Shown: positions 1-64,000 of the stretch, one piece after another
How positions within the stretch are numbered: position 1 is the stretch's first letter
How the letters are laid out: every line of letters starts with the position of its first letter
Assembly (NCBI RefSeq): GCF_040183065.1
Contig: NC_091117.1
Span: forward strand, 110,859,001 to 110,923,000
Reading direction: 5' to 3'
Origin: Periplaneta americana
Lineage: Eukaryota; Arthropoda; Insecta; Blattodea; Blattidae
DNA length: 64,000 nucleotides
Notes under the pieces: model-generated
The model's input: only the letters and a program-made list of their open reading frames with translations
The model's database searches: none
Told to the model about the DNA's origin: nothing
Made by a program: the position numbers and the translations under genes

Positions 1-110
1 CACACCACCTCATTCTAGTGCCGAGGTCATGGAAAGCATGGGGCTCTACCTCCATGCCCCCCAAGTGCCTTCATGGCATGTTACGGGGATACCTTTACCT
101 TTACCTTTTA
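1..110. repeat. End of a dispersed repeat with CCTTTA tail
   Basis: A short stretch with an unusual G+C content for the area ends in three tandem copies of a hexamer (ccttta type, about 92-110). Simple-sequence tails of this sort close many insect SINEs and LINEs. I do not recognise the family, and the element is cut by the window edge. Confidence 0.3.
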
Positions 111-560
111 CAATAATAGATCAATAGTCTTCAAATTTCTTAAAATACTTGTCCAAGAAAGTATCATTTCTAAAAGAGGAAGATAAAAATGTCTTACTGC
201 TCGTGGATGAAATCCATTTAATAGCTCAATTTGATTACAAGAGTGGGAATATAATATTTGTCAGGCAGAAGGAAATTCACAGTTTTTATGATACGAAGTT
301 TGGACGCAAATAATAATCTGGCATGTTGCAACTATAAAAACTGTACATTTGTAGTATTTGTTTGGAAGGGGTATTATTTTAAAGCTGGAGAAGATAGATT
401 TCCAGGTTTTTGACATGCTATAAACAGAAATGCTGTTTCATTATTTCGTAATGCCCCAATAGCAATGTTACAGAGCGACCCCTGTACTTTATTTTTGACA
501 GTGTACTTATTTTAAAGTATGTCAGAAATAACTGGCTGAACCAAACAGATCGTCCAGATC
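110..560 (+). pseudogene. P-element-like (THAP9-type) transposase fragment
   Basis: The + strand reads with a few breaks as the start of the RNase H-like catalytic region of P-superfamily transposases. The motif LLLVDEIHL followed by FDYKSGNI (about 195-260) is the conserved strand that carries the first catalytic aspartate in the P-element/THAP9 family. Further on, weaker matches run to about 500 and end in a stretch equivalent to NPCTLF. The same segment occurs in reverse orientation at 29100-29600, where the reading is similar and also broken. No THAP domain is present here because the window begins downstream of it. Stops after about 310 show that it is not functional. Confidence 0.6.
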
Positions 561-1423
561 TAGGATTAGGGTTCGCTAATATACCACATTAATTTTGTAA
601 TTGTTTTACTTTTCTTGCTAAATAATTAGAAACTCCAAATTATTTTTCAATTGTCGACTAAGTTAGTCCTACGTTTTGCAAGAATCGTCAGTATTTGAAT
701 CTTATTTCTTTTTTTTCTCTCTCTCTCACTGTTTGTGACACTACTTTGAAATTTATCTTTAAGCTGGCGTATAATTTCAGATTCTGAATTTTTTTCACAA
801 ATTAATTCTGTGTATGTTTATCACACAGACTGTCTATACTTCCAAGCTTTCACAATTTGTACTCTACACTTAACAAATTGGAGGTACTAATTTATTATTT
901 TACAGGTGGTCAATTAGTCACTGGCTATGAGTGATTAATAAATATGACTGGTCTTTATAATTTGTACTGTGATTGGTCATAATAAGAATGCATGTTACTG
1001 GCTAGTTTAAGTTCATAGCATGTTACTGGCTAATTGAAGTTTATAGTTTAATGTGGTTGCTGGTAATAAGAAGATATGTTATTGGTTTGATGAGAGATAT
1101 GATTTGTTAGTGATTACATCGTATGTGCAAAAACATATACAGGCTATGTGAACGGGTTATTTGAGAAACCCCTCATGTCCATTTTTTTTTTTTCAAAATT
1201 GAGATACTGATTATATAATATCTTTAGGGGTCGATACATCGTTTTATGGAGAAACCCCTCAAGTTTAGTCATTCTTGTAGCATGTAGAGCCTGTTGAAAA
1301 ATGTATATATTTGAGAAACCCCTCAAGTACAGGACATGAGGGTTTTCTCAATTACATCACTTCCAGTGATTTTTGAATAGCTTTGAAAATATTTAATATT
1401 TATATGTTGGTAATGTTAAAAAG

Positions 1424-1991
1424 TCTCGGGAGGAAATTAAACACAGAATAAATACGGGAAATGTCTGTTATTATTCGGTTGAAAAGCTTTTATCATCCAC
1501 TCTGCTTTCAGAAAACCTGAAAGTTAGAATTTATAAAACAGATATATTACCAGTTGTTCTTTATGGTTGTGAAACTTAGACTGTCACTTTGAGGGAGGAA
1601 CAGAGGTTAAGGATGTTTGAGAATAAAGTGCTTAGGAAAATATTTGGGACTAAGAGGGATGAAGTTACAGGAAAATGGAGAAAGTTACATAACGCAGAAC
1701 TGCACGCATTGTATTCTTCACCTAACAAAATTAGGAACATTAAATCCAGACGTTTGAGATGGACAGGGTATGTAGCAGCATGGACGAATCTAGAATTGCA
1801 TATAGAGTGTTAGTTGCGAGGCCGGAGAGAAAAATACCTTTGAGGAGGCGAGATGTAGAAGGGAGGATAATATTAAAATGAATTTGAGGGAGGTGGGATA
1901 TGATTGTAGACACTGGAATAGTCTTGCTCAGGATAAGGACTGATGGCGGGCTTACAGGGCAACCTCCCGGTTCCTTAAAAGCCGTAAGTAA
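1424..1991 (+). mobile_element. 5'-truncated RTE-like LINE, 3' end
   Basis: This is the C-terminal part of a LINE reverse transcriptase protein plus its 3' end. The conserved stretch LRMFENKVLRKIFG (about 1609-1650) and a basic tail ending near RRLRWTGYV are typical of a very common insect RTE-like family, also present at 50228-51596. The 3' end closes with AAGTAAGTAA tandem units, as RTE-clade LINEs do. A 14-bp direct repeat (GTAATGTTAAAAAG at 1410-1423 and 1992-2005) flanks it exactly, which fixes both ends and shows 5' truncation at insertion. Stops make it non-coding. Confidence 0.8.
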
Positions 1992-2166
1992 GTAATGTTA
2001 AAAAGTTGTATATTTATATGTTGGTAGCATTTGTATGATTTGATATAACTGGACAGTGCTGTGTATGTGACCTTACCTTAGTATGATTTAATAGAAAATT
2101 CTTATCAACCAACTTTTTTCACAGTATTATTGACTGATACCAATAATTTTTGTAGACATCAAAATA

Positions 2167-2936
2167 TAGGGTGTGGCAGTGGAATATGACGAATTTTACA
2201 GCCCTGTTGTGTGGCACTGGGGACGAACTGAAAGGAAACACATTTACTGGAAGTAATCTAGTACAATGTAATTTATTAATGTTTGATTACTTTTTAAAAA
2301 TTACATTCCATAAGTAACCTCCACGGCAACGAATACATTCCTACAAACTGCTATGAACGTTCTGCATAACTCGCCCCAACAAAACGGATTCGGTGGCACT
2401 AATTTCGTTCCTTATGTTTTGCTTCAGCTGGATGATGGTGCGAGGCTTGTTGCGATACACCCTACTTTTGAGATAACTCCATAGGAAGTAATGTGCGCAC
2501 ACTGCTCATGGTTCAATGAACTGACTGTGAAATGGGTTTCCAGGACGAATAATGTCACGATTTGGAGACATTGACTGGCCGCCAAGATCTCCTGACCTGA
2601 CTGCAGCTGATTACTTCATATGGGGTTATCTCAAAAGTAGGGTGTATCGCAACGAGCCTTGCACCATCATCCAGCGGAAACAAAACATAAAGAACGAACT
2701 TAGTGCCACCGAATCCGTTTTGTTGGGGCGAGTTATGCAGAAATTTCATAGCAGATTACAGGAATGTATTCGTTGCCGTGAAGGCTACTTCGAAATGTAA
2801 TTTTTAAAAAGTAATCAAACATTAATAAATTGCATTTTACTAGATTACTTCAAGTATATGTGTTTCCTTTCAATTCGTCCTGAGTATCCCACAACAGGGC
2901 TATAAAAACAGTCATATCCCACTGCCACACCCTATA
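2167..2936. mobile_element. Fold-back mariner-like element
   Basis: The element begins with TA then AGGGTGTGGCAGTGG and ends with the reverse complement followed by TA. The left arm (about 2165-2492) and right arm (about 2610-2937) are inverted copies of each other along about 328 bases, leaving a loop of about 117 bases. The right arm and loop encode the C-terminal end of a mariner transposase, so the left arm is an inverted duplicate of the transposase 3' end and 3' terminal repeat. TA flanks fit Tc1/mariner target choice. Confidence 0.75.
2552..2800 (+). pseudogene. Mariner transposase, C-terminal fragment
   Basis: The 82-residue reading begins near FGDIDWPPRSPDLTAADYF, the hallmark segment around the last catalytic acidic residue of mariner transposases (the PPRSPDL motif), followed by the IWGYLKSRVY stretch that normally comes 10 residues later. 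A complete mariner transposase is about 345 residues, so roughly the first 260 residues are missing and their place is taken by an inverted copy of the 3' region. It cannot catalyse cleavage without the earlier two aspartates. Confidence 0.75.
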
Positions 2937-3236
2937 TAATACGTGTATTAATACTTTACTACAATACAATACCTTCTAGCGCATTCTGCTTCATTAGTAA
3001 TGACATAAATTCCCACAGTTAATCTTTTATTTGAGAAAGCCCACATGTCCTACATATTTAAATAATTTTTCTGAGGAACTGGCTTGTGTTTAAACCTCAA
3101 TTTTGAACTTGAAATATGTAGTTCCAACGTTTCCATAAAATTATTTTCATATGGCAAATATTTAGTTTTTTATCTCTCCTGAAAATTTTAAGATTTTGGA
3201 CGTGAGGGGTTTCTCAAATAACCTGTTCATGTGTCA

Positions 3237-4860
3237 AAAATGTCTTAATATGCTTAGTATGAAAGATGAAGATAGTTATGTGAAACAATTTGCAATATAT
3301 CATAACATTACTGTTGTCCCAATTGAATATCATGGTAATTAATAGAGAACGATTAGGTTAAGAATTTTTTTTCCCCAGATTTTTTAGAAATGATATAATT
3401 TGAGATATTCGAGGTGAAAGGTCAAATTACATGACCTTGCAAACTAAATTTGAAAGGCTTTTTTTTTCCTTAGCTAAGTTTCATTGATACGGTACCTCTT
3501 TCAATCCAATGAAATGATAAACAAAAATGTTATGCTAATTAAATGAAAAGGATTTGTAGGGAAAAATGTTTTTTTTTCATCAACTTGATCCCCTGTATCT
3601 CATAAAGTTCTAAACGTAGAGAGCTAAAATTTTACACAAATATGAGCTACTTAGTACATACATGCGTATTAAATCAAAAGAGGTCAGGTTGAATATTGCA
3701 CTTCTCTGTGTTGATTTGGCATGGAATGACTCTGTTGCATTAAATTAGAGGCTATTGTTCTTATAGAATATTAAAAGAATTAAAGAGTGGTAATTGTAAG
3801 ATTTTTGTATGTAGTGATGGTAATGAAACTAGAGATGCAAGAAATAATTTGATCTTCAGATGAACAGAGGTCAATTATGATTCCAAGTACAGAAGTTGTA
3901 ACATTAGTGTCTTATATTTTTGCAATTATTCAGAAAATTCTAGGTCACAACAAAGAGGTTTTTTTTTACAACAAGAAAATCAGCAAAAGGTGTTGTTCAG
4001 AATTTCTGTAGACAATATATCATGTAATTTATTATCAGCCCTTCAATGTATAGTAGGTCAGAAAGTGGAAAAGATATTGTCCAGTTTATTATATCGCCTA
4101 TTGTCAATAATTTAGTAAATGTGGTGAAGGCAGTCATGGCCTGAAGACGACTGTCACACCTACGAAGAAGAAGATTAATAATTTAGGGAACAATTATGTG
4201 AAAAAAGTGAATGATTTCCTAAGAAAGAAAGGTGTTGCAAATTATAAAAGGGCCAATAAATTTTAATAATTTCTTATGTACTTTACATGGGTCACAATGA
4301 ATTGCTATTTTTCTAACTGTTGGTGAAATTCATTGTCTGTAGTGTCTATGTAATGTTTTGCAAAGTATTCTGCTGAAGATTTATATAAAATAAGTAATGA
4401 TGTAATCAATTGTCGAGTGGGTGTATAAAATCAGTTCATCACGAAAGTGCTAAATGTAGTTACAGGCATTCTGCCATTAAATAAATTGCATAAATTTTGT
4501 GTGTAATCGGCTAAGTCATATCTATGTTCTGTAGGGTATAAAGTTAAGGACAGGTGCACATGCAGCCATGTCCAGAAATCTATATTATTGGCGGGTTAAA
4601 AGCAGTAAAAACAGTAAATATTGACTTACTGTGTTATGCACAACATAGGCTATGTAATGGTGTGTAAAACAGTCAAGACAGTAATTTAAATCAGCCCAAC
4701 AACCACTGTAGTTAAATATATTTTACAACATTGGCCACCCCTTATGTATCTGGGTCATTCCATAGTGACACACGTAATATTCTTGAACTATGATCTTCAT
4801 AGGATATATAATTAAATACTTAATAGTTTATGAAAAAGACAATTTCTTTTAACATAAGTA
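3237..4860. other. A+T-rich spacer without a recognised gene
   Basis: Only short broken reading frames are present. The words TTTGGCATGGAATGACTC (about 3716) recur near 27258, and a GGTCATTCCATAGTGAC block lies near 4751, suggesting remnants of one dispersed repeat with inverted ends, but I could not define it. No motif of a known family is readable. Confidence 0.4.
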
Positions 4861-5084
4861 TTCCTATATGTTTATAATAATCAACAACGATAGTCAAGAA
4901 GGTCACATACTTTCCGCTCGTCTTCTCCTGAGTAACGGACAGTACATCTTCAGAGCCCAATTCGGCAAAAGAAATTGTGCCCCCTATGGTGCAGCTTTTC
5001 TGAAAAAAAAATACCAACAAATTTATGTAACTACTTTATTTTTTCATAGCAATATAATAACTGCTTTTGGTTTATTTGTCAGGA

Positions 5085-7231
5085 TGAAAGTAGGCCTAGA
5101 TGATACTGGTAGCCCTGTTCAAAGCGAAAATGTGGAACTTCCAGAAAATACAGATTCCTTTCAGGAAATGATAGCCGCAGTCTAGAGATAGAACTTCTGA
5201 AGCATGAAGTATCAGGTTTGAAGGACGACTTGGATGTTGCAAAACGGCAGGCATTTAGATTTTGTTTAATTGAAAACAGGAATGACTTAGTAAATTTGTA
5301 TACAGATCTCCCTAGCACGGAGATTTTTAATGTACCACAATTTTAAGCTTGTGTAGTGAGTGAGATATAAATTATTATGTAGGATAGTCAGTTCAGTCTC
5401 TAGATATACGAAATCAACTAATGCTAACCTTAATAAAGCTTCGGCTGAAATTGCACCACAAAGATGTAAGTCATAGGTTTGGTGTAATTCAAACTACAGT
5501 GACAATGTAGTATTAATTTGGGTAAACATTCTCCACGAATTGCTGTACAAAGGTTTATTAGACAGAATTCCATCGAAAGAAAAAAATCAGTACTGTCTGC
5601 CAGTGTGTTTCAAAAATCTAGAAAACTGCAGAATTGTTCTAGATTGCACCAAAATTTATCATGCTGTTCCAAACAAGTTGAGCCATCAGAGGGCAACATA
5701 TAGTGCTTATAAGCACCGCAACGCCATGAAAGGATTGATTGATGTTGCTCCCAATGGAGTAGTAATGTATGCTAGTAGCCTATACCCTGGATTTACATCA
5801 GATAAATAGATTGTAGTTAACTGTGGAATACTCAATGCTCTTGTACTAGGAGACCTTATTTTAGCAGATAAAGGGTTCCTTATCAGTGATGTATTTATTT
5901 ACACTGCAAGTGGGCAAGCACCCAGTGGCAGTGGTATACACAATACAATTATATACACACTACAATAAGAATACACAATAGAATTTAACACAATTATTAC
6001 AATTAATAATAAAACATAAATAAAATACCTAATTTTACAACACAATGTACATAATTATGTATAGGCCCTACATAAGTTTCAATAGTCTTTCACTTTACTC
6101 TCATCTCACTCATTGTAGTGGCACTATGACGCATTTCACTGACACTATAGAACACATATCATTGACGCTATAAATATCACTGATCGGAACTATTCACTGC
6201 ACTGTAAAACCATAACTTCACTGACTCACCTCGCTTCACTGATACAAGAGTTCAAATAAGACAAATAATTACACTGTTATGCAGACTTATAAACTGAACT
6301 ACATTTAAGCTAAACATTTCTAGTCTAAGTCCCTCTTACAAGCTATTTTTAAATAGTTTACAATTGAAACCAAGGAAGTAACTCGTCAGGCTTAATAAAT
6401 ACATGTCACCTTAAAAAATTATATGTTAAATGTCACCTTAATTTTAATTTGCACTTTATACATAACTTTTTAAGTTATTCTTGAATCTCCTTAAGGAAGG
6501 ACAGCCCTCAAAGACCACTGCAGGTAGGTCATTCCAATCATTTATAGTTCTATTTAAAAATGAGAATTTATCTACATCCGTTTTCTGTTTCCTAGATTTG
6601 ATTTTAAAATCATGATCATTCCTACCATAGTACATTGGCTTTTCTAACCGAGCCGTTATGTCTACCCATGCTCTCTGATCTAGATATGCTCTATACAATG
6701 ATGTTATTCTAGTTTTCATACGTCTGTTTTCCAAAGTTTCCCATTTAAGTTCTTTTATCGTATTGTTTCCATCTTCTCTTTTACCTTTAAGAATTTTAGC
6801 TGCCCTATACTGGATTCTTTCTAAGGAATTTATCTGATATATTCTATAGGGATCCCAAAATGTAGTTCCGTATTCCATTAACGGTTGCTCTATCATTAGA
6901 TATGCTATTTCCCTCGATTTGGGGCTAGCCTTTCTCAAGATTCTCATAATAAAGTGAAGTGCCCTCCATGCTTTACTCGTAACAGTTTCCTGGTTCTCGC
7001 TGGAGTACAAGTGTAAACATACCACCTTTCCTTTCTACACCACAGTTTACACCCATGCAAGTTGAAAAAAAAATTGCTAGGACTGGACTCACGTTAAGCA
7101 AGCAATATGAAGGGTGAAAGGTTATCAAATCACCAATGTCATACCTAAATCACAGTTCCAGTATTCAAGCAGTGTGGCAAGTTTGTGTTGCACTTACAAA
7201 TTTTCGAAATTCGCCTTCTGAAGGAAGTTGA
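5085..7231 (+). pseudogene. ISL2EU/Harbinger-like THAP-associated DDE transposase, split by a LINE
   Basis: Read in order with frame breaks: a coiled-coil segment (about 5183-5270, LLKHEVSGLKDDL), a short segment ending in YTDLPSTEIF (about 5297-5330), then the DDE_Tnp_4-type catalytic domain from about 5600, with VLDCTKI (first Asp), KGLIDVAPNGVV, FTSDK (second Asp) and LADKGFLISD. The frame stops at 5912 where a minus-strand LINE is inserted, and resumes at 7008 with VNIPPFL and the C-terminal QVCVALTNF stretch, ending at a stop at 7229-7231. These motifs in this order belong to the ISL2EU/PIF-Harbinger-related transposases that usually start with a THAP zinc finger; no THAP domain is readable upstream. 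Stops and frameshifts show it is dead. Confidence 0.7.
5913..7007 (-). mobile_element. Jockey/CR1-like LINE, 3' half-kilobase and UTR, inserted in a transposase
   Basis: A CAAGTG repeat at 5907-5912 and 7008-7013 flanks the insert; removing it rejoins the host transposase frame (SVNIPPF), so both ends are well placed. On the minus strand 7007-6456 encodes about 183 residues of a LINE reverse transcriptase C-terminus: PLMEYGTTFWDPY, then LERIQYRAAKIL, and a tail with TINDWNDLPA. These are the post-palm segments found in Jockey, CR1 and related clades. The rest (5913-6455) is 3' UTR without a gene. The reverse transcriptase core is absent because of 5' truncation. Confidence 0.75.
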
Positions 7232-7449
7232 ACACCTGTATGAAAGTTAAGACAATAGTTAATCTAACTAAGCTAGATGCTGCTACGTTACTTCTAAACT
7301 TTCAGGTCTTCTTTCTTATTACATTTCAAGTTGTTTAATTTTGATGTCCTTTGCAAGACTATTGAATGTTTTGATTGTCATGTAACATACTCCCTTTTGA
7401 TAGCATAATCAATTTGATTATTGTGGTTGTAAATCATTAATTCTATTGA

Positions 7450-8030
7450 TATTTATACTTTATGTATAACTAAATTTTAAACACAGGATAAAAGACAAGC
7501 TTATAATAAATACCTTTCCACTAAGTCTGAAGAAGATAAAATTGATTACCATCCATAGCAAAAAGAGAGTTTAGGAAGAGAAACAGACAGAATTGGGATG
7601 CGTTTGTGCATTTTTAGAAAATGATATTACTCGTCCACAGACACAAACTTTTAAAATTCTTAAAAACTTAAATGATGAAGTCAAAGATAACCTCGCAGAA
7701 AATATCATCTCCAAGAAAACTGGTTACAATATTTTCAACAGTTATGGTCTCACACAAAACAACCTCTTGAACTCCCATTTTCTGATAATGCAGTAGAGGA
7801 ACATATTTCTTTTTATGAATTGGAATATGCTCTAGATAAATTGAAGGTCCACAGAACTCCAGGAGAAGATTCAATAAATTTAGCATTATTCAAGTATGCT
7901 AGTCTGAATTTTTAATAAGATTTTTGAGATTCTCAAATCTGCTTTGGAAAGTACAAGACATTCCGGAAAACTGGACTAAATCTGTGATAATTCCCATTCA
8001 CAAAAACCGGGTGCAAAACTGAACGGAAAT
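7450..8030 (+). pseudogene. LINE reverse transcriptase, N-terminal part
   Basis: Broken + strand frames read AYNKYLSTKSEEDK (about 7500), then EEHISFYELEYALDKLKVHR with TPGEDSINL (about 7797-7875), then IPENWTKSVIIPIHKN (about 7955-8010). This order (linker, the KxxKAPGxD-type motif, the W..a.I.PI.K motif) is the entry into the LINE reverse transcriptase domain. The frame is cut at about 8030 by a SINE. A short reading at about 16267-16296 (IIGDEQNGFR), beyond the whole nested stack, matches the next conserved motif of this kind of enzyme and may be its continuation. Confidence 0.55.
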
Positions 8031-8039
8031 TATATATAT

Positions 8040-8297
8040 TTTTTATTTTAGTAGCTTATTTTATGACGCTTTATCAATATATTAGGTTACTTAGCGTCTG
8101 ATTGAGATGAAGGTGATAATGCCAGTGAAATCAGTCCAGGGTCCAGCACCGAAAGTTACCCAGCATTTGCTCGTATTGGGTTGAGGGAAACCCCCGGAAA
8201 AAACCTCAACCAGATAACTTGCCCCGACCGGGATTCGAACCCGGGCCACCTGGTTTCACGGCCAGATGCGCTAACCATTACTCCACAGGTGTGGACC
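8040..8297 (-). repeat. tRNA-derived SINE, family A
   Basis: On the minus strand the head reads like a tRNA: an A box in GGAGTAATGGTTAGCGCATC and a B box in GGTTCGAATCCCGG (about 8225-8290), followed by a body with GGGTTTTTTCC-type sequence and a tail near 8040-8110 (GACGCT...AGGTTACTTAGCGTC). The same family occurs at 10776-11033 and 16943-17183. The head end at 8297 is interrupted by a hAT element whose target duplication is TGTGGACC. Confidence 0.8.
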
Positions 8298-9433
8298 CAG
8301 AGGCGGCCCGTCCTTATGTGTTACAGTGCTACAGCACAATGATAATTTTTGCTCAAATAATGTATTTGCCATACCACCATAGTATCTGATCTGTCATTTG
8401 ATAATTTCCCGTGGCCATGTTCGTGACGCGTTATAGAGTGTTTAATCTTCGCTCTTAGTTCTTTGGTGCCTCAGGGGATACAATGTGCTACTCAAAACTC
8501 TACATGAGAATGTAGACAATTAATGCGCATGTGCGAAGCTGAAATCACTGCCCTGATTGGCTATTTTTACGCGGGGAAGTGCTGTAGTCAGCTTCAGCAC
8601 AACACAGCTTGGAGATTGCAAAAGTAAAGCGTATCGAAAGAATGCTTGTTTGTGGAAGAACTCGGAACTATGTACAATGTATTTGGTAATTCAAGTGTCC
8701 GACTGCTGCTGCCGTCTACCTGCTTTTTGAGGTTCCTCCTGAATCAGTCAGCAGGAGACGGAAAATGGAATCCTAGGAAATTGATGCCAAGGAAGTATGT
8801 GACCGTATAATTCAGGAAACTACTCATCGTTTTCAGTCTAAGCTACCTAGACGCAACAAAATTATTAAACAGCAAATTTTCTGGCAATTTTTCGCATGGC
8901 CTAATTCTCCTGAACGCGAAGTTCCTGTCAACAGTTATACTGTACTGAACAAAAGAGTATTAAAAACACACTTTGAGTTCTATACGGAAGACCCGACTTC
9001 CGAAATATAGACGGCTGTTCAATTGTTACAATAATTGTTACAATACAATTGTTGTTGTCTCCAGCAATTCACAGGATCCATTCTGTGAACTAACGAAGTT
9101 GTTAAATATTTTGGTTACAACAGCAATCACCACTGCTGAGCCAGAAAGATGTTTTTCTTGCATAAAACGCATAGAAACGTTTTTAAGGAACACTCTCTCC
9201 CAGGATCGCCTTACTGCTCTTGCGACACTGTCAATAGAAAAGAGTATGATGTCCAAGATGAAGGGTTTAACACCAGGGTAATTGACAGGTTCTGCAGTAG
9301 GAAGGAATGTCGTATTGACTTCATATTTCGTCACTAGGCGAGTCTCAAATTAAGATAAATACATATAAGTGTATACAGTAGGCCAATACAGAAATTGTAG
9401 CACACTCATTATTTCCACCACCAGCCGCTACTG
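8298..9433 (+). mobile_element. Internally deleted hAT element
   Basis: Left end 8298 begins CAGAGGCGGCCCG; right end, read in reverse from 9433, begins CAGTAGCGGCTGG, an imperfect hAT-type inverted end. A perfect 8-bp direct repeat TGTGGACC lies at 8290-8297 and 9434-9441, the size expected for hAT. At 1,136 bases the element is much shorter than an autonomous one; only the transposase 3' end survives. Confidence 0.85.
8950..9340 (+). pseudogene. hAT transposase C-terminal dimerisation region
   Basis: The + strand reading contains LTKLLNILVTTAITTAEPER followed by CFSCIKRIETFLRNTLSQDR (about 9084-9205), the hAT C-terminal dimerisation motif of the TTF/ZMYM-associated group, and then LATLSIEK. 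A further frame reads VIDRFCSRKECRIDFIF (about 9278-9330), which normally ends this protein group. The upstream catalytic region and zinc finger are missing, and frames shift once near 9275. Upstream material at 8600-8950 gives only short broken readings. Confidence 0.75.
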
Positions 9434-9478
9434 TGTGGACCGGAAAATGATATCTTTTGAAATCTGGATACAATATAT

Positions 9479-10232
9479 TGTGACAGCCGCGTGAGGTTCG
9501 ATCTTGCGACCGACGGAGGAAGTGCAAGGTCGGCCGGCGCGGAGGTTGCGCGCGCATCTGCTTCCTGTGGCATGTGCTGTGCCTTAGGGAGAAGAGTGGA
9601 GTGGGGAGAGAGCGACAGCGGCAGAGCAGAGAGATATCCGGATGATTCGAGAATGGACACGAGCGGAAATCTCTAGATCGCGAACTTTCTCGCAACTATG
9701 GTGTGAGTATAAATTACGCACGCGAGTGAGACAGTCAGTCAGTAAGCCAGTGTTGTTACAGGCAGATTTTGACAGTAAGCGAGTTAGTCTTGTGTAGCAG
9801 TGAAGCCAGCTTCGAGACCAGAGCGCGACTTGAGTTGTGTCCGTATCTGTGGAGCCTGAAGCCCGGAGTTCGAGTGCAGTAGACCGCAGTTGGAGGGACC
9901 TGAGTTCGAGTACAGTGGACTGTCTCTGAAAGTCTGTGGTTCGAGATACTGTGAACTTGAGTGACTGAGCTAGAAGAACTGTGAACTGGCAACTGACAGT
10001 CCTGATTTGTAAATAGTGCTTTGTGAACATTAGTAAAAATTAACAGTTCATTGTTGCTCTCAATAATCCAAGTAAATTGTCATTGTCGTATGTGGAGTGC
10101 AATAACGAACACTGTGTTGCTGTGTGGAGAGCAAATCCCATTGTTGACGGGAGTGGAATTAAATTGTAGAAAGAGAAGAGTAATTGTTGAGATAATAAAA
10201 TTACATTATTGTTTCTGAATTTCAAAGTTACA
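9479..10232 (+). repeat. 5' LTR
   Basis: It begins TGTGACAGCCGCGTGAG and ends TTACA. A TATAAAT box lies at 9708-9714 and an AATAAA signal at 10194-10199. Just inside the element the sequence TGGTGTCAGAATCGGGA (10234-10250) occupies the place of the primer-binding site; I do not assign the priming tRNA. Confidence 0.9.
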
Positions 10233-10254
10233 CTGGTGTCAGAATCGGGATATA

Positions 10255-11789
10255 ATGGAGAACCTACAACAGATCCTGCAAGCTATCGCAGAATTGAAAG
10301 CAGAAATGAACATGCACATTAGTGAAGTAAAAGATAACATGAACGACATGAACAAATACATCAGTGAGGTTAAGAACAATATTAGTGAAGTGAACACGGA
10401 GATGAAAAGTGACATAAGTGAAGTGAAAACGGAGATGAAAAGTGACATAAGCGGAGTGAAACATGCAAATTGAAAGCGTTTCGGCCCACGTAGATGTAAT
10501 TGTCGCCATCGTGAAAGACGATCTTAAGGCCGATTGGGATAAACTAAACCAGAATTTTACAACTATAAACGAGACAGTAGCCGAGTTGAGACAGGATGTA
10601 GACCATTTCGACGATCGAGTTGCTGGACAAGACGAGTGAGGTGATGGACAAACACGCCGAGGAAAACAAGCACATACTCACGCTAATGGACCGACATGCT
10701 GAAGAAAACAAGCACATTCTCGCGTTGGTGGATCGCCAGGCTAGAGAACAGAAACAGATAACTGCCGAGGAAGTTTTATCTTATTTTCTTGGGTTATTTT
10801 ACAACGCTGTATCTACATCTAGGTTATTTAGCGTCTGAATGATATGAAGGTGATAATGCCGGTGAAATGAGTCCGGGGTCCAGCACCGAAAGTTACCCAG
10901 CATTTGCTCGTATTGGGTTGAGGGAAAACCCCGGAAAAAACCTCAACCAGATAACTTGCCCCGACCGGGATTCGAACCCGTGCCACCTGGTTTCGCGGCC
11001 AGACGGGCTGACCGTTACTTCACAGGTGTGGACGCCGAGGAAGTTCAACGGGCCGTGGAAAGATGGGCGACAGAATGGAGGACCTCATGTAGCGGTCCTG
11101 CGGAAACATCGCCCTCAGCCAGACATTCAAACGTCAAGACGCCTAAGTTCGACGGTACGACGTCTTGGGATATATTCCGTCGCCAGTTCGAGTCCATCGC
11201 AGAGCACAATGGGTGGACGCCGGCGGAGAAAACTACTCAGATGCTGGCCGCGTTTCAGGGATAGGCATTGGAGATTCTTCACAGTGTTCCAGAATATGGG
11301 CCAGCCGCTAAGATAATGGCGGGCTTGGAAGGATGTTATGGTGACCATCAACTTGCGGCAGCATTCAGGACCCAACTGAAAACGAGGGTCTACCAGTCAG
11401 GCGAGTCACTGCAATAATTTGGAATGGCGGTGGAACAACTGGCCCAAAAGGCCCCGAGGGGCCTACCTACTGACTTCGTCGATGGTGAGGTGCATTACAC
11501 CTACGGCAGCGGAGTTCGAGACCCCGAAATCAGACAACAGCTACTCTTGGCAGAGCAACGCACCATCGACGCAGCGCTGTCGGCGGCCCTCAGGATGAAG
11601 GCGGCCAAGTTGACGGCGAACGTCTCGGCATCGCACCGGATTAGGAGCGTCGCGGCGGCCGACGTCGAGGAGCGTGAACCGAAATCACCCGACAGACGAA
11701 GACGAGGAGTGCCCACCTGCTCGTCCTGCGGCGAACCTGGACACCTGAGGAGGGGCTGTGACCGATCTGGTCACAAACAGGAAAACTAA
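10255..11789 (+). pseudogene. Gypsy gag, split by a SINE and frameshifted
   Basis: The start at 10255 opens a frame with short heptad-like repeats of ISEVK/MKSD (about 10315-10460), predicted coiled coil, then breaks by frameshift near 10470. A second charged repeat (HAEENKHIL twice, about 10640-10725) follows in another frame. At 10776-11033 a SINE interrupts the gene. Beyond it, the capsid-like part begins (KFDGTTSWDIFRRQFESIAE, about 11146-11205) with stops at 11262 and 11415, and the frame ends with one CCHC zinc knuckle, CSSCGEPGHLRRGC (about 11718-11759), the nucleocapsid signature that binds RNA. Gag would form the particle of the element. It is not translatable as one protein here. 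Confidence 0.85.
10776..11033 (-). repeat. tRNA-derived SINE, family A, inserted in gag
   Basis: The SINE carries the same tRNA-like head (B box GGTTCGAATCCCGG type, on the minus strand near 10970) and tail as the copy at 8040. It is flanked by a perfect 12-bp direct repeat GCCGAGGAAGTT (10764-10775 and 11034-11045), which is the target-site duplication made by LINE machinery. It therefore landed after the Gypsy element did. Confidence 0.9.
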
Positions 11790-11803
11790 AATGGTCCGAT
11801 GCA

Positions 11804-14800
11804 ATGAGGGGCACGTCGGCGCCGTCATCACCATCCCCTCGGCTGATCTTCAAGACGGTTAACAGAAGATGCGACGATAGGCTGATTGCTGACGGATGGA
11901 TAAGAGGCCGCCCACGCAGAGTGCTGGTAGACACCGGGGCGTCGCTCACTATCGCCAGACCGGAAGTCGTGCGTGGCCTACATGGGAGGACGCCACTGCG
12001 CCGGTATGAGCTACGTACTGCGTCAGGCGAGAACCTGCCCATCCAAAAGGAGGTTTTCCTGGATCTGACATCGGGAAAGAGGAGATTGGAGATTTGGCTG
12101 TTCGTCGCCAACATCACTGAAGACGTCATCCTGGGACTCGACGCCATGCGGATCTTCGATGCAACGGTGGACGTCCGGCGCCGTATCCTCCGTTTTGGTC
12201 AGGATGAAGTGTTCCTGAGGGACGTCGAAGACCAACCCATGGCCAGCATACTCACCCTGGAGAATCATGTGACAATCCCGGCAGGCTGCGAGATGGTGGT
12301 GACGGCAAGACTGGACGGACAGACTAAGAGAAACTTGTTCCTCGATAGATGGTGTTTATGTGGCCAGATCTCTACTCCCGAAGCAGAAGGTGGTACCGGT
12401 GAGGGTCATGAATGTCACCAATCGGGACAAAGTGGTACCTAGTGGAACTGTACTAGGTAGCGTCGAACCGGTGGTGTCTGTGACGTCTCTGGTAGATAAC
12501 GAGGAGTATCACCGACCACGTCCAGATCTAGACCCATCACTGAAAGAGCTGGCTCGAGAATTGGAGGTGAATTTAAGCAAAAGAGAAAGAAGACAAGTCC
12601 ACGATCTACTGACAGAATTTCAGGACGTGTTCAGTCTGTCTGAAAATTACTAAGGGGGAATGGAGGAAGTTCAGCACCGCATCGACACCGGAAATGCTCG
12701 CCCAATCAGACAACCTCCTCGACGCGTCCCTCTAGCTAAACAGAGGGAGATTGACAGCCAACTGGAGGGCAAGAAAGCAAGGGGGATCGTCGAGGAATCC
12801 GACAGACCTTGGTCATCACCTGTGGTGCTGGTGAAGAAGACGAAGAAGAAGAAGAAGAATGGGGACCTGCGTTTCTGCGTGGACTACAGAAGACTTAATG
12901 ACGTCACCAAGAAGGACTGCTTTCCCCTTCCAGGAATTGACGACACCTTGGACACTCTGGCAGGAGCAGAGTGGTTCTCGACGTTGGATCTCAAGTCAGG
13001 ATACTGGCAGGTGGCGCGACATCCTGAGAAAAAGGAGAGAACGGCATTCTCTACAGAGACTATGGCAGTTCACAGTTATGCCGTTCGGCCTCTACAACGC
13101 CCCGGCTACATTTCAGAGACTAATGGAGTCCGTAATGAGAGGCCTGACATATGATACCTGTTTTCTGTACCTTGATGACGTCATCGTGGTCGGCAAGACA
13201 TTCCGCGAACAACTATCGAACCTGAGGAAAGTGTTCGAGAGACTGCGATAAGCCAGGCTGAAGTTGAACCCGAAGAAATGTCATCTATTCCAGAAGAAGG
13301 TCAGCTACCTGGGGCACTTAGTAGGGACCAACGGAGTGGCCGCGGACCCGGAGAAGCTACAATCCGTCAGAGGATGGCGAGACCGAGGGACAAGCAGGAG
13401 TTGCGCCGCTTTCTCGGCCTCTGCACCTATTACGGAAAGTTCGTAGCTGGGTACGCCAACATCGCTAAGCCTCTAACCCAGCTGACCGAGGATAAACGAC
13501 AATTCCAATGGACGGACGAGGCGGAGTCATCCTTCCAGTCAAGGAAAGAGGCGCTCTGCACTGCTCTTGTACTGGGATACCCCATCCCTGGAAGGAAGTT
13601 CACACTCGACAAGGACGCTAGCAACGTCGTCATCGGCGGATTACTCTCTCAGGAACAGGACGGGCAAGAGAGGGTGATTGCCTACTTCAGCCGAACATTA
13701 TCCAAGGCTGAGAGAAACTACTGCGTGACAGAGAACTTCTTACCATTGTGGAAGCCCTGTAGCATTTCCACAAATATTTGTAATGCCAGAAATTCCATCT
13801 GAGGACAGACCATTCTGTACTCACCTGGCTATTGGGCTTTAAGAATCTGGAGGGGCAGACCGCCTGTTGGGTTCAACGACTGCAGGAGTAAAACTTCACC
13901 CCCGAACACCGCCAAGGGAAGAAACATTCCAACGCTGATGCCTTATCACGACGCCCGTGCCCGGATGGCTGCATACACTGCCTGAAAGTAGAAGAGCGAG
14001 ATGGCACCCACGCAGTCCGAGCAATTTCCGCCCAGCCAAGCCCAGGATGGGATATCGCCGCCGTAAGGAGGGAGCAGCTGGTGCGCCCAAACATTGCACA
14101 GCTACTGCGTGATGTGGAGTCCGGCCGGAGACCAGAATGGGCCGATATCACCAACCGTAGCACAACTTACAAGAGCTACTGAGCCTAGTGGGAATCCTTC
14201 ACTGTAAAGGACGGTATCCTGAAAAGGATTTGGGAGTCGGCCGATGGAAGGATCCGCATACAACAACTCGTCCTGCCCAGGAGCAAGGTGAAGAAAGTGC
14301 TGGAGGAGACTCATGCTGGCGAGACTGGAGGCCACCTGGGAGCCAACAAAACGCTGGACAAGCTAAGACAGGTTCTACTGGCTGCATCAGAGAACCGACC
14401 TAGAATAGTGGTGCCGAAGATGCGACACCTGTGCAGTCAGTCGCGGACCAATGACATTCAGTAGGGGAGCCATGCAGCAGGACAACGTGGGAGCTCCTTT
14501 TGAGAGGATCGCCATCGATGTTGCTGGACCGTTCCCGGTCACGGATCGCGGGAAACGCTACCTGGTAGTCGCCATGGATTACTTCACAAAATGGCCAGAG
14601 ATGTACGCGATTCCCAACCAAGAGGCTTCGACGGTGGCCGACGCGCTGCTTGACAACTTCATCTGCCGATTCGGTGTGCCCCAGGAATTTCATAGCGATC
14701 AGGGACGCAACTTCGAATCCAACCTGATGGGAGAATTGCTCGAGCGTATGGGGGTGCATAAAACCAAGACCACTCCCCTCCATCCACAGTCCGACTGCAT

Positions 14801-15358
14801 GGTGGAACGTTACATCAAAACCGTGGAAGAGCACCTGCGGAAGGTGGTGTCCAACCATCAACGAGACTGGTATGCCAGAGTCCCACTGTTCCACTTGGCC
14901 TACAGAGCTTCGGTCCACGATACAACAGGGATGACACCGGCAAACATGCTCTTCGGGAAATAGCTGCGCCTGCCCTGTGATCTGCTGTTTGGCACGCCAC
15001 CGAGCGCCGACCAGCCAGCGACTGACTATGTGGCGGAACTGACCGAGAAGTTAAATGGAATCCACCAACTGGCCAGAGAGCGCCTCAAAATGGCCAGCGA
15101 CAGGATGAAAGTGCGCTACGACAGATTACCAACTCTGCAGGATTCCAGTAGGGCGACCAGGTGTGGCTGTATCGACCTATCAGGACCAAAGGAAAATCAC
15201 CGAAGCTGCAGCGTGCCTGGGATGGACCATACCGCGTGGTGACCCGGATCAACGACGTGGTGTACCGTATCCAGCGACAACCCCGAGGGAAGATGATGGT
15301 GGTCCATCTGGACCGATTAGCAACCTACCAAGGGACTGCCCGGGACGAACAGCCCTAA
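11804..15358 (+). pseudogene. Gypsy pol: protease, reverse transcriptase, RNase H, integrase
   Basis: Domains are seen in order. Protease: LVDTGASL (about 11920-11945) with the catalytic Asp-Thr-Gly. Reverse transcriptase: entry motif SPVVLVKK (about 12816), FSTLDLKSGYWQV (about 12972-13015) and the YLDD catalytic box (13168-13179). RNase H: TLDKDASN at about 13603-13626. Integrase: zinc-binding H/H region near 14280-14340, then a catalytic core with the first Asp in IDVAGPFP (about 14515), SDQGRNF (about 14695) and the Glu in MVERYIK (about 14800), and a chromatin-side C-terminus ending near 15358. Stops or frameshifts occur near 12440, 12652, 13070, 13251, 13380, 13750, 14180, 14400, 14963 and 15150, so no polyprotein can be made. 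Confidence 0.9.
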
Positions 15359-15369
15359 GGAAGGAGCAA

Positions 15370-16119
15370 TGTGACAGCCGCGTGAGATTCGATCTCGCGA
15401 CCGACGGAGGAAGTTCAAGGTCGGCCGGCGCGGAGGTTGCGCGCGCATATGCTTCCTGTGGCATGTGCTGTGCCTTAGGGAGTTGAGTGGATTGGGGAGA
15501 GAGCGACCGCGACAGAGCGCAGATATCCGGATAATTCGAGAATGGACACGAGCGGAAATCTCTAGATCGCGAACTTTATCGCAACTATGGTGTGAATATA
15601 AATTACGTACGCGAGTAAGACAGTCAGTCAGTAAGCCAGTGTTGTTACAGGCAGATTTTGACAGTAAGCGAGTTAGTCTTGTGTAGCAGTGAAGCCAGCT
15701 TCGAGACCAGAGCGCGACTTGAGTTGTGTCCGTAACTGTGGAGCCTGAAGCCCGGAGTTCGAGTGCAGTAGACCGCAGTTGGAGGGACCTGAGTTCGAGT
15801 ACAGTGGACTGTCTCTGAAGGTCTGTGGTTCGAGATACTGTGAACTTGAGTGACTGAGCTAGAAGAACTGTGAACTGAGAACTAATAGTTCTGATTTGTA
15901 AATAGTGCTTTGTGAACATTAGTAAAAATTAACAGTTCATTGTTGTTATCAATGATCCAAGTAAATTGTCATTGTCGTCTGTGGAGTGCAATAACGAACA
16001 CTGTGTTGCTGTGTGATGAGCAAGTCCCAATGTTGACGGGAGTGGAATTAAATTTTAGAAAGAGAAGAGTAATTGTTGAGATAATAAAATTACATTATTG
16101 TTTTTGAATTTCAAAGTTG

Positions 16120-16120
<1 letters not shown>
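15370..16120 (+). repeat. 3' LTR
   Basis: It is collinear with the 5' LTR, begins TGTGACAGCCGCGTGAG and ends near AAAGTTGC. It has the same TATAAAT box (15598-15604). A purine-rich tract (AAGGAAGGAG, about 15357-15366) just before it fits the polypurine primer. Scattered substitutions and small indels against the 5' LTR show that the insertion is not recent. Confidence 0.9.
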
Positions 16121-16159
<39 letters not shown>

Positions 16160-16170
16160 TTATATATATT
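16121..16170. repeat. TA microsatellite
   Basis: A run of TA dinucleotides directly abuts the 3' LTR and probably served as the Gypsy target. Just beyond it, about 16205-16225 (AGTGTCGTAAAATAACC) resembles the shared tail of the SINEs. Confidence 0.7.
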
Positions 16171-16942
16171 CTCAAGAACAACTTATATATAACCAAAGAT
16201 GTTGATAAAGTGTCGTAAAATAACCTACTGAAAAAAACAACTTATATGAGCATTATGAAGGTACCAATCATTGGAGATGAACAAAATGGTTTTCGTTTTT
16301 CATTTTCACAATTTATAAACATTCACTTGATGACATGGCATGGCTTGGACACGCAGTGGCAAGGTGTACATCACGTGACCGACAGACAGGCCGTGAGATT
16401 CAAGACAGAAAACTTTTTTGGCTGTCTCGTGCAATGTCATACAGTTCTAGGATATACAGGCATGTTATAAAATGAATGAAATTGCAACTAAGAATGGAAA
16501 TATTAATAAATATGTAAAAATATGTACTTAAAAGCAAAATATGTAAATATATGTACTTTCAAGTTTACGTTAGTGAGCTCTAATTGGCATGAAACTCCAA
16601 TACATAAAAAATTTTGTATCTTAATGTTAATAGAAGAAACATATAATTACATAATTATCCGGGACCTGGTGATAAGAAATCTGAAATTTTGTAATATAGT
16701 GATCAATTTAAGATTTAACTTGGTAAAAGAGTAAAAAAGTGGTACTAGAAAGATAGCTCAGGACATAGAATAATGTTAATGTCGTAGGCTGTATATCAAT
16801 GACTAAATAGCTATATCTTTAATGATGGTAGTTGGTATTTCAAACTGTTTGGAGCAAGAAAGGAGACAAGTGGTAATGGTTCCTCTTGCACCAATAAACA
16901 GAGCAATAATTTCTATACTGCTAAAATGATAAGCATTTTTAT

Positions 16943-17183
16943 ATTTATTTTATTGGGTTATTTTACGACACTGTATAAACATCTAGATTATTTAGCGTCT
17001 GAATGAAATGAAGGTGATAGTGCCGGTGAAATGAGTCCGAGATCCAGCATCGAAATACCAAGCATTTGCTCGTATTGGGTTGAGAGAAAACCCCGGAAAA
17101 AACCTCAACCAGGTAACTTGCCCCGACCGGGATTCGAACCCTGGCCACCAGACGCGCTGACTGTTACTCCACAGGTGTGGACG
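16943..17183 (-). repeat. tRNA-derived SINE, family A
   Basis: It has the family A head with a B box near 17125-17140 on the minus strand and the AGCGTCTGAATG body. A 10-bp direct repeat GCATTTTTAT at 16933-16942 and 17184-17193 fixes the ends. The head is shortened by about 15 bases in the anticodon-arm region relative to the other copies. Confidence 0.85.
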
Positions 17184-17193
17184 GCATTTTTAT

Positions 17194-18340
17194 TATACAG
17201 ATTGTCGGCTCATAGGTGGTTCTTTTTTCCTGTGTCATCCTCATCAGGTTGGCTCCTGTGAGACTCAAACCTGATAATTGGGTCTGTTATATAGCCTTTG
17301 GTATTACCAGGTTAAAGGCAATAATGTTGATTCGACATACACTGCTGTTTTCAGCTAATCCGTGGGCTTCTTTATATGTTATGTATCCATTACTCTGTAG
17401 TGCTTTAGCACGTTTTTACCGGATGGTGTGGTGTCTATGGTTTCGAAGAGAGTTGCCAAAAGTACAGGATCCCAAGACATGTACTGATTTCTTAAAGTCA
17501 GAATTTGTAATTAAAAAAATTTGGTTTACACGATTGTCAAGACTTTGCTCCAACTGTTATTCTAATTGCTCTTTTTTTTAGTAAGAATATTATTTTTACT
17601 ATCTGCAGAGTTTCCCCAAAATATTATTCCACAAAAGAAAATCGAATGAAAATGAAATATATTTTAATTGTTTTATAAGTGTAATTATTTCTCTTGGATT
17701 TGATGGAAAAATGTGAATAGGCCCTATTTGGGAAAGACGCATGAAGAGACACTTTTAAAAATCAATTGCTTCATTGTGTTGTTTGCTGAAAGAAAGTATT
17801 TACTGGATATCTTTTCGATTTCTGTTATTTCTAGTGTTTTTGTATTATTTGTTACAAGAATGTGCCTTGTTTTCTTACTTCTGAACTTTCAGGTTTATTT
17901 GTTATTACATTTCAAGTTGTTTTAATTTAATTATGAGAGTTTTAAATAATTTTGTTAACATGTAGCTCTTTGGCTCTTAAAATTACTTTGTATAATATTA
18001 TAGAATAATTTTTAGAGTTAGCTATTAATTTGGGGACATTACTTTTTTAACTTTAAATTCAACAGTATAGAGTCTATTTAATTTACATGAGGTTTTTTAT
18101 GCTCTGTGTGATCATTTTGTTTTTATACCTGTATTTTAGGATATTTGTATAATTAAGAGAAAAACTGGACTCAAAGATATATATGAATGTACACTGGAAC
18201 ACGCTGAAGTTACTGTTCATACCATCTGATTGCCAGGTTTCATTTTTTAATTTATATTCAATGTGTTTAAAAATTCTTCACTCATGACTCTTAACATAAC
18301 TTTAGGCTAGTGTTTTGATGCAACTAGGTTATTATTAATT
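17194..18340. other. A+T-rich spacer
   Basis: I recognise no gene. A block at about 17870-17935 (ACTTTCAGG then TTACATTTCAAGTTG) repeats, with substitutions, the sequence just downstream of the split transposase at about 7295-7340, so a second remnant of that element's 3' flank may be present here. Confidence 0.35.
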
Positions 18341-18345
18341 GGGCA

Positions 18346-18875
18346 TCATGGTGTGAAATGCCATTTTATAATGGGAACTCTCCGGTAACTCTCTAATTTA
18401 GCCTTTCCTGTAATTATTGTATTATAAATTGCTCTAATGGATTTCCTTTGTAGTCTAATTGAAATATTTACCATATATACCAAAGTGAAGGTTGCTGGCA
18501 GTGTATTAAATTCTGGTGTTCTGAGTAAGATAGTCAATATTTAAATCTCATAAAACATGTATTTGTGGTTTTTTCTCGTGTATGTGTTGTAGTGCATATG
18601 TAGTGAAAATGTTTCGAACCTCCAAAGGATGACCTGTATAAACCAATGACTGTGAGGTTACCAGATTTTAATTCTAATTCTCCAGCACAGAGTTCTAAAT
18701 CTTTTTCTCTACTAAATTTTGAAAGGCTGATATTATTAAAATTTATATCATTTCTAGCATATGTATACACATCTCCCTTCTGCAGATTTTGTCTACGATA
18801 GCTACCTCCTAGTTTGTATTCTTCCAATGAGTGTGCCATTAATTCCTGGCTTTTCACATGATGTCCAGTGATGCA

Positions 18876-18890
<15 letters not shown>
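18346..18890 (-). pseudogene. LINE fragments: endonuclease and C-terminal pieces
   Basis: On the minus strand about 18860-18560 reads LEEYKLGGSYRRQNLQKGDV, then SLSKFSREKDLELCAGELEL and LTVIGLYRSS, which is the middle of an APE-type LINE endonuclease (the ExxLxx...YR.P section). Downstream on the same strand, 18490-18346 reads LQRKSIRAIYNTI, like the LQKR.IRIIY motif near the end of LINE ORF2. The reverse transcriptase between them is missing. A + strand reverse transcriptase lies next door (19205-20230), which suggests an inversion or a twin-primed copy. Confidence 0.6.

Positions 18891-18930
<40 letters not shown>
18888..18930. repeat. AT microsatellite
   Basis: About 20 AT dinucleotides. 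It separates the minus-strand endonuclease fragment from A+T-rich sequence and may be replication-slippage noise. Confidence 0.8.
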
Positions 18931-19204
18931 TTAACAGTTCTATTTCTAAAAATATTAATAGTTCGACTTGTTTCTAAGACTTTGTATGTATTGATGAAAT
19001 AAACTATGATAAACACAGCAATTATATTGGTAATCACTAGAATCCAATTTTCATAATTCCAACATTTTAAAAAATAATCGAAAGTGTAATTAAAATTCAA
19101 TTAACCTATTATTATGAAACCAGCTATTTATTATCGAAATTTCAATAATTAATTTTTTATTATTTTACACATGGCGTATGCACCGTACATGAGACACACT
19201 TGTT

Positions 19205-20240
19205 ACTTTTGGTTTTAGGCTCATGAAAACTTCTATGCCATTCTGTGCGACTTATCTCAAGCTTTTGATAGCATATCTGTTGGGATTAGTTTAAAACTCA
19301 TTTATATGGTATCATCGGATTAGAATATACATTAATAAGCTCTGACCTATCAGAACGTCTTGAAAGAGTTTTCTACAATGATGCATATTCTAAAACTGTA
19401 AGCATTACAAGTGGTGTGCCTCAGGAGTCTATTTAGATCCTTTCTTGTTCTTGACCATGATAATGTAAGTACTAATTCAATGTTATTTGCAGATGTTATG
19501 ATCCTTTATTTATCAAATTAAATATGTTAATTGGAGCAATGGAAGATGCATAATTATAGTGAAGGAGCGAAGTGGTTTCTGTCTAAGTTTAAACCAATCA
19601 CAGAATATATTGTTCTCATTAAGAGAATATTACTACAGGACACTAACACACTAGTATCACCATTAGGGAATATACTGGACACCAAATTGACATGGTAATA
19701 CCATATAAATTCCCAAGATTCATTTATTTATCAAGACATTTAAAACCTCTTATAAGTTACACCAAACATATCTTCAAAAGTCATATTATCCACTTCTCTG
19801 TGGTATAATATCTTATGTATTCGAATATGGGAGAATAGCAGTGCTATCTATCCAAATTTCTCATTTTCAAAAAAAAAAAGTATACAGGCTTTCCTTATGA
19901 TAAACATTGCAGACCTTTATTCATCAGGGGAAAAAAATTTAACTGTTGTATATCTATGAATACTACCCTGTTTATTAGGCGTTAACAAAAACCTCAAAAA
20001 TTATATTAATAGATCTAAATTTCACAGTTACAGCACGAAATAAAATTATTATCCTTCTGAACCAAATGTTAGACTGAGCAAATCAAACAACTGTTTTAGC
20101 TCCATAGCAGTTGCTACTTTCAATAACTTGCCGCAACAGATACATATTATATTGTACATTTTAACACATTTAAAATCATCTTGCAACATTTGGTAATAGA
20201 AACCTTCTTTTATGATATTAAGGATTCTTTGGAGTGCAAT
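19205..20240 (+). pseudogene. LINE reverse transcriptase, heavily decayed
   Basis: The + strand opens with FYAILCDLSQAFDSI (about 19225-19272), the conserved D-containing motif of LINE reverse transcriptase, and later gives FADVMILYLSN (about 19485), a mutated FADD box, then GNILDTKLTW (about 19665-19698). The C-terminal part decays into short frames up to about 20230. Multiple stops rule out function. The clade looks Jockey/CR1-like. Confidence 0.6.
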
Positions 20241-20399
20241 ATAGGTGTGAGGCTGTCAAAATAGAGTGGTCAAACAGCACATTAGATAAGAGCACCACTA
20301 TAGAACAGTGGAGGTAAGCATGTTGTTAATGCCTTGACAGCAATTTTCAGTTTGATTTTGGTAGTTCACCTGTATTGTTAAGAATTATGTTTGACATTA

Positions 20400-20535
20400 C
20401 AGAGATACACAAAATTTCAACATTTTAAGGCTTTACATTTTACTCATTTATTCAAGAAACAGGTTTATGGCTTCATTCATCAGGCATACTAGGAGCAAGT
20501 CCTGATGGACTTACTGATGTTGAGGGAAAATCATG
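20400..20535 (+). pseudogene. YqaJ-like exonuclease fragment
   Basis: The + strand reads ETGLWLHSSGILGASPDGLT (about 20458-20517). GLxxxxxxxxLGASPDGL is the strongly conserved segment of YqaJ/lambda-exonuclease-type nucleases that eukaryotic DNA transposons and large viruses often carry. The frame is cut at 20536 by a TA-flanked element. A related reading on the other strand is at 26560-26935. Confidence 0.55.
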
Positions 20536-21057
20536 TACAGCTGTCAAAAGAAAAAGAGGCCGCTCTCCTGAAACAAAGTTCCCTTCGGGTATCTTCGCTA
20601 CAATTCGGAGACAGGCGATGTTACATGTTGTTGGACCACGTTGCCTGATATCTACAGTTATAATTGAAGTATTCTGTGTGTTAATCGATAGCGTAATAGT
20701 AGCGTTCAGGCCTCTTATTCATGAGGTCCTGCGTTCGACTACAAACTCGTGCTTTTTATGTTCTTTTTTGTTCTGTTTTTGAGAGAGAGAAACTAGACAT
20801 AATGGCTCCTTTCTCTTTTACGATTATTTTAGTAATTAACATCAGGTTCATTAACATATTATGCCACGACTTTATCATTATGATATTGTGGCTGCAAATG
20901 GAAAGAAAAAAGATTTTATTCTCAATAAAACATCTTTCGTGGCATTAACAAAACAAATTTACTGGCGTCGGCCTTAAAACATTCAAACAATTAAGCTTTC
21001 AAAAAACAAAACAAAAAGCCACAATTCAATATTTAGTCTATCTTCCTCTTATCTCGA

Positions 21058-21405
21058 TCATCTTGCAGTCGAGTGGGCATGGAATTGACTAGTCTTTGCA
21101 AATAGCGATATTCCAGGCATTCTGAACATACATACACAAGTGTTCTGTCCATGAGCAGGTCTTTCATTGCAAACCCAGCAATCTCCAATCTTTCCTATTT
21201 TCTGCCTTCCTCTTAGTCTCCGCATATGATCCACATATCCTAATGTCACCTATTATTCTTTTCAACCACACACCCAACCAATTCCTTTTTCTCTTTCTAA
21301 TCAGGTTCAGCATCATTCTTTCTTCACTCACTTTCTCTAACACAATTTTATTTCTTATTCTGTCTGTCCACCTCATTTGCACCGTTCTTCTCCACATCCA
21401 ATTCC
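21058..21405 (-). pseudogene. RTE-like LINE C-terminal fragment in copy 1
   Basis: The minus strand encodes MWRRTVQMRWTDRIRNKIVL then RMMLNLIRKRKRNWLG, the post-reverse-transcriptase C-terminus of an RTE-like insect LINE. It ends abruptly at about 21400 where the longer copy 2 continues, so a deletion followed the duplication. Confidence 0.7.
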
Positions 21406-21524
21406 TCGTTACTCCTTTTCATTTTATTGTGGTTCAAGATAGTATAATGTAATAATACAAAAAGAAAAATTAATAACAGTATTATGCAACTGGATTTTTC
21501 CAAACCTAATATTAAATTTATGTT

Positions 21525-22615
21525 ATTTATATCGCTAAAGAACGATTACAATATAAATAATTTGAATATTATTTATACAGTATCAGTAAAGAACGATAAC
21601 AGTATATAAATGATAAATATCGGTTTGTTTAATTAATATAAAATATTATGTAATACGTATTCAATTATCTAAATAAAATAACCTATTTTACAAAGAAAGA
21701 TGGTTATTTGTGTTACAATAATTACTTACATAAAATAGAGAATATTTATATTGCGAAAGAACAATATAAATATATAAATAACTTGAATATTGTTTTATAA
21801 TGCTAATGAAGGAAAACAGAATATACAGTAAATAATAACTTGAATATTATGTATATCGCTAAAGAACGATAACAATATATAAAAAAAAGTGAATATTATT
21901 CATATCGGAATTTCACAGATTTATTACAGATCTATTTAAGAAATTGTAGAAGAATCGTAATTAGTAACAGTGTCCTATTTATTCTTCTTGGAGCCAAATT
22001 TGCAACTTTTAAAAGTGAGGTTACTATGTTGAAGTGTATGTGTTGCAACGGATGCTTGATTTGCTACGTGTGTGAGTCAGTTATGGCATGCTTGATGTCG
22101 TCGCAATGTCGTAATTATAGTTTGATTGTGTTTGTTTGACTATTGTGTATTAATTTATGATGTATGGTACGGAAAGCTGCATATTTGTGTTATAGAAGTG
22201 TTACGTATGTGTGTTGTTAATGTTTTTGTATGTTTCAAATTGATAACTGATATTTGTTTTGCAATCGCAATGCCTAATTTACGGACTGTTTATGCTTTGT
22301 TTACATCGCGTAAGCTAATTTAATTTTCTTTTCCATTTCTCTTTATGCTTATCCTTTTTGTGTATAAAACTATAACCCTAACATACATATGTAAAATAGG
22401 GCTAAACCCCATTGGAGATACAATAATAATTATTATTATTCATATCGTTATAAAACGATAACAGAATACAAAGATGACTTGAATTTTATTCATATCTCTA
22501 AAGAATGATAACAAAATATAAATAACGTGATATCCATAAAGAACAATAACTGGATATAAATGATAATTTGAATATCATTTACATCGCTAAAGAACGATTA
22601 AAAAATAAAATGAAA
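21525..22615. repeat. Degenerate A+T-rich repeats in copy 1
   Basis: A unit of about 48 bases built on ATCGCTAAAGAACGATAACA and ATATAAATAACTTGAATAT recurs in two blocks (about 21525-21900 and 22440-22615). Units vary in length and carry small indels. The stretch between the blocks (21900-22440) is single copy within the element and has no gene I can support. Confidence 0.65.
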
Positions 22616-23881
22616 ACTTGAAGAATGCCCGAACCCCCAATCTTTGAAACATTAAACAAGCACTCTACCATTGGTCTACGAAGCGCAGATATGGAACACT
22701 TTCATAGTCCCGGAACTGCTTGAACAAGCACATGCATCGTGTAATATCGCCGCGACCCGAAGTGGACTTTGAAAATATTCGCTGTTCACGAGTGCGGCCA
22801 CTTTTTTTTTTTTTTGACAGCTGTACAAGTGTCTGTGAAGTCACTTAAAATACTAGTGGTACATTTAAAAGTCTGAGGAAAGTGGGCGTCGTAAGAAAAT
22901 ATTGACTTGTGAGTGGGCTGTAAGCAGTTCAATTCCATATTTGCAGCATGTATGAAAGAAGAGACAATGTAATACCGCAACAAATTTTACTCAAATCCAT
23001 AGTCACGCAAATACGGTATCTTTCGTAAGCTAATAAAATCTGATTGATCGCTATATTTTAAGATTTGTAAAGTTGTAGGGCCTCCATCAAAAAGGGAATG
23101 AAATTTCACGACAGTATGCTATTGAGAAGCCAAGAAAATGAAACTGTAGTAGCTTGTTCAAGGGTGGAGAAATTGATATAGGGGAGACTGGGGCAAAACG
23201 AATAACCCGGGCAAAAAGAATAATGCATATTTCTTGGAAACTCCAACTGGTAGCGCTTTCTGCAACCAGATTTTGCTGCTGGAACTGACTTATCATCATT
23301 CTAGCTAGTGAGAGAAGAAGTCAGCGTGTGTTTGAAGAAAATTGACTGTTTTCTTAAAATATTTCAATGTAAGAGAAACATATGTACAGCTGTCAAAAGA
23401 AAAAGTGGCCGCTCTCCTAAAACAAAGTTCCCTTCGGGTATCTTCGCTACAATTCGGAGACAGGCGATGTTACATGTTGTTGGACCACGTTGCCTGATAT
23501 CTACAGTTATAATTGAAATATAGTGTGTGTTATTCGATAGCATAATGGTAGCGTTCAGGCCTCTTATTCATGAGGTCCTGCGTTCGACTACAACCTCGTG
23601 CTTTTTATGTCCTTTCTTGTTCTGTTTTTGAGAGAGAGAAACTAGACATAATGGCTCCTTTCTCTTTTATGATTATTTTAGTAATTAACATCAGGTTCAT
23701 TAATATATTATGCCATGACTTTATCATTATGATATTGTGGCAGCAAATGGAAAGAAAAAAGATTTTATTCTCAATAAAATATCTTTCGTGGCATAAACAT
23801 AACAAATTTACTGGCGTCGGCCTTAAAACATTCAAACAATTAAGCGTTCGAAAAACAAAACAAAAAGCCACAATTCAATAT

Positions 23882-24400
23882 TTAGTCTATCTTCCTCTTA
23901 TCTCGATCATCTTGCAGTCGAGTGGGCATGGAATTGACTAGTCTTTGCAAATAGCGACTGTTCTTAGACACGATATTCCAGGCATTCTGAACATACATAC
24001 ATAAGTGTTCTGTCCATGGGCAGATCTTTCTTTGCAAACCCAGCAATCTCCAATCTTCCCTATTTTCTGCCTTCCTCTTAGTCTCCGCATATGATCCACA
24101 TATCCTAATGTCGTCTATTACTCTTTTCAACCAGAGACCCAACCAATTCCTTTTTCTCTTTCTAATCAGTTTCAGCATCATTCTTTCTTCACTCACTTTT
24201 TCAAACACAATTTTATTTCTTATTCTGTCTGTCCACTTTACACGCACCGTTCTTCTCCACATCCACATTTCAAATGCTTCAATTCGTTTCTCTTCATTTC
24301 GTCGTAATGTCCATGTTCTTTCCCCATACAATGCCACACTCCACACAAAGCACTTCACTAGTCTCTTCCTTAGTTCTTTTTCCAGAGGTCCGCAGAAGAT
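23882..24400 (-). pseudogene. RTE-like LINE C-terminal fragment in copy 2
   Basis: The minus strand gives an open 158-residue frame: SVALYGERTWTLRRNEEKRI, then AFEMWMWRRTVRVKWTDRIR, RMMLKLIRKRKRNWLG and an AETKRKAENREDWRLLGL end. It is the region after the reverse transcriptase palm of an RTE-like LINE (LYG.ETWTL is its usual opening). The family occurs again at 52790-53270. It is cargo, not the mobilising gene of the element. Confidence 0.75.
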
Positions 24401-24767
24401 CCTTCTTCTTCTATTAAAAGCTTCCTTTGTTCATGTTTGCAGTTTTCTTGGGAAGGATAGGCCTAAATGCGGTAACATCCCGTTGCTTTCCGCACACCAC
24501 TATCTCTTTCGCATCTTATTAAATTCCAGGGGGCCCAAGCGTGGAGATGAGGAGAGTGGATTTGACTAATTGGGCCCTCCGGACTTCACCGAAAGTCACG
24601 GCAAGGGTTAAATATTAATTCTATCAGGATGTTTGACCCGGTCAGATACCGGGAAATCTCAATTAGCCTTTGCCCCCCGCATCCTGGACTAGCTTCTACG
24701 AATCATCAGAAAATCTTAGAGTGTGATTGGGCCAGTTTTTCCGAAAATGTTTCCACACTTTTGCTCT

Positions 24768-24835
24768 CGTAGCTCAGCGGACGAACGTCGGAATTGAGAT
24801 GTCAACGCCTCAGGTTCAATTCCTCGTTACTCCTT
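24768..24835 (+). repeat. tRNA-like SINE head in copy 2
   Basis: CGTAGCTCAGCGGACGAACG has the shape of an A box and GGTTCAATTCC that of a B box 37 bases later. It lacks a foldable acceptor stem and is embedded in a transposon, so I read it as a SINE head and not a tRNA gene. Similar heads lie at about 20685-20745 and 23535-23595 (TAATGGTAGCG ... GCGTTCGACT), and on the minus strand at about 22622-22690 and 25915-25980. Confidence 0.5.
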
Positions 24836-24944
24836 TTCATTTTATTGTGGTTCAAGATAGTATAATGTAATAATACAAAAAGAAAAACTAATACCAGTAT
24901 TATGCAACTGGATTTTTCAAAACCTAATATTAAATTTATGTTAT

Positions 24945-25905
24945 TTATATCGCTAAGGAACGATTACAATATAAATAACTTGAATATTATTTATATCACT
25001 AAAGAACAATAAAAGAATATAAATGATAAATATCGGTTCGTTTAATTAATATATTGCGAAAGAACAATAAAAATATAAATAACTTGAATATTGTTTTATA
25101 ATGCTAATGAAGGAAAACAGAATATAAATGATAACTTGAATATTATTTAAATCGCTAAAGAACGATAACAATATAAAAAAGTGAATATTATTCATATCGG
25201 AATTTCACAGATTTATTACAGATGTATTTAAGAAATTGTAGAAGAATCGTAATTAGTAACAGTGTCCTATTTATTCTTCTTGGAGCCAAATTTGCAACTT
25301 TTAAAAGTGAGGTTACTATGTTGAAGTGTATGTGTTGCAACGGATGCTTGATTTGTTATGTGTGTGAGTCAGTTATGGGATGCTTGATGTCGTCGCAATG
25401 TCGTAATTATAGTTTGATTGTGTTTGTTTGACTATTGTGTATTAATTTATGATGTATGGTACGGAAAGCTGCATATTTGTGTTATAGAAGTGTTACGTAT
25501 GTGTGTTGTTAATGTTTTTGTATGTTTCAAATTGATACCTGATATTTGTTTTGCAATCGCAATGCCTAATTTACGGATTGTTTATGTTTTGTTTACATCG
25601 CGTAAGCTAATTTAATTTTCTTTTCCATTAATCTTTATGCTTATCTTTTTTTTTTGTATAAAACTATAGCCCTAACATACATATGTAAAATAGGGCTAAA
25701 CCCCATTGGAGATACAATAATAATTATTATTCATATCGTTATAATACGATAACAGAATACAAATGATGACCTGAATTTTATTCATATCTCTAAAGAACGA
25801 TAACAAAATATAAATAACGTGATATCCATAAAGAACGATAACTGGATATAAATGATAATTTGAATATCATTTACATAGCTAAAGAACGATTAAAAAATAA
25901 AATGA
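24945..25905. repeat. Degenerate A+T-rich repeats in copy 2
   Basis: The same roughly 48-base unit as in copy 1 lies in two blocks (about 24945-25200 and 25730-25905). Copy 2 has fewer units in the first block, so the array length differs between the two elements. Confidence 0.65.
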
Positions 25906-26119
25906 AAACTTGAAGAAGGCCCGAACCCCCAATCTTTGAAACATTAAACAAGCACTCTACCATTGGTCTACGAGGCGCAGATATGGAACACTTTTATAGT
26001 TACGGAACGGCTTGTACAAGCACATGCATCGTGTAATATCGCCGCGACCCGAAGTGGACTTTGAAAATATTCGCTGTTCACGATTGCGGCCACTTTTTTT
26101 TTTTTTTTTTTGTCAGCTG

Positions 26120-26545
26120 TACACTTGAAATAAAAAGCCCCTATATTTACTACAAATACATTCAACAATATTATAATTAATTAATAAAACATATTACACA
26201 CTTAAACTTCTTCCTACGACTGCTTTTGTGAGCATTATATATTGGTCGAAACAATATAAAAGAAACTGAAATCTTGAAAAAGCTAGAATTCGATAAAAAA
26301 AAATTCTGGCACAATATAAAGATTTTTAGGTGCCATGGCAACCTGACGCCAGAGATTTGTCTACACCTGGATTTGTTGTTTCCGGTGAAATGAAACGTGT
26401 AGCTTCTTTCCTAATTTGGTTTTTCTTTCATAGATCCGGAAATCTACAATGACTTGAAAACTTGTTCACATTTTTTTGCTAAGTGTATTAATGTAAGCCT
26501 ATTTACATTATTACTTCTTATGTTCGTGCAACCATGGCACGAATT
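26120..26545. other. A+T-rich spacer
   Basis: No gene is recognised. A run of C (about 26582-26594) lies just downstream. Confidence 0.4.
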
Positions 26546-26559
26546 TATGAATGAAGAAT

Positions 26560-26935
26560 GACTGCAATATTTGCATGTTTTCCCCCCCCCCCCCATGAAG
26601 AGTCCTTCTCAACAGAATACACAACAGGTTGCTGTGGAGTCCATACTGCCAAATATCCTAGATCACAACCTGTCATATAAAACTGACCTTGGATTTGATG
26701 ATAGTAATCATGGTCCATATTAAAAAAAAGCATCATCATCATCCACAAACAATATATAATCATTTACCCCTTTCAATGGCTGAGTGAATGTTGTGTTTCT
26801 GTATTTATATGGGAATTTTATTTCACGTGTACCGGTACATGTTTTTTCCCCTCAATATCATTATGTCTATCACGACTTGCTCCTAGTACGCCTGATGAAT
26901 GAAGCCATAAATCTGTACCTTGCAAACTAAAAGAT
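26560..26935 (-). pseudogene. YqaJ-like exonuclease fragments
   Basis: On the minus strand about 26930-26860 reads WLHSSGVLGASRD, and about 26735-26590 reads YYHQIQGQFYMTGCDLGYLA followed by VWTPQQPVVYSVEKD. The LGASPDG-like segment followed by a YY.Q.QGQ...TG segment and a VWTP segment is the order of YqaJ nuclease motifs. The run of C at 26582 and a gap of about 125 bases break it. It is an inverted, diverged relative of the 20400-20535 piece. Confidence 0.6.
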
Positions 26936-27631
26936 TACAAACATAGTTGTAATCTTAAGTGAAATGAAATTAGTAAACATAGTTGTGTTATATATATCAT
27001 TTGAAAGGTTTTTTCGTTAGTTTTCGGTTAAGGCCTTTCCCATGTCTGTAAATTAATTAGGCCTATTATTTGAGTTATACCAATAAATAGAGTCATATGC
27101 TAGAAAATCCTTTACTTTTTTAATTCTTTGAAGTCCTGTATTCCTTAAAGTATATAAGATATGAACCTAAAATTTTATATGAATATTTACTTTAAGAAGG
27201 TCTGCAAATATGTCAAATTTGATGAACATCAGAGGATGTAAGGTTGTGGGCTGAGTGATTTGGCATGGAATGACTCAATACAGGAAAAGTATTCTCATCT
27301 AAATCATTTATGTCATCCTCCATTACAGTAACATTCAATTCATGAGGTACATCATTTACCACCTTTCACATTGAATCATTTACATAGATTTCATTTTGTG
27401 AAATTAAGATATTTCCTACTTTGTTCGATCTCATAATTCACTGCAAATAAATTTGTACTCTTAATTTTGCTTCTGTTTCATAAACCTCTCTGACAGTTAT
27501 GTGGTAATTCCCAGCACTCATTTGATGGTAGTTACCACATCTGTCTTCAAGGTCATCTGTTTGCACCCAACAAGTTAAAAAATAGTTCCTATGCATTATA
27601 TTGATCCAATGAAAATTAGTCAAGCAAGACA

Positions 27632-28671
27632 ACTGAGGCGCTGACATGGGAAAGGTAGTAACTGTCAAAAACAAAATGTTTCAGGGGAAGCAAAAAACAA
27701 ATTTATGAACACTTTCTAACTTACATTATTACTGAAACTGCTTTAAATGAAAGGCATACACTCATGTTTGTGTTACATATGAAATTTGAAAAGTCTGGTA
27801 CAGATTTATCTGTGAAATCCTATTTTATGAAAATACAACATTGAAATCATTCCTTAGCCAAACTGAGAATTAACGTTATTTATACATTATGCACAATTTT
27901 TTCGGTAAAATGCATGATACTTTTCATCGAGGAAGTCTAACATAGATAACAATTCTCTATTTTTGGCATCAGGGACGACTGGTCTTCTTTCAAGGCGTTG
28001 CAAGCATTGCAAGTTAGTGATTGACGTTAATGACTGTCCTTTCTTAAAACTCCTGTGCTCTGTCCACATTTCAAGCTCATTAAATGACTGTCTTGTTTTT
28101 ATTAGAGGAAAATCATATCTTGAAAGTCTAATCTAGTTGAGGGTGCTGATTTTGATAGGAGTTGTATTCAAAAACTTGTCACATTCTGCAGAAAAGTCGA
28201 CGAAATCCTCATCCTTCATCATTATTACATTATTAGGCCTTACCTCTTCTGGAACCATGGTCTTGCATTTTTTTTTCTTTTCTCTATGATGCCAAATTCC
28301 CTATCATATGGCATGTAGGAATGTTCTGAAACCAGGAATTTCAAGTCCACTGAATCAAAATGTTTCTTGGCAATAATGTAAATCAGGGCCATTAGAATCA
28401 TCCGATTCTTATTCTGCCCTGCACAGTTATCAGCCCATATTTGTCTAGACACACTCTGCTGTTGTAAAAGGAGTTACTACCTTCTCCGCGCCAACAGCTG
28501 TGCACATACAACTTACAACATCCAGTGACTGCGTTTCCAACTTCGCTTCATTACATACGGACATACTACCTTCTCTGTGCCATTGGCATGGCTATTTACT
28601 ACCTTCTCAATGAAAAACCTAAAAATTCGAATTTTTGGCAGTTACGACCTTTCCCATGTCAATGCCTCAAC
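27632..28671. mobile_element. Short element with about 40-bp inverted ends around a DNCAGQNKN ORF remnant
   Basis: Left end 27632-27671 and right end 28671-28632 (reverse strand) match at about 34 of 40 positions around the core GACATGGGAAAGG and GTAACTG.CAAAAA. Related words (GGTAGTAA and its complement) recur inside near 28465-28500 and 28560-28620 as subterminal repeats. Between the ends lies only the ORF remnant at 27887-28452. I could not define a target-site duplication. The layout suggests that this protein family travels in a DNA transposon. Confidence 0.55.
27887..28460 (-). pseudogene. DNCAGQNKN-motif protein remnant (DUF7869-like)
   Basis: The minus strand starts with QIWADNCAGQNKNRMILMAL and continues DSVDLKFLVSEHSYMPYDR and EFGIIEKRK. 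These segments mark a repetitive protein family of insects and other animals that I believe is DUF7869; the Asp in ADNCAGQ would fit the second catalytic position of a DDE-type fold, which is inference. A frameshift near 28240 separates a C-terminal section that ends RELLSMLDFLDEKYHAFYRK, the family's usual end. The N-terminal half, including any first catalytic residue, is absent. Confidence 0.6.
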
Positions 28672-28989
28672 TGTTGTGTGATAGAATGACGACTGCCTGC
28701 ATACTGAAACCTGTCATTCCTTTGCTCAACTACACAGAAAAGCTAGTCTTAAATTCTGTAATATTCTGAGAATTTAGTGTATTGGTTACTAGTACGTGTT
28801 TTTAGCTGGCTGACTCAATAGTTACTGAGGATAGGACAGTACTTAAAGCCCTGAAACTTTTAACTTTTTAAATATTTTAATAGCCACCTGTAACATTTTA
28901 GTATTATGCACATTTTAATGATTTAATGGAAAACACTGCTGAATAACGACTAACAATTTAACACATCAGAGTTTTACCATATTTCAATA

Positions 28990-31050
28990 AATTGTCTTCT
29001 AGGGCATGAAGGACTTTAAGAGCAGCAAAAGAAGCCTCTCATTCTCTGCAGCTATATCATCACAGAAACATTTAAATCTAATAACCTGATCTGTTTGGTT
29101 CAGCCAGTTATTTCTGACATAATTCACTTTAAAATAAGTAGACCTACACTGCCAAAAATAAAGTACAGGGGTTGCTCTGTGAGACTGCTATTGGGGCATT
29201 ACTAAATAATGAAACAGTATTTCTGTTTATAGCATTGTTAACTGAGACAATGTCAAAAAAGTGGAAATCTATCTCCTCCAGCTTTAAAATAATACCGCTT
29301 CCAAACAAATACAAATGTTCGGCTTTTATGGTTGCACCACGCAAGATATGTGCTACATCTAAATAACTTGTGTCCAAACTTTGTGCCATAAAAACTGTGA
29401 ATTTCCTTCTGCCTGACCAACTATTATATTCCCACTCTTGTATTCAAACTGGGCTTTTAAATGGATTTCATCCACGAGCAGTAAGACAATTTTATCTTCG
29501 TCTTTTAGAAATTATACTTTCTTGGGCAAATAATTTAAGAAATTTGAAGACTGTTGATCTATTATTGTATATGTGGAAAAATTGTTGCAGACCCTACTTA
29601 ATGTAATTTCAAAAGGCAACATTAAACCTGATTTTCTTCTTATGTATCTGTAACAATGTAGCCTATGCATACAGATTGTACCAGTGACCAGAAAAACCAT
29701 TAACTTCCATGAATATCTCATGCTGACTTCTTACAATTTAACAGAGAAACTTGTTGAACTATAAAAATAGCAAACTAATTGACTCTTTTCCTGGCAGATC
29801 GATACACAAACTGTTTAGCAAGTGTTGAATCAATTCCAGTTTGTCAGTAACTGCATATTGTCAGTTTTTAAATCTAACACTAATTTCATTCACTATAGTG
29901 TTTAACTTACATATGTCACTCACCATGACTGGAAGAGTTGCATTGTCTATCCTTCTTACTTGTATATCTTTCACATGCACTATAACTAATCACTATTAAT
30001 AACTACATAATAGGCTACAGTATTCTGGGTAAGGAACTTCACAAATTAACAACAAACACACAGAGGTATCTTTCGTCATTAGTACCCAATCACTGTCCAA
30101 TTTCGATTTAGAAGTAAGTTCATCTAAAGAATTAAATATCATTTCCATTTGTTTATTATACGCAGATAAACTCTCCTCCATTGAACCTTTAAGGCGATTG
30201 TATTGTAGACGTTCCCTACGATCAATAGGATTCTCCCTGGATGATGATGCTTCACAAAGATATGAAGGACAGTCAGGAAGTTTTGAAGGCAAGTATCTGA
30301 AATAAATTTTACATATGAAAACTATTTCAGATTATGGTGAAGATTTTATGTAATTCTTATTTAATTATATTTTATAGAATGGAAGCAAAATAAACAATAA
30401 AAAAAAGCGACGTGTCTTATTGGTGTTGAGGTCATAACCTCAAACCTGGAGCAAAATAATAATTCTGAGTCTTTCAGGATGTCAACAAGTCGCAGTACTG
30501 TATTAACAAATTACACTAGTGTATAGGAAGCTATTACAGCTTATGTAGCCTAACTAATTTTCCTCTACAAATTGCAACTTACCTTTCTTAAGACGGGGAT
30601 GTTACATTTATTGTTCATAATCTCCCAGTCTTCGAATCACACACTGATGCTTCTCTTTCAATATTCTGGGTTTCAAAATGTAACTCGCATACCTGCGAAA
30701 CAAATTAATACTCATTAGTTTTTGTTTCTCAAGTTAAGTTTTACAACATAGGCTACATATCAGTTGATGTTACATAACCTCTTATTCAAATTCTACTAAA
30801 TACTTAGGCCTACCTCACATTTGAGACTAAAATTATCCCGATGCATCTCCCTGATATATTTCCAGCGTAAATCTTCATCCTTAGGGAATAAAATTGACTG
30901 ACAAAATTATCCCGATGCATCACCCTGATGTATTTCCGGCGTAAATCTTCATCCTTAGGGAATAAAAATACACTCACTTTCGAACCAGTTAAATAATTGC
31001 CTTTACAAGCAGGTACGCAACATTTACGTGGCCCAATATTTTGTATATTC
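28990..31050 (-). pseudogene. P-element-like transposase with THAP exons, broken
   Basis: Minus strand, in order. A THAP exon at about 31040-30825 (KCCVPACKGNY, SVFLFPKDEDLRRKY, MHRDNF) supplies the first zinc cysteines; its end carries a 74-bp tandem duplication that shifts the frame just before a GTAGGC donor (about 30811-30816). A second exon from 30693 (VCELHFE) supplies the last Cys and His after a TTTCGCAG acceptor. A third at 30297-29996 reads KLPDCPSYLCEASSSREN. Then come YIRRKSGLMLPFEITLSR (about 29640) and the RNase H-like domain with VDEIHLK (about 29495-29475), FEYKSGNI, and a tail to about 29150. This is the THAP plus P-superfamily layout. Stops and a missing start (ATT where ATG is expected) show it is dead. 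Confidence 0.6.
30829..30976. repeat. 74-bp tandem duplication
   Basis: AAAATTATCCCGATGCATC begins at 30829 and again at 30903; the two copies differ at a few positions. Because 74 is not a multiple of three, the repeat shifts the THAP exon frame. Confidence 0.85.
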
Positions 31051-31315
31051 ACATGTAAATATACAAAAAGTACATAAACAGAATTCGAATGGCAAAATTC
31101 CGTTTTCTCGCACAAAGTGAATCCCGGTAAGGATCCGCAATATTTACGTGGCACATTTGTATATTCACACGTAAATATTCGAATAACAAGCCTCCGTTTA
31201 ATTGTCTTTAGAGGTAGGTACGCAATATTTACGTTGCTCATTTGTATATTCACATGTAAATATTCGAATAACAAGCTTCCGTTTACTAGCATGAAGTAAA
31301 TACCGGTAAGGATAT
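31005..31315. repeat. Three palindromic repeat units upstream of the THAP exon
   Basis: Three units of roughly 90-120 bases each contain a hairpin made of AATATTTACGTGG and its near-complement CACGTAAATATT with a 15-base loop (about 31020-31060, 31135-31180 and 31225-31265). The units also carry copies of the first codons of the THAP exon in decayed form, so the exon start seems to have been amplified. Confidence 0.6.
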
Positions 31316-31744
31316 CACTGGCAGTGCATGAGATGGCCGCGCATGCGCAGGATGCGCAGTTTACAATCTCACAACCTGCTCTTGGTAATCTCAGAGTACT
31401 TGATGATCCTGACCTGAGAAATACGTTGCCATAGGTGCTTTACGAAGCTAGTATATTAATCTTCCGCAAACACCTCAATCTGTAGTTCAAACGCAGATGC
31501 GTTTTTACAACATAGCCAGATTTCCGAAAGTAATAGGAGCAAAGGATTGTACTCATATTAGGATACGATAATAATGCGGAACCCTTCCGAAAGAGGAAGA
31601 CTTACTTTTCTAAGCGTACAAGCAATATGTAATGCTAATATGGAATTTAGAGACATAGTGGCTTGATAGTCAGGCAGTTGTAGTAGTTGATAGTAGTCTA
31701 CCATTTTCAATAATTATGTACAACGATCCAGGTTCGAACAGGGA

Positions 31745-32190
31745 ATCTACGGGGATTCTGCGTTACTATTAGATGCAGGCTACCCCTGTAGATCTTACCT
31801 AATGCCTCCTCTGGATACCACAAGGCTCTGTCCTAGGACCTTCACTATTTTCTATTTATATTAATGATATTTCTTCTAATCTAACATACTGCCGACACCA
31901 TATGTATGCTGACGACATACAAATGTATCTGCATACTCGACCTAACTATCTAAATTACGCTATAATTAAAGTTAATGATGACTGGATTCAATATCCTTAT
32001 GGTCGAAAACGTACAGACAATTTAAATGCAACTAAGTCGCAAGTATTCTGTAACTTTGAAAGACAGAGCCAATACTCGTTTCAAATAGCTATTCCTGACA
32101 AGTCAGTTCCTTCGACCTTCTTTTTCTTCCACGATAATGATAATGTGCCACAATATTATATTCAGGTTTTATTACAGTATGACAATTCTT
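31745..32190 (+). pseudogene. LINE reverse transcriptase fragment
   Basis: The + strand reads PQGSVLGPSLFSIYINDI (about 31815-31868), then YADDIQMYLHT (about 31903-31935), the palm motifs with the YADD catalytic box. It then decays. The closest match in the window is the LINE at 58343-61140, which reads PLLFTIYVNDI and YADDLQIYIHT at the same positions, so both are probably one family. It is truncated on both sides. Confidence 0.75.
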
Positions 32191-32207
32191 ATTTTATTAA
32201 ATGGCAG

Positions 32208-32470
32208 CGGTCACCGGCGTACCTTAGTCGGTTGAGACGTTCGCCTGATGATCCGAAGTTGTGCCCGGACGTGGGTTCGATTCCCGCTTGGACTGATTAC
32301 CGGTTTGGGTTTTCCCGAGGTTTTCCCCAACCGTAAAGCAAATGTTAGGTAAACCTCTGGCGAATTCTCGGCCTCTTCTCGCCAAATACCATCTCGGTAT
32401 CATCAATCCCACCGACGCTAAATAACCTAGTAGTTGATATAGCGTCGTTAAATAACCAAGTAAAAAGCAT
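32208..32470 (+). repeat. tRNA-derived SINE, family B
   Basis: The tRNA-like head is on the + strand (A box near CGTACCTTAGTCGGTTGAG, B box GTGGGTTCGATTCCCGC at about 32273-32289), followed by TTTTCCCGAGGTTTTCCCC and the tail GACGCTAAATAACCTAGTAG. The ATGGCAG word at 32201-32207 and 32471-32477 may be a short target duplication. A better preserved copy is at 61203-61462. Confidence 0.8.
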
Positions 32471-32479
32471 ATGGCAGGG

Positions 32480-33007
32480 AGAACTTTACAAAGAATAATA
32501 ATTAATACATATAGCCTACTGTACATATTCGGGTTCACTGTTCGTAAGGAGTTGTACTGTAAAAGACTAAATCGAACGAATTATGTAACATATTTTGAAA
32601 TTTTCGGGTCTTACAATGTACTTTTCAGTTTTGATAATTGTCATATGTTACGCCATATTGGAAGTGCTAAAATGTTTTAGCTCTTTTTGTTTGATGTATT
32701 ATTATTAAGGCTCAACGTTAGCACTGTGTTGCTTGTCTTGCATCTTGATCACAATAATAATTACTCGTATACCCATGAGCAGGCTTAAAATAAGATGTGT
32801 AATTCTTAAGTTATTGATTGTTGTCAGCTTGCCGGTGATGATAATACATCAATATTATTTCCTTTGCTTACTTTATACTTTATAAAGTATACTCGTATTA
32901 AAACAATTATATTTTGCGAGGAGGATAGCAGCTATGCCTCACAGAGCTGTTAATATGAATTTATGAGAGGGAGATAACTTTCCAATAGGGGGAGAAATCT
33001 CCCCCAT
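32480..33007. other. Spacer without a recognised gene
   Basis: Short broken frames only. Confidence 0.4.
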
Positions 33008-33635
33008 GCCCCCCGTTAATTCGCACCCTGATTACATTAATATCTCACTGGATATTTTGTGATATGTTCATGTAATTTTCAAACTTCATTGAGGTTTGGT
33101 ATTGTTTTAGGTGCTATCGTCCTTGTGAAATATTACAAATATCTGGCTTCATGCATTCGTAAATTGTCATACAAAAGCTTAGTTCTGAGTTGGAATGACA
33201 GCAATGTAAGAGATATGCAGATGAACTTCTAATGATGTACAGATCTGCCTTGGACATAACGGCTTTCTTCTTTAGATACGAGGAGGTTTGATAGGCTAAA
33301 TTCAAGTGTGACGTAGTGCGTGCCCCCCGTTAATTCGCACCCTGATTACATTAATATCTCACTGGATATTTTGTGATATGTTCATGTAATTTTCAAACTT
33401 CATTGAGGTTTGGTATTGTTTTAGGTGCTATCGTCCTTGTGAAATATTACAAATATCTGGCTTCATGCATTCGTAAATTGTCATACAAAAGCTTAGTTCT
33501 GAGTTGGAATGACAGCAATGTAAGAGATATGCAGGTGAACTTCTAATGATGTACAGATCTGCCTTGGACATAACGGCTTTCTTCTTTAGATACGAGGAGG
33601 TTTGATAGGTTAAATTCAAGTGTGACGTAGTGCGT
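33008..33635. repeat. 314-bp tandem duplication
   Basis: Unit 1 is 33008-33321 and unit 2 is 33322-33635; both begin GCCCCCCGTTAATTCGC and end GACGTAGTGCGT. I saw only about two or three differences. Each unit contains a minus-strand frame of 63 residues without family motifs; its copies are simply carried by the duplication. The near identity points to a recent event, or possibly to an assembly artefact. Confidence 0.9.
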
Positions 33636-34590
33636 GTTCAAGAAATAAACTAAAATGTACAATATCCGAAATTAAAGTAAGATATTAACGGCAAGTGTTG
33701 ACTTTTTAAATAAAAGTTGAAAGCCGTTTAGAGAATAAGGGCGTGGCAGTGACATCAGGAAGGAGTTCCACCCCAATTCCATGTACCTATGTTAGAAAAC
33801 GCGCCGCCCTCCCCAGGCCATTCAATATAGCTAAGGCCAAGAGGTTCTGTTCAGCATTATGTAGTGCGTACGTAATCATTATTCCATACAGTCTTCATAG
33901 TATTCCTATAATAATGAACAGATACTTTCAATGGGTAAAACGAAATTAACAACTATATACAATTTTTTTGATGAGATGAATCCATTCTTCCGTTATCGAA
34001 CTGTGTCATTAACCATTACTATTAATCTATCTGTTATTTATTCGTAAGAATCCCCTATCACTCATGACTGAAGTATAGTATGTGTAAGCCAAGTAAAATT
34101 ACGTAGGATTATTCTCATATTTAGGTGCATCATGCTGCACTTACGTCTATATGATATTCATGTAGTTCTTTCTTTGAGTTTTTCCAGTCGATTATTATTA
34201 TTATTATTATTATTATTAGTTCTATTATTATTATTATTATCATCATCACTATCAAGAAATAAATATATAGATTATAGAAATCTGCCAGCACTTTAAGAAG
34301 TATGATCATACACACGTTACAACTTCATTTAGGCATATATTTTGAGTCGTGAACGCAGCTAAGATCCATCGACACCGGATCATCGCGCAGTTTTGGCCAC
34401 TTCCTATCTTTTCATCCTACGTCACAGCGCACCAACTGACTAGTAAACTAGAGCGATGAGGAGAAAGCTAGACTTGCTGGATCCATCGTGTGCTAGAAGC
34501 AATCACTAGGGAAGTAGCTGCAAAATAGGGAAGTTACGTAGCATGGGAAGCTGGTGACCTGCTGGCTAGCTCCGATGTTGGAAGTCGTAT
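33636..34590. other. Spacer with an ATT microsatellite
   Basis: A run of ATT/TTA trinucleotides lies at about 34189-34242. No gene is recognised. Confidence 0.5.
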
Positions 34591-34594
34591 TATA

Positions 34595-36011
34595 CAGAGT
34601 GGTCAAAAAAGATGTTACCACTTATATGGAGGTTGTGTTATTATGTTTGATATGTGAAATACATTGTTTGTTTTTATGTTTGGGCTCGGTTCAATCATTG
34701 AACACCTTCAACTTGGGTGCCATCGTTCTGGATACACACATGTATCCGTTGAATCGTGCACTCGATTACTCTATGACACATTGCGACGGGCACGAACTGA
34801 ATCACGTTGGTGATTCGTTGAAGAAGGTCTTGCAGGTCTCTGGGTTTCTCAGCAGAAACACGTTCCTCCACCATCTCCTAAAATCAAAAGTTACATGGCG
34901 TGATATCGGAAGAGCTTGCAGGCCATAGTAAGGGCTCAGCTCTTCCAATCCATGGGTTCATACCCCATTTATAGAGGAAATCCTCTTTTCTCTAATGGCC
35001 AACAATTCAACAAAAATCCTCTTATTAACACATTCCGGAAATGTCTCATCTAGGTACCGGCGAACCACCAGAGCGTAGTGAGCTGGTGCACCGTCCTGTT
35101 GGAAGTAATCTTAATGCATAATATTAAGTGGGATGTTGTCTTCCATGAATGTGCGCAGCATGACAACTTATCCTTCACCGGTAATTATATCTGCATAAAA
35201 AGAAATAATGGACCCACAATACCCAGTTTTAAGATACCACACCACATTTTTGGTGAATCGCGTACATGTTCCCGAAGTTCATGAGAATGGTCTGCGGACC
35301 ATATCAGACAGTTGTGCGTGTTCACCTTGCCAGACACGTGAAATGTAGTTTCATCCAAAAAGAAGAAGAGAACACCAGGATCACAATGCATCATTTCAAC
35401 CAAAATCTGCAACGCTTCCATACGACATCTCTTATCATGTTCAGATAAGGTCTGACCATTTGCAGATGGTATGGCTTCATTCTCAGATCGGAATGGATTT
35501 GTAGAGTACTGAAGCGTGAAATATCCAGCTCCAGGGACAGACGTCTTTCTGGGACTCCGTAACATGGCTTCTTGGACACGCACAATGTTCTCCTCAACAT
35601 GTATAGTACTCCTCCGATCAATGTTTCCTCTGCAGACATCCGCAACAGAACTGATACATACCCACTTGGCGTAGATCCTAGGGACAGTCAGACGTGATGG
35701 AGGATCCTTCTCAAACCATTCCTCAAACTTCCTGCCACCACACTAATGGGTTGATACACTTCCATCCAAGCTGCTACTTTCCTCCTCTCTTCTAGACTCA
35801 ACCGTGCCATAACTAAAAAAACTCTCTGCAAATTTTACATTATTTGTTTCTGTATGTCTGTGGCAACCAGCAACAATACTTTTCACGCAATGACAAAGTA
35901 CATAAAATTGAAACCTAGCCTACAATGACAGAAAATAATACACAAAGTATAAAAATACTATCGAAAACTAAACCTCCCATATAAGTGGTAACAACTTTTT
36001 GGACCATTCTG
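34595..36011 (-). mobile_element. Mariner-like transposon
   Basis: Inverted ends run from 34595 (CAGAGTGGTCAAAAAAGATG, then TTACCACTTATATGG) and from 36011 inward on the other strand (CAGAATGGTCCAAAAAGTTG, then the same TTACCACTTATATGG). TA lies immediately outside both ends (34593-34594 and 36012-36013). The length (1,417 bases) and a single minus-strand transposase frame are what a complete mariner has. Confidence 0.85.
34695..35810 (-). pseudogene. Mariner-like transposase, frameshifted
   Basis: The start at 35810 opens MARLSLEERRKVAAWMEVYQ, the first helix of the N-terminal helix-turn-helix that binds the transposon ends. The catalytic region follows: FLDETTFHVSGKVN (first Asp, about 35400-35360), HVRDSPKMWCGI, and FQQDGAPAHYALVVRRYLDE (second Asp, about 35105-35050). 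The end, at a stop near 34695, matches the usual mariner C-terminus (RITNVIQ ... CRV-type region). The third acidic residue and its PRSPDL-type context are not readable. At least three frameshifts (about 35730, 35185, 34990) disable it. Confidence 0.8.
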
Positions 36012-36014
36012 TAT

Positions 36015-36978
36015 TTGGTTTGTAGCTTAGGGCTCGCTCGAAATTGTATAACTAAGTGAAATAGCTCCTCCTCGCGTTTACTGGTCTGATATTTTGATGA
36101 ACTAGCCAGATTATTGTACAGAGGAACATGTTCTAATTGTCCAAAGTTTGATTTAGTTTCAATACATTACAGTTGAGTAACAGTCGTGTAAGAGTTCTAG
36201 AATATTCTGTAGCCTACTAGATTAATTTTATTACCGTTCATTCTCCTAGTTATCTTTGATTATTTATTTCTCTTTAGTTATTATTAATATATTATTATAT
36301 TAATAGTGTAGGCCTATACTATATGTTCATATTCATTTACATTTGCTATCAATATAGCCTATTTATCCATTTTTACACCCAACTTGGTCTCGTCTCTTGC
36401 ACTTCGTCATACTGATAAACCCTCTTCAGTTTTATCTTGACAAGATAGACGTGTCTCAATACGGAATGGCACCACGGCGTGTCACTTTCTATTTATGACA
36501 AAAGCATGAACGCACTCAATAATGAGAATACAGATAAATTTGGCCTAAAATATTACAATTTTTCTGTATCTCTAAACCAGGAATATACTTTTCTAACCAA
36601 TTGGTAAAGAAATTACACACTCTTCTCCACATTACGCCCTCAAGTCCGATCGAGCCAAACGACTATTTTATTACAGTTATCTCACAGCCAATTTGCTACT
36701 TTCCTAAATTGAGATAACTTATCCTTATCCTGCTTGTAGTTGTCCGTGGGTTCATAATGCGGCAAAACAAATATCGGGATGAGCCCTAAAAGAAACGAGC
36801 CATGGACCTACAACTCCCATCCACACAAATGTCGTCATTTTCCAATTTAAAATCTTCTGAAATCTGATCCTTGGCTTTCGTGTGTCGCCTTCGGTACTCC
36901 AGGCAGAGTTATTCCATGTATATATCATGTTAAAACTTCATGTCTTTGACTGATATGGTTCTATTTAGACTTTAGACT
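36015..36978. other. Spacer without a recognised gene
   Basis: Only short frames in A+T-rich sequence; nothing supportable. Confidence 0.4.
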
Positions 36979-37120
36979 AAATTTTCAAAGTTTTTATTGT
37001 AAAGACCATTCGACTTATCAATTCACATGTGATGAACATAAACATGCTGTTTTCTATGTGTTCATCACATTGTGAATTGATATGTCTGACGGTCTTTACA
37101 ATAAAAACTTTGAGAATTTA
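36979..37120. mobile_element. Hairpin MITE
   Basis: About 60 bases starting AATTTTCAAAGTTTTTATTG are repeated in inverse at the right end (CAATAAAAACTTTGAGAATT), leaving a loop of about 20 bases. The unit can fold into one long stem. No coding content. Confidence 0.75.
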
Positions 37121-39299
37121 CACAGCTTATCGGACCCAACATGGTTATCAAATTCAGAGTAGAGATGGGAAGTCTGATTCATTGGAAGAATAGATTCAAT
37201 TGTAATGAATCACTAAAGTGATTCGTTCATATGATTCACAGCTGAAACGATACCAGTAATGAAACGTTTGTCTTATTGCCATCACAGTAAGATTTTTGTG
37301 TCCAACCGGAAGTACCTATTGAACAGCCACACCCTCGGTTCTCTTCACTGCGCATGCGCGGTCTTTTACAAGGTATGTGACGAGGTTAGTGAGTTAGTTG
37401 AGGGGATATCTAAGTGAAGTGAAGTAGAGGATCTTAAATCATTGAAATATTTTCACATATTCCTCGGCCTCTCATCACTTTATATATCTCCGGAACCAAT
37501 ATATTAACCTTGTCACATACAGGGACAACATTTTATTTTTACTAACATTTCTAATATTAACCTAGCTATACCTTTGGATCAATGATTGAGAACCGGAAAC
37601 ACCGTTTGCTACCCCCTTCCACAACGTAATATACAAACAAATCACTTTACTAAGTATAGGAGGGAAGAAAAGTAGTTCATGCATTTACGTAAACTAGGAA
37701 ATATCACGCTTTTGAGTTTGATAATTTCCATTAGGTTTTTTATCAAAATACAGTACAGTATTAACAATGAGTGTTTTTAATCACGAACTGAGCTGTGTAT
37801 GCGGACGTATTCATTATGCATTGTATGTTATACTGTCTACAGCACATTAGCGTACAATATAGAGAATGAAGTTAAATTGAAAAATAATCATAATATGGAT
37901 ATTTAAACACATTTTTGAAAATGGTGGTCGTTCATTTCGATACAGGTTTCAGTTCTAATGTGCATATTATCGCACTATAGACTAGTGTACGTAATTCCAA
38001 TTACCAGGTTCGTACTTCGCATCAGTAACTCTTGTTGAAATAATTCTGTACCTACTCTATAAAAGAGTACCTTACGTACTGTAAATTCAATCTTCACTTC
38101 TGACCGATCCGAAAAGATAAAATTACTCAGACATGTTATCTACTGTCAGTCCAAGTGGTTATGTCGCAGGGTCGTAGAAAGGGATAAAAATCACGTGACA
38201 GTTAATTACTTAACGAGCCCTTTTATTTAAGTTATTTTAAACAACTGTATGGGTATAATATTACGTAGCTGTCCAATTCCTAACAGAAATTTAATGTTCT
38301 CAGAAAAGAGCTAAGACAGCCCAGCCACTAACCTTTACAGAGAGGCGAATAGAAGCAGGTGGGGGAAATCGGGATGCGACGTAGCACTGCCATCGTGATC
38401 TAATATAGGCCGTAAGGTAGACCACGTGACTCGCTTAACAGCTGATCGCGAAGGGCGGTCTTTCAACCATATCAATTAATTGCAGTACATGAAAAATAAC
38501 ATATATTTCTCTGAAATGCAGTGTAATCGCGTCAGTAAAATTTTAAACAGTGATTGTGAGACACTTGAGACACAATTCGCTTGCAACGTAAGGTATAATG
38601 TTATTTTTAGTGTGAAAATTACGTTGTTGCAGGCAAAGTTCTTATGTGTAATACCTGCCTTTATTTTGATTAAATATTGCGCCCTTATGTGGTTAAGTGA
38701 ATTTTTGGTGTTATAAACAGTAAATATGTGTAATAATATACACGTGAAAGTGAAACATTGACTGGGATGTAAAGTAAATTATGATTATGCCTAAGTGCAG
38801 CGTTACTGATGTTACTCTTGTCTAATCCATTATTGTTAGTTTACTGTATTTGTTTTATTAAATTTAAATTATTGCGTCCTTATTATGTATGAATAATCTA
38901 CATTATACATAATACGACGTTTGATAATATACACAATTTGAACTAAAAGCGAGATACATATAGTATATTATGAAAAATTTTACTTACCTTATAGTTTTCA
39001 TTACTGTTACAGTATCTAGTATTGTAATTAATTGAAATAGAGCACGCTCGCTTCATTACGAAATTCTTGCACATTCATTTAAGCACGTTTCAACAATTTT
39101 CAGTTGCATCGCACGCATATTTTGATGTGTTGACATTATAGGTTTTGTGTACTCTATCAGTACTTGCCTTATTTCTATATTCGCAATTCTGCATCATAAT
39201 TAAGCATAACGCTACGTATAACTTGTAAATGCAATTTTTCTACACTTCAATTGTATTTATTCGTTTCATACGATACTCCAGTCTGATTAATTTAATATG
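37121..39299. other. Long A+T-rich stretch without a recognised gene
   Basis: It has short ORFs only (for example 38480-38716, 78 residues, no motif). At 37157 the word TAGAGATGGGAA followed by repeated GATTC/GAATC words resembles a hAT-type end, with a possible partner near 46545. About 37310-37400 and 38330-38470 are less A+T-rich and could be regulatory, but I cannot support a promoter. Confidence 0.4.
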
Positions 39300-39495
39300 T
39301 TACCAGGGCTAAACTAGCGCTGAGGTAGTTCCCTTCGTATTCATACACCTTGCATATACTAATTAGTTCGGTTAGTTCAGGCTTTTATTATGCCTTGCTT
39401 AGAGGATGAAATACATCTCCACAAAAAATAAATTCAACTGTTTTCAGTTCAGAAGTTACCGGAATTATACCTCAGCGCTCGTTTAACCCTAGTTA
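39300..39495. mobile_element. Short MITE with about 28-bp inverted ends
   Basis: The left end includes GGGCTAAACTAGCGCTGAGG (39307) and the right end its near complement (CCTCAGCGCTCGTTTAACCC, about 39472-39491). The interior is single copy and non-coding. I could not fix a target duplication. Confidence 0.65.
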
Positions 39496-39519
39496 AGTAA
39501 TATAACCGTATGTACATTT

Positions 39520-40150
39520 CATAGGAGGGACTGTGGTGAATTTTCTACCTATAAGTAAGGAAGATAACCGTGTTCTGAAGTTTATCCTAAATATATTCTT
39601 CTTTATTAAATCTCAAAATATCTTTCGTTATCAACTTAAAATGTTGGCGCAAATAGGTTATGTTAACATGGTGAATTCTCTTCACATAAAAATAACACAG
39701 TTGTATAATTATTCCTGCCACATTATGCAACAAATAAATGGAACTAGCCGGAACTTATGCACACATTGCATTGAATAACAATTTAATTGTATTATTTATT
39801 TGTTCCCTACTACTACTGGGTCGTATTGAATTCTATTTATCTAACCTACCAGATGAAGTAACACACAACCGTACGTACCTACACTTATTTCATAGGAGGG
39901 ACTGTGGTAAATTTTCTATCTACAAGTAAGGAAGATAGATGTGCTAAATTAAAATCACAATATAAATAATTCTTCTTTATTAAATCTCAAAATAGCTTCC
40001 ATTCCGAACTTAAAATGTTGATGCAAACAGGTTATGTTAACATGTAAAACTCCGTTCACATTAAAATAACATAGTTTTGTAATTATTTCTGCAGCATATT
40101 ATGCAGTAAGAAGTGAACGTATCTTATACACACATTACACTAAATAAAAT
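39520..40150. repeat. Diverged tandem duplication, period about 371
   Basis: Unit 1 starts near 39520 and unit 2 near 39891, both with CATAGGAGGGACTGTGGT; shared blocks continue (TTCTTCTTTATTAAATCTCA, then CAGGTTATGTTAACATG or a close form). Divergence is visible throughout, so the event is old. Short frames in unit 1 are not kept in unit 2 and are not taken as genes. Confidence 0.75.
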
Positions 40151-40622
40151 TGAGCACCGACACGCATTAAAGTAATATATTTCACTCAGCTCCGTATACT
40201 CAAATAGAAAAGCCCGTCCCATCGAGTGACGTCACACATCCTGCATTACAGCCTGGTCTAGGTCACGATGCAGTAGACGTAGGCAAATGGACGACAGTAC
40301 CTGTGCGAAAATGATTCAATATTGAAAGCTCTTTCGTCACTGGAAAACGCGAAAATATTTTTGGAACTTACTGTTTACTATGACCGTAAGGCTACTGTGA
40401 CTGTATATGCGGTTTTGGATCTGTGTGGAGGACGGTTTTTTTATGTTTAATATTGGTCGACCAGCAAACTTGCTATACAGACCACTGTTAAATGATGGAA
40501 TATCACATGCAGAATATCATGTTGAGGTTGGCTCTAAAGGCTCCTCTAATTAATTTAAATTAATTAATTAAACATTTTTGTCAATTATGTGAACAAAAAT
40601 ATGATGATTTTCTGTGTCAAAT

Positions 40623-43349
40623 TTATGAAGAGTCGTCAGTATCACTAAGAAGGATGTCTTGAGGGAGTTTCCTTTTAAGTCGAGATGGCTGACAAGATCT
40701 TGCTCCAATGTTATATGTCACAGCTCCAGGAACACCGGGAAGTTTGTTGAAGAAAGATTTTGACATTGAATGGATGTATTGTTCCAGTGGAAGAATTCCC
40801 AATTCTTGATGCAGTTGTTGATTTCTTACAAACCAGGGGGCATTTGTTGCAGTACGCAGGAACTTGTTCTGGAGAACTTGTAGGCGATGCATGTGTGTCT
40901 TATTTGCTGTCCCCCACACTGGCGCTGCATAAGTTAAAAGAGGTCATACAAGCGAGGTGTAGAGTAGCATTGAACAGTCCAATCCAATTTGTGAACGTCT
41001 ATTAACCAAAGGGTATAATTTTCGAATTCTAGAAGAGGTTAGTATAACAATGCGAGTTATATGGGCATTCCATGTAAGTTTCGTGTCTAATAGTATTCCC
41101 AAATATTTGACAGCTTCTTGACTAGAGAGCCATGTAACTTGTTCATTTAGAAGAACCAAAGGAGGTGGATTATGAATAGGCCTTAAAGAGAAGATTTTAG
41201 CTTCTGTCTTGGTAATGTTGAGTAGTAATCTCCAGTCAGAGAACCATTTAGACAGCTCCTGTAAGGATGTCTGAAGAGTGCTGATTGCAGTATTTAGGTT
41301 ACTATGATAATAAAAGAGAACTGTATCATCAGCATACATAGCTATGTGTGACGGTTGTAAACATGGAATGTCATATGTGAAGATATTGAAGAGAAGTGGT
41401 GACAGTATAGATCCTTGTGGTACTCCGGCTAAAACTGGACGAAGCGTTGATTTAATGCCATCTATACGTACTGAGAACTGACACTCAGATAAAAAACTTT
41501 TCACGATGCGTGTGAGATAGTCAGGAAAACCAATTCTATATCATTTTAGCATTAGTCCATCATGCCAAACAGTATCAAATGCTTGGGCAATATCCAGAAA
41601 CACAGTGGTAGTATACTGTTTTTCTTCAAAGCCTTTTATAATGGATTCAGTGACTCTTTGCAGTTGGTGTGTTGTAGAATGTTTTGGACGAAAGCCAAAC
41701 TGAAAATCTGGTATTATCTTGTTTTGGAACGTAAATTTACAAATGCGATGATGAATAACCTTCTCAAACAATTTCGATAGCGTGGGCAGTAAGCTAATAG
41801 GTCGGTAACTTGATGGCAAGTGCTTAGGTTTGTTAGGCTTATGAAAAACAATTATTTCAGCAAGGTTCCAGGCTCGAGGAAAGTACCCAATTAAAAGGGC
41901 AGCATTGAAAATTATCGTCAAGTAAGTAAGAGCTTTGTTGGTGAGCTTCTATAGTACAATGTTGGGTATAAGATCATGGCTTGGAGATTTTTTATTTGGA
42001 AGCCTTTGAATGAAGTGAGACAATTCTTGTGGAGTAGTATAGGAAATTTTCTCTGGCACAATCGGTTTATTAATATTTTCTATAAGTTCTTTTTCTAATT
42101 CAGAGGTAGTCTGTTCATTTTTATTCTCGTTTGGGGTGAATACATGTTGATAATGAGATGCAAGCAAGTTACATTTCGACTCTGTATCTGTGGCTATTTG
42201 AGAGTCTAACTGAAGTGTCGGGATGACTGTTGGCTCGCGTAGAATACGCTTTGTAGAGTACCAAAGAGTATTATCAGCTTCAGATAGAGATGATAAGTAA
42301 GACTGATATGACTGCAGGCGATGTTGTTCAAGATTTGTCTTGACTAATCGTATGAGATGATTCAGCTTCTTCCGCTGCCATGGTTGCCTCTCTCGTTGCC
42401 ATTGTCTACGAATACGATGTTTTTCCTTAATTAATTGGAGTATGGAAGATGGTAAGTAGTAGCGCGTTAATGGCCGCTTGGAGCACATTGTAGAATAATT
42501 TACACATGAGCATATTCTGTCCGTAAAATGTTGAACATCATTGTCAATATCTGTTGCTGTTAGTGGATTATATTCTGTGACTAACATTGAGTCTAGAGTC
42601 AACTGAAATTTATCTCAATCAACAAAACCATTAATAAGGCGTTGCACTTTAGGTGTTACATTAGGAGATAATTGGAAAGTAATCAACACTGGACAATGAT
42701 CTGAATCTAGTGCTGTTAATGATGCAATATAAGTTGGTAAATGCATATTCTTTTGAATTCCGATGTCAAGAATATCGGGAAGATTGGCGGGATTATATGG
42801 ATAGTGTGTTGGTTCAGTTGGTGCGAGAATATGGAGACCAAGTTGTTAATGCAGTTGTAAAGACGATGTCCATTTGGGTTCGTTACTCTGCATCCCCATG
42901 ATGTGTGTTTACAGTTTAGATCGCCCACAAGAAGTGTTGAACCGACTGAGGGAAATAAAAGAGCAAGGTATGCAGTATTTAGCAAATATTTTGGGGGCTT
43001 ATAAGCACAAAATAAAACAAAATCATGGTTATTTTGACACTTAATTTTGATTCCGACTGTTTCTATATCAGACGTATAAGGAAGAAGGACTTGATGATGT
43101 GTAATATTTCGCTTAATTAAAATGGCAACACTACCAGATGCATTTGAAGCATTCCTATCATTTCTATATATTTTATATCCTGGAACAGTGAAGACTTCGT
43201 TTGGAAGAAAGTGAGTTTCTGTGATGCAGGCTATCATAATATTATGTTGACAAAAAGGCAATCAGAGAAGATCGTTTCATTCTAATACCATCAGCATTCC
43301 AATTGATTATAGTGAGTTGATGAATAGAAATTTTATTATTTGCTGCCAT
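40623..43349 (-). pseudogene. Jockey-like LINE ORF2 (endonuclease, reverse transcriptase)
   Basis: ATG 43349 opens the APE-type endonuclease: NWNADGI (about 43300), ITETHF, and LVGDLNCKHTSWG (about 42920-42880). A frameshift near 43260 and another near 42740 break it. The linker (42602-41949) contains a Gln/Arg-rich stretch. Reverse transcriptase motifs follow: KPNKPKHLPSSYRPISLLP (about 41850-41795), FLDIAQAFDTVWHDG (about 41600-41555), GVPQGSILSPLLFNIF (about 41430-41385) and MYADDTVLFYY (about 41345-41310). Stop codons interrupt at about 41949, 41541 and 40940. The C-terminal part has LQVLQNKFLRTATNAPWF. The enzyme would nick target DNA and prime cDNA from it; this copy cannot. Confidence 0.85.
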
Positions 43350-44875
43350 TCTGGAAGTAAGATGACAGAGAAGAGATAAAATAATCTTTAATTTCTGACA
43401 AGAATGGAGTCAATAAAGTGATAATGTGCTGAATAACCTTAGAGAGTAGATCGGTTAATAGAGATGAAGTGGAAGATTCTGGAGCAGGTTGACTTATAGG
43501 GCGACGGTGACTCTGCTCAAAGGATCCTTTCACTGCATTTGCATACGTCTTAGATCGAGAATTTGCTTGAAATTTTGACGTAGATGGTTGAGACATTGAA
43601 GGATTTACTTGATGTTGAGAATCTTCTGTGCGTTGAAGTAATGGTTGCGAAGATTCTGGAACATGAGTCCGTTTTTCTTGTCTTAACTGAACACCACGTG
43701 AGAGTTTTTCCTTCAATTGTAAATAGTGTTCACAGCCTCTGTAGTTAGCTGGATGTTGTTGTTGACAGTTCACGCACTTAGGCGGTATTGTTTTAGGATT
43801 TGGGCATTGAGAGAAATGATGAGCCTCTAGACATCGTACGCAGCGTGGTTCGAGTTGGCAGTAGTTCTTAGTATGACCAAAATTTTGGCACCTTGTACAC
43901 TGAGGAATCTCTTTGGATTGGCGTCTGATTTCGACTTTAACTATACTGTAAAATAGGCGACTGAGATTTAGTATTGATTTACCTTGGTCATTGTTATCTA
44001 GTTCTATTGCACAAAGTGGAGTGAGCTGTTTGTTCTTTCCTAGAAGTCTCGTTACTTTATGAACTGGATAGTTAAGTTCTTCAAGGTCGACTTTTATCTC
44101 TTCATCACTGAGAGAGTAGGATACATTTCGAATAACAGCAGAAAATTTCGTTTCAGAGGGATTTTTATAAGTATAGTATTGCTGACGAATTGAGTCAAAG
44201 TAAGTAGTAAGTGATCGAAAATCATGGGATGTTGATGCTTATGCTTTTATGATTGAACCTTTCAACTCTGTATGAAATTCTGATTGTACATAATTCTGTA
44301 TGCTTTGTAATAAGAGCTGATAGTTTCTCAATGTTCCTTAAGCAGATAGGTGGAATTTTTTCCTTTTGAAGTGTAGAAGCAGCAGAAGGTTCCTCCATGC
44401 TGTCTTCTGTAGCTAAAGGCTGAAATCTGTTTTGAGTTGGAATGTTGGTGTAACACGTCATATTCTGTGCTATTTCTGTATTTGAGCTTGTGCACGGCCG
44501 CTTATTAATTTGCATATTAGAAGGGGTTGCATTCAGATTAGGTACTGAAGAGGCTTTCTTGTTCGCAGTATTTAAGATAGTAACATTTTTACTTCCAAGA
44601 GGAGTCAACTTAACATGCTTAGCAGAAAGAGTTTTCAGTGATTTTTTAGGTAGCTGCATAAATATTGTTTTTTTTATCTTCTTTTGTTTGTAGCTAGGCA
44701 CCAAGGAAATGTTTACAGAACCTGTGTAATTTCCACAATTATTAATATTTATATCGCTACTCACAGTTTCCATTTGATCAACCATAGTATGAAAATCATG
44801 TTCAAATGTGCTAGGATCTAAACCAGAAGAACCGGATTCATTTCCAGAAGAACCACTAATTTTAACTGTGTTCAT
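43336..44875 (-). pseudogene. Jockey-like LINE ORF1 (nucleic-acid-binding gag-like protein)
   Basis: The start is taken at ATG 44875 (a frame without ATG extends a few codons upstream). The N-terminal third is Ser/Asn-rich and without a known fold. After a single frameshift near 44222 the frame continues with a PRE_C2HC-like domain (about 44100-43960: TRLLGKNKQLTPLCAIEL) and three zinc knuckles: CTRCQNFGHTKNYC (about 43910-43870), CVRCLEAHHFSQC and CVNCQQQHPANYRGC (to about 43730). Such proteins coat the LINE RNA and target it to chromosomes or telomeres in flies. The C-terminus is Gln/Ser-rich, ends FQNGSK, and its stop overlaps the ORF2 start. Confidence 0.82.
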
Positions 44876-44999
44876 GCTTGAAGAAAGTTTTTCACGCACT
44901 CGCACCAATGAATAATAATGTTAATTTGAAAACTAATTAAACCATTATTTTAAGTAATTAAACAACACTATAACAAAATAAACAGTGGAGGACGGTTGA

Positions 45000-46005
45000 A
45001 CTTCATTAGTAGAAGGGGTGGGAGTGAAGTACATTAAAAAATCAGGTACAATAAAAATTTAAGTAAAAATAAAATGATGTCCCTGTGCTTTGTAAAAGAC
45101 TGCGCATGCGTAGTGAAGAAAGCCGAGGATGATATTTATCCACTCGTGTGTCGCTGTTCGATAGGTAGGCCTATTTCCAGTTGGACACACAAAATTTCCT
45201 GCAATGGGACGAACGTAGTAAAACGAATAGAAATTTACTGTATTTCCATTTTTATTCTTCATTCGTTACTATTTGCTTTACGTTCACGTTTTGTTCACTA
45301 GATGACAGCATATTGCAGTTGACTGAATAGTGGAAAACTGACGCGGTAAGAAATGAAGAAGATCGTCCTCTGCGGTATTACGGTAAATTGAAGTACTGGG
45401 ATAACAAATTAGTTCAAAAGAATCGAGTTTTTGTTTTTTGTTTTTGTTTGCCTTTGAAAACTACAGAACGGTATGCCTAATTGGCGTGTGTGTATGCGTG
45501 CTTCCTTTTCTGACTCTTTATATTTCAGTACATCAAAATGTTCTAAAAATGGTACTTTATGTGTTTTGTGTTATGATATTCACAAGCTTTCCTTCTTTTC
45601 TTTTTTGCATTTTTCTATAGACTTAACGGTACTGATCTAACTTGATGTTTATAAACTTCAGATACACTTTTATTTCAAATTGTTAGAGGTTCTCTCTTAT
45701 TCCGTTCAGGGCAAAAATATTTTTATAAAAAACGTGATAAGTAATAATAACATTCGTACCCATATGAATAAGATGTACAAGTATGGATATATTGGACTAT
45801 ATAAATTCAATTAAGATTCAATCATGATTTCGACTGGGCTGGATAACTACTGTAATATTAAAAATAATAAATAAATACATAATTGATAAACCGCGAAAAC
45901 AGCCGTTTTCATTTTCTGCCCATTTCAAAACATTAATAAATTATGTATTATATATCGGTATCAGCATTTTGTTTAAATACAAGCTCTAATCTTCATCCTA
46001 TAACC
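45000..46005. other. A+T-rich spacer
   Basis: Short frames only (45074-45301, 45438-45620), with no motif. Nothing supportable. Confidence 0.4.
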
Positions 46006-46195
46006 ACAGTCTAGTATATAGAGTCACGAAGCTCAATACGTAGCAAATATGCATCCATAGATAGTTCTTCACCATTAGGATCGCTAATACCGCCTCATTG
46101 CAGACAATGCGAAATAGTACCGGCACAGTCTATTGTTCCCAGCACCCTCACAACTCAAACTTCGTGACTGTATATACTAGACTGTACTGTAACGC
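46006..46195. mobile_element. Hairpin MITE
   Basis: ACAGTCTAGTATATAGAGTC at the left is matched in inverse by GACTGTATATACTAGACTGT at the right (one or two differences over about 26 bases, continuing into CACGAAG). The interior is about 135 bases and non-coding. Confidence 0.75.
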
Positions 46196-47131
46196 TTAAT
46201 AACAACAGCTGATCCTATTAAGGTTCCTCTAAGAGTCATCAGACGTGTCAAACACAGCATCGTACGTTGTATCGCTTTTTTTTTTTCGCTTTCCTTAATG
46301 CCGTGCCCCCACCCACAATCAAAAGTGAACGCTCAAACCCAGGTGATAGAGCGATGAATTAACCTTGTTTCACAAGATTCATTGTAGAAAACAATTCGTA
46401 ACGAGTGACGACAGAGAAGACGAACGATTTAATTTTTATTAAAAAAGGAATCGATTTGTATCGTTTACTGGATCATGATTCATTCGTTTAAAACAATGAT
46501 TCGTTCATTATCAACAACTCGTTCACAATTCCCTCATCTCTACTTTAGAGCATTGTACTCCTGTGAACACCCATGGACTCATCTGATGAGACATCGCAAC
46601 TCCATGCCACTCTCACGATGTTATGCAGACAATGGAATAAGAACGACACTTCCGGCAAGCTATTCTCTCTTCTGCTACATCACAAATTCTCGTAGTTACT
46701 TTCAGGACAAAACTTATTCTATAATTACGTCTTTCTTTTCTTCGCGCACTACAAAGCGACATTGTGTTGCTACCTTGCAGGTAACAGTAGGCTAATACAC
46801 AAGTGACTCGTCTCGTTTGTAGGGGTGACAACTGAGAAGAAAGCTTCAGAAATTCTTGTTTTGAAGATGATAGAAGTAGGCCTACCGTATTTTCTTTGCT
46901 TCTACTGTAGGTTAAAAAAATCACTTGTTTTCTCTGTATTTTACAGAATGTTTACTTTAACTCTCATTACCCATTTTTGACTTACACCACTTCTGCTCTG
47001 AATGGCTCAATTAAGTTGATATGTACTTCATTAGATTGACAAATTAGGTTTACTTTAAACAATTACCGTACTTATCTTATTGTTATTATTCTTTTGCTGT
47101 TGGTTTTTGTTACTGTTGAAAAATTATATGA
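46196..47131. other. Spacer with hAT-type end-like words
   Basis: Around 46440-46548 repeated GATTCATTCG/GATTCGTTCA words end in CCCTCATCTCTA, the reverse of a common hAT-type end. No gene is recognised; the 106-residue frame at 46475 has no motif. Confidence 0.4.
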
Positions 47132-47230
47132 ATGTCTTTTGTATTATATTATGTGATACTGTCAACACTATGAACTGTGAATCGGCGTATGTCAGTTGGC
47201 AGTATCACATAATCTAATACAAAAGACATC
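47132..47230. mobile_element. Hairpin MITE
   Basis: ATGTCTTTTGTATTATATTA with the following GTGATACTG is repeated in inverse at the right (CAGTATCACATAATCTAATA, then CAAAAGACAT). The stem is about 36 bases and the loop about 27. Confidence 0.75.
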
Positions 47231-48559
47231 TTTGTGTATTCTACTCTAAAAACTTTTATATATATTTTGTCACTACCTACTGTTATTATATTTTATATTA
47301 GAGACTTGGTTATTTAAAACCCTAATGTTACATATATATTCATAACTATATTTGTCACATTTAAACATTTTTAACATTTTACAGTCTCATCAATTTATTT
47401 TTTCTTATACAAATATATTAAGGATAACTTGTTGAACTAATCAGTTTTCAATGTGTTCATTACGTGTTATTTACCATTGCGAGACCTGATGATGCCATTT
47501 TCAATGTCGAAAACATTTATCTCCAATAAATCATTAATATATTCCATTTTACCATATTTAATGGCTTGAATGGTTTATTATAAATAGATAAAGAATTCGA
47601 CGAAACAATAACCATTTATACATTTTGTAATATACATACTTATCGGACCAAATATATCTCTGAAATTCATAATAAAATCTCTGATTGAGGTCCTGGCTGA
47701 TATGTATGTACATCTATTATCAAGCAGTAGGCCTACATCTCACTTGACGATGTGTCAGAAGAAGAACAATTATCTGCATACATCTGAAGTCTGACTAGTG
47801 CAATATGTATCTAGTCAGCAATTTATGCAATGTAAGGGAGAGGAACTCCATTATCTCCTAGCCTATTTGCCTCATAAGTGATGCCTTTTTTGTCACTTCT
47901 GGGCTCCAGACCTGCCTTCAGACAGTTTAATAAATAACAACATAATAAAGTACTCCTTGAGTAACATTAAGTAAAATCACTCGGATAAGCTAGGAAATGA
48001 AAGTGAACCAATGGCACTCCTACGGGGAGGGTTAGGGTGCTCAAATAAAAAATGAAAAGGAAGAGAGAACGAACAAAGCGTTTTAATGTCTTAATGTGTC
48101 TCTATCTATTATTGTGAAAAGTGTGTGATCTTTGAAATTTTTGACAGACCTATATGTGAATTGGCTTTTAACAATATACTTTTTAAGTTCGAACTTCTAA
48201 TAATGTTTAAAGTTCTGTAAATTTTATTGGGAGAGTGTCTGATAGATCCAACCATTCCCATCAGCCAATCACATCTCAGTGACACAGTCTTGTATTTCTC
48301 AAACCATCCATAAAGCTTTAATGTTACTCTATGACACTGATTACAAATAGCCCCCCCCCAAATCATATTTCTGGGTGCGCCAATGAAGGGAACAGCTGCG
48401 ATGAGCAATGTTACTGTAATGTGTATACAAAATCGTTTTACTGATCCATTTGTATTGTCAATCTCCCATATTTCGCAACACTACACACGGAACTGAGTCT
48501 GATTTGCGTTTCATTCAAACGAATCTGAGATATGAAATAATTTTACAAATACTGTAGAG
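47231..48559. other. Spacer without a recognised gene
   Basis: A minus-strand 99-residue frame (48109-48408) has no family motif. A run of C (about 48351-48359) looks like slippage at the edge of some repeat. Confidence 0.4.
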
Positions 48560-48806
48560 CAGAGGTCGGCAACCTTTTTGTAAGAGTGGGCCACAATGAT
48601 AAGACGTGAAGGAGATCTGAACCGGACATGATTTACAGTTAAATTAATATGCTTTTTTTAACGACGCTCGCATATAAACCTTTACAATTTTAATGAGTGA
48701 TAATTTCCCACTGTAAGCCACTCGTAGTATAAGCTTGAAATTGAGTTTAAGTGACTCTTAGAGAATCTATATTGGTACCCCTACCATCCATTCATCCATA
48801 GTTGAC
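48560..48806 (+). mobile_element. Left-end fragment of a hAT-like element
   Basis: CAGAGGTCGGCAACCTTTTT followed by GGGCCAC is a very common animal hAT-type terminal sequence. No matching right end is seen, and another element-like end begins at 48807. Confidence 0.5.
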
Positions 48807-49256
48807 TAGGGATGGGCAAAACTAACCAGTTACTTTCATAACCGGTTAATTGCCGTTTATTTTTGCTTCCCGGTTTAACCTGATAACCGGTTATTTACCT
48901 CAATAACCGAACGATCGGTTATTTTTTTTAATATACACGGATTCAAATGTATTTTAAGTTTATCTCAAATTTAATATCAGTTGAACATTTTTCTTTTTAT
49001 TGTTTTGTACTCTATGTAATCAATCCTGTATAGAAATTGTTTCGTAGGCAATTCGTGGGTTACTGCTTTAATTATTTCATCTGTCCATAGATAGAAAAAT
49101 GAAATTCGACTTTGAATCAATGTTAATCTCAATATCTATCTTAATCGCTAACTTTATCTGATTGTCTCATAATATATCTGTGTGTATTGGACGATAAACT
49201 TTTTTAATGGCATAGGTTATCGATATTTTTATATCACCGTCTCATTAGATCTCTAG
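48807..49256 (+). mobile_element. Second hAT-like end with AACCGGTTA words
   Basis: TAGGGATGGGCAAAAC opens a stretch with repeated forms of AACCGGTTA (about 48838-48930). Such ends with subterminal repeats are usual for hAT elements. The right end is missing, as a third end-like sequence begins at 49257. Confidence 0.5.
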
Positions 49257-50000
49257 TAGGGTTGCCAACTGCCCCGGTTTTAAGGAGATCGTCCCTATTT
49301 TTTTTTTGTAACTATCTCTTGTCCCGACACGAGTATGACGGGACGCCCAAATGTCTCTACTTTTCTGTTTTTAGGTTACAAGTCGCGTTTTTTTATCGAG
49401 TCTTCTTAAGGTTTTACGTCAAATAATATATTTTGTAACAATATTCGTAATATCTATTTTCTTTTTCTTTATAATTTTACGTCGGTCATCTTGATAAATG
49501 TTTAAATTTACAAACGGAAGAGCGAGCAACAATGGGTTCGTGTTTCTGTTTCTAAGAAATCAAGTCACTGCAGTTCGTGTTTCGCTGTGGCGGAGCAGTG
49601 TGAAAATTCAGTAAAGATTTGTGGCAATATTATAAATTGCAGTGCAGGTATGACGTATGGTAGCTGTTGTTAGACAGTTTTGCAAGACGCAGACATTGTT
49701 TCTAACATTTTAGAGGTTCGCTTCAATAAAATGTTCTCTAAATTAAAGGAAAACGGCAGTGGAAATGAATGCAGTGATAGTGATAGTTATGGCAGTCAGA
49801 ATGATAAACAGAAGAAAAGATGAAAAGAATATGTACATTTCGTAATGAATGATTACAAAATAAACAGTTTAAAAGCTGGTTAAGCTAAATGTGATGACGA
49901 AGGCATGGCACAAGGATCAGTCAACGAAAAACATTTTTCTTTTATAGGCTATTTTAATACAGTATAGCACAAGGATCATATAAATGTAAGGCGTATGTAA
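49257..50000 (+). mobile_element. Third element-like end with a possible hAT leader ORF
   Basis: TAGGGTTGCCAACTGCCCCG opens an element-like end. Downstream, ATG at about 49731 starts a 30-codon Ser/Asp-rich frame (MFSKLKENGSGNECSDSDSY) that stops at 49824 but reads on in frame past the stop for about 40 codons. That could be the N-terminus of a BED-type hAT transposase, but no zinc-finger cysteines survive, so the identity is weak. Confidence 0.35.
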
Positions 50001-50227
50001 TTATAACACTCCAAAGATGAGATAAGCAATGTGATCCGCAACTAGTGACTAGGACTAATTGAAAATCAAATTTCTGGATATTATTTCCATGATGGTACAT
50101 CTTTAAATTATTAACGCAAGCTGAAGGAAAATGTATTTTGCTTTGTAGAGAGTAAGATTACAAACATATTTGTAGCAATTTACATAAAAATTAGAGTGAC
50201 GTAATTAAACTATGCAATTCATTGTTC

Positions 50228-51596
50228 CATAATCGTACCTATCTTTAACAAGGGGGACAAGACTAACTGTAGTAACTTTCGAGGAATAACACTTTTGTTG
50301 ACGTCGTACAAAATTTTGTCCAATATTCTTTTCAAAAGATTAACTCCATATCTAGATGAAATTATTGGAGAAAATCAGTGTGGTTTTAGGCGTAATAGTT
50401 CAACTATTGATCAGATATTTTGTATTCGACAGATAATTGAGAAAAAATGGGAGTATAAGGGTACAGTGCATCAGTCATTCATAGATTTCAAAAAGGCATA
50501 TTTATGACTAGGTCAAGAGAGAAGTTTTATATAATATTCTTATTGAATTGGTATTTCCAAGAAACTAGTTCCATTAATTAAAATGTGTCTCAGTGAAACG
50601 TACAGCAGAGTCCGTATAGGTCAGTTTCTGTCAGATGCGTTTCCAATTCACTGTGGGCTAAAGCAAGAAGATGCACTATCACCTTTACTTTTTAAACTTT
50701 ACTCTAGAGTATGCCATTAGGAAAGTCCAGGATAACAGAGAGGGTTTGGAATTGAACGGGTTACATCAGCTGCTTGTTTATGCGGATGACGTGAATATGT
50801 TAGGAGAAAATCCACAAACGATTAGGGAAAACACGGACATTTTACTTGAGGCAAGTAAAGAGATAGGTTTGGAAGTAAATCCCGAAAAGACAATGTATAT
50901 GATTATGTCTCGTGACCAGAATACGAAATGGAAATATAAAAATTGGAAATTTATGCTTTGAAGAGGTGGAAAAATTCAAATACCTGGCAGCAACAGTAAC
51001 AAATATAAATGATACTCGGGAGGAAATTAAACATAGAATAAATATGGGAAATGCCTGTTATTATTCGGTTGAGAAGCTTTTATCATCCAGTCTGCTGTCA
51101 AAATATCTGAAAGTTAGAATTTATAAAACAGTTATATTACCAGTTGTTCTTCATGGTTGAGAAACTTAGACTTTCAATTTGAGAGAGGAATATAGGTTAA
51201 GGGTGTTTGAGAATGAAGTGCTTAGGAAAATATTTGGGGCTAAGAGGGATGAAGTTACAAGAGAATGGAGAAAGTTACACAACACAGAACTGCACGGGTT
51301 GTATTATTCACCTGACATAATTAGGAACATTAAATCTAGAAGTTAGAGATGGGCATAGCATGTAGCACGTATGGGCGAATCCATAAATGCATATAGATTG
51401 TTGGTTGGGAGGCCGGAGGGAAAAATACCTTTGAGAACGCCGAGACATAAATGGGAAAGTAATATTAAAATGGATTTGAGGAAAGTGGGATATGATGATA
51501 GGAACTGGATTAATCTTGCTCAGGATAGGACCAATGGCGAGCTTATGTGAGGGCGGCAATGAACCCCCGGATTCCTTAAAAGCCAGTAAGTAAGTA
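50228..51596 (+). mobile_element. RTE-like LINE, 5'-truncated
   Basis: A 12-bp direct repeat AATTCATTGTTC at 50216-50227 and 51597-51608 bounds it. The + strand encodes the reverse transcriptase in pieces: IVPIFNKGDKTNCSNFRGIT (from about 50230), IIGENQCGFRRNSSTIDQIF (about 50363-50422), [13 protein letters not shown] (about 50776-50814), and the C-terminal VFENEVLRKIFG region (about 51208). The 3' end closes with AGTAAGTAA. Frameshifts near 50505, 50690 and 50930, plus later stops, inactivate it. It is the same family as 1424-1991. Confidence 0.88.
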
Positions 51597-51699
51597 AATT
51601 CATTGTTCACTACTGTTGTCATTTGACATATAGAAACTTTTTTGGTCAAGCTTCATTTGACAAATTTTGGCAGTTTCATGTACCACAAATTGAACTTTT

Positions 51700-52222
51700 T
51701 ACATTGCAGCCAACTTGCTTTTTTTCTGCTTGTTCATCTATTTCTCTCAAGAACTCAAGTGAAGTTACACATCTTGTGATAGTGATTTTTCTCGAGTGTT
51801 TGACATTGTCATCTTCTGGTGTAAAACGTTTTTTATCACCTGAACTACTGGCGAGACAGGAGAATTTCCTCTTTCAATTAAATTAGATGAGCATCCGGGT
51901 TGTGTCTCATCGTTTTGCCTAGCATGAACAAGAGTGAAGTCATTAGGCCTACTGCTTTTCGAACAATGAGCGTTGACTACAGAAGGATCCAAAGGCCAGA
52001 CACCACTTCCTCGAAATCCACTCAAAATATTGTCTGGAGTTGACTAATTGCTTTTTTCCATGCTTGAGTTAGTACATTGCGGAAATCGTATATATTTAGA
52101 TTTTTTCTCTTATTTTCACGCACTAGTTTGGTGCATTCTTTCTCCAGAGAAAAACTATTTGAGCGACTCAAAACACCAACATTCAAGTGCTGGAATATGT
52201 GCGCAGTGTCATGAAGATACAT
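51700..52222 (-). pseudogene. pogo-like transposase, C-terminal part
   Basis: The minus strand reads HDTAHIFQHLNVGVLSRSNS (about 52215-52155), then KECTKLVRENKRKNLNIYDF and TQAWKKAIS, a frameshift near 52025, then GFRGSGVWPLDPSVV (about 52016-51972). In pogo/jerky/CENP-B-type transposases the HT.HLLQPLDVG segment with the last catalytic Asp is followed in this spacing by an EAW and a GFR.GIWPLDP motif. Here the Asp of LDVG is Asn, so catalysis would be lost anyway. The N-terminal DNA-binding domain and first acidic residues are missing. Confidence 0.75.
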
Positions 52223-52229
52223 TAGAAAA

Positions 52230-52785
52230 TAGACATCATTTCTCTTGCTAGAACTAAAGTTTCTCCAGACAAATGAGATGCATGATATTCCAACGTATTA
52301 AGACATTTATGTACACTTAAAACCCCAACATTTTACTTCGAAACAAATATACATTAAATGGGCATTTAGATTTTGCGCGCGCCCCAGCCTGCTAATTATC
52401 TCGTTGCAAGGGTATAAAAAACTTACCCTCAAGGTAAGACTGAAAGCTTCAAGTAAAGTCCTTATTTTTCTCTGCAAAATATATATCTACGACCATTTTT
52501 TAGGAAATTTGGAGGCTCTGAATTATATACATAAGTAATTACAGATCTTAAAAATCCGTTTATCTTATTTTTCTCTTTAAATTTCTGTTAGTAATTGGAA
52601 AAAAACACTACTGCGTCATAACTTATGACTTCTCTCATTCCAAACTTCCAAGAACTACGCTGCCATGGCTACCAAACGTACAACAAGAGAAACTGGCGCT
52701 GACTTGAGAAACAGACAGTACAGGCAATTTGATCCTCAACTAGTGCCCCATCCAGAAATAGTGATCTTACTCTATATAACATAGG
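52230..52785. other. Spacer without a recognised gene
   Basis: Nothing supportable beyond short frames. Confidence 0.4.
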
Positions 52786-52789
52786 CTTA

Positions 52790-53272
52790 CATACATAAGT
52801 GTTCTGCCCATGCGCAGGTCTTTCACTGCAAACCCAGCATTCTACAATCTTTCCTATTTTCTGCCTTCCTCTTAGTCTCCGCATATAATCCACATATCTT
52901 AATGTCGTCTATAATCTGCTATCTTCTTCTACCCCGAACTCTTCTCCCGTTCACCATTTCTTCCAGTGCATTCTCCAGTAGACAGTTTCTTCTCAGCCAG
53001 TGACCCAACAAATTCCTTTTTCTCTTTCGGATCAGTTTCAGCATCATTCTTTCTCCACCCAGTCTTACCAACACAACTTCTTTTCTTATTCTGTCTGTCC
53101 ACTTCACACGGTCCATTCTTCTCCATATCCATATTTAAAATGCTTCTATTCTTTTCTCTTTATTTAGTTGTAATGTCTATGTTTCTGCCCTATACAATGC
53201 CACACTCCACACAAAGCATTTCACTAGTTCACTTCCTTAGTTCTTTTTCCAAAGGCCAATATAGCTTAACAA
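52790..53272 (-). pseudogene. RTE-like LINE C-terminal fragment
   Basis: The minus strand encodes RVKWTDRIRKEVVLVRLGGE then RMMLKLIRKRKRNLLGHWLR and ENALEEMVNGRRVRGRRR, continuing in broken form to a CxxC-type end. It is the same LINE family as in the two TA-flanked elements (21058-21405, 23882-24400) but keeps the middle segment that those copies lost. It is truncated at its 5' side at about 53272. Confidence 0.75.
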
Positions 53273-53462
53273 CCTTACACCCTCCATGTTGACGCCGGCA
53301 CAGACAACAACTGAGAACCTGAAAGCAGACTTGGTCAATAGTAATACCATGGATAAATATATAATAGGATGCGAAACTCACTGAGTTTCCCGTAACACAT
53401 ACTAGAGGCGCTGTTGTAGAATTGATCGTGCTGCCATCTATATGCGGTTAGAGGCGTTATTA

Positions 53463-53579
53463 CATCTAGCAGCGCACCAAGTAGCGACAAGTGTAACTAC
53501 TCCGTACATCCAGCAGCGCACCCAAGTAGCGAAAATAATAACTAATTACTCCGCGTATCTAGCAGCGCGCCTGGCGGCG
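53463..53579 (+). repeat. Three subterminal repeats
   Basis: ATCTAGCAGCGCACCAAGTA (from 53464), ATCCAGCAGCGCACCCAAGT (from 53508) and ATCTAGCAGCGCGCCTGG (from 53557) form three spaced copies with periods of about 44 and 49 bases; the preceding ACTCCG also repeats. AGAGGCG words nearby (53404, 53450) may be further sites. Arrays like this near transposon ends are often binding sites for the transposase or its partner; that role is inference. Confidence 0.65.
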
Positions 53580-53969
53580 AAAAGTTGAACAATATGCAGT
53601 AAATATTCCTCCTCCCCCCCGCCCCAAACCCTCAATTTAAAGTAAAACTTTAAAATTTTTATTCCTCACATCATCTTTCACTGAAAATTGTTATTGGAGC
53701 CAATAGTTGGAAGAGACGGTCTATTTTACACTACCTTATAATGTAACTAATTAAAATACAGCCAAACAGGGACAGAAAATAAAAGAAAACAAGGTTAGAT
53801 AATTGGGATTTTATTCTTTAGGTAATAGTGTATAGTGCACTTTAAGTCTGCAAAAACTAGTTACATAATTGAAATTACTATATTACTGTATACTATTTTA
53901 CAATACATTCAACAACACAATTTTGACAAGGTCCATCATATCACTGTTTAACATACACTACATGTGCAC

Positions 53970-54411
53970 TAGGGTTACCAGATTGTAAAAATTTAAAAGC
54001 AGGTCATTTTAAATGAAAAAGAATTTTCCATATAAAAGCAGGGCATAATAGACTAACTTGATACTTGACGTGACGTCTTTTTACATTCTGTTATATAATT
54101 AGGTAATTTGTTTGTCTTTGTACAATAAAACTGATACAAAACTATTATCATGAATAGAATTGAAGTATACGGATTCTAAATTAGCTTTTACCTTATTTAA
54201 TTTTCGGATTGTTAATACTTCTCTGGTGACTCGACTTGTTTGAGCAAGGATTCTACAAACATAATTCCTCTAATGGACCCCAACTTAATAGTTACTCTCT
54301 TTTGTCCATTGGGAATTGGCAAGAAAGAAAAGCAGGACAATTTCTGATTTTTACGAACCCTGGCAGGATGCAGGACATGTCAAGCGAAATCCAGAACATC
54401 TGGTAATCCTA
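53970..54411. mobile_element. MITE inside the THAP transposon
   Basis: TAGGGTTACCAGATTGT at the left is matched in inverse at the right (ACATCTGGTAATCCTA). Both inner flanks carry a GCAGG word (AAAGCAGG and its counterpart). The unit of about 442 bases has no ORF and would be a later insertion into the larger transposon. Confidence 0.6.
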
Positions 54412-55341
54412 TACACACAGATACACTTACATATTTAGTGTGCAGTACATTGGTAAAGTCTATACAACAAATTGAATAATTGAAATTGTGGGGCCCAGTC
54501 GGATAAGAGAAAAAGCCACATCTATATATTTATATTTTGGAATGCTCTGCCATCTGTGCTCGTTTACAGATGTAAATGATACCATTTGAATAATGTGTTG
54601 TCATATAGTTTAGTCAGAACATATTTCTTCACATTCCAATGAGATATCCTACGTATCGAAATTTATGGTTTGTCCCCTTGTCTGCCTGGACCCATCAACT
54701 ATTGGTTAGTCAACTGTCCAAAAACAGGTTTGGACCCTACAAGTAACACTCATGGGACAATCAGAGCAGGAGGTAATGAGTAAGAGTGGCCAATTCCTTT
54801 CTCCCCTCCGTTGCATACATCGCTGACTAGATACATATTACATTAATCGGATTTCAGATACTACAAAAAAATGTTTGATAATTGAAACTGTCATATTACT
54901 ATCTACTATTTTGCAACACATTTTAGAACACTTTTCTAGGATCACATCTAAGGTTCTTAGACATTGTTGTTTGGCATACACATAACGGTAACATATACCA
55001 AAATGTTGTATGTACTGAAGGTCAGAGTGAAATACATGAGCTGCATCACTTACTTGCATTATGTTGGGCAAAAAAGTTTACTAGGTGAACTGAAGGTATG
55101 TTAACCCCCAACTTCCAAAGTCAAATATCTCTCTTACATACGCACACATGTACCACATACTGTAACTTTGCTCCCTATAATTACACAATATATTTAACAT
55201 TTGCTAAAAACATTTTTTTCTGGGGCAAAAAAATAAATAAAAATAAAAAAAAATAATAAAAAAAAGCTATGAACTTTCCACCACTTTCCAATATGATATT
55301 ATACCTTTTTGTTACACACAATATGAGCTATTTACACTACT

Positions 55342-57602
55342 TTAAAGACACTGCAATTTTTTCTCCAGTCTCTTCACCTTTGCTTTCAGAGCTGCCATTT
55401 TTAGTTTGTTGCTCCTGGGTGAAGATGAGAAGTGAGGACTCGAGAAAAGTTTTCGTTTTGCAACACCAGGACCTAAAGATTACGAAATTAACTTCAGATT
55501 AATCTAATTGCTGGGAACTATTTTAAATAAAAAATGAAACGTGACAACACCTTTAGCCTTGTTAAGTTAATGTAGGCCTAACAAAAGGCATGCAAGCTAT
55601 GGATAGGCTATGTAACATACTACAAAATTGACAATACATCAAAATGTGATCAATATTTACCAAGTTTGGAAGGAGGTGTAGCTGAAGCTGAAGGAAACTG
55701 TTCCATCTTGGATGTATTCATGTCAGTATCTAAGGAAATAAATGATAAATTGAAGCAAGAATTGAACAGACTTTGTGCTCCATTCATTTCAAACTGCTCT
55801 TAACTGTACAAATTATAACTCATATAAATGTTAAGTAATAGTAACAATCCAAAAGTTTAATGCTGCAACAAATTTGATTGTGTTAATCTGAATTGTTCGT
55901 TGTAATGTAATATAAAATATTTTTTTGCTAATAGGCTGGGCTATAGAGGACAACTGACACTAACAGAAAGGGATAATCAGCAGAGGTGTTGGGATATTAA
56001 AGAGAAGTCAGTAAGAGGGAATGATAGTGTACTTCGTGTGCCAGGGAGACTTGTCAGGATATCAGTTGCAATATCGATCGTCTGGTTCAAAAGTGCGACA
56101 ACACAAAAAAACAAGTTTTGAGATATCTTCAGTTGAAAGTTTCAAATAAATCCCCTAAAAAGGGACAGAGTTGTGGTTCATAACCACGACAATTAGAATC
56201 GAGTCAGTATTCAGGACGAGTATATCACGATCTTCCAGTTCATTATTAATAGATTTCGAAATGTAGTAATAATGAATTAATAAAGTCCATAGTTATAATT
56301 ACTTCTAAAGCAGTTTATTTCGTTTTTATTCTTTTTGGTTGTAAATATGACTTATCTCAATATTGAATCGGAAAGAGCTCCGAAAGGGGCTTTCAGTAGT
56401 ATAAATAACTAAAAAATGGCAATTTTTGAGTTGTCACACTTTTGAACTGGACGATCAATATATAACAAGATAAACACCCTGCCCTGTAGTTAAGAGGATT
56501 TGTTATTATTCGCTACTGTAAAAGAATGAAGTATGAAAACTGCAGACATATGGCAGGGGGCAATTAACTTAAATGATTACTAGCATGTTACCAGGCTCAC
56601 AAGACAGTATCGCTTACCTTCAGCTGTGGGAACCACATTGAATAGGAGCGATGGTTGCTGATAGCCCCTCAGCTGTTCACCAATCATACTGTTCCCTGTA
56701 ATAATCACAAGAAAAACGAAACATAATTAATTATGTATTTTGAAACATGTAATGTAAGAACAGCTGATGAGAAACTAAGGCATTCCTTGAAATCCATAAA
56801 CTTGACTAAGTGGAATAATTACCTTGTTGGCATGCATCTTTATTCATCCCGGCATATGCCGTCGAAGCAGTAATCTTTGAAGCTGGATTACTCATAGGAG
56901 CAGGAATTGTTTGAGGCATAGCTGCCAAGCCTGCAGCCTACTCAGTTGCAGCTTGTAAACCTATGAGACTACGCGTACCTGAAAATAAAGAAAAGAGTAA
57001 TGAAATCGGAAATTTTAAACATGAATGACATAAAAACATTGCTAGTGTACTAATTACCTTCAGCAGCTGCAGAATCAATCTTCGCCCTCCTAGCATACGT
57101 CCGCAAAGTCTTGTGATGCCTGAAAGTTGGGGTAGACCCCGGTGATAAGGTCGCTCGAGGCATAGCTGGGCTAGATGGTGGGCTCCGGATTTTAGGGTTT
57201 GATGGCACCACTAATCCATTAGCATGAACAGTGGGCACTGCAGTTTGTTTAAGTATCACTTTTTGTGAAGAGCTATAATAGTCAGACTCAATGAAGTGGT
57301 CCATGCAGATTCTCAACCTGTGTGTGGCATCTGCGGTAACTCGATACCGGTCCTCTAGCCCACAAAATCGGAGCCACTTCCAACACCTAAAGCAATGGAT
57401 TACAATTACTAATGAGATAAAGTAGAAGAAATATTGAATAGAAATCATGCAAAAATTGGGGAAAAAAATAATAAGTTATCTGCTGCATTTGTGTTATTTT
57501 AAGAGATGTCTAATGCGCATCACTAGGTGGTGAGTGACCATAGGAAAACTGGTAGCAGCAACAGATATTGGGTACGAACTAAATTAAATATTAGGCCTAA
57601 GC

Positions 57603-57660
<58 letters not shown>

Positions 57661-58141
57661 TACACATGATTGAGAATTTCTCCAGAATGGCTAACTACAT
57701 CAAAGAAGGCATAATTTTATTTTCCATAACTGTGAGATGTTTATACTAAAAACCACGTGGCTTTAGTTTGCAGCCATGTGGCCTAATGCTACAATTCAGG
57801 TTTACGAGGTTTCATTTTCAGCCTTCTTGCTCTTTTTCGTCAATATTTCACATTTCGTTACAGTTTGACTGAATTTCGGAACCATCTAAATTTATACTCC
57901 TACTATAATCCTAAATAAATTAGCAGAAAGCAAAGCACAGCTCGTCTAACCTACTTCACCAAAAAGTACATTGTTTTCAAGTGTAAGGTTTAGGCTACAC
58001 AGGACACAATAATAATACTAAAGCTTACCTCATAGGTTCCTGAGGAAAATAGAAAAAATGCTTCCCTCCCACAGTATTAACAGTCTTGCATCCAGGCGCT
58101 GAGCATCTTCCTCGAATCTTTTGCATTTTTCTGGAATCCAT
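55342..58141 (-). CDS. Six-exon THAP-domain protein gene
   Basis: Minus-strand exons by GT-AG rules: 58141-58029, 57386-57058, 56978-56823, 56695-56618, 55729-55661 and 55472-55342. They total 876 bases, exactly 292 codons with the TAA. Intron 1 is phase 2; the other four are phase 1. Exons 1 and 2 form an N-terminal THAP zinc finger of C2CH type, about 75 residues: RCSAPGC (residues 12-18), FFYFP, RCWKWLRFCG, ICMDHF with the last Cys and His, and AVPTV, the family's closing motif. THAP domains bind DNA in a sequence-specific way. The middle is Ser/Pro-rich and likely unstructured, and the C-terminus (LKAKVKRLEKKLQCL) is a short coiled coil, likely for dimerisation. There is no DDE domain. 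An in-frame TAG occurs in exon 3 about 14 codons in. The start has no competing in-frame ATG upstream. Expression is untested. Confidence 0.75.
56073..56458. mobile_element. MITE in intron 4 of the THAP gene
   Basis: ATCGTCTGGTTCAAAAGTGC followed by GACAAC at the left is matched in inverse at the right (TTGTCACACTTTTGAACTGG, then ACGAT). The flanks share CAATAT. About 385 bases, without ORF. It lies between exons 4 and 5 and does not touch a splice site. Confidence 0.7.
57604..57659. repeat. TTA microsatellite in intron 1
   Basis: About 18 TTA units in the 642-base first intron of the THAP gene. Confidence 0.95.
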
Positions 58142-58306
58142 CTTGCCTTCATAACGCTGTTGGCTAGTCATCGGCCAACGTTCTGACTACTTCGTATCGG
58201 AGAGTGGAGAACGCTGGTCCTCACGTAGTTCTATGATTTACCACCTACGACGTCGGGCGCTGATCACCTTATTTCAGAATACCGCATCTAGATCGTGCTG
58301 TCCGCA
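58142..58306 (-). promoter_or_regulatory. Putative promoter/leader of the THAP gene
   Basis: Only 165 bases separate the start codon from the right inverted end, so any promoter of the gene lies here or in the terminal repeat. The stretch is less A+T-rich than its surroundings and has no clear TATA box in the leader itself, though the inverted end contains TATATAATA. This is position-based inference. Confidence 0.3.
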
Positions 58307-61202
58307 GTTTCGCATCCTATTATATATTTATCCATGGTAATACTTTCGCACTGCAGGTAGCCCATTTAAATGCCCAAAGCTTAATACCACCTATCACAAA
58401 ATACTTTCCATCTTCGCTCCTTTGAACATCCACGCTATCCTTATTTCTGAAACAAGGTTAAAACCTTCCCTCTCCTCCTCCCTAGTGGATTTACCTGGCT
58501 ACGTTCTTTGTCGAAATGACAGAGTTAAAAAAGGGGAGGCGATTGTGCTGTCTATGTGCGTTCAGACCTGCAACCAAAAGTTTTACGCCAGTCAACCTAA
58601 CCAATATGCAGCTCGTCCCGAATTTATGTTTATAGAAATTTGCGCTTCCTATCAGAAGTGTTTAATCAGTGTAGTATACAAGCCCCCAGACGTAATATGT
58701 CGACGGAGTTTGAAACCATATTATTGGATTTATCACCACATATGAACACTTTCTAATCTTGGGAGATTTCAATACTAACTTGCTAGCCACTGAGTCGCCC
58801 GCGACTCGAGAAATTCTGACAATGTTCGAATCGTATAATATGACCATTTTACCACTTTTACCCACGCATCACACTGCAACATCCGAGACGTTACTAGACC
58901 TGATTATTACTAAGAACACGGACAGGGTACTGTCATACGGACAATCACCTGCACCAGGCATATCAGCTCATGACATCATTTACCTAACATATTCACTACA
59001 ATGCCCTAAAATGAAGCTAAAAACAATAACATTCCGCGACTTGAAACGCATTGACGAGACTAGTTTCTATGAGGATGCTGTGCAACTGCCCTGGCACACG
59101 ATCTGGACTGCACGCTCAGTGGATGACAAAGTGGACATTCTTAACGGACTTATTGTGTCACTGTACGACAAACACGCTCCACGGAAAACTAAACGTGTTA
59201 AAAGGTGCCCGGCACCATGGATGACAACTAAGATAAAAGACCTGATGACCGACAGGGATGCCGCTTATAGAAAATATAGACGGGATAAAACTGATGACAA
59301 CCTACGAAATTACAAACGACTAAGAAATATGACGAATCAAGAAATACGAAATACCACACTGAAATATATGCACGGACTAATTGAGTCAAATGTGAAGACT
59401 GGGGACATGTGGAAAAATATTAACTCTATGGGATTTGGAAATACAAAAGGACAGACACAGCAAATCAGCATCTCATTAGAACGCCTCAATGAACATTTCA
59501 CTGCTCCACCAACTAACAGTACTGACCATAACAAACAGCGACAGACAATGGCAGAACCTCAGGTAGTTGACCTACTCAGAGACAGATTTTACTTTTCATA
59601 CGTTACACCTGTTGACGTGAAGAAAGCTCTTAAACGCAACAAATCCAAGCGACAGGTTCTGAAGACATTAGTAACGCAATGATAAACAAAGTTATTGACG
59701 TAATCTTACCAACACTGACACACATTTTCAACGCTTCGCTGACGACATCCATTTTTCCTAAAGCTTGGAAAAATGCCTTTGTGCGCCCTATACCCAAAGT
59801 TAAAACGCCGACTACCCCCAATGACTATCGACCTATTAGTATTCTACCTACCTTATCGAAGGCGTTAGAGAGGATAGTACACAGACATCTCATTGACTAC
59901 CTAAACAGTTATGAATTCTTGGACACATATCAATCAGATTTCAGGACTCGACACAGTACAGCGACTGCACTGTTGGAAGTAACGGAAGACATCCCAAAAG
60001 CTATGGACTAACGTAAAATTACAATATTGACACTACTAGACTTCAGTAAAGCGTTTGACACTGTAAATATCGACTTACTGACGACAAAATTACGATCACT
60101 CCAACTATCAGAAAGCACAGTTTCTTGGTTCTCCTCTTATCTCAGCGAACGTCAGCAGTGTGTTTCCATTGGAAGTCAAACTTCCTCATGGAGTATCGTT
60201 GATTCTGGAATCCCATAGGGATCTGTTCTATCACCACTACTATTCACTATTTACGTGAATGACATCCCTAAGATTTTACAGCACTGTAAGCACCAGCTTT
60301 ACGCAGACGATTTACAAATCTATATCCATACAACCCCTGACTCACTCAATGACGCAATACTCAATCTTAACGAGGACCTTGAATCTATATCTGCGTGGGC
60401 CAGAAAGTTTGGTTTGACTCTCAATGCAAGAAAATCACAAGCAATCCTAGTGGGACATCAACGTCTATTATGCAACATTACTCCTGCTCTCACAGTCAAG
60501 ATAAACGACACAATAATCCCTTTTGCTTCCTGTGTTAAAAACCTTGAAGTTTACTTTCATACGCACTTAAACTGGAATAACCAAGTAACCCATATTACCA
60601 AAAAAGTGCTTTCCATACTACATTCCTTAAACAGCGTTCAAAAATTCCTCCCGCTATCACTCAAGAAAATACTAGTGGAAACACAAGTAATGCCCCACTT
60701 CGATTATTGTGATTTTCTACTGACTGACCTCAATGTCAACCAGTCGCAAAGATTACAACCTGTTCATAATTCTTGTGTTCGCATCGTCTGCGATGTCTGT
60801 CGCGCTGACCACATTACCCCATTCTTCCAAACTCTAAACTGGCTACGGCTTAACGAACGTAGAAATTTTCATTTTCTAGTTCCCCTTTTCCAATTCCTTC
60901 ACACCTCTAAACCTACCTACCTTGCCTCCCGTTTCAGTTACTTGTCATCATATCATATCTCTTCACTCGCACGCAAAATAGCCACATACTAACCACACCA
61001 ACACATAAGACATCATCGTATTCATCATACACAATCTCGCTCTCGCGCTTGTAGAATACCCTACCCAGTGACATCAGAGACTGTCGGAATTTAGTAGCGT
61101 TAAAAAGCAAACTTATTAAGCATTTTCTTACTGCGTAGAGTAGGTTCACTTTTTACTTAAGTAATAAAAAAATTTTCTCTTTTCTTAACTTTCACAATAA
61201 AT

Positions 61203-61462
61203 TGACCACCGGCGTGGCTCAGTCGGTTAAGGCGCTTGCCTGCCGGTCTAAAGTTGCGTTCGGGCGCGGGTTCGATCCCCGCTTGGGCTGATTACCTGGT
61301 TGGGTTTTTTCCGAGGTTTTCCCCAACCGTAATGTGAATGCAAGGTAATCTATGGCGAATCCTCGGCCTCAGCTCGCCAAATATCATCTCGCTATCACCA
61401 ATCTCATCGACGCTAAATAACCTAGTAGTTGATACAGCGTCGTTAAATAACCAACTAAAATA
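61203..61462 (+). repeat. tRNA-derived SINE, family B
   Basis: The head reads CCACCGGCGTGGCTCAGTCG with an A box (GGCTCAGTCGG) and, at about 61265-61280, a B box (GGGTTCGATCCCCGC). The body TTTTTTCCGAGGTTTTCCCC and tail GACGCTAAATAACCTAGTAG follow. A 9-bp direct repeat ACAATAAAT (61194-61202 and 61463-61471) marks the ends. It sits in the 3' UTR of the LINE that ends near 61140. Confidence 0.88.
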
Positions 61463-61577
61463 ACAATAAATACAATAAACTGTCTAGCTATTATTAATCA
61501 GTTAATCTTTTAGTACTTTGATTTTTGTTGTATTTGTAAATTTAATATTAATTGTAATGGCCTTATCTCTACCCCAG

Positions 61578-61580
<3 letters not shown>

Positions 61581-61657
<77 letters not shown>
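61581..61657. repeat. TA then TG microsatellite
   Basis: A run of TA dinucleotides passes directly into a run of TG and then TATG units. Confidence 0.95.
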
Positions 61658-61658
<1 letters not shown>

Positions 61659-61896
61659 AGGGTAAAGGTTGGTAATGTTATGACACGAGTAATATTGTGA
61701 TAGATCTTTTTGAGAATTTATTATAATTTCACTGAGCGACAGAAGGGCCGATTTTGTACAGAAACTTGTTCATGAACATTCCCTTAATAGATTGATGCAA
61801 AAAAACCGATCTTCCTCTCGCTCAGTAAAATTATAATACATTCTCAAAAAGAACTATCACAATATTGCTCATATCATAATTTACCAACCTATATAA
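61656..61896. mobile_element. Hairpin MITE with about 85-base arms
   Basis: The left arm from TATAGGGTAAAGGTTGGTAA to about 61745 pairs with the right arm (about 61817-61895), sharing AATATTGTGATAG, CTTTTTGAGAAT and TATAATTT..CTGAGCGA. The loop is about 70 bases. It lies at the edge of the TA/TG run. Confidence 0.8.
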
Positions 61897-61929
61897 TAGT
61901 GTGTCTGCTTCGTTTTTATTAAAAGGCGA

Positions 61930-62565
61930 AGGAATTGGGGTGGTTAGAAAACATTTACAAAGAGAGAAACATAAACTTTCTGTTGCATGAAGTGCTAAAA
62001 TTAAATCGATTGAAAATTTTTTTGCGTGAAACATTCTCCTATTGAAAATGAAGTTACAGCTGCTAAATTGTCGTTTGCATGTAATGCAATAATGCATAAC
62101 TACAGTTAGGCCCTATCTTAGAGACGACTTAAAAGATTACACTTGTTTCTCTGTTTCGACAAATGCCTCAAATAAAGGCAATACTAAGTGCTTTCCAGTC
62201 AATATTAAATATTTTTCTGAGATTAATGGAGTTAAAGAAAAATACTTAGCTTTTATGATGATTCGAATGTAACAGCTGACGGTAATTTTGAGAATCTGAA
62301 ATCTATTTTAGATGGACACGATTTGAAAGTTTCTAATATCAAGTTTTGGTGCATACAATGTATCGGTCAACTACGGAAAATACCACTCAGTTTTTCTTAA
62401 TTTCAAATCTTTGAATGATAATGTAATTCAAATGAATTGTAATTATCACGTTATTCATAACATGGCTACAAATGCATGCAAAGCGATGAAATTTGATGTC
62501 AAGTGTCTAAACTAAAAGTTTATAACGAGTTTTCGTCTTCTAGTAAAAATACTAACGAACGGACT
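61930..62565 (+). pseudogene. hAT-like transposase fragment
   Basis: In shifting frames the + strand gives TAAKLSFACNAIMHN (about 62058-62100), FSEINGVKEKY, NFENLKSILDGHDLKVSNIK (about 62290-62345), VNYGKYHSVFLN and NCNYHVIHNMATNACKAM (about 62438-62490). The pattern (a YH..MHN section, a helical strand before F..D..NV..G, then N.HVIHN) is that of the catalytic region of one hAT-like group found in many insect genomes, where the second catalytic Asp precedes N.G and a conserved C..H follows. Five or more frameshifts disable it. Assignment to hAT is by motif memory only. Confidence 0.45.
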
Positions 62566-62639
62566 TTCGTAAGAGTGGACGGAAAGAAATAATGGTTACT
62601 TCCTTTTCTTTATACCTATACGAAATCTGTGGAAAATAT

Positions 62640-62965
62640 CCATTAATTATCTCCTATACGGATGGTCCCAAAACTGACGACGGTACAGCATGTGCAATAG
62701 ATTATCCTATTCATATTCTGCTGCATGCCTTAGCAACATTTTATACAGTTCACTCTTCTGAACTTGGAAGCAATTAAAAAGGACTTTCACAATGTACTGA
62801 AACACCATGATGGCGATCGTTATTTGCTTTTTACTGATTCTCAATCTGCTATAAAAGCCCTACATAATTCAACCTCTAAATCTCACTGATCAATGAAATT
62901 CCACATTATTACACTAAGATCTATAATCAATCAAAACAAACTATCGTAATCTGGAGCCCTTTCCA
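62640..62965 (+). pseudogene. LINE RNase H domain fragment
   Basis: ISYTDGPKTDDGTACAIDYP (about 62655-62714) is the first conserved RNase H motif with its catalytic Asp; a second frame gives LFTDSQSAIKAL (about 62827-62862) with the third Asp, and VIWSPFHRY near 62945. RNase H domains of this type end LINE ORF2 in the R1/Jockey/I group. The frame is broken by at least two shifts, and the Glu between them falls near SSELGSN. Confidence 0.65.
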
Positions 62966-63039
62966 TCGATATTATTATGTATTTACTAGCCGTACCCGTG
63001 CGCTCCGCTGCACTTGTTAGAAATAAATATGAAGTAACT

Positions 63040-63310
63040 ACATAATTAAAGTAGGACATCTGGTCCAGGGAACATTCGTGTTTGATACAAGGATAAATCG
63101 TTTAATATGTTACTTAATTTAAATTGTATTTAGATAATTAAAGTGCGATCATTTTGATCCAGAGACCACTCATTTGGTGCAATGATAATTCCTTTAACAT
63201 GTTTCATAATTGTTATTACATGCAAATAATTATAATATGATCATTTGGTTCAAAAAACATCTGTTTTTGGTGCAAGGCTAATTCGTTTAACATTGTTCTA
63301 AATTAGTCTT
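63040..63310. repeat. Three degenerate tandem units of about 91-97 bases
   Basis: Units starting near 63040, 63137 and 63228 share TAATTAAAGT, a GATCATTTGGTCCAG-like block and a GGTGCAAGGATAATTCGTTT-like block. Similarity is partial. They follow a CCGTACCCGTGCGCTCCGC block (62993), a frequent edge of insect repeats. Confidence 0.55.
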
Positions 63311-63659
63311 GAATGCATCCTTTAATAAATCACTCCAAATTAATAGAGATCATTATGTACGAAGATAATTTTTATGTTAACCTTACTGTGCATCTTTTTC
63401 TTTCTTTTTTTTTTATTAAGTTTATTTTATTCACGCCTTAACATCTGTGGTCATGTTGCGTGTTTAGAATGTGTGGGTTTATGATTAGGCCGTTTTTACT
63501 CTTGTTGAGTTCCTGTTTCTATTGTGTGTTGTAGTTCATGTAACTGATTATAGACTTTGATTAATGCTTTTGGTATTGGTAACTGAGGCGATGATGAATC
63601 ATGGCATGTATCTTTCCAATCCGACATTTGCCTTTATGACTAAGCGAAATCATGAAAAC

Positions 63660-63755
63660 TCCCAGTCAGATTGGTCGGCCACGGGGTTTGTACCCGGGAA
63701 CTCTCGAATGCGTGTCTCAAACGCTACCGTCTGAGTCAACTCGCTCGGTTGTATA
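63660..63755 (-). repeat. tRNA-like SINE head, minus strand
   Basis: Read on the minus strand: CGAGTTGACTCAGACGGTAG (A box region) and CCCGGGTACAAACCCCGTGG (B box region) at tRNA spacing. The acceptor and anticodon arms do not fold well, so this is a SINE head and not a tRNA gene. Its family differs from A and B. Confidence 0.5.
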
Positions 63756-63759
63756 TCAT

Positions 63760-64000
63760 TGTTTCTGTAAATAAAACAATGAGGTACACTACATAAATAT
63801 TATTTTAAGAAACACAGGAAACGAATATGGGTAAATTATGAGCACAGGAACGCCATTTCGTGACACCTTTTAAAAAAACTTAGCTCCAGTGAGCTCTATG
63901 GCAAAATGCTCATTTATTATGGGACGTATGGTCCAGTAAAAATACCCATCTTTACAACAAAACTCATAACTATTATGTTCTGTGAACAAAATGAAATTTA
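63760..64000. other. Window end, no gene recognised
   Basis: A+T-rich sequence without an interpretable frame. Confidence 0.4.

What the first reader, a model, noticed from the sequence alone, without database searches (positions are those of the whole stretch)
53347..58337. A 5-kb DNA transposon whose only visible gene is a THAP protein without a DDE domain
The sequence shows perfect 31-bp inverted ends, TAATA on both sides, and a spliced six-exon THAP gene inside. Known THAP-bearing superfamilies (P, Kolobok, ISL2EU) pair THAP with a catalytic domain and make other target duplications. Either this is a non-autonomous derivative that carries a THAP end-binding or repressor protein, or it has captured a host THAP gene, or the catalytic subunit is encoded in a partner element. 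I find no named family that fits.
Basis: partly seen in the sequence, partly recalled or inferred. Interest (0 to 1): 0.88.

Follow-up and report, generated by a model that had tools for sequence, protein, structure and literature searches.

The report
Crippled cockroach P-element transposon
This is a damaged, cut-down copy of a P-type jumping gene in a cockroach-like genome: it kept the ends and the DNA-binding half of its enzyme but lost the cutting half, much as shortened P elements do in fruit flies.

Summary
An unnamed protein, P0036, carries a second copy of the left end, cut off exactly at the CATG border; P0037 looks like its uninterrupted counterpart.

It is not family-less. The P. 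americana protein P0019 matches the window's protein over 273 of 275 residues, then continues into a P-transposase helix-turn-helix and RNase H domain. GTAATAC fits Galileo's GTANTAC, and the flanks fit the motif of Drosophila P and 1360, all P superfamily; P0036's flank does not fit GTANTAC. So this is a non-autonomous P-superfamily element whose catalytic segment is gone.

The six-exon gene is weaker than stated: it avoids an in-frame stop (56938-56940) by an acceptor seen in none of six relatives covering the segment. At the conserved acceptor the product ends after 160 residues, without the coiled coil. It is most likely a transposase-dependent passenger; a KP-like repressor role is possible but weakened. 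Full copies could not be compared, because the own-genome search did not complete. New member of a known kind, modest interest.

The parts
53341..53347 (.). left target-site duplication GTAATAC
   Evidence: only k=7 of 1-11 gives identical flanks
53348..53378 (+). left 31-bp terminal inverted repeat, begins CATGG
53348..53437 (.). outer 90 bp of the left end, found again in translation in protein P0036 (24 aa at 92%, then 6 aa at 100% in a neighbouring frame), where it stops at the CATG border
53461..53571 (.). three subterminal direct repeats (18 nt; 94% and 78% to the reference copy) at 53461, 53505 and 53554; function unknown, THAP-binding sites are a guess
   Evidence: families D4, D5 and D7
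54354..54407 (-). 18-aa stretch identical to the last exon of P. americana P0019; may be a dispersed repeat rather than P sequence
   Evidence: 100% over 18 aa, E 3e-6; inverted pair 53970-53983/54398-54411
55342..55472 (-). exon 6: start of the coiled coil, ends ...KRLEKKLQCL stop; P0019 continues here into the helix-turn-helix and RNase H domains
55661..55729 (-). exon 5 (linker)
56071..56461 (.). MITE-like hairpin nested in the intron between exons 4 and 5
   Evidence: I2, 39 nt, 87%; fold z -5.4
56618..56695 (-). exon 4 (linker)
57058..57386 (-). exon 2: second part of the THAP domain (C-x2-H, AVPT) and linker
58029..58141 (-). exon 1: start codon and first part of the THAP domain (C-x4-C)
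58306..58336 (-). right 31-bp terminal inverted repeat
58337..58343 (.). right target-site duplication GTAATAC

Best explanation
A non-autonomous P-superfamily DNA transposon in the genome of Periplaneta americana or a very near relative. It descends from a fuller element that encoded THAP, coiled coil, helix-turn-helix and a split RNase H/GTP-binding transposase. The part from the end of the coiled coil through the catalytic domain is missing. Shown: ends, flanking duplication, a second copy of the left end, THAP-to-coiled-coil homology with P-transposase-like proteins, no catalytic sequence found. Inferred: the copy arrived when a P transposase from another copy bound its ends and moved it by cut and paste; it depends on such copies in trans; its own mRNA now mostly makes a 160-aa THAP-only product or is degraded.
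For: Protein search: 8 of 8 hits are named Periplaneta americana. P0019 (601 aa) is identical at 264 of 289 alignment columns over window residues 1-273, then carries Pfam HTH PF12017 (E 1.4e-8) and TNP-like RNase H PF21787 (E 6.7e-14). P0044 (P. americana, 623 aa; no THAP in the model) shares linker and coiled coil and has RNase H and GTP-binding models. P0028 aligns to the solved Drosophila P transposase 6p5a at E 1.2e-40 with D153, D243 and E474 opposite D230, D303 and E531 (residues named in PMC7776569). P0028 and P0044 are sisters in a 24-row tree (95/90). GTAATAC fits Galileo's GTANTAC (PMC4168063). The flanks ATAGT...ACTTT fit ANAGT/ACTNT of P and 1360 (PMC3276498); that combined 13-base motif occurs 0 times in the window and once in the joined empty site. 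The 31-bp ends equal those of Drosophila P in length. Second left end: P0036 matches the outer left end (22 of 24 residues, E 2e-12) up to CATG, then runs into a retroelement-like protein that P0037 carries uninterrupted. No catalytic piece among 252 open pieces of the element (best E 0.05, the coiled-coil exon), while 5 of 6 pieces of the control P0019 scored E 2e-7 or better (E for 6 pieces; P0019 is not in the model but its relative P0044 is).
Against: No DNA of any other copy was seen, so it is not shown that a catalytic copy has these same ends. P0036's flank (C-N-C-A-R-G-T read outward, from its codons) does not fit GTANTAC, so the target preference rests on one insertion. Of the six closest P. 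americana models only P0008, P0019 and P0044 show catalytic parts; P0001, P0004 and P0006 do not. P0019 has Gly at the first Asp and the Glu positions, and P0008, P0019 and P0044 all lack the second-Asp exon, so a working transposase in this species is not shown. The 11-12-bp subterminal inverted repeats of Drosophila P and zebrafish Pdre2 were looked for as shared 9-mers in the outer 400 bp and not found.
Confidence: 0.9

Rival explanations
1. KP-like repressor element: the deletion left a THAP plus coiled-coil protein that dimerises on P ends and blocks transposase, and the element spreads or is kept because of it.
For: Domain plan THAP + linker + coiled coil without catalysis; small Drosophila P elements can encode repressors such as the 207-aa KP protein (PMC7776569 passages). 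With the alternative acceptor the frame is open for 275 aa.
Against: At the conserved acceptor exon 3 has a stop, leaving 160 aa without the coiled coil; the alternative acceptor (tgcaactgagtaggctgcag) lacks a pyrimidine tract (read from the sequence). No expression data.
Confidence: 0.15
2. Host THAP gene captured by an unrelated DNA transposon.
For: The copy has no catalytic domain, and diverged P. americana THAP proteins with acidic tails (P0002, P0003, P0005; 54-67% identical) also lack one.
Against: P0019, identical at 264 of 289 columns, fuses the same exons to a P HTH and RNase H region; the duplication and flanks at this site are P-type.
Confidence: 0.04
3. THAP-bearing element of another superfamily (Kolobok, ISL2EU).
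Against: The duplication is neither TTAA nor a 2-bp TA (both recalled as their hallmarks); relatives carry P-type HTH, RNase H and GTP-binding models.
Confidence: 0.01
4. Intact autonomous P element whose catalytic exons were overlooked.
For: The element is 5 kb, longer than Drosophila P (2.9 kb) and within the 4.2-7.5 kb of autonomous Anopheles P elements (PMC1562414 passages).
Against: tblastn of 86 proteins against the window and an HMM from 23 P transposases against 252 open pieces of 15 aa or more in the element found no HTH, RNase H or GTP-binding piece.
Confidence: 0.01

Closest known systems
Drosophila P element and its KP derivative (P superfamily)
   Same: THAP gene read by splicing, 31-bp perfect ends, P-type catalytic domain in relatives, shortened copies that can encode only the N-terminal half
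   Different: 8-bp duplication in P against 7 here; no 11-bp subterminal inverted repeat found; 5 kb; stop in exon 3; no repression shown
Galileo (P superfamily, Drosophila)
   Same: 7-bp duplication, consensus GTANTAC (PMC4168063), fitted by this insertion
   Different: Galileo has long, internally repetitive inverted ends (PMC3688188), here 31 bp; the flank of the second copy, P0036, does not fit GTANTAC
1360/Hoppel (P superfamily, Drosophila)
   Same: 7-bp duplication and ANAGT/ACTNT flanks (PMC3276498)
   Different: consensus GTTNAAC there; ends and protein not compared here
P. americana P transposase-like genes P0019, P0044, P0008
   Same: same linker/coiled-coil protein, in P0019 also the THAP domain (264/289 identical columns)
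   Different: continue into RNase H (P0019 also HTH); their DNA ends are unseen

Membership tests
P superfamily | THAP domain at the N-terminus of the encoded protein | tested here: met
   PF05485 E 5.7e-15, residues 13-92
P superfamily | P-type HTH/RNase H/GTP-binding transposase in the element or its close relatives | tested here: met
   not found in this copy; HTH and RNase H in P0019, RNase H and GTP-binding in P0044, all in P0028
P superfamily | DDE triad | tested here: inconclusive
   complete in P0028; P0044 has D and E, second-D exon not in the model; P0019 has Gly at D1 and E; none in this copy
P superfamily | 7- or 8-bp target duplication | tested here: met
   GTAATAC, 7 bp; CATG border supported by a second copy; literature
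P superfamily | palindromic target motif ANAGT..ACTNT (P, 1360) or GTANTAC (Galileo) | tested here: inconclusive
   met at this insertion; the flank of P0036, read from its codons, does not fit GTANTAC
P superfamily | terminal inverted repeats beginning CA | tested here: met
   CATGG...; Pdre2 CATACC... (PMC10983969); the Drosophila P end is recalled
P superfamily | subterminal inverted repeats of 11-12 bp (described for Drosophila P and Pdre2; not taken as superfamily-defining) | tested here: not met
   no shared 9-mer between the outer 400 bp in inverted orientation beyond the ends
P superfamily | same ends at other loci, empty sites | tested here: inconclusive
   one further left end in P0036 and an uninterrupted counterpart P0037, both only as proteins from unnamed contigs; full copies not testable: own-genome search unanswered 14 times; 0 matches in viral and prokaryote collections
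KP-type repressor element | THAP plus dimerisation region, catalytic domain deleted | tested here: inconclusive
   met for the 275-aa reading, not met for the conserved splice form of 160 aa
KP-type repressor element | represses transposition | not testable with these tools
   needs an assay
Galileo | 7-bp GTANTAC duplication | tested here: met
   (this insertion)
Galileo | long internally repetitive inverted ends | tested here: not met
   identity stops at 31 bp
Kolobok | TTAA duplication (recalled) | tested here: not met

The most novel reading that the evidence does not exclude
A cockroach P lineage joins Drosophila-P-like 31-bp ends with a 7-bp duplication and at least sometimes a Galileo-like GTANTAC target, and part of it exists as THAP-only copies that act in trans as end-binding regulators. 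One splice acceptor decides whether the regulator has its dimerisation domain. (Odds lowered from 0.10 to 0.07 on checking, because the flank of the second copy, P0036, does not fit GTANTAC.)
Probability: 0.07. Interest if true: 0.5.

Novelty: new member of a known kind. Interest (0 to 1): 0.27.

Why it matters
It removes a supposed orphan transposon class and adds a cockroach P lineage. If more copies show 7-bp GTANTAC sites, the Galileo-type target would be older than flies and not tied to long ends; the one further flank seen does not support this. On prior description: two literature searches gave 0 papers. Of 34 papers holding 3 of 4 terms, 15 were listed and none is by title about a cockroach P element. 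None of 6 others is either. The held library lacks most subscription journals, and public records already name such P. americana genes 'Transposable element P transposase'.

Tried and rejected
A search for the 25-base end gave 0 matches in viral contigs and 0 in prokaryote contigs, which is uninformative for an insect element. The own-genome search did not complete. Of the 35 rows, three carry a P-transposase Pfam domain (P0008, P0019, P0028) and only these were used as P evidence. P0009, P0010, P0012, P0013 and P0014, printed, match P0008's non-P, retroelement-like tail; most other rows were not examined one by one. P0019's last exon matching 54354-54407 was considered as proof that the 3' part is P sequence. 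It was not relied on, because that stretch lies at one arm of an inverted pair and may be a dispersed repeat. The joined flanks match no other uninterrupted copy in the window across the junction. The solved structures found (THAP domain-containing proteins 1 and 2 and one hypothetical protein; 4 rows, E 0.0024-0.9) say only that the fold is THAP. In one search my filter by lower coordinate filed the P0036 match under 'elsewhere'; the check brought it back (42 of 160 rows overlap the element; outside the exons only P0036 and P0019's 18 aa).
Full report
What is there. The window carries a transposon at 53348-58336 (4,989 bp). Its two ends are identical over exactly 31 bp in inverted orientation and then diverge. 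A 29-bp part of the end was found at these two places only (up to 3 mismatches allowed; shuffle mean 0.00). Outside the ends stands GTAATAC on both sides. Of lengths 1 to 11 only 7 gives a direct repeat for an element beginning CATGG.

A second end. Protein P0036 (195 aa, unnamed 1.3-kb contig) holds the left end in translation: 24 residues at 92% (E 2e-12) covering element bases 73 to 2, preceded by 6 residues at 100% in a neighbouring frame for bases 90 to 73. The match stops with His (CAT); the next residue is Ala (GCN). So after CATG this copy has C where the window has G, and base 53347 belongs to the flank: the border is CATG and the 5-bp reading falls (inference from codons). What follows, VLGFCHHGELLRINRHN..., is uninterrupted in P0037 as ...ETLPHVLGFCHHGELLRINRHN..., so the pair looks like a filled and an empty copy of one retroelement-like gene. 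Read outward, P0036's flank is C-N-C-A-R-G-T-N, which does not fit GTANTAC. Its organism is unknown, and only one side is seen.

The gene. On the minus strand six exons with GT/AG borders give 275 aa, with one Pfam family above its cut-off, THAP. Exon 3 normally starts further upstream, at 56978: P0001, P0002, P0004, P0008, P0019 and P0044, six of six relatives that carry the LQAA segment, read ...SLIGLQAA[TN]EQAAGL. In P0001, P0002 and P0019 it follows exon 2 directly; P0004 reads in from the intron; P0008 and P0044 come from other upstream sequence. The more diverged P0003, P0005 and P0007 lack the LQAA string and were not aligned here. In the window that frame meets TAG at 56938-56940, where the six have glutamine, giving 160 aa. 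The 275-aa protein exists only if a downstream acceptor without a pyrimidine tract is used. The THAP domain (residues 13-92) is untouched in both forms.

What family. All 8 of 8 proteins found with the window's protein are named Periplaneta americana, so the window is from that species or a very near one (inference). P0019 is identical at 264 of 289 alignment columns over window residues 1-273, the gap being the skipped start of exon 3. It then continues where the window stops: HTH PF12017 and TNP-like RNase H PF21787. P0044 has the same linker and coiled coil up to ...KRLEK, another frame for a stretch, then RNase H and GTP-binding parts; its model has no THAP. P0008 has the linker, then an RNase H piece (E 7.5e-11). 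P0001, P0004 and P0006 show no catalytic part. P0028, from an unnamed 2.2-kb contig, has HTH, RNase H, GTP-binding and C-terminal RNase H models and aligns to the solved Drosophila P transposase at E 1.2e-40, with its three acids opposite D230, D303 and E531 (residues named in PMC7776569, passages). In a tree of 24 P transposases P0028 and P0044 are sisters (95/90) and P0072 is next to them (100/100).

Target site. Published P-superfamily target sites: P 8 bp, 1360 7 bp, both with ANAGT/ACTNT flanks (PMC3276498, passages); Galileo 7 bp, GTANTAC (PMC4168063, passages); Anopheles P elements 8 bp, ends of 27-31 bp, 4.2-7.5 kb (PMC1562414, passages). The window's site is AATAGTAATACTTTC, which fits GTANTAC and ANAGT/ACTNT together. 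The pattern ANAGTANTACTNT is absent from the 64-kb window and appears once in the joined flanks. GTANTAC alone occurs 8 times in the window.

No catalytic domain in this copy. tblastn of 86 proteins against the window (E up to 0.01) gave 42 rows overlapping the element: THAP, linker and coiled-coil exons, one 18-aa stretch at 54354-54407 shared with P0019's last exon, and P0036's left end. An HMM of 23 P transposases against 252 open pieces of 15 aa or more gave nothing better than E 0.05, which was the coiled-coil exon itself. Of 6 control pieces of P0019, 5 scored 2e-7 or better and one 0.11 (E for 6 pieces). The window's frame leaves P0019's right after ...KRLEKKLQ, so one deletion border lies next to 55351; the other is unknown.

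How it works. Most likely it moved as a passenger: a P transposase from another copy bound the ends and pasted the element in (mechanism of Drosophila P, PMC7776569, passages). Whether the leftover THAP protein does anything is open. Small Drosophila P elements can encode repressors such as the 207-aa KP protein, but the stop in exon 3 argues that this copy's main product lacks the coiled coil. The three subterminal repeats (53461-53571) lie 113-224 bp from the left end; Galileo's first THAP site is about 70 bp in (PMC3688188, passages), so their role is a guess.

Against this reading. No second copy's DNA was seen. A working cockroach transposase was not seen: P0019 has Gly at two of the three catalytic positions, and the second-Asp exon is missing from P0008, P0019 and P0044. 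The subterminal inverted repeats of Drosophila P are not found. The GTANTAC fit is one case, and P0036 does not share it.

Verdict. An ordinary kind of thing, well preserved at its ends: a defective P-superfamily element of a cockroach. New member of a known kind.

Noticed in passing
window 128-310 (+), 452-589 (+): Relic of a diverged P-type transposase (TNP-like RNase H N-terminal; local HMM E 8e-5 and 0.5; Pfam PF21787 E 0.004 for 128-310, below its cut-off; no Pfam match for 452-589).
   Followed up: partly
window 29362-29730 (-), with a THAP-like stretch near 30924-31025 (-): Second relic of what looks like the same diverged P lineage as 128-589; tblastn with an Ischnura elegans P transposase E 1.6e-5, Pfam PF21787 E 0.034 for 29362-29511, below its cut-off; the THAP-like match is weak (P0003, E 0.5).
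   Followed up: partly
window 56071-56461: MITE-like hairpin nested in the intron between exons 4 and 5 (39-nt arms, 87%; DNA fold z -5.4).
   Followed up: partly
P0002, P0003, P0005 (P. americana proteins): THAP proteins 54-67% identical to the element's, with long acidic tails in place of the catalytic domain; possible domesticated P-derived THAP genes.
   Followed up: no
P0019 (P. americana protein): P-transposase-like gene with THAP and RNase H but Gly at the first Asp and the Glu of the triad.
   Followed up: no
window 58344-59682 (+) and 52800-53159 (-): Flanks of the element are retroelement-like: an LNAQSL...ISETR endonuclease-like start with a frame shift on the right (family recalled), and on the left a minus-strand stretch also found at 21-24 kb.
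   Followed up: partly
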